A stretch of DNA of 64,000 nt from Owenia fusiformis (lineage: Eukaryota > Annelida > Polychaeta > Sabellida > Oweniidae), in NCBI GenBank assembly GCA_903813345.2, contig CAIIXF020000009.1, positions 36,575,759-36,639,758 of the forward strand. The letters are read 5' to 3'. Numbering within the stretch: position 1 is the first letter of the stretch; every line of letters begins with the position of its first letter. Position numbers and translations under genes: made by a program. The notes under the pieces were generated by a model. It made no database searches and had not been told where the DNA came from. It saw only the letters and a list, made by a program, of their open reading frames with translations. Of this stretch, positions 1 through 64,000 are shown one piece after another.

Positions 1-92
1 CGTCCAAAAAACGGAAATATTTTCAATTTTTGCGTCCTCCAAATTATTTTTGAGTCCTTAACATGTATGGGACACCGTTAATGCAAGCCCTG
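1..92 (-). mobile_element. End of an inverted copy of the 2423-2945 element
   Basis: These 92 bases are the near-perfect reverse complement of the first part of the element at 2423-2945, ending in the terminal motif GCAAGCCCTG. The rest of the copy lies outside the window. It shows the family is dispersed and occurs in both orientations about 2.3 kb apart. Confidence 0.75.
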
Positions 93-2422
93 GTGTATGT
101 GAATTGACTTGCCGATCAAAATTGATCATTCAAAATTCTTTTCCCACTACCGATTCTCAAAAAAGGCTAGATTTTTGTTCCATAATCATCAGTAGGCCAG
201 GGACCCATCATGTTCCTATAAGTTGCACAGTAGCTTTCCATCTGAAACTTCAACCTGTTTGTTCCAGGAATAAGAACAATTTGTCTGTAACCAGATTAAT
301 CTAATGGAGAAATTATTTTTTGTATTTCATTCCAATTAATCAGCATTTTAAAGCTATTTATACTGGCTCAACTGGTCCCCGTGCCCTGTAACTATTACAA
401 GTGTCAACCATATGGTGATTGATCAGCTAGTTAATCATATGGGTTGATAGGTTCTGTCTTGTTAAAGCAGTGCAAGAAATTAATACAAATGTTAAGTCAT
501 CTTGAACCCCTGCTTCTTAATGCGGCATTATTTTCCAGAATGATCTATTTGTCTGAGCATACAATCTACTTAGACATTGTTTTTACATTTCAAACTGGAT
601 TAATGAGTGCATTATATTTACGAGATTGCCTATTGGTTTATTGGTTCCATTATCTGACCTTTCTTATTTAAATGTATTTTTTATCTCTGATCTAGTTTCC
701 CAGCCTCCCAATTTCCTGCATTTGGATGATGTCTTGAGCCCTGTGCACAGGGGGTATGAGCTAAAAATTTAAAGGCCCTATATAAATATTATAATCGTAC
801 TAATTGTTATCAAAAACTTGCATGGGGCCTTTAAGTATTTTAGATACTTGATCCTCTTTCAGTCTAGTGGAGGAGATGCATGTTAGTTGTAAGCAAGTAA
901 ATTGATTTGATATTACTACATTCGAATCAAAGCAACCATTAAATCAATTGACTATTAATAATAATCACTGCCAGGGTTAACCCTGAATCCCGAATTAATG
1001 CACAAAATTACAAAAAAATAAATTCTTGCTCAAATAAAGACTGCTGCCTACTTTACATTAAAGAGGTAATTTTTAAACCATATGAATTTGTCCAATGCAA
1101 CTACAGTGTACTCTGATTTAAACAAATAAAGTGCAGTGCAGCCATGTCCAAGTTGATTAATTACGGAAAGGGGAGTTGGCAAACATTTCAGACACAAAAG
1201 AAAGATGAAATTAAACGTGACAAATAGCGTGAAATAGGACGTCAAGTCTGAGATAAATTTTTTTAGATATTCGAGATGATTTATATGAGTTGGCTTTTAA
1301 GTAATTTTTGTGGAAATGTGAGCTATTAATCACAAGAAAATAATGCTTTATGATAATGTCAACCTAATCTTTTGTAAAATGCAAAATCGGCAGATATGTA
1401 CTTTGGTATTTGCAAGGAATTGAACAAACAGAGACTAAGCTTCAAATTGAGAGCCTAAATTATGTGGTGATATCAAAGAAACATACTGTTTATTCAAGAA
1501 ATGAATAGAAATTGGATGTAGTTCCACTGATATGACAAGCAATTGAAGGGCAGCTTATGGTCTCTCCGCAGTAGCAGGATTAGCGTAGAGGTTTAAAGTG
1601 CGATCATGTAAGATTAGATACATCTTGAGTCAGGTGTCTCTATCTTAAGAACATTCTGGAAAAAGTCACCGCTCAGGTGTCCTTTTCTTAGAACAACATT
1701 TACAATTTATCTTTATCTCGCACAAAGGTCTCTTTCACTTGGTGATTTCATTTGCTTGCGGCTGAAATAAAGGAAGGATACTCTCCAGACAGCCATGATC
1801 TCAAATCAGACACAGAATAAATGACAAAATCGGCTTGGAATATATCAAACTCATTTGTCATGGAATCTCATATAATAAGCAATCCATTCTCACTATATAT
1901 ACAAGTATATGCTGCGTGGTACAGTATGTTTCTTACCTAGAATTATAATTTAGTATTCAGCTCATGGTTGGGAGAGAACTTGGAGTATTAAGAGACAATT
2001 CCTGATAAGACACAATATTTAGTTAGCATATGTAATTCCTGACAAAGTCAGTGCGATGTTTTGCCTGAAATATATGGCTTCAAGGTAGGTGTTGATATAA
2101 ATTAAATTGTATGTATATAGCCAAGTCTATTAGGTAAATTCACAAGAATTTTCGTGATTACAATATCCATGAGCTTTCTCATGGGCTTTCAAGAGAAAGC
2201 CGATGCAATATCCAATAATCAACAATGAAATTGGGGATATATGTAATGTTTAATTTTCACGTCATTGTAGAATGTGTGTTCAAAATCAAATTATCAGTTT
2301 TTAAATAAATTCTAAAAGTAAAGAACTATAATTTATGTACTTTAGTAGCAATTCTAATGAGATGGATGTTTTATTGAGGTGTCATGTTATATTGATGTGT
2401 CATGTCGTATTGATGTGTCATG
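93..2422. other. No gene recognised
   Basis: AT-rich DNA without a coding region I can support; the short open frames lack codon continuity or recognisable motifs. Near the right edge (about 2375-2422) a short motif around GATGTGTCATG is repeated three times and was the target of the transposon that follows. Confidence 0.5.
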
Positions 2423-2945
2423 CAGGGCTTGCATTAACGGCGTCCCGTACATGTTAAGGACTCAAAAATAATTTGGAGGACGCAAAAATTGAAAATATTT
2501 CCGTTTTTTGGACGCAAATTTTTTTTTAGGTCACCGTCAATACTACAATGTGTTTACAACGATACCTAACAAAAACAAATAATTATGATCTCTCACCTTT
2601 ATTTGAATCGTAAATAAGGCTCAACATGTTGAATATTTACAAATAATCATGATTCTCTCGAATTTTTTCGACTTTGTTTATTTTTAGATTTGAAACCATG
2701 ACACGCAACAGTTTTTCCTATTCAGAAACAAATATTAGGTTATTCATGAAATAAAATGTATTCATTGTTGAATGAACGAACATGCATTTATTCAGTCCGT
2801 ACTTAACGTTTACTTCCATTTTAAATTCGCGGCAAGAAATCAAAAACTGAAAAATAAGGGACACACTTTTTTTTCAAAGGAGACACTTTTTTAAAAAAAT
2901 TGCGTCCTTTGGACTCACAAATTTTCTAACCTAATGCAAGCGCTG
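2423..2945 (+). mobile_element. Non-autonomous DNA transposon, hAT-like ends
   Basis: A 523-bp element begins CAGGGCTTGCATTA and ends with the inverted form TAATGCAAGCGCTG. It is flanked by the direct repeat GTCATG (2417-2422 and 2946-2951). Long A/T runs lie inside and there is no transposase frame. CAGGG ends suggest hAT, but the visible target duplication is 6 bp rather than the usual 8. A second, inverted copy is cut by the window start. Confidence 0.65.
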
Positions 2946-2954
2946 GTCATGTTA

Positions 2955-4460
2955 TACTGACGTGCAAATTATACAAGAGTATACTTTCATGTTTTACATA
3001 ATACTTCTTTTATGTTTGACAGGATTATGCATTCTGGTTGACAGGATTATGCATTTTTTTGACAAGAGTATACTTTCATGTTTTACATAATACATCTTTA
3101 TGTTTGACAGGATTATGCATTCTGGTTGACAGGATTATGTCTTCATGTTTGACAAAAGTATACTTTCATGTTTTACATAATACATCTTTATGTTTGACAG
3201 GATTATGCATTCTGTTTGACAGGAGTATACTTTCATGTTTTACATAATACATCTTTATGTTTGACAGGATTATGCATTCTCTTTGACAGGATTATGTCTT
3301 CATGTTTGACAAAAGTATACTTTCATGTTTTACATAATACTTCTTTATGTTTGACAGGATTATGCATTCTGGTTGACAGGATTATGTCTTCATGTTTGAC
3401 AAAAGTATACTTTCATGTTTTACATAATACATCTTTATGTTTGACAGGATTATGCATTCTGTTTGACAGGAGTATACTTTCATGTTTTACATAATACATC
3501 TTTATGTTTGACAGGATTATGCATTCTCTTTGACAGGATTATGTCTTCATGTTTGACAAAAGTATACTTTCATGTTTTACATAATACTTCTTTATGTTTG
3601 ACAGGATTATGCATTCTGTTTGACAGGAGTATACTTTCATGTTTTACATAATACTTCTTTATGTTTGACAGGATTATCCATTCTGGTTGACAGGATTATG
3701 TGTTCTGTTTGACAAGAGTATACTTTCATATTTGATATAATACTTCTTTTATGTTTGACAGGATTATGCATTCTGTTTGACAGGATTATGCATTCTCTTT
3801 GACAGGAGTATACTTTCATGTTTTACATAATACTTCTTTATGTTTGACAGGATTATGCATTCTGGTTGACAGGATTATGCATTCTCTTTGACAAGAGTAT
3901 ACTTTCATGTTTTACATAATACTTCTTTTATGTTTGACAGGATTATGCATTCTGTTTGACAGGAGTATACTTTCGTGTTTTACATAATACTTCTTTTATG
4001 TTTGACAGGATTATGCATTTTGTTTGATAGGATTATGCATTCTGGTTGACAGGAGTATACATTCATGTTTTACATAATACTTCTTTTATGTTTGACAGGA
4101 TTATGCATTCTGTTTGATAGGAGTGTACTTTCATATAATACTTTTTTATGTTTGACAGGATTATGCATTCTGGTTGACAGGATTATACATTCTGTTTGAC
4201 AGGAGTATACTTTAAGGTTTTCATAATAAATATTTCTTATATGTTTGACAGGATTATGCATTCTGGTTGACAGGATTATACATTCTGTTTGACAGGAGTA
4301 TACTTTCATGTTTTACATAATAAATATTTCTTTTATGTTTGACAGGATTATGCATTCTGGTTGACAGGATTATACATTCTGTTTGACAGGAGTATACTTT
4401 CATGTTTTACATAATAAATACTTATTTTATGTTTGACAGGATTATGCCATCATGTTTGAC
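2955..4460. repeat. Complex minisatellite, TTTGACAGGATTATGCATTC core
   Basis: About 1.5 kb of tandem repeats with a core of about 21 bases (TTTGACAGGATTATGCATTC plus a few). Cores are grouped into longer units that alternate GACAGGATTATG, GACAAAAGTATAC and TTTTACATAATACTTC blocks. From 3038 to 3650 a higher-order unit of about 245 bp repeats almost perfectly, so open frames there encode the same peptide again and again. The array stops about 45 bp before the SOCS-box gene's first coding exon. I see no sign that it is translated. Confidence 0.9.
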
Positions 4461-4516
4461 TACATTATACTTAATTGTTTAAAATGATTATACCCTGCAT
4501 TTCCAGGTGTGAGAAG

Positions 4517-7500
4517 ATGGGTGCTGAGGAGAGCAAGGCATACAGCCCAGTCAGCTCTAGAACATCTAGTGTCAGGAGCTGTCCTGGGATAGACTTCCCT
4601 AACCACTGTAGAAGGGAACAAAGGGCCTGGAGTCTGCTGCATCAGTGCACACTAGAGAAATGGAAGGAGGGACATGCAGGTAGGTTGCAAAAAGTGATTA
4701 GTGATAACTGAAACATTATTTATATAAGACTAGTGTGGTAAGATAACTTTATTTCCTGAGGGATATACCTCATAAATAAAAACATCCTATTATACAACTG
4801 TCAGATCATCACTAGAACCAAAACAGATGTCAAAACTGTTTTTTATATGAGTAGCCTTTTTCTTGGCTTGATATTTGCACAATGGAAGCTTTGTATAATA
4901 TTCAACTGACTGTGTAAGTGACATGTTCCCACGATATTTCATGTTTAATTTCCCTTTTTTGTTCCTCAGTACGTATTGTTGGCCATTAAAATCATAGAAA
5001 GTGAAACAAACATTGCCTGGACGAACGCTGCATATACTCTTCTCTAGTAGGATCTTCTTCATCCAATATATAATCTCAATTAGCATCTCATTCACTTATC
5101 AATTAAATAAATTATGTTGAAGTTTTGAATCTGATAATGGAGCAGAATAGAGATTATTGTTCAAAGGAACACCTGTATAGTTAATTCTGAAAAGGTATGA
5201 AAGAAATACCTGTAGAGTGAATTTTACATGCACTAGTCAGTGCTCATCTCTGACTGATAGGAAACAAGAACATGAAGATTAAGTTAAAGATTAGTTAAGT
5301 CTGGCACATGTCAGTCTTCTCTGACATCTAACTTAACAATTACAGCATGAGTTATATGCTGCTTTTCATCAATTTCAAATTGAAGAAGGTTTTTCTCTTG
5401 ATTGTTCCAGAAATAGAAATGTGAAAATTGAGATTATAGATACAGCTCTGGATTTTTAAAATTCCTAAAGATTTTGATATCTATATGTAACCCCCTGACA
5501 CACTTTCAATTTTTATTCCAGCACCTATTTGTCTTATGCAAGATATTTTATATTAATTTTGAGATATTGCACTTTTTATTGAATACTTGAGATGTGTCTT
5601 TGATTATATTATTTTCATAAAAAGTCATCTGATCGGACTTATGTACTCCATGTAAATAAAAACGCGTACATGGTTCATCATAACACACAGACAAGTTTGT
5701 TGCAAACTCCTTAGGCAGTGCTTTAGTCTTCAACTGTGGTGGCAAAGCATTAATATCAGCTATCACTGTATTTTGTCTAAATTGAATGACGTCTTTGATA
5801 AATCCTAAGAACTTGATTGTTAGTATGGCGCATATTGCTAGGCCTCACAGACTTCGATTCACACCATTGTCAGTTCAGACATTGCTGACCACGTTGCTTC
5901 CACCCTAACTATGTTCTCACAATGCGAATATTGGTACTTTAGTCGTAAACCACCAGTTCCTCTCTTCTGAACTTATTATTCCACTCGAGGATTGAGTTCC
6001 CACAATGCGAACCACAAAGTTAAAGAACTGATATTCACATTGTGAGAATGTGGTTCAGGTGGAAGGAAAGTGGTCAGCGAGGTCGGAAATGATGACTTCA
6101 TAAGTCAAAGTCTAGGAGGCCTGAATTCAGAATTTTCAAAAAACACCGTTGCGTTTAAAAAAAGAAAACATGGCTTATTATTCATTTTATTTAACAGAGA
6201 ATCAAACATGTTAATGTAGAATAAACAGACTAGTTTTATCGGATTCTGATTTTCTATTTTGTCATTTTATCATGAAGAAATTAATCTGAAATTGGATATT
6301 TTGTTCAGATTACCCTTGTTGTAGTTATTAAAAAGTATGGAAAGCAATTATACTTTAATAAAGCAACACACCTAATACCTGCTGAAGGCATAATGATAAT
6401 GACTATGTAATCTCTCCTTGCTACTCAGTGCAAGACAGAACTATAACACAAGTATCAGAATTGATGTTGGAGGGGTATATTTTTCATGAATGGGGATGGG
6501 TAACTATAAACAGACCTAAAACCGAGAGTGTTCCAGAGACTATCAGTAAAATTTTACTCTCTGATGATCTATAGTTATATTGCAGTTCTGATTCTGATAA
6601 GATTTTATGGCCCCATGAAGTAACTTTATTGAAGGGAAAATCCATATGGAGAGACCCAGAACAGTTGTTTCTGAAAACATGGAAAAACAGATCATTTTGA
6701 ACATGCTGTTTGTGTGTGCAATCACGAATTACTAAATTCACAGATTTTTGGTTAATTTCAAAAAAGAAGCAAGTCATTTATAGTTTATAGATGTAATGAC
6801 TGTCGATTGTCAGAACGATATCATATAATATATGATATCTTTTGCCAGGAGATTAATGAGAATTTTACAACATAAATCCATTGATAACATTCTTTAGTAT
6901 ATTTGCTCTGAATGGAAGCCATGTTGTTTCCTTGAACAGTCTTTGAAAATGTATATACATGTGCAGTGAAACCTGTAAAGTGGAACACCTCTAGAAGTGG
7001 AACACCTCTTTTCAGAGTCCCAAGACAAACTGACTTGATGTTAAATGAACTTCTATAAGTGGAACATCACACAAGTGGAACACTTTTAGAGGTACCGAAG
7101 GTGTTCCACTTAGACAGGTTTTGCTGTACATGTAAATAAATGTATGTAAAAACTGTAAGCTATGATACATTAACATGTTCATTGTTATGTTGTAGATGCT
7201 GCTGGTTTTAAAGACACAATGCTCAACTGTGATGGCAGCATTCATAAAGACTGTAGCCCTGCTTTCTGTATCAACCGCCAAGGCATCATTAACATCAACA
7301 AGACGTCATCAATCTTCAGTTTCAGACGACGTAGCAAATTCACAAAAATGGCGGAACATTTTGAGTATAATCACATCCCTGCTCAATTATCATCTGTGCA
7401 GAACTTTCACGTGAAAAGTGTGCTTGGATTCCGTGCAAACCTTGTCGTGCTTCACTTGGTGCGTAACATGGCCACACAGTTTGGCTTATTAGATATCAAA

Positions 7501-8307
7501 GACAATAAGTTCAAAGGTGTTTTTGGGAAGAAGTCAGTTGAGTTCAACAATGATGTCGTTACTGCTGCTCTAAGTCCAGATAATTGTTTCTGTCTCATTA
7601 AAGTGCCATATAAGACTGGTAGCATCTACAAACATCGCCTGGAATTATACAACATTGAGTCAAAACAGCATATAACTATGGTAAGCAGTTATGATCTGCC
7701 TGGGGAGCATGCCCATTTTTGTTTTGATCCCCGGTTTAGCAGCTCCAGGATTGCAGTCACAAATATCTTCCCAGATCAAGTTAATAGTCTCTCTCTGGTA
7801 CAAACAGATAATTGGTCAATTTTGGCGACAAATACTCGCGTGGATGACACACGTCAAGAACTTTATCCAAACTTGACAGATCTGATGTACACCAAAGATG
7901 GAACTCTAGTCGTTGCTATAGTGCTTGACCTCACGTGTCACTGTAGGGAAAAGAAGACCATGAGGAATTATCGCCCAGTCGACGTGTCAGTTTTCATTTT
8001 TAATGCTGATACAACCTCAACCTTACACTGTATGAAGTACAAACGATATACATGTGGCCAGCATCTGTGTCCAGTGAACTATATGCCAATATTCTCCCAA
8101 AGTAGCAATAGGATCGGCATCGTGGCCAATATCCCGGACATTCCTGATCGGCATTATGTACAGGTGTACAAACTACCCGCTCAAATAAACCTCCAAAGCT
8201 TGTGTAGAATTGTCATTCTGGACACTTTTAATTCGGATGCTGTCCCCAAACTTCCCCTACCCCCAAAGTTGATCAACTATCTCAACTTTGTGCCTGAGTT
8301 TCACTAG
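4517..8307 (+). CDS. SOCS-box protein with likely N-myristoylation
   Basis: Two coding exons: 4517-4679 (donor CAG|GTAGGT) and 7196-8307 (acceptor TTGTAG), joining in phase as GAT. The product is 424 residues. The N-terminus MGAEES fits the MGxxxS myristoylation pattern, so the protein may attach to membranes. The last 40 residues form a SOCS box: a BC box (LQSLCRIVI, with Leu, Cys and Ile at the expected spacing, binds Elongin B/C) and a Cul5 box (LPLPPKLINYL). Members of this class are substrate receptors of Elongin BC-Cullin 5 ubiquitin ligases. The middle (about 90-380) has alternating beta-like segments that could be a propeller, but I do not recognise the subfamily. The first ATG lies 10 bases after an AG acceptor at 4506, so a non-coding exon is likely upstream. 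A possible polyadenylation signal AATAAA is at 8916. Confidence 0.8.
5840..6122. mobile_element. Foldback element, 283 bp
   Basis: The two halves are imperfect reverse complements. The outer arms are AGGCCTCACAGACTTCGATT and an inverted partner ending GAGGCCT. Inner arms pair GCTGACCACGTTGCTTCCACC with GGTGGAAGGAAAGTGGTCAG, and TTCTCACAATGCGAAT with ATTCACATTGTGAGAA. The transcript could fold into a long hairpin. There is no coding capacity. Confidence 0.7.
6964..7126. mobile_element. MITE with CAGTGAAACCTGT ends
   Basis: A 163-bp element starts CAGTGAAACCTGTAAAGTGG and ends with the inverted form ACAGGTTTTGCTG. Inside, the motif AGTGGAACACCT is repeated several times on both strands. Related termini recur at 11907-12787 and near 16660, so this is a dispersed family. 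Confidence 0.65.
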
Positions 8308-9940
8308 GTCCAACCCTCACATTTTGTAAATGAGGTCCACTTCAGTAGGTCATGCCAGAAACGGTCTGAAATAGGAGCTGAATATTTGGAACATAGGATC
8401 AATATTATATGTAGAACAATATATGGTGCAATTTAACATTTGCAGTATCTGTCAGATGTGCTTATATTATATAGTTATTGTAAGCGTAAACAGCATAGCA
8501 TCTCTGTAAGTTGTACATGTTTTTGTTGACAAAGAAAGTGTAACATGTACGCTTAAGATAATAGACAAATTAATTCCATTGCTAATGGATAGGGAACGAA
8601 GATCAATGCCAAGATAATACATGTGAAATATACATTCTCTGTAATGTCAATATTTGGAATTGCCAACTGACATGGGACTTGTCTGTCAAATTTTGTCATA
8701 CTTTATGGAGTTCTTTTCTTTAAGTGGTGTATTTAGGGACTTGCTATATTAGGTTAGTTAATTGATTAAACTCACACAATTTTGTACAACAAAATTTGAC
8801 AGAAAAGTTCTACAAACCAGTGAGATTTTTCAATTTCAATTTCCTTTGGCTCTTTAATGTTGTACGACTGGATTATTCCATTGTGCCACTATTTAAAAAG
8901 TGTGCCAAATCAAGGAATAAAAAAATCTCTTGCTATGACTCAATTAAAACACATCGCCATGGCTACAATAAGTGTCGCTATTTATGGTTAGGGACATGAC
9001 AGGGAGATGGATGTAAATTGTCATGGCCTTCCTCATTGCTGGCTAATGGGGCTATTTTCATAACTGAAAAATGTGTATATTTTTATTCATTTATTTATAA
9101 AAAGCTTCAATTGATTGATTTATAAAAAAAGTGTCATAGAATAGATACACAATATCTGGTAACATTTATATTGGATTAAATGACATTTGTTTGTTCCCAT
9201 GAAGTAAATGTATATATTTTTCTCAAATTTATTTTGCTAATATTGGTATAAAGGTATAAAGGTAATATACTACATTCAATTCAGACAATAGGACAGTTGA
9301 ATTAAATCTGAGATTACAAAACTGATATTTTATAGCTCAGTTCCACACCATATGTGGGATTCGGCATGTATATGTACAATAGTAGTGTAATATTTAGTCA
9401 TCATTATATGCCATTTTATTTATTATATTTATTATGTCCCCACTGTTGTGTTGGGACATATTGTCAGCCATTGTGTATCTGCCTGTTCCCCTATCTGTTT
9501 GTTTCCTTGATTTCTTGAAAAACACAATTGTCAGAAATGTCCGCTTCATTTTGTGAAGATTTTGTCATTGTGTTTCCAGACGAATAGTTTGAGGATTCAC
9601 GTCAAATTATTGAATCCTTCTTTTCATAAAAGACTTGTAATGATTATCCAGTGGTTGTGACATCTGGCAACATGTTGCCATGGTTATTTATTTATTGCTT
9701 TTGTTTGTGGTGTAAAAAAATTGAAAAATTACAAATTAAGTCATTTATATAACCACTAGTCTTCTGATCCTTTATTTGTATGCAACTTTCATTTTTTAGT
9801 TTTGCCTTTTCAATGAATTTTGATTTCTGGTGTCATCCCAGTGAATATATACAATATCCAATATAGGATAACCATTATATAACTAGGATAGTAAGATAGA
9901 AAAATCATATTGAAAAAGTTTTTTTGGTATATATGTAGTG
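8308..9940. other. 3' flank of SOCS-box gene, no gene seen
   Basis: Likely 3' UTR to about 8930 (AATAAA at 8916), then intergenic AT-rich DNA. A palindromic ATGTCCCCACTG...GGGACAT motif at about 9435-9462 resembles the start of another invertebrate interspersed repeat, but its far end is not clear. Confidence 0.45.
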
Positions 9941-9942
9941 CT

Positions 9943-10705
9943 AATTATCCCAACGAACGAAGTTCGGTAGGGATATAGTGAAGCCCTCCGTCCGTCCGTC
10001 CGTCCGTCCGTCCGTCCGTCCGTCCGTCAGTCCGTCCGTCTGTCCGTCCGGAAGATAACTCAAATACTAGTAGACGGATTTTCTTCATATTTAGCGGAAA
10101 GATGTGTATTGGTGAATAGTTTTACGCAAAAAAAAAATGACGGGACTTTTTCGCAAAAATCATAAATTTTTCATTCTAAACCAAAGTAATTAATATTATT
10201 GTTTGAAATTTTTGTAGTATATTCTCAACATTTATCTATTTCACATATATTCCGTGTTTTACATCCTGACCCCCAGGGGCCCTGTATGGGGGGGTCAGGA
10301 AAACAGAGATTTTCGCTAATTTTTAGATCTTTCTGAAGTATAGCTTTATTATACTCAAATGAAAGGCAATTAAGAGTAGATTGCAAATATTGTATCTTTT
10401 TTCTGATTCGAGCCTCGTAAAATTCAAAATGGCCGTCTAATGTATGATTACGCAATAATTTTTCGATCCCTTCAAAGTATGGCTATATTATACTCATATT
10501 GAAGGAATTTTGGAGTAGATCACAATTATGGTATTATTTTTCAGATTTGTACCTCAGAAAATTCAAAATGGCTGCTTTGCAGGAATTCGCAATTCTAAAA
10601 TCTAATTTTTTCAATTTTAACCAAAGTAATGATTGGAATTCAGTAATTGATATTTTGTTCGTTGGGATTTGCTACCCCGCGGAGTTGCCTTTATCTAGTT
10701 AACAT
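9943..10705 (+). mobile_element. Interspersed repeat with (CGTC)n tract, copy 1
   Basis: It starts CTAATTATCCCAACGAACGA, followed by AGTTCGGTAGGGATATAG and an array of TCCG units (about 9987-10050). It ends with the inverted CGTTGGGATTTGC and TTATCTAGTTAAC. Inside are ATAACTCAAATAC and AAAATGGCCG-type motifs. Other copies are at 20801-21566 and 61811-62612, with a fragment at 50838. There is no transposase, so it is a non-autonomous element. Copy ends agree better than interiors. Confidence 0.75.
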
Positions 10706-11141
10706 TATGATGTACAACAGTATGCATTTAAAACTGAGATACAAATACATAAGGGTTATAAACTGGGAGGTTTTGGATAAACCTTATATCCCAAACCGAC
10801 TGTACATAACAGATGTATTACATACCTATTGAGTAGTCCAAAATTCAAAAAAGTACTTAGGGTACGCATTTTTCTAGTCTTAAAAAGTAGTTTGTGAAAT
10901 TTTCACTTAAATAATATTGCTGAGCAGATCAATGAAATGATGTTAAAATTTAAAATATACAGCATAAGTTTGAAATATATCTTTATTTTGTAAAACGTAA
11001 AATGAGATGCTTTTAGGAGCGGGACCAGGAAGGATACAGCCTGTATCCATCCTGGTCTCACACCTTGGTGATAGCTCCCAAGTTACACTAAATATTCCCG
11101 CTCGTTATGTACATAGAACCTCACTAGGTATGGAATTCATG
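10706..11141. other. No feature recognised
   Basis: Short AT-rich spacer between two repeats. A local inverted repeat (about 11020-11070, CAGGAAGGATACAGCC against GGCTGTATCC...) is visible, but nothing codes. Confidence 0.4.
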
Positions 11142-11769
11142 TAGGGGAAGTGGTCCTAATTATCGCAAGGTCCTAATTATCGCACGATTGTCCTAAATAG
11201 CTAAAATATGCACCCTCCATCTTTTAAACCAGTGTTACGAAAAACAGTTCAACACCATTACTCCCAATCTTCATGATTTATTCATATATTTAGAAATATC
11301 TCTTCATTTTTTAAGAATTGTTAACTTCCGCCATTGTCATAAAATGCTTTTGTGCAAGAAGTGAAATTCGTCTGACAAATTTTGACCCCCTCCAAATAAA
11401 GACAGAAAAGTAAGTGTATAATGTATATTTTGTTGATATTTTACACTTAAACTGATAGAAAAATGATTACAGCATATGTATGTATCTGTTATAAACAGAG
11501 AAATGTATACAGTATCGTGAAATGACATCTGAAACATAACTGTGCGATAATTAGGACGACTGTGCGATAATTAGGACCACCGCACATGCGAGTCTAAGGG
11601 GTCTTAAAGTGTTAGCGTTCGGAGATTGAGAAATGTCAAACACTACTTAGATTTTAGAGGAAAGGTTGATCTTTCGTCCCATATTCTCAAAGTAAGTTGA
11701 AGTTATCATATTTGAAATCGTCAGTAGTTTCCCTGAGTACCCGTGCGATGATAGGACGACTTCCCCTAT
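11142..11769. mobile_element. DNA transposon with GGGGAAGTGGTCCTAATTAT ends
   Basis: About 628 bp. The left end GGGGAAGTGGTCCTAATTAT and the right end, reverse complement GGGGAAGTCGTCCTATCATC, form terminal inverted repeats. The motif TCCTAATTATCGCA is repeated directly at the left and inverted near 11542-11580, giving subterminal repeats that could bind a transposase. No transposase frame survives. Confidence 0.7.
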
Positions 11770-11906
11770 ATGGGAAGTACAGTATATGGGAATTGTATTT
11801 TGGGCATATTGCATTAGTAAGTAATTCTAATGAATTGATGTAATCATCCCATTTAAAATGTGTCATTTACAACAACCCATTGTTTCAATGGGAGCGAATT
11901 TATTTA

Positions 11907-12787
11907 CAGTAAAACCTGCGAACAGGGAATGCTCTTGGGACTGGAGGAAAGTTTCCTTGTTCAGAGGTTTTCCCTATAGAGAGGGGCCACAATTTCAGCA
12001 AACTCAAACTTGCCGAATAACCATATTTGTATCTATATGGGTGTTGATTGATTGTACCAATGCCGACTCCATACTTGGTTGCTAGACCTTGTAGTGACAT
12101 CTTGGAAGATGTATGAAGGTCTCCCGCCTCCCTCCATTGGCTGAGGGTAAGGAGCGTTCTCCCTATGTTGATTTTAGCCGCCGTTACTGGCGTCTGATGA
12201 TGTCTAGTTGATGTAATTTTTGATATGATGTTTAGAAATCTGTTGCTAAGAACTGAATTTCAAGTTTCATCGACCCCATTTTATATCATTGATAATCTAG
12301 AAGTTTGGATCAGTAAAAGATTTAAAGAGATTTGGCTCAACATGACACATGTACTTATCTGTTATCCCCTTAAAACAATTGTCAGTCCCTGAGTCCCTAG
12401 ATTATCACAACTGATTTGATGTAATTAGGTTAATATATCAGGGTAATTAACAGTGGGTGGGATGCTACATACTGTAAACAATTGGCTTATCTTAATCTCA
12501 ATCATATTAATCCAAGCTTTTTAGGATCAGATATTGGTTTAGGACTTTCACACCTCTGAAAAATAATGGAATGTACAGTGTCACCAATATTCCATATTCC
12601 TTGTTCACAGGTGAATATTTATAATTTGCCCCAAAATAGTGTTCCTTGTTCCCTGTTCACAGGTTTTCCCTACAGAGAGGGTCCGTTAACATGTAAGTCA
12701 ATGGAAAAATATTTGGTTCTTTTGAAAAGCATTCCTTGTTCATAGGTTTTCCCTACAGAGAGGTATTCCATCGGACAGGTTTTACTG
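11907..12787. mobile_element. DNA transposon with CAGTAAAACCTG ends
   Basis: About 880 bp between CAGTAAAACCTGCGAACAGG and the inverted ACAGGTTTTACTG. The motif GTTTTCCCTACAGAGAGG occurs near both ends (about 11968, 12662, 12748). It has the same terminal family as 6964-7126. It has no intact coding frame. Confidence 0.6.
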
Positions 12788-15331
12788 TATTGTCATTGTT
12801 ATTAGTTGTTGCTTAATTTATCATTATAGCTCAAATATACAGCATAAACATTCAGTATTGTATTTATTTTCAACTTATTTGAACAGTTCATTATTCTATA
12901 AACCCTGTTTCTTTACAATGAAAATCCCATCCCCTTTATGGTAAATATTCAAAAATATTAACAAAGTTTCAGATTTCTAATTAGAAAAATTTGAATGCCC
13001 AGTTGTATTCATTTTATTTAAAATGCATACAACCCCCACATTTCAAGTTTGAAAAAATTCTGCCCCCTCCCTAGTAGTGTGAAACTTGTATTGTGAACAC
13101 CTATATTGAACACCTGTTCCTAATGAACACTATTTCTTTGAGCATACTCCATTAACTTCTGTTAAACACATCTGTACTTGACATTAGTCATTTGTCTCAG
13201 AAAATACAGATGAAACAAAAATGATTATAATCACGTATACTTATAGCACAGGGTTTGGCCTTGTCAGTGTCATTGATCATTGGTGAGTCTTCACCATTGG
13301 ATAGTTAGGTGAGATTTGACAAATGAATGAAGAGCTTTGAAAATCTGATGGCTCTCACCACAGAGATTTCTACATTCATGTTACATAAATAAAAGTACTT
13401 TGATTAAAATCAATATTTCATCTATCTAACTGAGATATAAACAGATGGATGAGTTGCTGCTTTACCGAGATATTAACAGAAGGGTTTTGTTCATTCTACT
13501 GAAGTACTTTGTACTATGAAGGAATATCCTTACAATGAATATGATGCATTTCAATAATAGTACATGACCCCTGTAGCTAGTACAAACTGATGCCCTTAGA
13601 CATCCATATGCATACTATTTTTTTGTCACCATAAGTGGTGGACGGTGTTCAGCGTCTTGCAGTTGGCATCTGTAACAAATGGCAGATGGTGACATTTTGC
13701 ATGTTAATGCTTTGTTTATTATTATTGGCATGTACATACTACAATGTAGTAACTACATAGTAGTACTATAATATATAGACTCAGTTGTCTGAGAGTGCTA
13801 CAATTTTGAATTTGGATGCATCGGTGTATTTTTCAATAGCACATAACTATAATCAGATAACCATAAAGTTTTAAAATTAGGGCTCCCTTTTGAAATTTCT
13901 CGAAATGGGACCCATTTTTGAAAATGAGGTGCCCAAATGATGTTAAAAACAATGCTGCCTATAATTATACCTTGACACAGACTTTGCCTGATCAACTTAG
14001 GTATTTTCACGTAATTAGAGATGAGAGTCACAATCATGCTCATCAATGGAAGATAAATTTCCTCCAGTTCTCATCAAATCAATAATGTAAAATGGTTGTT
14101 CGGATTGTGTTATTGTGAGATTGTGCATGCAGCATTGCTACTTTCAGTGGTTTCTATATTAGCTATTATATATAGTATAGTAAGTTCACACTGAACATTC
14201 ATGAAAGTACCGCATTTGACATTTTATTTTAAATGAATATCTTGATAACACATGTTTATGCACAAATACAAATACCATGTTACATTTTTGTATGTGAGGG
14301 ATTAAAGCTATCTTAGTCTACATGTATTCATGTGCCAGGTGCATGCTGGTAAAAAAAATTGAATGTGATGTATTTTCATGCCAGTGCTTTTATTATGAAA
14401 TAAAATGGAGGAAATATAAATACATTGAGTTGTTGTTTTTCCCATTCAGAAATTGTTAAGATTAGAATTGGCATTTTGCTCTTGCCTAACCATTGTTGCC
14501 CCCAGATGTAATTTACTCAACATGGCCAAAAATAAAAAGTGATCAGATCTTGCTCTGTGCCATATCACAGCACTGAAGACACAGGGTCACAAGGTTTTTT
14601 CCCTCTTGCCCACTTTCCAAGCATCATAAAATGAGTATAATAGGGCACATGTTTCTAAGGTCCAAAACAAATTGATTCACAATGGGTGAAAATTTTAAAC
14701 TATGCGGCATCGCCAAGGTGTGCTATTTTAATATACACTGGACGAAATATATAGCCATGAAGTCATTCCCATCATACAATATGTATTTGATGTCATATAA
14801 TATATATTTATAGCGTGAGAAATCGATCGGTGACCTCAGGTATGAAAAGCATGAACCAATTTGATGCATCAGAACAGGAACTTGCCAGCTGTGATAGCAT
14901 TTTAAATAGATCTCCCTCTCCTCAATTTGAACATTTATAGTTTTTTGGAAAAAAAGTCATTTCTTGGAGTTTGATACACATAAATATATTTTTTCTTGAA
15001 AGCCCATGATAAATGTGAAAGATGAGATCTAAGTGTTACAGAAATTAAATGTTCAACAAGTGAAAAGCACATATAGTGAGAGTTTTAAAAATGTCAAAGG
15101 AAGTGCCTTTGAAGAACACGTGCTTGCTGAACTAGTTTCACTTTCGTGACCTAGAAAGTTTAGAACGAGGCAATCACAACATGGAGAAAAATTGAAACCA
15201 AGTTATTTTGTGAATATTGCAAGAAATACACGTCGTTATGCAGTTTAGTCGTAACCAATGAACATAAGGATAAAGGACAGAACATTTGAAAACAAATACG
15301 GCGGCCATATAGCTAAAGAACATTCGCTGAA
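12788..15331. other. Intergenic DNA, no gene seen
   Basis: AT-rich sequence upstream of MARS2. A fragment of the GTCACC...GGTGACATTTTG...ATGTTAATGC repeat lies at about 13619-13720. The other open frames here are short and unconvincing. Confidence 0.5.
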
Positions 15332-18300
15332 ATGGCTGCAATAGCGAAAATGATTTCACATCAATTTTTGGGAAGAAAAATCAAGTTGATTTTCAAATTG
15401 AAACTTGGTTTTAGAGCAGTTCACCAATCAAGTCAGTTTTCTATTACAACACCGATATTCTATGTGAATGCAGGTAAGGTACTTCACTTTATGAATATAA
15501 TAGTCATCATAGTATGAATGCTAGCAGTAGTAAATTAGTATGAGTGCGAGCATTTTGGTTAATTTTCTCCGTAATCTTGAGGAATCTCGCAGTCTTGTCT
15601 CATCTGAGCAATTCAGCGAAAAACTAACTTGACCGTTGCGGCTACTTTATGACCTTACAGCAATTAATAAACCATTACACATTTACTTTAGACAACTTCA
15701 AATGCAAATTACAGTAGGGAACATAAAGAATTACTATAGCTATGAAAATGACATGCTGTCGCACATGTAATAAATTCTTACCTCAGTGTATTCAGTTCTC
15801 TATTTTCTCCATCCTAGTAAGTCCAAATATAGTGGAATTTGTGTCCATAATGACAAATAAGAACTTAAAAAGTTGGAGTGGATATTCACATGTTAATGCT
15901 GACTCTTCAAATGTTGAGGTGATTTTGGAGCCCGATTATGCCGCGCAGGAGGATTGGCTCCCAGAATACAACATGCCATGTGCCGGCTTTCAAAATGCCG
16001 TTCCGCAATTTTGAAACTTGTCACGAGTAAATAAGGTTAACTGATGTTGCATTCTGGGAGTCAATCCTCCTTGGATCACAAACATGGCGATTATTTTTGT
16101 TCCCCACTTTATACAGTTGTATAATATTTTTTGCTTGCAGCTCCTCATATTGGTCATATGTACACCGCAGTTCTGGCTGATACTATACATAGATGGCAGC
16201 ACTTACTTGGCAGGAAGAGCTATCTGTATACAGGCACAGATGAACATGGACTAAAGGTATCTCGGAATTTCTCATGAATAGGCCTACTGGGCATTAATTT
16301 CACATTGGTCATTTAGATGCCCTCGAAAAGAATGCCCATGCGCTTTTAAAAGGAGCGTAAAATACTTTATTGTACACTCCTCTCTCAAATAAACACCCAT
16401 GGGCCTATTCTCGAGAAACTCTGGTAAAAGTCATGACAAAAGTTAGGTAAAGATGCTTTTTTTTATCTTGTGCTACTTTAGGATGTTATATTTATCGATC
16501 AGTATGATGGACTCAGTGAGAGTCCATCATACCTGTGTCACCTGTGTCTAGTGAACACCCCTTCGTACTACATACCCCACTGACTTCAGTATAAAATCAC
16601 CTCTGTACTAAATACCTACCTTCAGCTAACAAATTTGTGTGCTTCCATATGTGTCCAGTGTAAACAGGTTTTACTGTATATGTTTATTTTCACCCTCATA
16701 TTGATTTTATCTTGACCCTATTTTGTGACAATGATGGCTCAAGGTGAAGTACATAATAGAACAGTGCAACATATGTATTTTTAATTAGTTTACTAAAGCA
16801 TTTAATTTATATTTTTTAATAACAGATCCAACAGTCTGCTTTAAGGCAGGGTGTAGAGCCACTGGAGCATTGCAACACAGTCTCTCAAACTTTCAGAGTA
16901 AGTTCTGCCTTCACAAGGGTTATGTAGATGTGATGGAGGTCTCTCGATATAGACTTAATTATACGCATCAAGTTTTGAAAATAAATAAACTTTATGACCC
17001 GTCATTTATGAATATTACATGTATATGACCTTGGTGTAATAAAAATTATTTTAATTTAGTCAATCCAATAAATGTTGTTTTGTTCAAGTTTGTACTCAAT
17101 AAACTATCATTTAGTTTAGACTACTTAGGTACTTAGACTACTGATATACATATATTTCAGGATTTGTTCACTACATGTGGGATAGATCATTCTGATTTTG
17201 TTCGTACCACAGAACCAAGACATCGAGATGCTGTGCAAAATTTCTGGGTTAGTTGATTAAGAACCATATAAATCACAATGTGATAAAATGAATGAAGTGA
17301 CTCCAAGTATTATAAAAGACAAAATGAAGCATTCCTTTATATTCACTCATCTTGTAATAAATCCCTTATAACTTCAAATGTTTTATAGGGGTTTGTGTTG
17401 TATGTATTTTCTCATGTTGCCATTCGTGCTTTTTAACTGTACGTAGGGTGTTCTGGAGTCTGGGGGTCACATCTACAAGGGGACGTATGAAGGATGGTAC
17501 TGTACAAATGAGGAGGCTTTCTTAGCAGAGGAACAAACACATATGGTGGATGAAGGTGGAACGGTTAATAGGGTATGTCAGATGTTCTATTGAACAAGTT
17601 CGATCATTCCCAAAAATGCAACAAGATTGAATTTTGAGATGTCTACTCAAAAAACATAATATATGGTAGAAGCATTACAGATCTGTCCAATAATGCAAGA
17701 AACATGTCCCTTACTTTTGGTTATTTGCAAAATGTTTCTAGGGAAGATATTTTAAGACTAAAGGCCCAAATAAATCTAAAAGATGGTAATACATGTACTT
17801 TAGGTGAAAAGATTAGAAGGGGTCCATAATTGGAATTATTCTACTTATGATTTGGCTGTAATCACAGTCATTCACCAGAATGCAGACACTGGTTTCGAAG
17901 AAATTATGAGGTTCAATCATACCAGAAATGGACCCCTGGTGCATCCAAAAAGACTATTATGAGAATACAATCTTAATATTCTTTGTAGGTGTCATTAGAA
18001 AGTGGTCACCCTGTACAATGGACTATTGAGGAGAACTATCTATTCCGACTATCCTCGTTTCAACAACCACTCCTTGAACTGGTAAAGAAAGAAGGTAAAT
18101 TTTTCATAGTCTACATAAATTGAGCTTCGATTTTTAAATATAATAGTACTATGTAAGTCAATTCATAAAATGATAGATTGCTTTCAACAAAGCCTGTGAT
18201 TGTATGTTGCAGTCAGTTTTACATTATATTTACATTAAAGGAGTGGTATCAATATGGTGAACTTTTTGAAGATTTCTTCAAGCCCATACATGAACATTGT

Positions 18301-19369
18301 ATTTGCAGGTTTCATCCAGCCAAGTGTATTCAAGACTATTGTGTTAGGATGGTTAGAATCTGGTCTCCCTGATCTCTCTGTCTCCAGGCAACGTAGTAGG
18401 CTTCCATGGGGCATACAGGTCCCAGGAGATTCAGCCCAAACGGTAAGTACAAAGCTGCATGCCTTTGAGTACATTTAGATGGAGGTCACTAGTCACTTTA
18501 AAAGTGGGCCAGCTTATTGAACCCAGCGCCAATGGTAATAACAGTAGCACCCATATATTGGCACACATTTTTGATAGCTTCTGAAAATCAATGCATCATC
18601 TAAAGTTATTTTTCAAGAATTTATTAAATGGACTGAAACTAATAAATTGTCAATCTGCATTCAGTATCCAGTGAATCTACTGGGGTCTATATATATTAGT
18701 ATGAATGTGTCCATTGTTGTATTTTTAGTCATTTTGCAATTAATTATTCAGGTCCTTCAATATATACAGGGTGGTCAAAAAGATGGAAACCCTGCATTTT
18801 CCTCATATCTTTGTCATTTTAAAATATTACACCCTGAGTGATATTTCACACATTTGTACATCACTCACTTTCCTACCACCCTACCATATTTCACGAAAGT
18901 CAGACTGATAGTCACAATTTTACAGCACTTTAAATAACATGGTTCAGGGTTGGGCATCATCACGCTGTAGGCAAACCTGCAGCAGGTATGGCCTGAATGA
19001 TACAGATGATCTCACTTTTGAGGTCTGCAATTGTCCTGAGGTCATTCTCATACACTCTGGACATTTTGGACTATGTGTGGAGGTTTGCTGAAAGGGCAAT
19101 AGTGGCCACTGGGGCATGATGATGGTGATGGAAGATAGTAGACTGGTAGGAAATTGAATGATGTGCAAATTTGGAAAATATCAGGGAGTTTTTTCTTACA
19201 ATGACAAAGATGTAAGGAAAATGGGGTAAGGGTTTCCGTTCTTTTATCACCCTGTACTTGTTTCTGTGTTTATATTTATACATTTCCTAGTTCTTCAGTC
19301 CTTACATTATCTTTTTCTTTTTTAGCTCACATGGTGAGCTTTTGCAATCACTCACTTGTCCGTCTGTCC

Positions 19370-19436
<67 letters not shown>

Positions 19437-22400
19437 AACAATAGTGGCACGTTTTAAAACCTCTGTCGATAGGATTCCTGTTTTAAGTTATTTCTGTTCA
19501 ACATTAATACAGGAAACCCCCTATGACTCCTGGTTCAAAAGCTCACCTATTTTCAAAATGGCCGTCACTTTTGTCTCGCGAAATTCACTTTTGACCCATT
19601 TCCTAGCTTTACAAATAATTTCAGGTGTCCAACATTGTAAAAATCCATGTCAATGTAAAGCTTAGATATATGAAATAATTTTGTTACAAAAAATCAGCGA
19701 AAAATTGTATCCATTTTTTTATTTTCCGCCATTTTAGTTAACATTGATTTGTCTATCTGACTCGCGAAATCCACTTTCTGTCAATAACAGTGGCACGTTT
19801 TAAAACCTCTGTCGATAGGATTCCTGTTTTAAGTTATTTCTGTTCAACATCAATTCAGTAAACTCCCCTATGACTCCTGGTTCAAAAGCTCGCCTATTTT
19901 CAAAATGGCCGCCATTTTTGTCTCGCAAAATTCACTTTTGACCCATTTCCTAGCTTTACAAATAATTTCAAGTGTCCTACATTGTAAAAATCCATGTCAA
20001 AGTAAAGAGTAGATGTATGAAATAATTTTGTTACAAAAAATCAGCGAAAAATTATATCCATTTATTTATTTTGAGCCATTTTAGTTAACATTGATTTGTC
20101 CATTTGTCTCACAAAATTCACTTTTGGACCATTTACCTTAAACCCTCTGTCGATAGGATTCCCATTTTAAAAAATCTTTTTCAACATCAATACAAAATCT
20201 CTCCTATGACTCTTGGTCTTGCCTATTTCCTAGCTTTACAAAAAATTTCAGCTGTCCTGCATTGTAAAAAGCCATGTCACTGTAAAAAGTAGTTGTATGA
20301 AATAATTTTGTTACAAAAAATCGGCAAAATATTATATCCGTTTTTTTATTTTCAGCCATTTTAGTTAACATTGATTTGTCCATCTGTCTCGCGAAATCCT
20401 CTTTTGGACCATTTGCTTAAAACTTCTGTCGATAGGATTCCAGTTTCAAGTTATTTTTGTTCAACATCAATACAAAAAACTCCCCTATGACTCCTGGTTC
20501 AAAAGCTTGCCTGATTTCAAAATGGTCGCCATTTTTGTCTCACGAAATTCAATTTTGGCCCATTTCCTAGCTTTACAAATAATTTCAGGTGTCTTGCATT
20601 GCAAAAAGCCATGTCACCTTAAAGAGTAGTTGTATGAAATAACTTTGTTACAAATAATTGGCAAAAAATTATATCCGTTTTTTTCAGCCATTTTAATTGA
20701 CTGAGAAACAGATGGCTTGAAGTAATTTTATAACAAAAAATCAGCAAAAAATTATATCCATTTTTTTCTGTCACCATGTGAGCCCAGTACCCACGGTACT
20801 AATTATCCCATCGAACGAAGTTCGGAGGGATATAGGGAACGCCTTTGTCCGTCCGTACGTACGTCCGTATGTACGTACGTACGTCCGTCCGTCCGTCTGT
20901 CCGTCCGTCCGTCCGGGCAATAACTCAAATACCGTTGGCCCGATTTTGTTCATATCTTGTACACATATACCTTATGGGGGAAGAAGTTCTGCTCGAAAGC
21001 CGATTTTCAAAATGGCCGCTCATTTCAAAATGGCGGCCATTTTAGTGCCGATTTTACAGTAATTTAGGTGCAATATGTAAAACTGTTATATCAATATGTT
21101 TAAAATGTAAAAAAATTATAAAGGACATTAATAATGCTACAAATGTAGATATTAAAGAAGCACATGGCAGCCATCTTGAAAAATGGCGGCCTTTACTCGT
21201 CATTTTACGATTTTTGCTATAACTCAAAAAATAGTGGAGCAATTTTGTTCATATTTGATATGTGAATACTTTAAGCATGGCACATTGTCTAATAAAACTT
21301 TGGGGAGTAGTCGGCCATTTTGAAAAATGGCCACCATTTTTATGTGTGTTATTTTACAAATACGTGTGCGATTTTTCAAAAATTTTAGAGGTGGCTACTG
21401 AAAAGCATATTATTTCTTCTGATGACAACTTGGCTAGTGAGCAACCATTTTGAAAATGGTGGCCTTTCTGGTGTGTTATTTTATGATATTTGCTATTCGT
21501 TTGTAAAAATGCCAGCCATTTCTGTTCGATGGGATTCGCTACGCTTTGGCGTTGCCGTTGTTCTGGTTTTTTATTTACCTGTAAATATATGTTAAATGAC
21601 AATATTAAATTATTTTTTTCTAGATATATGTGTGGCTTGATGCTCTAGTGAACTATCTGACAGTCAGTGGTTACCCTGGCAACTCAACCAATTGGCCAAT
21701 CAGCTGTCATGTCATTGGCAAAGATATCTTGAAGTTTCATGCCATCTATTGGCCGGCGTTTCTTATTGCTGCAAAGATGGAGCCACCAAAGCATATTTTC
21801 TGCCATTCTCATTGGACAGTTGAAGATCGTAAGATGTCTAAAAGTTTAGGGAATGTTGTCGATCCGTTTGATCGGATACAGAAGTACACATCTGATGGCT
21901 TGAGATATTTCCTACTGAGGAATGGTGTTCCTCACTTTGACTGCGGTGAGCAAATATTCAATATTATGGGGGACTGTTGGGACAGCTTTTGAATCTGTTT
22001 GTAAAGATCAATATTTTATTCGGTAAATGTGTTGTAAATATATGTGTTTCAGATTACAGTGATGTGAAGGTGATTGCTTGTTTGAATGATGAGCTGTGCA
22101 ATAACCTTGGTAACCTTCTTAGTAGATCTACAGCACCATCTTTAAATCCTGAACAAACATGGGCACCATCTGATGCATCATGGGAAGATTTTCTAACAAA
22201 TCTGTCTGATGAAGATGAGAGTTTGATCAATCAGCTGGTCAATTTACCAGGTAAGTTCTTGGACCCATAACAACCCATTTCTCAAAATCACTCCATGTTG
22301 AAGCAGAATCAAAATCATACCTGTTATACCTCAGATATTATTATAATTTTATGACAGTTTCCAGTTTCAGTCCAACATGTTCAAAGCAATGTCTAAAATG

Positions 22401-23013
22401 TTTTTCTGTAAACTTTTGCATCACCGCTAGCTACACACAAGCTTCTTCTACTCCTTGATGACAATGTCCCTGCACCGGGATGGATAAGATTTACATGAAA
22501 GACTGAGATTTTTTGTGTGAATAATATTGTAAATTTGTGTTATATTTAATTTCAGAGGTGGTTAGCAGTCACATGGACCAATACAACATTTACAAAGCAA
22601 TGGACAGCATTTTAAGAGTCTTACGTGATACTAATGCATTCTTCCAGAGACGGACTCCTTGGAATGATCGCAAATTAGGAACCCATGAAACAATAATAAG
22701 ACTGAATAATACATTACATTGTACATATGAGATTTTACACGTATGTGGAATATTGCTACAACCCATGGTGCCAAATCTATCGAACTCACTACTGAGTCAT
22801 CTTGGGATACCTTCACATAGTAGAACTTACCAAAATGCTACAAGAAGTGCTTTTCATCGCATAAGAATTGGTGAAACAGGAAAGGAAAGACAAATGAAAG
22901 GAAAGAGGTTTTTAGGTGAAAGAAAAGAATTGTTTCCAAGGATATTAACTGAGAAACCTCAGTCTGTACAGCCAGTAAAGTCTAAGAAGAAAAAATTAAA
23001 AGTTCAAAAGTAA
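15332..23013 (+). CDS. MARS2: Mitochondrial methionyl-tRNA synthetase
   Basis: This class I synthetase charges mitochondrial tRNA-Met. Ten exons join in phase: 15332-15473, 16141-16256, 16826-16897, 17161-17247, 17447-17572, 17989-18094, 18309-18442, 21624-21945, 22053-22250, 22556-23013. The product is 586 residues; human MARS2 is 593. The N-terminus is basic and hydrophobic with no acidic residues, as expected for mitochondrial import. [15 protein letters not shown], formed across intron 1, contains the HIGH motif (residues 50-53). TDEHG follows, and KMSKS is at 331-335. The zinc-knuckle cysteines of the long MetRS type are absent, as in mitochondrial and short bacterial forms. A basic C-terminal tail ([11 protein letters not shown]) replaces any tRNA-binding extension. 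Intron 7 (about 3.2 kb) is swollen by three transposon-like repeats. A polyadenylation signal AATAAA (23013-23018) abuts the stop codon. Confidence 0.96.
15947..16072. repeat. Foldback hairpin in MARS2 intron 1
   Basis: AGGAGGATTGGCTCCCAGAA at the left is matched by its reverse complement at the right (TTCTGGGAGTCAATCCTCC), with arms of about 27 bases around a loop of about 70. It is probably a small MITE. It ends about 70 bp before exon 2. Confidence 0.7.
18777..19254. mobile_element. MITE with CAGGGTGGTCAAAAAGATGG ends
   Basis: A 478-bp element flanked by TA on both sides. Its terminal inverted repeats of about 50 bp carry CAGGGTGGTCAAAAAGATGG and, inverted, CCATCTTTTT-type sequence ending ATCACCCTG. 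TA target sites and CAGGGTG ends are typical of Tc1/mariner-derived elements. It lies in MARS2 intron 7 and codes for nothing recognisable. Confidence 0.7.
19323..20800 (+). mobile_element. Interspersed repeat with AGCTCACATGGTGAGC end and internal tandem units
   Basis: It begins AGCTCACATGGTGAGCTTTTG with a CTGT(C) microsatellite (about 19363-19436) and ends at the inverted GTCACCATGTGAGCCC. The interior is four diverged tandem units of about 300-330 bp, each with CTCTGTCGATAGGATTCC, CCCATTTCCTAGCTTTACAA and TCAAAATGGCCGCC-like sequence. The organisation (self-inverted end, microsatellite, internal units) matches the neighbouring element at 20801, though the sequences differ. No transposase is present. 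Confidence 0.75.
20801..21566 (+). mobile_element. Interspersed repeat with (CGTC)n tract, copy 2
   Basis: It abuts the previous element. It starts CTAATTATCCCATCGAACGA and carries a CCGT/ACGT tract (20848-20914). TTTTGAAAATGG-type motifs recur three times, and the end is the inverted TTCGATGGGATTCGCTACGC. It is the best-preserved copy of the family in the window; the interior aligns with 61811-62612. It is inside MARS2 intron 7. Confidence 0.75.
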
Positions 23014-23102
23014 ATAAATGTAAGAAAATTTGATTTGTCATCATAATACATCTCTGGGATAAAGTGGTAGTAGATATTATTATACCCACGAGAAAATGCC
23101 TT

Positions 23103-23308
23103 CGAAAAATCGTGCCATCTTTTGATCCATCAGAGAAACTATAACTTATTGGCTAGATTGACGATGTCATTGGTGTAGGTAGCAAACTGCCCATTCAAAA
23201 ATGGTATTAACTTTTTGCTAATTTTATAAAAGTACAACCTATGACATCATCAATCTAGCCAATATATTGTGGTTTCTCTGATGGATCAAAAGATGGCATG
23301 ATTTATCG
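23103..23308. mobile_element. Foldback element, about 200 bp
   Basis: TGCCATCTTTTGATCCATCA at the left is repeated as its reverse complement at the right, with a second inner pair (TTGGCTAGATTGACGATGTC against GACATCATCAATCTAGCCAA). The arms are about 75 bp around a 45-bp loop. Confidence 0.75.
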
Positions 23309-23996
23309 GAAACGTCTATTGGCTTTCAAAACACTAAATACTAGTAGACAGCATCTCCCCAGAGTAGCTGAAATCTCATCGAATAAAACATATTTTATTG
23401 AATTACTCATCATTTTGAACATTTTGTGGTAATGATAGCCAAAGTTATATTGTCTTCTTTTGGAAAATCTATACAAATGGCTTGACATCATGGCACTGTA
23501 AAAGACGTTCCAACCAATGAATAGGTCCAATGCCCAGTAGGCATCAGCATATAGAGACCAAATCTATAACTACAGTACATAATTATATGCCCTTGTGTTC
23601 CCAGGGAGGATTGAATCCCATGATGATTCCCCTCATGATGCTTACTATTAAGACGTTTGTCTTCAAGTTCACTCTACCCATACTGTAGCCTGTATTTCTT
23701 TAAAAGGTATACAGCATGCCCTCAGCCAGGATTTGCTTAAAGGGGTTCACTTTTTTAAAATTCCAGGGAGGTTCACTTTTGACAACTTCGGCTCAAAAAT
23801 TGCTGGCTACCTACCCTGGCCTGTATCCCTTTTGAACATGGCCATGTGGTAGGGTAGAGCGAAGTTAACACTGCTTGTGCATGTCCATACTTTGTGATCA
23901 CCGCAAGCTTGTTTTGGATCACTTTGTTTCAAATGATATTGTCATGACAATGTGATTCCATTCTCAGAAAAAGGGTACATCACATACAGGGTGTCC

Positions 23997-24352
23997 AATA
24001 AATAAGGTAAAAGATATTGTAACGTTCTTAATATTGCTCCAATCTTGATGAAAATGGGACTGTTTATATATTGCATTTGTGGTAGTAATAGACCTGGGAG
24101 TATGAATAAAGCTATCAGAAAGAATAAATATGTTTCGGAAAGTTGTGACGTAAACAAACTTGCCCGCCTTTTTGTTGTTTTGGTTGCTATAGCAACCACA
24201 ACTCTGTCCAATCAAATAGAAGACGCTTTAAATTCACAGAATAAAGGAACAAAGGTTTGGGTTACAAACTCTGAAAATTTCAGCAAGATTGGTGCAATAT
24301 TAAGAAAGTTACTATATCTTTCACCTTATTTATCAGTTTATTGGACACCCTG
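23997..24352. mobile_element. Mariner-type MITE
   Basis: A 356-bp element between TA dinucleotides. It begins CAGGGTGTCCAATAAATAAG and ends with the inverted form ATTGGACACCCTG. Long subterminal arms (AATATTGC / GCAATATT and more) pair as well. There is no transposase. Confidence 0.75.
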
Positions 24353-25022
24353 TATACTAAATTTTCCATCTAATGCTGCGCATGGGTATGTAGTCTATTA
24401 TCAGTGGATTACAGACATACTGTATTCTATACAAATGGATCATGAAGAGCCAAGCCATTCAGTAAGTTGTATGAAGCTGAAACTAATGGACCACACGGAC
24501 AGAATCTAAACAGAGGGCATGAGGAGGAGCTGTTCTGAACATGCATTTTACTCCATGGAGAACACATTGGCAAGTGGAGACATCAAAAGGTCGATGTCTG
24601 ATTGAAAACTAAATAAATCTAGTTTGTACCCCCAAAAACTAAATACCGGCATGAAAGTTGATCACCGACTTCCGGTTTGAGAATTTGAAATTTTTTTCTA
24701 AAAATGATCGAATTATTGTAGGTTCCTAGAGTAATATGCGGCTTTTTACAACTATTGACAGAATAGTATCCATTGGAATGATTTTGACGAAGAAAACATC
24801 AGGTAGAATAATTTTTAAACCATTCCAAATCAAAATTGCAAAAAATTGAAATGTTGAGATTTGTTGGATAGCAAATTGAAATGGCTTTGAACCCATCCCC
24901 CTAACTAGATTTATTTAGCTTTCGATCCGACATCATTGCAAGAATCTGGCAGTTAGAAACATTTTTTTACATACAGCTGTGCACTACGCTATCAACAAAA
25001 AAAAAGATATATTTTTTCTCGT

Positions 25023-25028
25023 TTTATT
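25023..25028 (-). terminator. RPL3 polyadenylation signal
   Basis: AATAAA on the minus strand, 51 bases past the RPL3 stop codon. This gives a very short 3' UTR, as is common for ribosomal protein mRNAs. Confidence 0.7.
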
Positions 25029-25078
25029 CTTTTCCCCAAGGATGTTTGTACATAGTAACTTGAAAATGTCTATGTTGT

Positions 25079-28000
25079 TTAACTGGCAGGAGTTTCCTTG
25101 GTAAGATCCTTCTTGAGTGGTCCCATGACATGGTGCTTCTCCTCTGGGGTCTGGAAGCGACCATGACCAAACTTGCTGGATGTATCGATGAACTTCAGCT
25201 TGATGTTCTCGAGTGACTTACGGCTGGTGTGGGTGATCAGAGACTGAAAGAATCAATATAGAAATGTCAATATCAAATTGCACAAGTAGAATATCTCGGG
25301 GAGTGTGGAAATATTTTATGATGAAATGATACATTTCATTGCAAAACAACACTAAAACCACTGTATAGTTATTAAAATCAAAAAATTTAGAACTATTTAA
25401 AGTAAGTTTAATTTTGATTTGAGCTTGTCCTGGCATTTCAAAATATTTCATATTAATTTATTCTTCAAGTACATTCACACCCCTTGCGGTCAAGTACATG
25501 TACAAACAAAATTTTTTTTAACAATTATAATATAATATACTTCAAAATATTTCATATAATATACCTTTCTAAGAGTAATGACCCTCTTCTTGGGTCCCAT
25601 GCAACATCCCTTGATCATGACAAAGTCCTGGTTGACCTCTCCATAATGGGGGAATCCTCCCATGGGGGTAATAGTCTTCTCTGTGATGTCATACTCGGTA
25701 CTGGCGTTGTTCTTCACAACCTGGCAACAAGTAATGAAATAATTAGAAATCTTAATAAGACATATTTGCATAACTCTTTGTATCATATCTATAAATTTTT
25801 ACCTTTGTACAGCTTAAGTCGATTGTTTCTTAGATTTCAGATGTAACAATAAGAATCATATTTAATTTAGCAAATGTTGGTGGCATCAGAAGGAAGGCAG
25901 CATGGAAATCCACATAGTGTTTCAGTATGTCCCTGGCAGGGGACACTATCCAAGTGCTAATCATCATATAAACCACAAGATACAAATGGAGACCTCAACA
26001 AGGCAAGAATTTGCTTACTTTGCCATCCTTGGTGTGGATTCCTTGGCCAATACGGTAGATCTTCTTGTTGACCTCTGTACGGTGATGGTAACCCTTCTGT
26101 CCAGCACGAGCAACAGAGAAGGCAACACGACTTGGATGCCATGCTCCAATACAGGCAACCTTACGCAGACCCTTGTGTGTTTTACGGGGAAGCTTCTTTG
26201 TGTGCCAACGGGAAGTGACACCTGAAATAAAGTAAAATTTCTTGTAAATCACAATATATATCTTTATTATATGAAGGAATATGTTTCTTCTGTGGCATCA
26301 GCAGGAAGGCAGCATGGAAATCCACATAATGTTTCAGTATGTCCCTGGCAGGGGACACAATCCAAGTGCTAATCATCATATAAACCACACAAAATAATCC
26401 ATTTAGACAAGAGCTAGCTTAAATGACAAGCACTCCTAATATACTTTTTTGTTACATCAAGTTCAGAAAATATCATGAACATGTACTTACCATTGTATCC
26501 TTTACCCTTGGTGATACCAATGCAATCAATCATCTCATCCTGACCGAACACCTCGGCGATAGGGACTTGTTTCTCCATCTTCTCACGTGCCCAGTCAACT
26601 TTCTCAGAGACGGTACCACCATTCACCTGGATCTCCATAATGTGAGCCTTCTTCTGGCGTTTCTTCAACAGCTTCATCTATTGACAGAAAAAAAACATGA
26701 CTATGAAGGTATGATTAATACACATACAATGTTTTGTTCTTTAAGAAAAAATGACCTATATATTAACAATATCTGTATCGTATATCTTAGATGACAATAA
26801 AGTTATTTAATACTAAATATTGGGACGATTAAGGTAATGAAAATGAATTATTTGTTTTGGAAAATGCGGTCTGTAGATATTTTGAAAAAAATTAAGCTTT
26901 GGCCCACTCAAGACCTAGAGTAATGAATCCAAAGTTCTTTCTTGGTCTAAATTTCTGGAACATGATATGTATTCAGTTTTTCAAAGGTATGTCAAGAACC
27001 AACTAACCTGGGTGTGGGCAATAACACGAATGACTTTGCAGTACTTCTTCAGTTGAGCAAAGTCTTTCTCAATTTCCTTCTTGCCACTCTCATCTTGCCA
27101 CTTCTTGCTGTACTTGGTGAATGCCTTCTTCTTGGAGGAATACCTTTACAGGGGACAAATATGACAGTCTCATCAAGCTGTTTACAAGAGTGGAAACTGA
27201 GCGATAGCCTCTTCATGAGAACTCAAGATTGGAGACATTGCATGGTTCTGTACTTCCAACAGAGTTGCAAGTCTCATCATGAGGACTCAGAGCGGAGATT
27301 GAGCGCTAGTCTCATCATGTGCATAGCAGGAGTGGAGAACTGACATTAGTTAACATGGAATAGCTCTCCCTACAAGAGGGTTGGAGCACAGATGGGGAAA
27401 GTTCATGTCGGCTGAAAATACAGACATCATCCATCAACCCAAACAAAAGATTTTTAATGAAAATACATTTAATAAATGAAACTTATGTTTTTAGTTAAAA
27501 TAACATTTTCACGATTAAAAAATGTAGGTTTCAATGGCGGTATCACTGCCAATTCATCTTACCAATTCTTGTAGAATCTACGTCTGCATTCCTCACTCAG
27601 ATGCTCAGCAAAGATGGTCTTGAATGATCGCAGACCCTTAGGTGTGTCAATGTATCCGATCACACCAACCACCACCATAGGAGGAGTCTCCAGGATAGTC
27701 ACAGCCTCTACGATCTCCTTCTTGTTGACCTCTGCAAAACAAACAAAAATGTTATAAATTTTCAAATATAGAATTAAATTCTACGCTATCTAGTTTTACT
27801 AGAAATTACTGTAAGTTATTATGCGCTATACCCACTTTGAGACCTTATTAATTTTAGTGCTACCCATAAACATTTTTTTTTTTACTTTTTCTGAACTACG
27901 TTCTCCTATGGACCTCTACAATCCATGTAGTTCAACGTCGTTCTTTTACTATTAGGAATTTTTTCTTGGGGCCATTATTGAGTTTAACCTCCATGCTATT

Positions 28001-31000
28001 CTTTCATTTGATGCAAGTTGTGAATCTATCGAAACCACTTTTCCTCGCTAATATGACACTGATACTTAACAATAATATAAAACCACATTTCATCAGGCGA
28101 TTTCACATAATATTATTGTGTTAAATGTTCATTTTTAATCGTAAAATGAGTCTTATTCTTACCAATTTATGAGACAAATATTTCAACCGGCAATGTCTGT
28201 CTGTGCGTCGCCAAAGTAAACTTGGTCAGCGAAACGAAATTGTTCTTCAATATTGATATTTATTATAACCATCCAGTATGACACGAATCTTTGCTTTATT
28301 CAAACAGCGCGTGTATTCACCCAAGTTTACTCTATTGTTATTTATAAAAACTTTAAAAAGCAATACTCGCAACATTATTGATGCATTTGATTACTGGTAA
28401 TTTCAGCTCAAAGAAATATAGATGTCATTGATTGTGCTAGATTGTGATTGTGTTGAATAATTGTGCCTAAATATTAAATTATGGTAATTGTTTATGGTTT
28501 TCTGCTTGCAAAAACGTACCTAGGAATACACTCAATTGTTTATAACTGGGATCATGTATTTTACTCAGCATACATGCTTTGTAACAATTGTTACATTTTA
28601 ATAACTTCAATGTTTATCGCAAGCCTCCTACAGTATTACAATATTTTGTACTTATACAGGGGTTTCAATAAATATTTTTTCAACAGGCCTTCTGCAATTT
28701 CAACAGGCTGAATTTTTTATCAACCATTCGCCGCTCGCTTCGCTCGCATTCTCGTTCATATTTGCATTTAAATGTTACCACTTAGTAAAACAATAAAATC
28801 AGTATTTTCCTGTCACTTTAATACAAACTGTATGAGCAATATATCTATTTGACTTGTTCATTACTTTGTGTGTTTTTTAAATGTTGACTCATGTAAAGTA
28901 ATAAACTCAATATTCCTTTCTGACACATTATTAATCTCAATGAAATACTGTATAAAGATAAACATTCAATAGTTTGATATGCATTTTTGACTTGTAATAT
29001 TTTATTTGTTTTCAAATTTTGCCCTTTGTGCTTCCTCACCATGATGTAAGATAATACCAAGAAGATCAATTGTATTGATTATACTGTTTGTTTTCAAGTA
29101 CATGTGTAATTGTTAATAATATAGTGTCCATGAAAGTTGACAGGACAGTGATAAAGGTTTTTTGCTACTGACCCATTAGTCTCAAAGCAATGTTGGTTTG
29201 AGAGTAGGTCAATAAAAATGGTGGCCGGATTACAGTAAGATAATTATCTTAGTGTTTCTCTAAAACACTGCTGATTATCTGCCTATTATACTTAGATTTT
29301 GCCTTCACAAGGTAGGCCAATTTATATTCTTTCATTTGATATGTCAAACTAAATTGATTTGTCTCATGTATCAGCAAAATCTCTCATCATTTGGACCGGC
29401 AATTTTTTTCTCAATTTTTTTTCTCTCAAAATTTGAACCGGCGTAACTGGGATTTGAAGCGGCGTTTTCGCCGCCCGCCGGCTGTTATTGAAACCCCAGT
29501 TATATATAGGATAACCGGGGTTCGTTTCGTTTTATGAACTTGTTTCGTTCAGTGTTGCTAACGGCGGTTTATTCCTGAAAGGATTTGCCATTTCGATGTT
29601 ACCGGAACCAGAACAGAGTTTTCTAAACTAAGAAAAAGCCTTCTCACAACATTTTCATAATTATACATCGATGAGGTTACAGGGGGGTAAGTGATGATTT
29701 GTATTTATTCATAAGGTATGTTAGTTCAACAAGTTAAACCTAGTCTGGGCCTTATTTCTTATCTGACATATCTTGTGGCCCGCCCTAGGTTTAACGTCCG
29801 TGCCTATTCGGCCCTTGATGCAAAAAATTTAATAGTGGCCTATGGTAGCGCATGGAATTCTGTGCGTGTTTAATTAATAACTGATTGTGAGAATTTGCAA
29901 CAAATGAAAGCATAGCACGGAAGTTAAACCCAACCACGGCAACAAGAACATTCAGATTAATAAATGAAAGCCGTGGTATTGGGTTTAACTTGTTGAACTA
30001 AAGGTATGTATGCATGCGTTGATCACATTATTTCTGTAACGATACCATCTTATTACGGTTTAATTCGTTCTGCATGTCGAAACCTGCTGAACGATTAAAT
30101 GATCGCATCAAGGGCAAAATCATCATGGAAGTTAGACCTAGCCGGGGCCATAAGACATGTCAGATAAGAAACGAGGCCCAGGCTAGGTCTAATGTTGTTG
30201 GATTACAATCCATGTAACATTTGTTTTATTCATTGTATCATTTCTCAACTTACTTGAGCCAATTCTGTTGACCTCCCTCACAATGTGAGTCATGCCAGCT
30301 TTGTAGCCGATGAATGCGGTCAAATGACAGGGCTTCTTGGCATCATCCTTGGGGAAAGACTTTGCCTTACCACGGTGGCGCGTGCTTCTTTTCTTTGGGA
30401 GGAACCCAAGGGAACCGTGTCTGGGCGCAGAAAATTTTCTGTGAGACTGAAATATACAAGTACATATAAACCAACAAAATAGGAAAATGCTAGCATTTCT
30501 CAAGCGCTGAACAGAGCTATTGGAAACACAATTCAATACTACTGTAAGAGGAATGATATTGGATCATTCACATGGACATTCAACGTCTACATCATCGATT
30601 CTGACTTTTTAGGTCTTTAGAAATAAACTTTCACTGACCCCTGTTACACAGGCCAGTTGAAATGCTTCGTTACGAAGCAATTTGACAAAAAGCTTCGTAA
30701 CGAAGCAATTTTGGGCCAGTGTAACACCTCTGCCTTCGTTAGAAAAGCTTAGTTGATAACGAAGCAATTGAGTAGAAAATTCAACGAAGGTTAGGTCCCA
30801 ACGAAGCTTTTTTGGCCTGTGTAACAGGTAGCTTCGTTAGAAATTGCTTAGTTGGCGGTTTGCGCATGCGCGTAACAAAGAGCACATTCATCATTTTGTA
30901 TTAAATGAGAGGAATTGCGAGGAAAGAACATGTTTTTAAGTACGTATTATTATAATGCTACGTTTTGATTAAAATAATTACCTATTTGCGTCACTGATTG

Positions 31001-32657
31001 ACGCTAACTCAAGCCCTAAACGCCACGTACAAATGTGATTTACCGTCTTTCGTAGCATTTCATTCGATTCCCTGCCTTTCCTCGCATTGATATGACAAAA
31101 AGTATTAAATCTAAAAAAACTCAGGTTCACCGTATATATATACGGTAGCTTTGAAACGTTTATCTGATCTATTTGAGAATAAACCTAGAATATTTAAATG
31201 TCCCTCTTTCGGAAAACTCCGTCTCAAGTGTGGAAGGGTAAACTTTTGAAATTACATAAGATATGCTTACTAAATAGAAAGTTGTGGCATACATGTTTAA
31301 TATTAATTTTTTCTTGCGCCTCGAATAATTATAGCTTGAATGTAGTTCTAAAGGTGTTAATACCATGATACTGATACAATTGCTTCCCGGTGAATCACAT
31401 CAGGGAATTTAGCCGATTTGATTGATTCGAAAATGTCTCTCTTCAGAAATCGTATTCATCAACTGGCTATCGCCCCATTGCAATACTTGTACTAGTCGTT
31501 CCATTATTCTATTCTTCGACGATTTTAAATTGTAATTGAATTTAAACTTCATGTTTAAATATATTGAATTAATTACGTTTCAAAACTTCCGTATACAAAT
31601 ACGGTAAAACCACCTGCGGACAAGGAACGGTGGCCAAAATTGTTTCGTGTCGACAGATATTTGCCACAGAGAGGCTGCATGTTTTAGGCCAGCCCCAAAC
31701 ACTATTGATGTGTCGTAAGACGATGCTTACAACTGATATTCAAGTTTCTTCCTATTTGCGCCATTTCCGAATTCAACAGACGGCTGATGGATTAACATAC
31801 TAATTTATGTCAAACTCACTCAAATATGCATGGAATATTGGCGAAACGGGTAATATTCATATTAAGATGAATTGGTCATGAAATAGTAGTTAAACCACTA
31901 GCCGAACACCAAGATATTTTAGTAATGGCTACACTGTTTGAAATATAACTGAGAAGTCCATTTGGAAATTGAACGTTTTGATATTACATACTAGTCCTCT
32001 GTATAAACCCCAAATCCAATTCCTCCTAGTAATTAACATAGGCCTATTTTTTATTCCATATGTTTCCCAAAGGAAATGATAAAAAATGAAAACAATACTT
32101 GTAATCGTATTGACAGCTGAAATATATAAAAATCGAAATGATAGGAAAAATGTATGGACATGTGTACGGAATGATCACATTCATCTGGCTTTATTTTCCC
32201 GAGAATTTTGAACTAGTCTTTTTCTGTGCTGAATTGTTAAAATAAAGTTTGAAAATTATATTTTTGAGTTTGATCAATGGTCTATATCAAAATAATAAAG
32301 ATATTAATCATAATAAGTGGGTGGGGCAGATGAGTAATGCGCACGCGCAACGAAGCATTTTAAGTGCAGTGTAACATCAAATAATTGCTTCGTTAGGGTT
32401 GGATAAAGCCAGTGTGGACACAATTTTGTCGCTAACCTTCGTTACAAAAATGCTTCGTTAGACTCAACCAAGCAGTGTAACAGGTACCACTGTTCCTCAA
32501 TATTTATACGATATATTGGAAGAAATATTGACATAATTGAACATACCGAAGTAGATAGGTTATTAATGTCTTGAAATAATAGAAGTAAAATGACCGATGG
32601 TATGTATCAAGTCTGATATTTGAAGATAATCGGAGAGAAATTTTTGAGTCTCACCAT
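25079..32657 (-). CDS. RPL3: 60S ribosomal protein L3 (uL3)
   Basis: A core large-subunit protein near the peptidyl transferase centre. Eight exons in transcription order: 32657-32655 (ATG only), 30446-30254, 27731-27563, 27143-27008, 26677-26491, 26221-26019, 25720-25565, 25243-25079. All junctions are GT-AG and in phase. The product is 403 residues, the same length as human RPL3. It starts [18 protein letters not shown] and includes [42 protein letters not shown] and the W-finger region [17 protein letters not shown]. Near-complete identity to animal uL3 leaves no doubt. Introns 5 and 6 each hold a box C/D snoRNA. Intron 1 (2.2 kb) and intron 2 (2.5 kb) are largely transposon-derived. A single-codon first coding exon is typical of animal ribosomal protein genes. 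Confidence 0.98.
25880..25976 (-). ncRNA. SNORD83: Box C/D snoRNA, U83 type (RPL3 intron 6)
   Basis: On the RPL3 sense strand: terminal stem GTGG/CCAC, C box ATGATGA (25967-25961), internal D' CTGA (25925-25922), and D box CTGA (25889-25886), about 97 nt. The 13 bases before box D, TGCTGCCTTCCTT, are perfectly complementary to the conserved 18S rRNA segment AAGGAAGGCAGCA. The fifth base from box D pairs with the A of AAGGA, which as I recall is human 18S A468, the site assigned to SNORD83A/B. Human RPL3 introns host the same snoRNAs, so orthology is very likely. Confidence 0.88.
26291..26389 (-). ncRNA. SNORD83: Box C/D snoRNA, U83 type (RPL3 intron 5)
   Basis: Second copy, about 95% identical to the one in intron 6. 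It has stem TGTGG/CCACA, C box ATGATGA (26379-26373) and D box CTGA (26301-26298). The guide before box D is TGCTGCCTTCCTG; only the base next to box D departs from perfect 18S complementarity, and the base that selects the methylated A is kept. Two copies in consecutive introns parallel the human A/B pair. Confidence 0.88.
27144..27562 (-). other. RPL3 intron 3 with repeated C-box-like motifs
   Basis: On the sense strand, ATGATGAGACT occurs twice and TTGATGAGACT once within about 170 bases, alongside CGCTCTGAGTCC. The pieces look like diverged tandem units (CTC-ATGATGAGACTwGC...). They resemble box C motifs, but I could not find a matching terminal stem and D box, so I do not call a snoRNA. 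Confidence 0.35.
28657..29499. mobile_element. hAT-like element in RPL3 intron 2
   Basis: About 843 bp. It starts CAGGGGTTTCAATAAATATT and ends with the inverted TTATTGAAACCCCAG. The left end carries TTCGCCGCTCGCTTCGCTCG and the right end a GC-rich CGGCGTTTTCGCCGCCCGCC hairpin. A short relative lies at 59169-59342. There is no transposase frame. Confidence 0.65.
29722..30000. mobile_element. MITE with 9-bp target duplication
   Basis: A 279-bp element with perfect terminal repeats: TAGTTCAACAAGTTAAACC at the left and its reverse complement at the right. It is flanked by AAGGTATGT on both sides (29713-29721 and 30001-30009), a 9-bp target duplication as made by Mutator-like and some Merlin-like elements. 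An internal hairpin (CCTAGTCTGGGCC against GGCCCGCCCTAGG) lies next to the left end. It is in RPL3 intron 2. Confidence 0.8.
30125..30200. mobile_element. Inverted fragment of the neighbouring MITE
   Basis: TTAGACCTAGCCGGGGCC...GGCCCAGGCTAGGTCTAATG repeats, in reverse orientation, the hairpin found at the left end of 29722-30000, including the shared ATGTCAGATAAGAAA centre. Confidence 0.65.
30643..32485. mobile_element. Long foldback transposon in RPL3 intron 1
   Basis: About 1.84 kb with ends CCTGTTACACAGGCCAG and the inverted GTGTAACAGGTA. The left 200 bp and right 150 bp are full of GCTTCGTTA / TAACGAAGC words in both orientations (subterminal repeats). The interior has no coding frame that I recognise. 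It makes up most of the 2.2-kb intron between the start codon and the rest of RPL3. Confidence 0.7.
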
Positions 32658-32672
32658 GTTCTCGGCAGATAT

Positions 32673-32688
32673 GGGAAGAGGAAGAAAG
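32673..32688 (-). promoter_or_regulatory. RPL3 5' TOP tract and likely start site
   Basis: On the RPL3 strand the sequence CTTTCTTCCTCTTCCC is an uninterrupted pyrimidine run starting with C. It lies 15 bases before the ATG. This is the 5' terminal oligopyrimidine motif that places ribosomal protein mRNAs under mTOR/LARP1 translational control. It predicts a 5' UTR of about 31 bases. Confidence 0.75.
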
Positions 32689-32926
32689 TTGCGAAAACGA
32701 GGCTGACTTCGCGGACTTTTACGACACCTCCTTCAGACTAGCACAAATATTTAATTTCCACACTATTTTGAGGTCTAAATCATTTATTGTAAACGAAACA
32801 TGAGCGATATTATTTTGCATATCATTGGGAATATTTTTGAGTTAATCCATATTGACTAAAGGTTATCCCAAATGGGTCTTGAAGGTCATCCTCCATTTTT
32901 TTTTGAAAAGTTGATCGGCGAAAACC
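32689..32926. promoter_or_regulatory. Shared RPL3-NDUFB10 promoter region
   Basis: Only about 240 bp separate the RPL3 TOP start from the NDUFB10 ATG, and the genes diverge. No TATA box is placed for either. A bidirectional promoter is inferred from spacing alone. Confidence 0.55.
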
Positions 32927-35900
32927 ATGCCGAGAAGTGGCGATTTACCACCTCCTCCCGAGAATCCCCCTACATATGAGAAGGTTTATAACAAAATATG
33001 GAGTATAATTGATACACCAATTACTACATTTAGAGGTATGTATCATACAATTGAATGCACTTTGCAATTGAAATATTTTTAAAATGATTTTTATTTTTTT
33101 TTTAAATTTTCAAATAAATTTCATTTGAATTGAATTTCAGTATATAGAGCTATAGTCGAATTTTTAAAAAACAAAAACATATTGTCAACACTATTTAGCA
33201 TATGGAAACAATCATGATCATGAAAAAATCATACTTGTTTATGCTGTCTGTCTGACCGCCCATCGGTCTGTTTCCTCCTTAGTTCAACGTGGTTAAACTC
33301 AATAACGGCTTTCTTTACTAATAGGAATTTCCTTGGCTATTATTGAGTTTAACCTCCTTACTTTTCTTTCCTGAGTCGCAAGTTCTTGATCCATCGAAAC
33401 CATTTTCCGCGATAACATGCAACTGATACTTGACAATGATATAAAAACATATAACATCAAGCGAATTAACACAATATTATTGTATTTGTAACAACCCTTG
33501 ATAGCAAGTTGCTACTACGGCCCAGCTATAACCTTTATAGCTCAGTCGGTAGAGCAAAATGAGGCTAAACTTACCAATTTCTAAAATGACATTTATGCCT
33601 GTCCGTCAGAACTTCATAATCATTTGAAAAAAACTGAAATACTGTTCTTATTCCATCAAAAGGAATTCAATTTTACATATAAAGATACTTACCGTGTATT
33701 AGCTGTCTGATTGGGATATAAGGTCAAAATAGTCCCTAATTCATGATATAAATCAGAGAATTTTGAACGTGTGAAAGTTCAGTGATGCACCAACGTTCTG
33801 AATTCTAGAAAACTCTATTTTTGGTCAGGAGTCACTTTCAAAAATCTTTCATTATTTTATTTGAAGAGCACATTGTGCAAGTAATGGAAAATAGACAATT
33901 GAATTACACAACCTATGCTTGAATTAAATTGGGGGAGTCTATGTCTAATAATGTCCTTGTGCTATTTATTTTGGATTTATTTTTCTGACCTATCCAGAAA
34001 GTGATAAAAACTTGAAATTTAAAGGGATATTAACAGGCCCCTGTTTAAAAAGTTCTAGATTTTTGCCCTTAAGCTAATTTGGCAAAATTTAAGCAAATTC
34101 GGCAGAGAATAAGCAAATTTGAAAAGGTTTTCACCAAATTCACCGTTACCGAAAATATTCGAACCCCCCTCCTGTCAAATTCTGGCTACGCCACTGGTAT
34201 AGGTAAGCTAAGTCTTTAGGTACGGTTAACAATAATGTTGAGAGGTTTTAACAAAATGTCTTGTAAATTAAAGAATGGATGCCAATTTTTTGTGGAAAAG
34301 TCATGTTTTCAGATTTTTTTTGTCATAACTCAAAAGGTATTCTATCAATTTGCTTGAATCTTATGATCTAGCTTGAGAGTATGTCATCTTGAAACAGAGT
34401 AGTCATCCACTAATAATGTCCTTGTAATTATGTGACTAAAGTAAAATAATGTGTTTCTCATTTTATTGATTTTCAGAAAAGATTGTAGAGCCACTTCAAG
34501 CCAAAAATAACTACCCATATTATCATAGACAGTACCGTAGGGTGCCAACTATAGACCAATGTGGTACGACTGATGCTGTTTGCCAATATGAGGCTGAATT
34601 ACAGTATAAGAGAGACAAGTAAGAAAATTCAACATGAATGTAATGATATTTTAATTCATACCAAGGGTGTTCACCTTTGGCAGATTTTCTTGTTTAATTT
34701 TTTTTGTGTCACCATTAAAAAATGGTGACATATTGTTATGGTCTCCGTTTTTTTTTTGACAGTGGTTGGCGATTGGCGTCTGTAACAAATTCTTACAGCC
34801 TCCAATGACTTAACAATACTGTTTAGACTGACTTCAATTTTTTTCAAAATCATCTACAAGTTATCAGAAGTTCAAATCTGTCTATAAATTTGACCTTCAA
34901 TGACATTCTCAAGGTCAAAAAAAGATATCACCTTCTCAAGGTCAAAAAGGTCTTTTTTCAACTTGCTTCAAATTGACTAATTTTTTTTCAAAATCCTCTA
35001 CAAGTTATCAGAAGTTCAATCTGACTTAAGATTTGAGATTTGACCTTCAATGACCTTCTCAAGGTCATTGCAGGTCAAAGGTGGTGACATTTTGTCATGT
35101 TAATGCCTTGTCATAAATAATGTTATAATGTACCAGGTATTTTCACCAATCTTACTATTGTAGTTATCTTGATTCTGTTCTTTATATTAAATACAAAATT
35201 GAGTCATGCTGTAATTGAATTTATGCTGATTGTATTCTTATCATTTATCTGTCATTTATTTATTTATATATATTTAATATTTAGAGAGGTTGATTCCCAG
35301 ATTCTACAGATCCTCCGTCAACGTAGAGTAGAGTGCATGGTATGGTATGGAGAAGACAGTAAGGAGAAATGTAAGAGTATAGCCGATGATTATGATGAAG
35401 CAGCCAAGAACTGGTTCATTAAATGTAAGTTTAATGCACTGTAAGTTAAATTGAAGATATCATTTAAGGCAGATCAACCACATATACCTAGTTCAAAAAA
35501 TAGATTTTCTTAAGAATATTATCAAATGCTAGTCATTCGATTTGAGTCTCAATTCCAAAATTTTGGGCTCAAAGAATGTGGGTCAATACTTCAAACAGCT
35601 AAAATTACTCTATTTTTGAGCTATAACAATTAATTTGTGAGAATTGTTTCAGGGAACGTATTTATTTGAGAATATTTGGACCCAAATATCAGGAAAGTTA
35701 TATTATATGATCATATAAAATAGGCATGGTGACAATAAATTTAGCAAGTTGCCTGCAATGTCTAATTCTCTCTTATTCCATTCTGTTTTATAGATGGCGA
35801 CATGGGGGCTTGTCACAAGGTGAAGGATGCCTACATGAAACAGAAACATCGCTTGATTTATGAGAGAAGACACCCTGATTGGGCGGAACGTCAAGGACTT

Positions 35901-35945
35901 CCGGCTAAAGGGCGGCCCCCAATGGAGGTTGAGGCCATGGAATAG
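32927..35945 (+). CDS. NDUFB10: NADH dehydrogenase 1 beta subcomplex subunit 10
   Basis: An accessory subunit of mitochondrial complex I on the intermembrane-space side of the membrane arm. Four exons: 32927-33035, 34477-34618, 35285-35424, 35794-35945, all in phase. The product is 180 residues (human 172). Recognisable blocks are NNYPYYHRQYRRVPTIDQC, QYEAELQYKRD, and QKHRLIYERRHPDW. The four cysteines that form disulfides in the human protein are kept with the same spacing: CX6C (CGTTDAVC) and CX11C (C-MVWYGEDSKEK-C). Like the human protein it has no cleavable presequence that I can see, fitting oxidative import. AATAAA is at 36264-36269. It shares its upstream region with RPL3. Confidence 0.95.
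33278..33500. mobile_element. Degraded foldback repeat in NDUFB10 intron 1
   Basis: TAGTTCAACGTGGTTAAACTC with an inverted partner (TATTATTGAGTTTAACC), then TGATCCATCGAAACCA and more. The same sequence appears, more decayed, in RPL3 intron 2 at about 27917-28140. The ends resemble the 29722-30000 MITE family. Confidence 0.55.
33531..33565 (+). repeat. tRNA-like A-box fragment, possible SINE remnant
   Basis: ATAGCTCAGTCGGTAGAGCA is a perfect tRNA 5' half with an RNA polymerase III A box. No B box, 3' half or anticodon arm follows, so it is not a working tRNA. It may be the head of a truncated tRNA-derived SINE. Confidence 0.45.
34140..34196 (-). mobile_element. Truncated hAT terminus
   Basis: The sequence ends CTGGCTACGCCACTG, whose reverse complement CAGTGGCGTAGCCAG is the classic hAT end; AATTTGACAGGAGGGGGG follows inwards. 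The other end is not evident in the intron. Confidence 0.55.
34698..35118. repeat. GTCACC/GGTGACAT repeat in NDUFB10 intron 2
   Basis: It starts GTCACCATTAAAAAATGGTGACATATTG and ends GGTGACATTTTGTCATGTTAATGCC. Inside, CAAAATCMTCTACAAGTTATCAG and TCTCAAGGTCA blocks are repeated. Relatives are at 39328-39493, 13619-13720 and 58550-58675, which share both ends. Confidence 0.65.
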
Positions 35946-36358
35946 TGTCATGACCATCATTGACTGTATGTATTTAGATAAGGACTTTTGCAGACTAGAC
36001 TAGGTGGACCATCAGGGATTTTTGGACATTACTTTCACACCAAAATATGTATTTATTCAAAGGACTCAGATTTTGCATGCTTTAGGCTGGATTGACAAGA
36101 CCTTTACCAAATGTGTATCGTCAAAAGTCAATGTGAAGCAGGAAATGGAAATTGAATGTTCAACAAAAACACCTATTGCCAATTTGAAGCGTGATTATAG
36201 TTATACTGCCATTAAATATGTAATGTACACAATATGGGATACAATTAATTGGATTGTATTCACAATAAAGTGTTGTTTGTTTTATGAAATATCTGCCTTT
36301 TTTCTTCGTTTTCCAAGTTGCATTTTTATCATTTTGATTTAATTAATTTTCCCTGGAA

Positions 36359-37617
36359 CCACGATGCCCATGTCAAGCAGCGTGCCTACTAGGCACGCAG
36401 TTTGAAACTCTGACAAACTGCGCGCATATTTCAAAATGTGAGACGGGGAGGACACGACTCCCAAAAAGAGCCAAAATACAAAAAATACAAGGTTAGTCTC
36501 GTTCTAAAGATAGTACCATTCTGTGAAGATGAACTTAATTTACTCATAGTACTCAATGTTTTTCCCAATGTAAACCTAGTTATCTCAATATAAGGATCTT
36601 AAGTAACTTCTGTTTTCAAAATTTACAGTGTAAAGTTATATCTATGTCTTTTTATCGTCATTTGCCGTTTATTCAGCCATTGTGTCTGTGTATGCTAGAA
36701 TATATAGGATCACTCCATCTGATTAAATCAGGAAAGTTTGTGTTCAAAACGATAATACGCCATAAACGTGATTTAAACATTTTTCTTGTCAAACTGCGCG
36801 CCTATATTCACATGCATTTCCCAAACTGCGTGCCTCATATTTCCAAACTGCTTGCTTATCCAAGCTTGTTTTGTATTATTAGAAAACATAAGCGCCACAC
36901 AAGGCACATATGTGTCTAATAGTAGAACCCCATAATTGAAACACTATGAGAGTCCATCCACCAAGATGGTGATCTGAAAATAAAAGTTTTTTCGTTCCCA
37001 ACTTAATTGTCACTTCTATTATACATTTTGACATTCAATATGAAAATCTCATAAAATCTCACGATAAAGCAAAATTTCCAAAGCTACATGAAAAACACCT
37101 ACACATGCCTCTGTAGAAAATCCAATGATAATATGTAGTTTTAATAGTGTATGCGCACAGTTTGTAATTTCTGGCTAAAATAGGCGCGCAGTTTGTGATT
37201 TATTTCTTTTTAATCTCCTAATTATCTGTTTTATCTCGAAATATTTTGAATTATACATGATAAATGTGTAAGGAATTAAATATAAAACGAGTCTAAAGTA
37301 TTTGTCATTTATGTTTAAAGTGCTAGATCGATTTACGTATAAATTCCCGTTAAATCAGTGACGAAAATGCCATTAATCTGCTTATGTTTTAAAACTTAGA
37401 TTCATTTGCACATAGATTTTGCTAGTATTTGCAAGATTCGTATATTCGCCACAGAATGAACGCATTGAACAAGAAAACAATGCAGGATAAATGTCTTTAA
37501 ATTACGTTTCAAAATACAGACTCCAACTTAAATGATGCAATGTTCTTAGGCACGCAGTTTGTGATCGAAACAAACTGCGCGCCTAAGTAGGCGCGCAGCT
37601 TGACATGGGCACCGTGG
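36359..37617. mobile_element. Transposon with ACGATGCCCATGTCAAGC ends
   Basis: About 1.26 kb. The left end CACGATGCCCATGTCAAGCA and right end GCTTGACATGGGCACCGTG are inverted repeats of about 60 bp. The words GGCGCGCAGTTTG / CAAACTGCGCGCC recur in both orientations throughout (about ten times), giving an unusual array of possible transposase sites. It sits just past NDUFB10 and has no transposase frame. Confidence 0.75.
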
Positions 37618-37918
37618 GAACACTTTAAATTAAAAAGCTACATTCTCTGAATGATAGCTGATATCTACCCTAACACATCATCAAGAAGCTACAGTATACT
37701 CTGACTACTACATTTGATTTCACTTTGGATTATAAGATGTTAATTATGTTTTATGGTAGTAATTAAGGATGCGAAACAGATAATATCAGTTGCATAAAAC
37801 TTAGCGTCATGATTATTTAACTACATATTGTGGCTGGAAACAATCTGGTCTGATTGTGTAGTATATCGTGCATGTATTAATACATGGGGCTACTGGAGCC
37901 CGTTTCTCGAAAATATCA

Positions 37919-38733
37919 TTACCCTACTATCACACCAAACTAGTTCTCACTACGTTCTCGAAAACGGGCTTCAACTGTGTACGAACGGACTGGACCTACT
38001 AAGAACCGTTTGGGATCTATTTACAAACTTCATCGAACGTACTCGAACGGGTAGGTCCTCTAGAACTCAGACAATGCTCAAAATGTTCTCGTGGTCGTCA
38101 CGTTCTACAATTAGAACGAGTGAAAACGTACTAACGACGAGCTGGACGTACTACGAACGGAACCGTCGTACTTCAATCCTACTAGGGACGTTATAACAAC
38201 GAGTTGAACTGTCTGAGGACGTGTTTAGAACGAGGTAGAACTAATTGCAAACGGGTTTAAACTGATTAAGAACGTATTTAACACTGCTTATGAACGAGTT
38301 AGCAAAAATATAGCTATCACACCAAACAAGTTGCCACTGCGTTCTCCAAAACTGGTTTTAAACTGTGTGCGAACGGAATGAACGTAGCTGCAACTTTCTA
38401 AGGTCTATTTACGAACTTTATGAACGTTTTCAGACGGGAATGTGATTTTAGAATTTTGAATCGATTCAAAATTCGATGGCGACCATACCGTTCTATAATC
38501 AGGTCATGATGACCTTCTAGACTAAGGGACGCGTTCTACGACGTTGCACACCGACCTGGTGCGACCTGAACGAACTGCGAACGAGATGAACGTATTGAAG
38601 ACTGTTTAAGAACGAAGAAGCTAATTATTTCAGACATATTTCCCGACCACAGCCAGATTGAGCCCGTTTTACGACGTTTTCGTAGGACTGGCAAGAACGG
38701 GTAAGAACTAGTTTGGTGTGATAGGGGGGTAAA
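37919..38733. mobile_element. Inserted element rich in GAACG words
   Basis: About 815 bp between CCCTACTATCACACCAAACT and the inverted AGTTTGGTGTGATAGGGGGG, with TA(A) on both sides. The interior is dominated by variants of GAACG / CGTTC (for example CTACGAACGG). It interrupts the outer element about 27 bp from its left end. Confidence 0.7.
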
Positions 38734-39327
38734 TTACGATTTGCAGATTGAAGATTTTTGTTTTCTACGATGTTGTCCATGATTTTCCTAATTGCGTTTC
38801 TCGAAGCACCTCGTCAATGAAATCGTAATCGACGACTTTAAATGCCATGTACTTGATAGCAGTTGCCTAGCAATATAACAAATACAGTTTTATTGGCGCA
38901 ATCTTTGAAAATAAGTTTTACTGAAGAAATCTAGAAGATGAAATTAGCCTTGATATTGTAAAATTGTATTTATGTTGTATTTTTTTTAAATTTTACACAA
39001 CAGTCTCTGGCATCGCAAATCGGTTGAATAAAGTTGAAATTATCATTTTTACTAATTGTGTTCTACAAGTGAAGGTAAAGTTGCACTTTCGACCAAGAAG
39101 GCCCCTGTCTTGGTCGCAGACGTATTTAGCTGAAAGGGGTTTATAAAATAAATATGAAGACAATATTTTCCAAATACGGCACACATTCTTCCATTTTGAT
39201 CTGAACCGGTGGATCTGTTCTTTTAATTCAGAACATAGAATCTGTTAGGGAGGAAAAAGTTAACAATTGAATTGTTAAATGAATAGGCGCACGGTATGGT
39301 AAATTATGTTAGGTATTCTAGGATTTT

Positions 39328-39493
39328 TATGTCACCACCAAAAAGTGGTGACATATTGTTATGGTGTCCATTTTTGACGGTCTTGAAATGTTTTTTTTCA
39401 ACTTGCTTCAAATTGACCATTTTTTCAAAATCAAATTTCACAATAATATTGTGAGCAACAAGGTGATGACATTTTGTCATGTTAATGCCTTGT
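39328..39493. repeat. Short GTCACC/GGTGACAT repeat
   Basis: TATGTCACCACCAAAAAGTG ... GGTGATGACATTTTGTCATG TTAATGCC, a deleted relative of 34698-35118. It lies inside the 37892-40278 composite. Confidence 0.65.
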
Positions 39494-40278
39494 TTTTGTT
39501 TGAAGATATGAGATCTATTGAAAAAGGCCTATCGTCACCAACGTGTAAAAGTCAATTTAATTCAGGCAACACTGGTCTACACGACATGTAATGAATATTA
39601 TATATCACAAAACTAATGTCATTTGTTGGATTTTTAAAATAAGTCGCAATACGTTATGTAAAAAAATAATTGAAAAAATATTAAAATTGAACGGAAGGTG
39701 GATTAATTAATCATTTTTTTCAAATACGTAACTTTGTTGATTTGTTGAATTTTCTTGCAGAAATTACCGTTCATTCTGTCCGATCACCGGGCGTATGAAG
39801 ACCAGAACTTTTGCTTAACCTTCTAACAAATAACTGTACATAATTGTACTTAACAAACATCATTCAATAATACCCGGAATACTATTTTCTTCCAAAATAT
39901 AATACACGATAGAAACATAAGTTTGAATATTGAAATAACAAGAAAATTTAACTCGAATACTTTCGCCTCAGTTGCTTCAATATAGATACAAGGCCTGACT
40001 ATTTATTTATAGGCTATGCTTTCCCATCTGGTTTCCCCGGCAAATATTCCATTACTATCCCCAGATACGTTTCGTGCAGTGTTTTATAGACCAATCAGAT
40101 CACAGGAAAACAATCGTGGATGGTTGACGAGTACCCTAAGAGGTGTCGTCAATATCGTCTCCATCCACGATAAAATCGTAGATTGACGATAATCATCAAG
40201 TTTCGAGAAACGGAAAAATCGTAGAAGACAATTGAATTCACGAATCGCAATTGACGATGTTTTCGAGAAACGGGGTCC

Positions 40279-41706
40279 TGGCTAATAATTTGATTAGATG
40301 AAAACTAGATGATAAAAGCATATTTTTTGTGTTGACACAATCTGTTTTTTTTTGAAAGTTTTATCATCGAAATTTGAAAACAATTTTCAGTATGTATCTT
40401 GTTTATTATATATTATTTTAATCTGAAATTTTAATCATTTTAATTTTAATTTAATCACCAGCATTTTATATACTTAAATCTTAATTAGTCGTAGTAATGC
40501 ATTGATAATACCTTATTTGGAAAAAGTGTTGCTGTAATTTGCGATTATGCTAAGTCGCGATTATTGACACTGGAGTTATTAGAATGCAACTCTACGACTA
40601 TTTACTGCACACTCAAGAATGAATCAATATATTTTACATTGTATTATGGAGTGTTTTATAACCAGAAAATTGTGAATTTCATTTGTGTACATTTGCATTT
40701 GAGCTCAAGCATCTACTGAAGCAACTTATGATTCACTTTAACATGAGATCCATGACCAAATCCAGGTATATGTATAAACTTGCAAACAATCCCGGCTTAT
40801 GAGAGCAAGAGTTCTGAACTATTTGATTTTCTTCTAATTATATATACATGTAATCATGATTAATTTCATCTAAGGACTGAGTAAACACATCTGTTAAGAT
40901 AACTTTAAGTACAATATCTCATAATATACATTCACACCAGGCCTTCACTTTTATCACATCCATTTGTGAAATAATGGGGGAGTCCAGAACACTAAAAAAA
41001 TCACTAAATGTCATACTCGTGATATATTTTAATGTAGTCTTGCACCAAGTTCAGGTTTCATTCTTTTACTCTCTATGATTCTTTTAAAGACTGTTTAGTG
41101 AAAAATTCAACAGAAATTTTATAAAGAACTGATTCCAACATATTTTTGTTTGCTTTGCAACCTCTTTGCAAAATGTGGACAAAAATATACATCAAAAGAT
41201 GACATTATTGGTTCAGTACATATCTTTGTTAGCAATAAGTAAACACATTGAACTAATTAAATGATGTAATAGTCTCAAATATGACCTAAGTATGTATAGA
41301 TTATGTAATGTAAGTCTTTGCACCAGCTATTCACCTCATACTATATTTGGGATTATATAGTTTTGCAGAGATTCGCATCATCATTGTTTATTATTCCATC
41401 TCTGCTATATGTAACAGAACATGAACTTGAGTCACTCAAATTATTTATTGATATGGAATACAAAACCTGAATTTGGACTGTTTTGAAACAATACACTTTT
41501 AAAAATTGTATAGAGGATACTTGAAACGCATTAATAGATTGTTACATATTAAATTGTTATAATGTTTGAAAGAAATGGATATGAATTGCCAACGGAAGGA
41601 ACACACAAAAGTGAGTGAAAGTTTAATTGTTGATTTTATTGAAAATAAGTTTTTAAAATGAGATGTTTTTTTGAAATGGTTCAATCCCCTACTAAATATC
41701 CTAAAC
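40279..41706. other. Upstream region of the TRPA-type gene
   Basis: AT-rich DNA with no recognisable coding sequence or repeat. Any promoter and 5' UTR of the channel gene should lie here, but I cannot place them. Confidence 0.45.
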
Positions 41707-44700
41707 ATGGCCAAAGTCACAAATGAAACAGGTAAGGCAAATGAATTGCAGAAAGAGGATTTATTCAGACAAATTAAAAAGATATTATATTGAATAACAT
41801 TTCTGAACTTTAAAACATGATAAAGTTATTCATTTTGAACAAGCGTTATTATAAACTATGTGGTACATCATTTAGAAGGAAAGGCACTTGTATTTTGTTT
41901 TGTACTCTACATGTATATGTAGCAGTCTTAGCCTTGCATGGTATTTATGCCCATGGCTCTCCCCCCACTTTATATTTTACAAACTAAAAAATGGACTTGA
42001 CGCAAGACTGTCAAAATATACAGTTTCTATTTAATGAAATGAGGCTGGTGTGTTTAAAGAATCAAGTTCCTGTTACATTATCCTCCTCAAGGAAGCTAAT
42101 ATTACATTGAAGTAGGCTCAGTGACATGAAGTCAATATTTAGAAATTAATTAACAAACAATGAATTTCTCTTGATGTCTTCATTTGTCTGCCATGCATCA
42201 CTTTATGTCTACATTGCTTTCCAATACTTTTTGATTCTATCTGGTTCAAGTGATTCACTAATTGTATCATGTGTACCTCAGTATTTTAAAAAGGTGGATA
42301 TGTTTTCTACACAAAGAGCCTCTATTGCATTATTAAGCTAGTTCGGAGATGAATGGAGCAAATAAATGTTTTGTTTTCCTGATAAATGTATATTTCCCTC
42401 TTGATTTTTCCTGTATGCCAAACCTCCAATAATGTAATGTCTATGTATCCAAAATAGGACCCTTTTCGTCCCTTCAAAAACTTAAAATATGTGACCATAT
42501 TAAATCGTGGAACATAAAAAGAATATAATTAAGTTCACTTGAGCTTCTTGGCCACAAACATACAAGAAATTGATTGCCACTTTAAAATGTCCCTAATTAA
42601 GTCAAAATTTAAATAAAATTGATCCACATATAACCTAACAAAGTAGGTCCTCAAATTTTGATAACTTTGGATAAATAAATAATCTATATTGATCAATATG
42701 AATATTACACCTGGATCTTACAAAGTCTATTGAAATTGTATTTACCAACAAGCAGGTATTATTTCTAATTGATTAATGAGAGAATGTAGTGTTTATCTAG
42801 CACACTTCATATACCATCGCTAATGGAAGCAGTCACTTGACTATACTGCTCAGTGGCTAATTGTCTGCATGAACATTTCGATTTTCTTTAAGTTTCGAAA
42901 TTCACACCTTTGTGCGATGTCTTTAGTTTAAAATGGATAAATGGTAGAGTGAAATTACCTTTCTTCATCTCTCGGAAAAGGTTGGTATTTCTTTTAATTT
43001 TTCAAATTTTTAAGTTTTAATAGTATTGTAATGTGGTGATGAATTAATTTTGAACTTTTTGAACTGAGCACCCTCAGGAGCTTATAGCTTTTGCTCTGAT
43101 ATTTCCAAATAATGGAGGCAAATTATGAAATTTACCAGGTTGATCGCTGTGTATATGTTAAACACTGTGTCCAAGCTTCAATGGGAATATTGAAGGAACT
43201 CAAAGATATTCTTTTAAAAACTGGGTAAAGCAAAATCACGAATGTTGCTTTTAACATAGAATGAGTCAAAGATACTTTGACTTTTGATTTATAAATATGA
43301 AAATTGAATTAACTTAAGTCAAAATCACCCATGGATATATTAACCTGTAAATTCCTTGTGTATGTTATTTATTTAAATGTTATCTCATGTTTTCAGAAGG
43401 TGGTAGTTTGGCTGCAGACATTCTGTGTTGTAATCCAGATATACACGAGATTGTCAACACACAGTAAGTTGAGAAGAATTTGGTTAAGATTTGGAATACA
43501 AGCAAACAATCTAGTTGAAAATTTGCATATAAGGATTCAATCTTATTTTGATTTTCAATATAGCTTTTAGCCTGATCTACCTCTTGTAACATGGTTGTAT
43601 CTTTGGTTTGTCTGTTTCAGAGCTATCGGGGACAAGAATGTTGACCACTACACAGATTTAAGCAACAACCCTGCCTCATACCTCTGGAAACCCCCACCCC
43701 CTTATAATAAGCCTAAACCCCCCTCTGCAAAATCTGAATCTCCTTATAGCAAATCTGAACCCCCTTATATCAAAAGGAATACCTTTACCAAATCTGAACC
43801 TACTAATACAGTCCCCCCTTCATACCTCTTCAAACCCAAACCATCTCATACGAAACCATTGACTGTGCAGCATAAACTTGAGCTAGTCAACCATGCATAT
43901 ACATCTGGCAACTTCAACCGTCAACATAAAGGCCTGTCATATTGGGGTGCTATAAAGTCCACAACTGTCAATAATAACATGGAGGAAAATCCCAGAACTT
44001 TATTATCAATGCATGAAAAAATGGAGAGTTCTCATAAATTGAAATTGGCTGAAAAAGAAGATGCCTCAAAATTATCGAAAGTTATGCCAGACACTCCTGA
44101 TGAATCTGGTATCCTCAATGATACGAGTGGCAATGGTCGAGGTGCAAAGAGATTGAAAGCAGTACAACTTACAGCTACTATTGCTTCAGCATTCAACTCT
44201 AAAAGACCCAACAGAGGCTACAAGATCTCACGTCAACGGATGGGCTATAGGCACAGGCGTAAGAGTAACCTAGTTGGTGTATATAATGAGTCTTTCCTCT
44301 CTGATATCTTAGATGGAGAGGTAGATATATCACATATTACACTAACACAGGTAAGGGAACAAAATCATGTTATCGATTCATCTGATATATGATTTTATTT
44401 ACAGTTGGTAGAATTACTGTATAATTTGCTGTATATAGGTAATGGTGCTTGGTCTAGTTGATATATTGTTGCAATCTAAAAACAATTGATGGCTTATGAT
44501 TAGAATTTTTTCTTTTAGCCCTTGTATCAGCACTGTTCTCCCAAGATCTTTTCTCAACTTAATGCAAAAAATCTTCAATTTTGAATTAAACTGTCCAAAG
44601 ATAACTTTTTTGAATTATCCAAATATTCTGAACCTCATGGTAGGATTATCTCATTATATTAATCTTAAACACTATAAACACTATTATTGTTTAGGCTGCA

Positions 44701-47700
44701 CGAGAGGGCCTTGTGTACATCATAGAGCAGCATCTCAAGACTACCACTAATAAACAGTTGAATGAGTTAGACAATGATCTATTCACCCCTCTACACCATG
44801 CTGCCAGGTACAACAGAGTGGAAGTCATGCAACTCTTGCTGGATAAAGGAGCAGGTAAGTATATGAACAGCTTTGTTTAAAAATCAAATTCCTAACCGAG
44901 AGCATTTCTAAAGTTAGACTATATTGTGTAACTTTGTGTCAAATGGTATCCGCAACATGACTTCTATACGTAAGTTTAAATTGAGAAAATGAAAAATTCA
45001 TATCCAGGAAGTTCATTCATTTTGTTACATTGACCTCCATCAAAGTAACTAGGTGTGGAACAGTGTGTCATCATGGGGCACTTATACATCCCAGTAGGCC
45101 TCCAGGACCTTTTGTATATGATTGTGTATTCTGATTTAAATGAATCGTGTATTAATTTTATCTCATCTACATGTATACAGATCCTAACATCAAAGGCTTG
45201 GATGATATGATCTCTCTCCATCTGGCTGTGAAATACAACTGCATAGATGCTACAGAGATCCTACTCAAATACAAGGCTAATCTCAATGCTGTGGACAACA
45301 AGGGAAAGACTGCATTGCATTATTCTACTAAAAGAAGTCAAGATAAGATCACACAGGTATGATACCATATTAATGGTTTATTAAGGTTTATTGTGGCATT
45401 TATTTTCCAATCATGTGTTACTTCATTGTACTGGAATAATTTTAAAGTGGCAACAAGGCCTGTAGAGAGAAAATTCAAAAGATTTTACTTTTTCTGAGCT
45501 ATCAGGGCAAGATTTGGCTAAACATCTTCTTTGGCATACCTATTTTCTTAAAATGTATGGATAAACTATCAATTCCAGCATTAAGAAGTGTAAATTCAAT
45601 TCAAAGCTTTTATAAAGGGAGTCCCACTTATAGATTTTTAAGATCCACCATGTTTCAAGAGGAATATCAGCTGAAATAATGTTCATCCAGGGGGTTTCTT
45701 TGGAGATAATAAAAAAAGATATTAGTCTTGATGAAATATCAAGACTTAGATATATTTTGACACTGGTCCATGATCATTGAATTGGCCTCTGCACTAATTA
45801 TTGCACCTTTAAAGCATTGCTTTTTGGAGTTCTTAAAGAATGATATAAAAATGAAATTCTTCACTAAGCTAGAACCTCCCACAGCCCCACCCCCAGTGAA
45901 TAATGTGCCGACATTCATACACAACTTCACCTTTGGACTTCCCTCCTTTCCATTAACTGTTGATGTTGTTTCTGCTCAGATGCTGCTGATGCAAGACACC
46001 TGCAATGTGAATGCTGAGGATGAAGACCTCCAAACTCCACTGCATTTTGCTGCTGAGTGTGGCAGTGATGGCATCTGTAGCCTACTGGTATGTTTTCCTA
46101 TTAAGCTGTTATATTCAGAAAGAACAAGTTATCGCACTTTGATGTTCTATACAATTATAAAACCACACAAAACTTGATAAAACATATAGTTTGAATGTTT
46201 ACTGACCACTAAATGACATATCACCTGATGAAATCAACAAATCTATATAAATGATTTGATTTATTTATCAATATATTTAACCAATAGAGCAGGTCAAAAG
46301 AGTTCAAGCATATATTTTATGATAAGTAATTTTATCAAATATTTTGTTGTTTTAGCTGTCATGTGGGGCAGACTTACAGGCCAAGGACATCAATGACATG
46401 ACTCCCTTGATGTATGCTGCCCTAGATGGTCATGTCACTGTTATTGACCTTTTCTTAAAACAAGGTAGCTTAGATGTTTGTTTCAGGATTTGCATACTAT
46501 ATATAAGTGGTAATTAATTCGAGTGGTTAATTTGTATCTGTTGTATTAGTGTACACTTTGTTACATGTAAGACTATGTTATTATGATGTCACATATTTGT
46601 ATACAATATACATGTCTCAGTAAATGTAAATATAAACTTCTATTGATAATTCAAACAAGAATATCCTTTATTAGAGTCTCTCACCCAATTCAGAATGCAG
46701 CATAGCCATTCTCAAATTCTGAATAGATGAAAAATTGTTCATGCACCCGAAGATCTACATTATGTTTTGATGTCACATTTAGGCCTCACCTGTTGTTCAT
46801 GTTTTTATGACATTCTGAACAACTAGTGCTGAACTTCTACAGATTGAATGGCCTATCATTATCTATTCCTTTATCTAATCATTCCAGCTTTAAAGTCTGG
46901 TATGAAACCAGAGAAGTTAATTCTGGATGTTGACAATGAGGGCGCCACTAGTCTCCACCTTGCTGTACAGAATGGAAAATTGAAGGTTGGTGTACCATGA
47001 ATAAGTAACTTCCTCTAAAACGAAAAGTGACACTCGAAATACAAATATTGACCAAGAAAGTCTTATTTTGTGCATGTGAAGTGTAAATTCATTAATAATG
47101 ACTTAATGCATGTAATTACAGAACAAAAAATGAAAGTATACAAACTAAAATTTGAATGTCATTTGCAGGTTGCTGAGATTTTACTGATGAATGGTGCTCC
47201 AGTTGATTTCCAAAAGGTTTGTAGAGAACTGTAATTCATTGTTTTTGAAATAAAAGAAAATCATTGAAAAACTAGGAAAAACTGTAGTAAAAAGTTGAAG
47301 TCTTTTGCATCAAATGCATGCATAAAACTCCATAATGTCCTATGTATCATTATAGGCCAGAGGTATGACAGCTCTCATGCTTGCCACTATACAGGGATAC
47401 AAGAGCATTGTGCAGCTTCTACTAGACCACAAAGCATCTGTATTGATAGTTGATGAAGATCAGATGACAGTTGTGCACAAGTAAGGGAATATTTGCTGAT
47501 TGCATGCTGTTTCAAACAGAATGGTCAGAAAAGTGTCAAATTTTAGAAAATACAGGCACGCAAAAAGTCTCAAAAGATGTTTTACTCTTTTGGTTTCATT
47601 GGGCTCATGTGACATATTCAGGACAGGGTGAGATATATACACCTTGCCCCGAGGTCAGAGCTGTTTCAAACATGGTCAGAAAATCGTCAACTTTTAAAAA

Positions 47701-50700
47701 ATACAGGCGCACAAAATATTGTTATTCCTATTGTGTGCCTGACATAAACATTTAAAGGCATATTCTCTTATTCCTTCAGAGCGGCCCTATACAACCAAAC
47801 CACCATACTACCCCTGCTGTTGAGATGCGGGGCAGACTTGAATGCCAAAGATATAGACAACTTTACCCCTCTGTTGTGTGCCTCTTGGAAGGGCCACTCC
47901 AAGACTGTAAGGCTCATACATACATTGTATACCAAATTTGTTTATAAATTCATCATATGAGAACTTAACTTTCTTGAAAAGATGGTACCTAGTATCAATA
48001 CTGTTTGTGTACACTGCTGCAGGTTTCTTACCCCACAGAACAAAGTTTGATAGTTTAGGAATATAGAGAACCCATCTGTTCATTGGTTCGACTGTGTGTC
48101 CAGGTGATAACTCTAATTCTGGTTGACAGATTTGGTTCAAAATGGCTAATCAAATCAAAATGACAATTCTCAGTGGAACATTTTTCGAAGAGATTTACTC
48201 CACTATATATGGAGTTGTGGTTTTTCTCACGACATGTAATTATACTTCAATTAAAAGCACTTTGAAAATAAGATTCTATTCAGAACTTCAACAAATTAAC
48301 AAACAAACAAAAACAAATATATAACTATTTCAGGTGAGATTCTTGTTAGACCATGGGGCTCAGATTGCTGAAGTGGATTGTTCATTGAAGACATGTTTAC
48401 ACTGGGCAACTGAGTGTAACAACTATGAAACACTTACAACTCTATTACAGGTATGAATGAACATGAGGGTGATGTACTCTATTACTCTATTTTAATTACA
48501 TTTAATGTTTTTATCATGTTCAGTATTTAATGTGCAGTATTGAATTTTGATAAATTGATTTATTTTAGTTTGAGGGGATGTGCAATCTTATAGAGAGAAG
48601 GGATCAAAGCGACCAGACTGTTCTACATTACGCTGCTACATTGGGAAATATAGAAGTAAGTATATATCACATTAGTGTTTTCTCAATTTTTTACATCTTT
48701 CTATGTATTTCATATGCTTTAATCAAAACATAAAATACAGCAAGTAGCAAGTAAAAGATTGTACAGATAACATTAAATCAGCATATAACGCTTTAAATAG
48801 ATAGATTTCAATAAAGAGAACAAATCACTGTTGTAGGCAGTGCATTTGTTACTAGACAAAGGAGCTAGGCCAGGGACCAAGTTAATCTCTTATACATTGC
48901 ACTCTTATAGGCAGTACAACTTTTACTAGACAAAGGAGCTAGGCCAGGGAGCAAGGACCAGGAAGACAAGACCCCCTTGCATCTGGCTGCTGAGAGCAAC
49001 AATGTGGAGGTAGTGAGGTGCCTTATAAACCTGAGTGGGGCAGAGACCAATGATGATGACATAGATGGGAGAACTCCACTATTGCTAGCCTGTCTGCATG
49101 GACACAGTGTTGTAGTTAGACTTCTGTTGGTATTGGGTGCTGATATATCCAGCAGGTGATACAATTTAAGGATTTATTTACTTTTTATCAAATGGGTTAT
49201 ATCTTATTTACAATACATGTAATGCACTCAGAGATAAAATATGTTTTTTCTAGTGAGATTTGTTACACTGGGGAGATGACGTTTTTCTTATTACTTGTAT
49301 AATTGCAGGGATGATGATCAGAGAAGTGCTCTGATGTTGGCTGCTATGAATGGTCATGTTAGCGTTCTCAGCATTCTATTGGATAACCATTGTGACATCA
49401 CTGCTACTGACAGGTTAAAGGTGAATATTTATGAAGGCATTGTTTGAACATCTTATCGTTCTATTGAAGTAAAGTACCTCGAATTAAAGTGCATGTATAC
49501 TGGATCTAAAAATAGGAAATTCAGGAGTTTACAATTTAGAAGTAGATTTAGCATTGAAGTATTCAGGGTGTTTGAAGTGGTCCAAAATATAAAATATAAG
49601 ACATGAACCCATTGTGCAAGAGGTATCACTCAGCATTGGTATTAAGTAGAATATAATAAAAACAAAAGTATGTACAAAAAGGATATTTGGATATATGATT
49701 ATTTATTTTCCACAGAACACTGCATTACATTATGCCTGTATGGAGGGTCAGGCAGATGCTGCTAAACTGCTGCTAGACAACCAGGCCAATGTTAAAGCCA
49801 AGAATGTAAAGTCCCTGACTCCTCTTGATATGGCTATAGAGTACCAATGCTCAGATGTTGCTGTGGCATTACTCAAGCATAATAGGTGAGTTCAAAGGAT
49901 GAGTATGGGGATGTGTGAAATGATAAAAAAAGGTCAATGTCAAATTTGAAAAGGCAACACAGGGATGAGAAAATAGATGTTATGTATGTTCAAAGGAAGT
50001 ATACGTACGAGGATATGTAAATGATTAAAAGTCCATCATTATGGTCAATGGCCAATTTGGAAAGGCTACGCAGGAATAAGAAAATAGATGTAATCTATGT
50101 TAAACTTAACCAGAATGCTGATAAGAACCTACCAGGCATTATAGATTTCTATTTTTGTTCACTATGCCCCGACATCCATCTAAACATTACATTAAAGACA
50201 ATTTGCAAGCAAATAACCATTAAACTGGATTGGGGAAAGTAATTTGAAACTTCCAAGTATCGATATCACTAAATCTTGTATATGTAAATATTAAAATTGT
50301 AATAATTGTTCAAAATGCCATTTTACTTTAATGTTCCCTTTACTCAGTATGTTGCCATTTTATTGGCTCTGCTTCCCAAGCGAGTACAAGTGTATTCATT
50401 TGAGATTTATTTCATTTTTGAAGTAAATTCCAGTTGTTCTTATAGATAAAGAGGCTTATTCTTTCAGTTGGGTCTACTTTTATTTAAAGGTTATAATTTC
50501 AATATCAATTGTAAATCCTGCAACGAGTTATAGATTATTTATGATGACATAGAATATTTCATCATCATAAATTCTTTATATAATGTTTATTCAAGATAAT
50601 CTTTATACAGTGATAGGAGTACCACTCCACTTAAAAAGATAATAAATGCTCCATTTGTAATATTCAACCACTCTCTTCACTAAAGTACTGGTTAGTGTGG

Positions 50701-53700
50701 TAAATATTTTTGTTTCAAATGTGTTTTTTTATTCACAATTCTTAAGATTATATTGCCCAATGCCAGGTCCAACTCACTACTTCTAAGTCAGTAATTATTG
50801 ACAGCCCTAGACAGTTCAAAGGTTAAGGTATAAATCTTGTTATCCCACTGAACGAAGTCCGATAGGGATATAGAGAAACTGTCTGTCTGTTCATTAGTGT
50901 GTCAGGGCAATAACTCAAATACCAATTGATAGATTTGGTTCAACTTTTGTAAGTTTATGCCTTATGGGCATATGAGTCCAAGTCAATAAAACTTGATTCA
51001 TGCACATGCAAAAGTCAGTTCTGAATTTGTTCCTATGCCATGTATTTAAGAACATACATCTGGGCAGGTTTGGAGCAACCTATGACCAGTTCCCCCTTGT
51101 TGTTTAAAACCACAGCAGTTGGGTTCCTTAGGCCATCTTTGCCACTCAGCAGAGTTTTCTTATACTCCCCTTGAGGTGAGAGAAGCTGAATGTTGTGTTT
51201 CCAATAGTCAGCTATGATCACTTGTCCTACACTGTCCACACATATGCTTAGTGGACATAACAGAGTGTGGTCCCCTTTTCCAGTGTAGGTAGACAACAAG
51301 TCCCCCTTAGTGTTAATAAATTTAACAGACTCACCTACACAGTCCGCAATTAGTATATTATTTTCACTGGTTACTGTTATGCTGTATGATGATTTAAACA
51401 TATCAGTGGGGGTTGTATCTATCACTTTTCCTGAAGTAATATTGATACGGGATATGAATTTTTTCTCATCATCCGCTATAAGCAGCTCTTGTGGTTTGTT
51501 GAATGCTATCGCTATAGGTTTTTTGATTGTGAATAATTTTATGTCTCTGATTTTACTCCCTCTTGTGTCAAATAACCTCACGCCAAATTCATTTGCGGTA
51601 CTTGACACCGCAATTGTGTCTTTTGTAGAAGCCACACAGCTAACATTTTCTGGCACCAGTGTCTTCTTCATATTCCATTGATTATCAAACAGTAGGGCCT
51701 TTTCAATTTTCTCAATTTCATCTTTCACATTCATGACATAATGACCATTTGGCAGGCCTGCTATGGAATTGATGGAGCCAGCTGCATAACCAGCTATGGG
51801 TTTATTCTGGATGATCTTTGGGTCATCTAGAACATTTATCTTGAGTGATGTCGGCCTGTGTCTCCCAAGTCCAACTAACAAAGGTGGACTGTCTGATTCC
51901 TCTTCAGGAACAGCTACTGAATCTAGATAAAATACATAAAATCTTAAATAGACAGAAAAGAGCTATTCACATCATCGTTAAGGCACAAAACTATGAAAAA
52001 ATTCAACTTAAAAACAATTATTTACTACAGAAATGACTTAAAATCAACATGTGTAGGATTGTGCATGATTGTAATGGAGATCTTCACGTATTTCAGATAT
52101 TACAATCTTATATTTTGTAACATTGAATAGATATTAGTTCTATAACATGTTAATACTAACCTATGGCAGTTATATTCTTCTCTACTCTGTACTTGATCAT
52201 AAGTTGTTGCATATCTTCTTCAATCTGCTTTAACTTTGCTTGCATATTCTCAAGTTCATCACGATGAAGGGTTTCTAAATCCTCAGGAACAATGTCATTT
52301 GCTAATCTGAGCATCAAACTTGCTTGGCAAAGTGTCTCTTTACGAAGACGCTTTTCAATAGTTGTAGCTAAAGAGCAATAATCAACCCTCAGGACATCAA
52401 CAAATGAGTTGAATGCTTTAATAGAACGAGTTTCTAACCTGCTTAGGAAAACTCTGCATTTTTCGCTTGGAGTTTTCTCAGCACGTATTTCATCCATCAT
52501 TTGCCTTGTTATGACCTCATGTTGAACGCATGCATCTATAATGTAGCTGACATCCACATTGCGAACTATATCGTGATGGCATTTTTGTAAAGTGTCTCTA
52601 TGAACATGTGTTAGAAGATTTTCATCCTTTATGAATTTAACAGCCATCTTCTATAAATAAGATTAAGAATAAATATGAACATATGATTTTTCACTATACT
52701 GGCACAAACCATGGGTTTCAAGAGAGCCCATGCACAAACAAACAGTGTGCAATAGCTTTTCAACAATTCAACTTTTGGCAAAAAGTACAACATACCATAC
52801 CATACTGTCTGGCTGCTAATTTCAGCATTTGCATGGAAATTTGAGTGACAACTGTATTGTCTGATTTATGTTAATTTAAAAAGCACAAAGGGTAACACTA
52901 GATAGATTTAAATCTGCAAGAAAAAATTGAAGTAGACCTACTTTAATTTTCCGTTGACCTTCCAGTGAAAATGTTAGACGAAGAATTGTGCATGAGTGCC
53001 TGTTTTATGCATGCAAAATACATGTACACATGATTCTGTTTAACATATGAGATTATTTGGAATTATGAAGGGGTTGTATTAGAATGCAAAGTTTAATAAC
53101 TTGAATATAATACTTTTCAAACTTTGTTGAAAATGCATGTGAATCATTGGGAAAATACTTTTAGACCTAATCTAATCCAATTTCAAAAAATCTAATGGCC
53201 ATAATAGTTAATTTTGTAGTTCATACTTGCTTGACAGAATTCATTCTTGAGAGAATCCTTTTGTTTGTTTTATAACCTTATCTCTAAATGAAATAAATTT
53301 ATAACATCTAACATATTTATTAAATAAATGAAATATGATGTGTCAGACCAGTACCTGAATTATTAAATTTTAAACAGAGGATTAAGCAAATAAAGTTGAA
53401 CAGGTGTCATCAGAAAATTAGATTCTCAATTTCAGTTGAGAAAATATTTAAACATTTTTATACAAAGAGGGAGCATAATACTGAAAGCTGCTATTTTATT
53501 TTGAGTTCCATAAAAAAATATTATAATATTAATTAGTGACATCTATTTTTATTTATCTAGTGTTTTAACAGTCACATTTGTCTGAAGTTTGATGAATACC
53601 CTGGAAAGTTTGAAAGTTTTGTGTTCTAGCTGAAGGAGTGCATTCCAGGAAATTATGATTTATGTTCTAGCTTTTTTTATTTATAAAATTTCAATGACTG

Positions 53701-56700
53701 TGCAAATTACTGGCATAGCATTAATGTCTTTCATATACATATATTAAAATGAATGACATACTGTATGTGTATATATAGATCAAATTAAACACAATATTAA
53801 ACAGAAATTTTGTTTTGTGTTCTAGCTGGAGAAGTATCATGGAGGTGCGAGATAAAAATGGTTACACTCCCATCAAGAAACTTATTCAGAGATTACCTGA
53901 TGCAGCTCAGGTGAGAAACTATGATCAGACCTTTTTTGGCTCTCTTTAGGTCTTAACTCCAAAAGTGCTTCTTTAATTTGCTTGAAATTGTCTGGGTACG
54001 TTTACTTATATAATCAATAATGTCTACAATTTTCGGCAAAATATGTTTCAAAGATTCAAAATGGCCGCCACTTTTATTGTGGAGAAATCAGGGTTTATGC
54101 TCTTTTTTGGTCATATCTCCACAAGTATTCCATCATTTTGCTTGAAATTTTACAGGCACTGGACCTTAATTTATAGGTTATCAATAATTTATTGCCAAAA
54201 TGATCAATGGTTTATCACACAAATAACATTTTGCAAACATGTTCAATACAATCAAATTGATGCAATACTTATCACATGTACCATATTTCTATTTACTGTA
54301 AACTCCATAATGTTTCAGGTGTTGCTGGACAACTGTTTGGAAAAGAAATGCAGGAACAATAGCATCGACCAAGTAACTGTAAGTTCTAATCACTGACCTA
54401 TATATTGTATTCTATATACCTGAAGGACAATATAATGAACAATACAGTTTGAATAAAAATGTTCTCAAAATAGCATTATGTTACTTTACTACATGTATTA
54501 AAGATTGATTTCAAATTCTTAATTTCCAAAAGCTTGTTTACATGTACATTTACCCAGAATCCACATCTTCGTTCACTCTGCTCTCATCAGTCTGAATTCA
54601 GTGTTGACCAAGCGTGTGAAGATGAAGAAAGAAATCATTGATTGATGAAGAGATCGGAGCAGAGAGAAGGGGGAGGTTATGTTCAGATGTTTAATGATTT
54701 TATTCTAACTTCGTGTTTTACCAGATGACGTTAGACTTCCAGTACATAGACCCAGGTCCAGATGACATTTGCTGTAAGAATAAAAGATACTGTGCTCTCT
54801 ATGTAAGTAATGATATATACCCCACTCTGTCTGTTACAAGAGGTTTTTCTTTTATTGCATAATACAGAACTTGATATTATCGATCACTTGACTGGTGTCA
54901 ATAAGATTATTGGTAATGCATTGCATTATTGGCAATGCATTGCATTATTGGTTATGAATTGCATTATTGGTTATGATTTGCACAACATTATACCATGGTT
55001 TACTTACATTTTGTTAGAGTCTCTTCTTACACATACATTTACTGCATAACATTATACCATGGTTTACTTGCATTTTGTTAGAGTCTCTTCTTACACATGC
55101 ATTTACTGCATAACATTATACCATGGTTTACTTGCATTTTGTTAGAGTCTCTTCTTACACATGCATTTACTGCATAACATTATACCATGGTTTACTTGCA
55201 TTTTGTTAGAGTCTCTTCTTACACATGCATTTACTGCATAACATTATACCATGGTTAACTTGCATTTTGTTAGAGTCTCTTCTTACACATGCATTAACTG
55301 CATAACATTATACCATGGTTTACTTGCATTTTGTTAGAGTCTCTTCTTACACATGCATTTCCTGAGTACGAGGGTTGTCCCATAAGTCTTGAAATTTTTA
55401 TTCTTATTCATAGAATATTTGAGATACAATGATAAAAATTTCACATTTTCTAACGTAGATATATTTCTTTCATCTCTGTAAGTTTCATAGCATAATAAGA
55501 TCATTTGGTAATGTTACAGATGATTAAAAATGGAATGTTGGGGGTACCCGGGGCAGAAAACAGGATAAAAATACAAATATGACGTAAAAATTAAGGATTT
55601 GGGAACCCCTGGCTCAGCTCAACATGTTGCCTTTTCTGCTCCTCTGTCAGAATATGTGGAATGAATCTAGGGGCTACCTTTGACATCCAAAGGTCTTTCT
55701 TCATCACTCTGTGAGCAGTACTCTTACTAATATCAAAGTCTAAGCGATCTTCCTACACTGAGTAGTTCTCATTTCAGCCCTTATAGGCCTACTCTCTGCA
55801 ATATGTGATATGAGATTGTCACTGGATTTTGGCCTTCCACTTCTAGGAGCATCTTCCAGGCTGGTATCTCCAGTTTTTAACTCCTTCTATCACCTCCATA
55901 TTGTAGGTGCACTTGGAGTTTACTGTCTATGTACTTTTTCCATGGCTGTTCTTGTTTGTGTAGGTGTATGCCTTAAGGAGGCGTGGTATTGCACAACTGC
56001 ACGCAAAGATTTAACATCTGGTGACAAAATCCCTGCCATTTTGATTTTCAAAATGCTGTGGCTCTGTACCAAAATTGAGCAATTGTGCTAGTTTATTATG
56101 ACATCACTGAGGTATTTCATAAGATTTTACCAAGAATACAGTGTTTTTGTCAATCTTGACAGGTGATTCACAATTTAAGATACATACCATCCTTTAAAAT
56201 CCTTAATACTCCCACGGCTCCATTTTACATTTTTACTATATTTCATTACTGCCCCACCCCCCGACTCCCCCGGTTACCATAGCAACCATAATAATTACTC
56301 AAGTTCATAATTTTGTTATGAAACTATCACATGTTGAAGATAATTGATTGATCTTGATATATACTAATTTTCAGCCAAATTCATCAAAATCTTTTTGAAT
56401 TAGAATAAAAATTTCAAGACTTATGGGACAACCCTCGTATTTAATTGTTTTATTGCAGACAATGGTGGAGTACCAGAGAGGGGAAATGCTGTCTCATCCT
56501 CTATGTCAGAACCTCATGTCTAAGAAATGGTATATTGTCATTCCTGAAAAGTTGCTTTTTCTTACCTTATGGCCTAGTCACATAGCCCGGCCGATGAGGT
56601 TACGATGAGCCAGCGATGCAATTTTCACCGAACTCGGCCGAACACCGGCCGGACATCCGTGGCGTTTGTTGCTTAAAACCGCATCGGTGGTAGCTCGGTG

Positions 56701-59700
56701 AAATTTTAACTTCGGAGTTAAATTTCACCGGGCTCTCACCGAGCTCCCTCATCATGTCATTGCAGCCCCATCGTAACCACATCGGAAAACACGTCGGCCG
56801 GTGCACGGCCGAGTATCGGCCGGTGTCCCGTGCATCTGAGACAACCAGAGGACGAGGTTTTTTAACGGACAGCGGCCGAGCTCCGACCGAGCTCCGGCCG
56901 ATGTGGGACAGAGCATGGGCCAGTCACTGTTCAAAGCCCGTTAACAACCCGGCCGGCGATCGCACGGTGTCCTGTTACCTGCTCGGGTACCGGCCGTATT
57001 CCTTCCGATGTCCGGCCGACCTCCGGCCGGTAGTTGCTGCCACATCGGCAGAAAAAAACTACCATTTTGAGACAGACTCCGTACGGTCACCGGCCGGTGT
57101 TCGGTCGGTCGCCTGAAGATGTCCGGAAGGAGTCCGTTCACGTCACCGAGCTCTGCTTCCGATGAGGAGAGCTCGGTGGCACCAAAAAAATCCACCGAGC
57201 TCTACCGATGCCGGACATCGGCCGGGCTATGTGACTAGGCCATTATTCACCTCTTTTACCCCCCTTGCTTCTTTATATTTCCATATCCTGGCCTTCTTTA
57301 TTTTTTCTCTCTCACCCTTGCTCTTTTCCCTTGTGTCTTAAAAGTGGAACAGTACAGGGTGACCCAAAATGAATACACCCATAACAGCATTTTGGGTCAC
57401 CCTGTGTAAGGAATAAGGAAGGAACATATTGGATGATGTCTGCCTTTGGGATGTAAAGAAATAGAACACCTGAAGACAAATCATATTTACTTAGTGGTAA
57501 AGTACCAATGATGTGAAGTATGCATGAGTATTGCTAATATTGGACAATCATAAGAGGTTCACCTCACATGACATCACAAGGTTATTATGTTCATTTATGA
57601 AAGCAAGCTATTTGGGCCTCATAGCTTGTGTACTTCTTCATTTAAAGCATCACTAGCCTATTTCATAAAGTATGTAACACTGCTAGATAAAGAAATCTTT
57701 CACCCTCAGATGTTCAGATGTATGTCCACACCATAATCTAAAATGATTTTTGCTCTTGCATTGATTACAAATTGTTGTATTCGGAAAAATATATTAATAA
57801 TTGACCCATTTGTTTTAGGGTGAAATTTGGCATGTTGTGTTTTATCTTAAATCTTCTGCTGTATGTCGTGTTCCTTGTATTATTGACTATCTACACATCA
57901 TTTGCTGGGGAGCCAATCACAACGGACCTCATTGACAATGTGCGCTACTGTCCCATATATCTCAATGCAACAGAGAGGCAAAATGAAACACTAGTTGAGT
58001 ATTATATAAAGGTTAGTATCATTTAATGTAACACAGTACAGCAACAAGGATTGGCAACCATTATTCAAACTCGATACTCCGTTGCCTGCAGTGGAACAAT
58101 TTAGTAAAGATATTTCTATAAGGTTCTCTCAACTATTTCGTTGAAAGATGGTCATTACGAGTATTTTGGTAGTATTTAAGCTTCCTCAGCAGTTCTAGTC
58201 TTCAAAATATGAGTAATATTGTTACCAAATTGATCTACGCCAGGCAACAGAGTACTAGATAGTATTGAGTTTGAATAATGGCTTCCAATCCTCCTTGACA
58301 GTACAGTAAAACATGACATAAGTGTGAAACATGTTGCCATGGCAACATTGTTTTACATTGTATGAAGAAAGCAAAATGTCCAATCCCCAATATCCCCTGC
58401 TAAATATATGTATATATTCCAATCCAAACTAGTGAAGCCAATTGTTGATAATGTGAAAATCTAGCTGTCAATTATACAAATTGTATAACATATAAAAAAA
58501 CATCCCATGTTTTAGTTTTACCCGAATGGACTAAAAATTCATTTTAATGTCACCGCCATAAGTATTGTAACTGTTATAGTCTCCAACTTTATTGTGGCAG
58601 TAATTGGTGGTTGGTGTTCAGCGATGGTATAAAATGGCAAGTGGTGACATTTTACATGTTAATGCCTTATTTTATTGCAATCAAACATAGCATGGAAAGA
58701 TGACAGAACAAGATCTTCTTCAAGAGGATCCGTATCTGAGTGTCCTTGGGCCTTCTCTTACGGTCATCATGATCATATTCCTCATTAGAGAGCTCTTCAA
58801 AGTGTATTCCCAGGTGAGTGGGCTAGCCAATAGCATTAAAACATGCATTTAAACTACATTGTTGTGTTGTATTGTATGTGTATTGTATGTCAAAATTAAC
58901 AACAACAGATCAACTTTGTTAGAATATTGACATCTGAGTATGTTTTTGCTTTTTAAATCTAGCTCAATATCTCATCTTCATTGCAGAAGTTACGTTACTT
59001 CACAGAACTGAGCAACTGGGTCAATTTAGAGTTGATCATCACCACATTCATATTCACCCAGCCCCTGAACCAGGCTCCTTGTCTTACCCAGTGGAGGGCT
59101 GGATACTTTGCTAACTTTGCAGCATGGGCAGGTCTCATACTCTACCTTCGGAGGTAAATATTCATAACCAGGGGTTTCATTAGCAGCAGGCAACAGCCGA
59201 TTTTCACCAGTTGTTTTCACAAATTCGCCGGTTGTATTTAGGATCTTTTAAACTTTTCCATGTTAGATTCATGATTTCCATTAATTTTGCCAGTTGTTTT
59301 CATTTATTTAGCCTGTTGTGAGAAATTCTTGTGAAACCCCTGCATGTACAGTAAAATCTTTTAGAATGGAATGCTTATGATATCTCTCAATTGTTCCTAT
59401 TGAGGTGTTCCAGTGGTAACAGTAGTGTTATACCTCTCATTATCCAAAGTACATTGTACTGGTATACAAACATGTGCCTTTGCCCAATGGAATCTTTTAT
59501 TTGAATATCCCATCTCCTAATAATCCTCTCTGTGCAATTTTCTATATTATAATGTAACCAAAATGCTCCATATATAGCGACATACATTAAGTTGAACATG
59601 TTTAAATGAAACCAGATTACAGTGATTAAGAATTTACTATACACGCTATTATATACAGAGATAAATAGATGGCAGTAGTCTTGGTCAGGTTTTGGGAGAG

Positions 59701-59993
59701 GAATGACAGATAATAAATGAGGATTTGAATTAGGGTGTTTGAATCGAATAATTGAATTAGAGTTTGAATGTTAATTTTAAGTGCTTGCAGATGAGATAAA
59801 CTTTGGGGAAGTGTTAGCCAAAACTGACCCCCATAGGCTGTACCAATGTTATTGTATTTTCAGGATAGATATGGTTGGCATCTATGTGATTATGTTCATA
59901 GCTGTGTTCAAAAGCTTACTGAAGGTGGTGGTAATATTCCTGATGTTCCTCATGGCATTCACCTCTGCCTTCTACATTCTACTAGCCAGACAG
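41707..59993 (+). CDS. TRPA-type ankyrin cation channel, 5' part (to S5)
   Basis: Twenty-four exons join in phase: 41707-41731, 43397-43463, 43621-44350, 44695-44854, 45181-45356, 45980-46087, 46356-46464, 46888-46985, 47169-47216, 47356-47480, 47780-47906, 48334-48450, 48569-48655, 48911-49155, 49309-49420, 49716-49885, 53826-53910, 54319-54378, 54725-54802, 56459-56529, 57819-58011, 58691-58813, 58987-59153, 59864-59993. That encodes 1137 residues. A long Pro/Ser/Lys-rich N-terminus (about 1-270) is followed by about 17 ankyrin repeats, the usual TRPA1 number, then S1 (FGMLCFILNLLLYVVFLVLL) and segments to S5 (FLMFLMAFTSAFYILLARQ), which matches TRPA1. The S5-S6 pore is not found before 64000. 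Introns 16 and 24 hold antisense NHL genes. The first exon (MAKVTNET) is chosen from its donor and phase and is the least certain. Confidence 0.9.
48838..48886 (+). pseudogene. Partial duplicate of channel exon 14
   Basis: The first 45 bases of exon 14 (ACTAGACAAAGGAGCTAGGC and surroundings), together with a GTAG|GCAGT acceptor, are repeated 73 bp upstream of the real exon. The copy then diverges and lacks a donor. Using its acceptor would insert the duplicate plus intron sequence, so it is probably a decoy or dead exon. Confidence 0.75.
50838..50995 (+). mobile_element. Fragment of the (CGTC)n repeat family
   Basis: TTATCCCACTGAACGAAGTC...GGGATATAGAG, then CTGTCTGTCTG and GGGCAATAACTCAAATACC, matching the left ends of 9943 and 20801. 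The right part is missing. It is in intron 16 of the channel, just past the 3' end of the nested CARD-NHL gene. Confidence 0.6.
51033..52647 (-). CDS. CARD-coiled-coil-NHL protein, nested antisense in the channel gene
   Basis: Two exons: 52647-52161 and 51922-51033 (donor G|GTTAGT, acceptor TCTAG, phase 1), giving 458 residues. Residues about 8-95 form a CARD: the sequence DVSYIIDACVQHEVITRQMM, then EKCRVFLSRL and AFNSFVDVLR, lines up along the helices of the Apaf-1 CARD. Residues about 120-160 are a charged coiled coil (ELENMQAKLKQIEEDMQQL). Exon 2 holds about six NHL-like propeller blades (for example ICVDSVGQVIIADYWKHNIQ). No RING or B-box is seen, unlike TRIM-NHL proteins. CARDs mediate homotypic assembly in apoptosis and innate immunity; the ligand or partner here is unknown. 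It lies wholly within intron 16 of the channel gene. An acceptor-like TATAG just before the ATG suggests a non-coding 5' exon. Confidence 0.85.
54981..55360. repeat. 64-bp tandem repeat, about 6 copies
   Basis: Unit contains ACATTATACCATGGTTTACT, TGCATTTTGTTAGAGTCTCT and TCTTACACATGCA, nearly identical between copies. Just upstream (54903-54980) is a shorter repeat of GCATTGCATTATTGG. It is in a channel intron and does not overlap a splice site. Confidence 0.9.
55369..56437 (-). mobile_element. Mariner transposon, decayed
   Basis: A 1069-bp element flanked by TA, with terminal inverted repeats of about 38 bp starting CGAGGGTTGTCCCATAAGTC. On the minus strand, fragments of a mariner transposase remain: LEDAPRSGRPKS (near 55860) and KVAPRFIPHILTEEQKRQH (near 55650), the DNA-binding half. 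Stops and frameshifts interrupt the frame, and the catalytic D,D34D half is missing. It is inserted 21 bp before channel exon 20. Confidence 0.85.
55620..55900 (-). pseudogene. Mariner transposase remnant
   Basis: The readable minus-strand pieces run in order: the GRPKS linker, a segment ending in a TAG stop, then MKKDLWMSKVAPRFIPHILT. They correspond to the second helix-turn-helix and the WVPHxL-like motif of mariner transposases (here FIPHIL). The frame is broken at least once and the rest of the protein is deleted. Confidence 0.7.
56570..57243. mobile_element. GC-rich foldback transposon
   Basis: About 675 bp. Ends GGCCTAGTCACATAGCCCGG and the exact inverted partner CCGGGCTATGTGACTAGGCC. 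The inside is GC-rich and full of CCGGCCG / CGGCCGG / ACCGAGCTC words in both orientations, in sharp contrast to the AT-rich surroundings. Open frames across it arise from the base composition. The termini resemble Harbinger-type elements. It is in the intron between channel exons 20 and 21. Confidence 0.8.
57355..57404. repeat. 50-bp palindromic mariner-end remnant
   Basis: CAGGGTGACCCAAAATG and its inverse CATTTTGGGTCACCCTG are separated by only about 15 bases, with TA on the left. It is a minimal foldback of a mariner-like element. Confidence 0.75.
58550..58675. repeat. Short GTCACC/GGTGACAT repeat
   Basis: A 125-bp relative of the family at 34698 (starts TGTCACCGCCATAAGTATTG, ends GGTGACATTTTACATGTTAA). 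It ends 16 bp before channel exon 22. Confidence 0.55.
59169..59342. mobile_element. Miniature hAT-like element
   Basis: CAGGGGTTTCATTAGCAGCA at the left and the inverted CTTGTGAAACCCCTG at the right, 174 bp, with CCAGTTGTTTTCA / CCGGTTGT words inside. It is a shrunken relative of 28657-29499. It starts 16 bp after channel exon 23. Confidence 0.65.
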
Positions 59994-61626
59994 GTAATTC
60001 ACCTCTGCCTTCTACATTCTACTAGCTAGACAGGTAATTCACCTCTGCCTTCTACATTCTACAAGCCAGACAGGTAATTCACATCTGCCTCTTACATTCT
60101 ACTAGCCAGACAGGTAATTCACCTCTGCCTTCTACATTCTACTAGCCAGACAGGTAATTCACCTCTGCCTTCTACATTCTACTAGAGAGACAGGTAATTC
60201 ACATCTGCCTTCTACAATCTACTAGCTAGACAGGTAATTCACCTCTGCCTTCTACATTCTACTAGCCAGACAGGTAATTCACCTCTGCCTTCTACAATCT
60301 ACTAGCTAGACAGGTAATTCACCTCTGCCTTCTACAATCTACTAGCTAGACAGGTAATTCACCTCTGCCTTCTACATTCTACTAGCCAGACAGGTAATTC
60401 ACCTCTGCCTTCTACATTCTTCTAGCCAGACAGGTAATTCACCTCTGCCTTCTACATTCTACTAACCAGACAGGTAATTCACCTCTGCCTTCTACATTCT
60501 ACTAGCCAGACAGGTAATTGATCTCTGCCTTCTACATTCTTCTAGCCAGACAGGTAATTCACCTCTGCCTTCTACATTCTACTAACCAGACAGGTAATTC
60601 ACCTCTGCCTTCTACATTCTACCAGCCAGACAGGTAATTCACCTCTGCCTTCTACATTCTACTAGTGACAGGTAATTCACCTCTGCCATCTACATTCTAC
60701 CAGCCAGACAGGTAATTCACCTCTGCCTTCTACATTCTACTAGCCAGACAGGTAATTCACATCTGCCTTCTATATTCTACCAGCCAGACAGGTAATTCAC
60801 CTCTGCCTTCTACATTCTACTAGCCAGACAGGTAATTCACCTCTGCCTTCTACATTCTACTAGCCATAGAGGTAATTCACCTCTGCCTTCTACATTCTAC
60901 TAGCCAGACAGGTAATTCACCTCTGCCTTCTACATTCTACTAGCCAAACAGGTAATTCACCTCTGCCTTCTACATTCTACTAGCCAGACAGGTAATTCAC
61001 CTCTGCCTTCTACATTCTACTATTCAGACAGGTAATTCACCTCAGCCTTCTACATTCTGCTAGCCAGACAGGTAATTCACCTCTGCCTTCTACATTCTAC
61101 TATTCAGACAGGTAATTCACCTCAGCCTTCTACATTCTACTAGCCAGACAGGTAATTCACCTCTGCCTTCTACATTCTACTAGCCAGACAGGTAATTCAC
61201 CTCTGCCTTCTACATTCTACTATTCAGACAGGTAATTCACCTCAGCCTTCTACATTCTACTAGCCAGACAGGTAATTCACCTCTGCCTTCTACATTCTAC
61301 TATTCAGACAGGTAATTCACCTCAGCCTTCTACATTCTACTAGCCAGACAGGTAATTCACATCTGCCTTCTATATTCTACCAGCCAGACAGGTAATTCAC
61401 CTCTGCCTTCTACATTCTACTATTCAGACAGGTAATTCACCTCAGCCTTCTACATTCTACTAGCCAGACAGGTAATTCACTTCTGCCTTCTTCATTCTAC
61501 TAGCCAGACAGGTAATTCACCTCTGCCTTCTACATTCTACTAGCCAGACAGGTAATTCACCTCTGCCTTCTACATTCTACTAGGGACAGGTGATTCACCT
61601 CTGCCTTCTCCATTCTACTAGCCAGA
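59960..61626 (+). repeat. 40-bp minisatellite made of an exon-intron junction
   Basis: About 41 tandem copies of a 40-bp unit (ACCTCTGCCTTCTACATTCT then ACTAGCCAGACAGGTAATTC). The first unit is the last 34 bases of channel exon 24 (coding TSAFYILLARQ of S5) plus the first bases of its intron. Nearly every copy keeps the 5' splice site CAG|GTAATT. From 61021 on, the variant TATTCAGACAGG...CTCAGCC returns at 80- and 120-bp intervals, a higher-order period of 200 bp. The unit is not a multiple of three. Confidence 0.95.
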
Positions 61627-61810
61627 CATTAACTGAAATAAGTAAACCTGTTTTTCATTGCTATCTTATTGTATTTAGCGCGATTGTGATTTTTTGTAAA
61701 ACATATTTTATAAGAAAATAGAGCATTGACCTTTGTTATCTCAGAAATCACACTTGATGATATCATATACACAATAATCATAGGACAAAGATATGTGCAT
61801 GACTATATTT

Positions 61811-62612
61811 CTCCATCCGTCATCCGAATATTCATCTGTCCATACGTCTGCTTGTCCGTACGTCTCTGCAGGTTCATATTTTGTACACATGTGTCCTATT
61901 GGGGTATAAGTTCAGATTTTCAAAATGGCCACTTGTTTAAAAATGGTGGGCATTTTAGTGCCTTTTTTACAGTAATTTAGGAACAATACATAAAACTGTA
62001 ATAGCAATGTTTTTTATATGTAAAAAAAGTTATATAGGACATTAATAAAGCTAGAAATGTAGATATTTAAGAAACACATGGCACCTATCTTGAAAAATGG
62101 AGGTCTTTAGTTTACACGCTACTTTACGATTTTTGCTGTAAAGTAGTGGAGCGATTTTGTTCATATATTATATTTGAATACTCATAAGCATGGCACATTG
62201 TTTCATGACACTTTGGCTAGAAGGCGGCCATTTTGAAAATGGTTGCCATTTTTACGTGTGTTATGTTATAATTTTACTATAACTCAAAGGTAAACCAGAG
62301 CGATTTTGTTCATATTTGATATGCGAATACTCATAAGCATAGTACTTATGACACTTTGGCCACTAGGTGGCCATTTTGAAAAATGGCCACCATTTACAGG
62401 TACAAGTATATGATTTTTTTGGAAATTTTATGTGTGCCTTCTTTTAAGCATATTACACTTTCTTATGACAATTTGGCTACTGAACGATCATTTTGAATGT
62501 TATTTAAGATTTTTGCTATATCTAAGAAAGTAGTAGAAGGATTTTGTAAAAATGGCAGCCATGGCTGTTTGATGGGATTTGCTACGCTTTGGCATTTTTG
62601 TTATCTAGTTAA
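61811..62612 (+). mobile_element. Interspersed repeat with (CGTC)n tract, copy 3
   Basis: Diverged copy of the 20801-21566 element. The left CGTC tract is short (61816-61868) and the exact left end is eroded. The TTTTGAAAAATGGCCACC blocks and the end GATGGGATTTGCTACGC...TTATCTAGTTAAC are clear. Confidence 0.65.
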
Positions 62613-63395
62613 CCTTTATAATGGTGGCATACTTAAGAGGGAGCAATACAGATATAAAACATATTTCAAGAGTGTATAGTGATAAAGGAATATTTTACTA
62701 CAAGTACATGTACATACTGTCAACTTCATTTGAAGAAGATATCATATTATCAGAAGGTGTGTTAAAGGTAAATGTATTGATTGGATATTTCAATCCAAGT
62801 GTTGCTGTTGTTATCTTTAACATGGCAAAATACAATGTGTCTCTTCAGAATGTCCTATTGGTAATAAACGAAACTTTTAATGGGAGGTTAAACAAATGAC
62901 CATATGTCGCACATTCATGGCTCACATGTCATACAAAAACATGAGTGGTTCCACCATTTTTAACAAACCGATCCCAAATAAAATGATGTTAAAGCTTTAC
63001 AGGTCAATAGGTCAATGATTGACCTATTGACTCCCTATTGGGAGTCAATGATAATTATCAACTAAATACATCAAGCTTCCATTCTTTTATCCAGGTCATA
63101 TAACTTCGGAAATTATTACAATACCATACAAAAAAATGCAAATGTTGAGAGAGCTTTCACACTCATTTAAAAAATGAATTTGTCCAATCCGTTACTGTAA
63201 ACTCTGTGCTATATGTAAAAGACACTTTAAATCAGTTTGAAATTTAAATATTACAAAAATAGACATGACATTTATACATCACGTATAGGATCTATTATGT
63301 TTTTAAAAATAAGCAATAACATATGATCTACATCATGTTCCATAAAATACCAAATTGCAAGTGTAGGCCTTACACAAGATATTTGCACTTAATGT

Positions 63396-64000
63396 CTATT
63401 TAATGTATTTGTAAATGTTCAACTTTTTAGAGTTGTATATCAACACAGCTAGAGAGCCATTTTTCTGTACAGTGAAAGCATCTATAAAGTTGTCACATTG
63501 AAGCACTTCCTTGTCGACACTCAGGTCTCTACTGTATAAAAGCAGCTTCTTGTTTCCGTCTGTTGCCTTTGCCAAGATGTGTCTGTACATATCAGTCAGA
63601 AGGTATTTTTCATAACGATATGAAAATAATTTTTCACCACAGTCACAGTTATGTTGTTTCTTATGTTTCAATACCCCAGTATCACTGTACACCTTTAGTT
63701 CATGATCACCATCATCATACACCACAATGTCTCCATTTATGTTGAACAAAACATCAATAGGATCCTTCAACTTATCCAGTCTCATCTTCTCTCTGCCATT
63801 CTGGTCTATGATAATGACAGCCTTAGCAGCATTTTCCACTATAGCGATGTCATTGTCCTCATTTACAGCAATATTGTGTATATCTCCAAATGTTTTAATG
63901 TCTCTCATGTGCTTGTAGTTTTTGTCATACAGACCAATTGTTGTAGTTGTTGCAATGAGGACTTCTTTTTTGTTGATTCTGGCAACAGATCTTGGTGGGC
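63396..64000 (-). CDS. NHL-propeller protein, C-terminal part (paralogue of 51033 gene)
   Basis: The frame is open from the window end to a TAG stop at 63396 and gives 200 residues. Blade-like repeats are visible: FGDIHNIAVNEDNDIAIVEN, LKDPIDVLFNINGDIVVYDD and FIDAFTVQKNGSLAVLIYN. The C-terminus (LNIYKYIK) mirrors MYVLKYMA in the CARD-NHL protein 12 kb away, and the strand is the same. The N-terminal part, and so any CARD, is outside the window. It lies in the intron after channel exon 24 if the channel gene continues. Confidence 0.75.
   Translation of the reverse strand, partial: PPRSVARINKKEVLIATTTTIGLYDKNYKHMRDIKTFGDIHNIAVNEDNDIAIVENAAKAVIIIDQNGREKMRLDKLKDPIDVLFNINGDIVVYDDGDHELKVYSDTGVLKHKKQHNCDCGEKLFSYRYEKYLLTDMYRHILAKATDGNKKLLLYSRDLSVDKEVLQCDNFIDAFTVQKNGSLAVLIYNSKKLNIYKYIK

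Follow-up and report, generated by a model that had tools for sequence, protein, structure and literature searches.

The window analysed here is a stretch of 64,000 nucleotides from the annelid Owenia fusiformis (assembly GCA_903813345.2, contig CAIIXF020000009.1, positions 36,575,759 to 36,639,758 of the forward strand), and window coordinates above 64,000 denote sites outside it. It contains an exon of a TRPA1-like channel gene whose end lies, together with its 5′ splice site, inside a long minisatellite. A slash marks the exon-intron boundary wherever a splice site is spelled out. The features on which the analysis rests are the following.

59864–59993, plus strand: exon of a TRPA1-like channel (S4-S5 linker and S5), ending in ...AFTSAFYILLARQ, from phmmer, the splice model and paralogues.
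59957–61628, plus strand: minisatellite with a 40-bp unit in 41.9 copies, covering the exon end and the 5′ splice site, from TRF and the unit listing.
59994–59999, plus strand: first donor, GTAATT, probably the one used, judging from its position in paralogues and as the sole stop-free choice of 41.
60027–60029, plus strand: in-frame TAG in unit 2, within the product of every later donor, from translation of 41 donor choices.
60992–61471, plus strand: distal part of the array (units 27–38) with a partly dimeric, 80-bp higher-order pattern of largely alternating G32T,C33T and T13A variants.
61629–61800, plus strand: flank after the main array, with a diverged copy behind a second array (from window coordinate 68559 on), by alignment and by blastn (92% over 754 aligned columns including array).

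The identity of the host gene was examined by comparing the exon at 59864–59993 with PDB sequences. All nine sequences returned by phmmer up to E=1 were TRPA1, the best being chain 7ykr_A (E=5.7e-06), and the Pfam Ion_trans match of the exon was weak, below the family cut-off. By alignment with TRPA1, we take the encoded helices to be the S4-S5 linker and S5. The splice model gives this exon the acceptor TTTTCAG/G and the donor CAG/GTAATT. Upstream of it, ankyrin-like exons were recognized by eye inside the window. With the pore exon of a paralogue as query, the pore exon with S6 was located outside the window at 69576–69749, and a further exon follows near 77153. Both of these exons have open reading frames, and the gene therefore appears intact in this part. 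Only a portion of it was recovered by a simple exon-chain program, which gave 14 segments; three of them (56766, 74283 and 76972) looked false and were excluded. The remaining 11 were used for splice-site scoring, and the addition by eye of an exon at 54725–54802 gave 12 for the scan for junction copies. On the minus strand, two long open frames that appear by eye to be NHL-repeat and CARD-like (51033–52650) are nested in the channel gene region, and open frames at 55591–55886 resemble, also by eye, pieces of a mariner-type transposase.

TRF reported the main array with a period of 40 and 93% matches, along with one extra weak row of period 21 inside it. When the array is cut at AG/GT, each unit consists of 37 exon bases followed by GTA, and the unit consensus matches the exon stretch preceding the first donor at 37/37 positions, which makes the array an amplified exon-intron junction. 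There are 41 such junctions, from 59992 to 61588, and every one (41/41) reads AG/GT. Neighboring junctions are 40 bp apart in 38 of 40 cases and 38 bp apart in the other two. The fuller junction sequence is CAG/GTAATT in 39 of the 41, GAG/GTAATT in one and CAG/GTGATT in the last, and 10 of the 40 units equal the consensus. A preliminary description of this DNA had proposed that a 40-bp unit spanning the exon end and its 5′ splice site had become a minisatellite, had counted about 41 copies by eye, and had placed about 40 extra CAG/GTAATT donors after the true one. TRF and the unit listing agree on the unit, the count by eye is matched by 41 AG/GT junctions and 41.9 TRF copies, and the 40 later junctions are all AG/GT, the full CAG/GTAATT being present at 39 of the 41. 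This confirms a tandemly amplified splice junction in a TRPA1-like channel gene.

Comparison with paralogues bears on which donor came first. Three paralogous exons in this genome (L002, L003 and L004), which are all that the search returned besides the array-bearing one, stop at the codon where that exon stops, likewise with GT, and carry no array (3/3). Based upon this, we regard the first donor as ancestral and the others as copies added to it, in keeping with the earlier proposal that the first donor is the true one. Translation of all 41 donor choices showed that only donor 1 leaves the frame open; each of the 40 later choices contains the TAG at 60027–60029, which arises by a C-to-T change at unit position 34 in unit 2, a change that units 7, 9 and 10 share. 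The prediction that the second donor shifts the frame into a TAG, and that later ones meet one too, is borne out by this count, and a working channel would require donor 1 or an equivalent path. The truncated product had also been described as lacking S5. The loss of frame from later donors holds, but the rest of that description needs correction: the translated exon aligns with TRPA1 over the S4-S5 linker and S5 and is followed by the pore exon, so that a truncated product would keep S5 and lose the pore helix, the filter and S6. Local donor scores were 3.1 for donor 1 and 38 others, and 2.5 and 3.3 for the remaining two. Scores this nearly alike mean that local sequence does not explain why donor 1 should win, and that the choice rests on something else. 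The simplest basis, we infer, is proximity: of all the donors, donor 1 is closest to the acceptor, and it yields a 130-base exon ending where the paralogues end.

The 40-bp unit is found at a second place in the same intron. A search with the exon end plus two units gave at least 25 matches, all on contig C9 and in two clusters; among the matches listed, at least 18 were in the main array and at least seven were about 6.4 kb downstream. The downstream cluster belongs to a second array at window coordinates 67988–68558, outside the window, with 14.3 copies. Directly behind it lies a copy of the main array's flank (754 aligned columns, including array sequence, at 92%). Because the assembly of tandem repeats is difficult, one could imagine that the copy number is inflated or that the second array is the first one placed again in error. 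Such an artefact is extremely improbable, however, as the two arrays differ in their variants, their flanks show visible differences, and both lie within one 38.9-Mb contig. Two short arrays of a 16-bp unit (65278–65356 and 66608–66700), about 1.3 kb apart and in opposite orientation, lie between the main and the second array, and these are perhaps the ends of a DNA transposon.

The S5 exon is not the only exon of this gene affected. The donor of the pore exon, after S6, is also inside an array, covered by TRF rows between 69727 and 70387 with a main period of 69. This array holds seven ATG/GTATGT sites, including the true donor, and three ATGATATGT sites, and translation donor by donor showed that its six extra donors each lead to a stop. 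The paralogous pore exons L010, L011 and L012 have GT at the same codon (3/3). Two consecutive exons of one gene have their donors inside different minisatellites, while no TRF array was found at the donor of the exon after the pore exon. On the acceptor side, the site at 53826 of the same gene is matched 196 bp upstream by a second copy, which shares an exact core of 17 bases. Two direct repeats of 2155 bp (71162–73316 and 74962–77116), 100% identical, lie in the intron that follows the pore exon; they may be a mobile element of recent origin with long terminal repeats, or else a duplication of recent date.

We also looked for comparable structures at other genes. The clearest was an acceptor-side array at an ABC-transporter exon (L048, 1460–1513, reverse complement), where three copies of AG followed by AATGTGTCA lie 21 and 20 bp apart; the array ends with the acceptor of the exon itself, and there is a fourth copy far upstream. 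Its neighbour paralogue L049 has degenerate acceptor-side copies at 1266–1559 (reverse complement) and an older duplication that includes the acceptor (130 columns at 76%). Together with the pore-exon donor, the ABC-transporter copies indicate that junction duplication is not confined to the S5 exon. L049 also contains a 10-bp unit in two copies. A survey covered 30 loci of PF00520 (at least 138 matches listed; 150 of 262 candidates scored) and 24 of PF00005 (at least 25 matches listed; 19 of 194 candidates scored). Donor arrays were found at 0/30 and 0/24 of these loci, respectively, a weak sample, since long open exons make up many of the PF00520 loci, there is overlap among several of the PF00005 loci, and the central open frame of each locus was tested in place of curated exons. 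With 0/54 other loci bearing a donor array, the phenomenon may be rare in the genome. A looser scan of the same 54 loci, in which 492 GT and 488 AG sites were checked for copies matching at 19 or more of 24 bases, gave five matches: one GT in L018, two AG in L048 that are distinct from the acceptor of its exon, and two AG in L049, of which one is the acceptor. The L018 match is weak and A+T-rich and was not counted.

Whether arrays favour splice junctions was asked of the TRPA1-like gene region, where a copy matching in 20 or more of 24 bases was sought within 600 bp of 1760 sampled positions. A downstream copy was present at 166 positions (9.4%) and an upstream copy at 169. At the junctions themselves, copies within 600 bp were found at 2/12 donors and 1/12 acceptors. 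Four array stretches hold 181 of the 1760 positions, and outside them copies in either direction were found at 18 of 1579. Since about a tenth of the positions lie in arrays, 2/12 donors is no clear excess; enrichment at junctions is unsupported, and an array-rich gene region of this kind counts against a special mechanism. Several other repeats were considered as junction arrays and rejected. The 64-bp array at 54979–55364 is intronic, 177 bp past the donor of the exon ending at 54802, and the one at 2973–4460 stops before an apparent exon near 4507 whose start is, by eye, not repeated. The L038 array lies inside an open frame, arrays close to frames in L021, L033 and L045 were judged by eye not to cross the boundary, and the L068 repeat is located after a donor. 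Some of these repeats are of note in themselves: that at 2973–4460 is a minisatellite of acceptor-like units, TTTGACAG/GATTATGC, and that in L038 (924–1302, reverse complement) is an 84-bp repeat of 4.5 copies in an open ion-channel frame, apparently a coding minisatellite. Small repeats also occur inside frames in L030 (1699–1740) and L033 (1549–1572).

Structures of the same kind have been described in amphioxus. There, minisatellites termed mirages cross exon-intron boundaries in Adh3, globins (including BflGb6 and BflGb9), troponin C and PGBD5, and regular splicing is reported to continue, according to the accessible parts of the two papers (PMC3087553, PMC3902484). The TRPA1-like array is likewise a tandem repeat across an exon-intron boundary, and the position of that boundary is common to 3/3 paralogues. 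In amphioxus, many units, not all, carry splice signals, at donors or at acceptors, as far as the accessible text goes; all 41 junctions here are AG/GT. Copy numbers differ, with about 41 in the TRPA1-like array compared to 6 and 3 repeat units in the two BflGb6 haplotypes given in the accessible part of PMC3087553. Several genes per genome are affected in amphioxus, by the same partial sources; in Owenia fusiformis, an annelid, we found two donors and one two-copy acceptor of the TRPA1-like gene and the acceptor of an ABC exon, with traces in its paralogue. The TRPA1-like gene is further set apart from the amphioxus mirages by two consecutive donors in arrays and by the recurrence of its unit as another array in the intron. 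The content of the genome also points away from amphioxus. Among the matches listed for Ion_trans, at least 138, 135 are on contigs C1–C12 and three on C295 and C494, which suggests about 12 chromosomes, compared to 19 or 20 in amphioxus; PF16915, the haemoglobin linker family of annelids, scores above its cut-off at three places on C6 and in none of 14 control genomes, all of them prokaryotes. A search for COX1 had no match, nor did one for mollusc haemocyanin, which also gave none in the controls and is therefore no sign of absence. The kind is known from amphioxus, and the location seems new; a narrow literature search found no work joining mirages, splice sites and an annelid.

Taken together, the array is probably a passive, junction-spanning minisatellite of the amphioxus mirage kind, the extra donors of which are normally ignored. 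Under this explanation, a stretch made up of the exon's final 37 bases plus the GTA that opens the intron would have been tandemly duplicated and would then have grown to about 41 copies by slippage or unequal exchange. The largely alternating two-unit pattern in the distal array fits growth by either route. Later, part of the array and the flank on its right were presumably copied to a site about 6.4 kb farther down the intron, the main array being the likely source. Donor 1, nearest the acceptor, would set the 130-base exon, and the remaining array would leave as intron. If a later donor were used now and then, the transcript would carry an early stop and would be expected to undergo decay.

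Variation across the units has a bearing on how passive the array is. In the main array (38 units of 40 bp), the CAG/GTAATT columns make up 9 of the 40 columns and hold one of the 24 variant types (p=0.018), a scarcity that rests on one array of related units and is not repeated in the second array, where the donor columns hold one of six variant types (p=0.59; 11 units). Low variation at these columns could hint at constraint on the copies and counts against a purely passive array; the signal is not strong. The same scarcity favours the idea that the array is a regulated source of isoforms, in which later donors would be used in some transcripts to give a pore-less fragment or mRNA decay, with array length as a dial. 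The repeat donors are also adequate by score, 3.1 being within the range of 1.1–5.5 for 11 modelled donors of this gene. A human minisatellite, reportedly that of the gene 6-16 (IFI6/G1P3), provides a parallel in an unrelated gene. By the title cited in PMC2572611, it provides multiple splice donor sites, as the TRPA1-like array does; any use of several donors there is known from that title, whereas the later donors here are candidate sites. Against a regulated source, the reported amphioxus cases splice normally, insofar as the accessible parts of PMC3087553 and PMC3902484 describe them. In addition, the early TAG in unit 2 is common to all later donors, and almost the same product would therefore be encoded by the use of any of them. 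Regulated production of isoforms from the array therefore seems unlikely.

A recursive splice site, or ratchet point, has an acceptor directly followed by a donor and is used in stepwise intron removal. If each unit were such a joint acceptor and donor, the long intron could be removed stepwise, the array would erase itself, and the mRNA would be correct whichever unit was hit. This would explain both the tolerance of an array at an essential splice position and the low variation of the CAG/GTAATT columns. The units do have a pyrimidine-rich stretch and an AG immediately before the donor, but the tract is interrupted by ACTAGCCAGA. Most units score as fair acceptors. The commonest acceptor score among them is about 2.2, compared to 1.6–4.7 for 11 modelled acceptors and a 95th percentile of 2.17 for 4186 AG sites; these scores come from a home-made matrix with hand-set frequencies, however, and the units range from −1.1 to 3.1. 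Furthermore, the 69-bp array reads ATG/GTATGT, without AG before the donor, and so cannot act as a ratchet. A narrow literature search found nothing on recursive splicing with tandem repeat and ratchet. On balance, we consider ratcheting through the units very unlikely.

A passive mirage at this site would still be of interest for the origin of introns. In the Rogers model, as outlined in the accessible part of PMC3087553, tandem duplication of an AGGT stretch produces new potential donor/acceptor pairs and thereby intron gain, and intron gain by such duplication is the topic of PMC4974935, as its accessible part indicates. An AG/GT stretch has been duplicated in the TRPA1-like array as well; the model concerns the gain of an intron, whereas an old intron was already present here. 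Through its duplicated AG/GT stretches, the array would be raw material for intron gain. It also offers a natural test of choice among identical splice sites, with 41 nearly equal donors and array-free paralogues in one genome. Because the donors are nearly equal, position, exon size or transcription order must decide the choice. Lastly, with an annelid as host, mirages would be no quirk of amphioxus.
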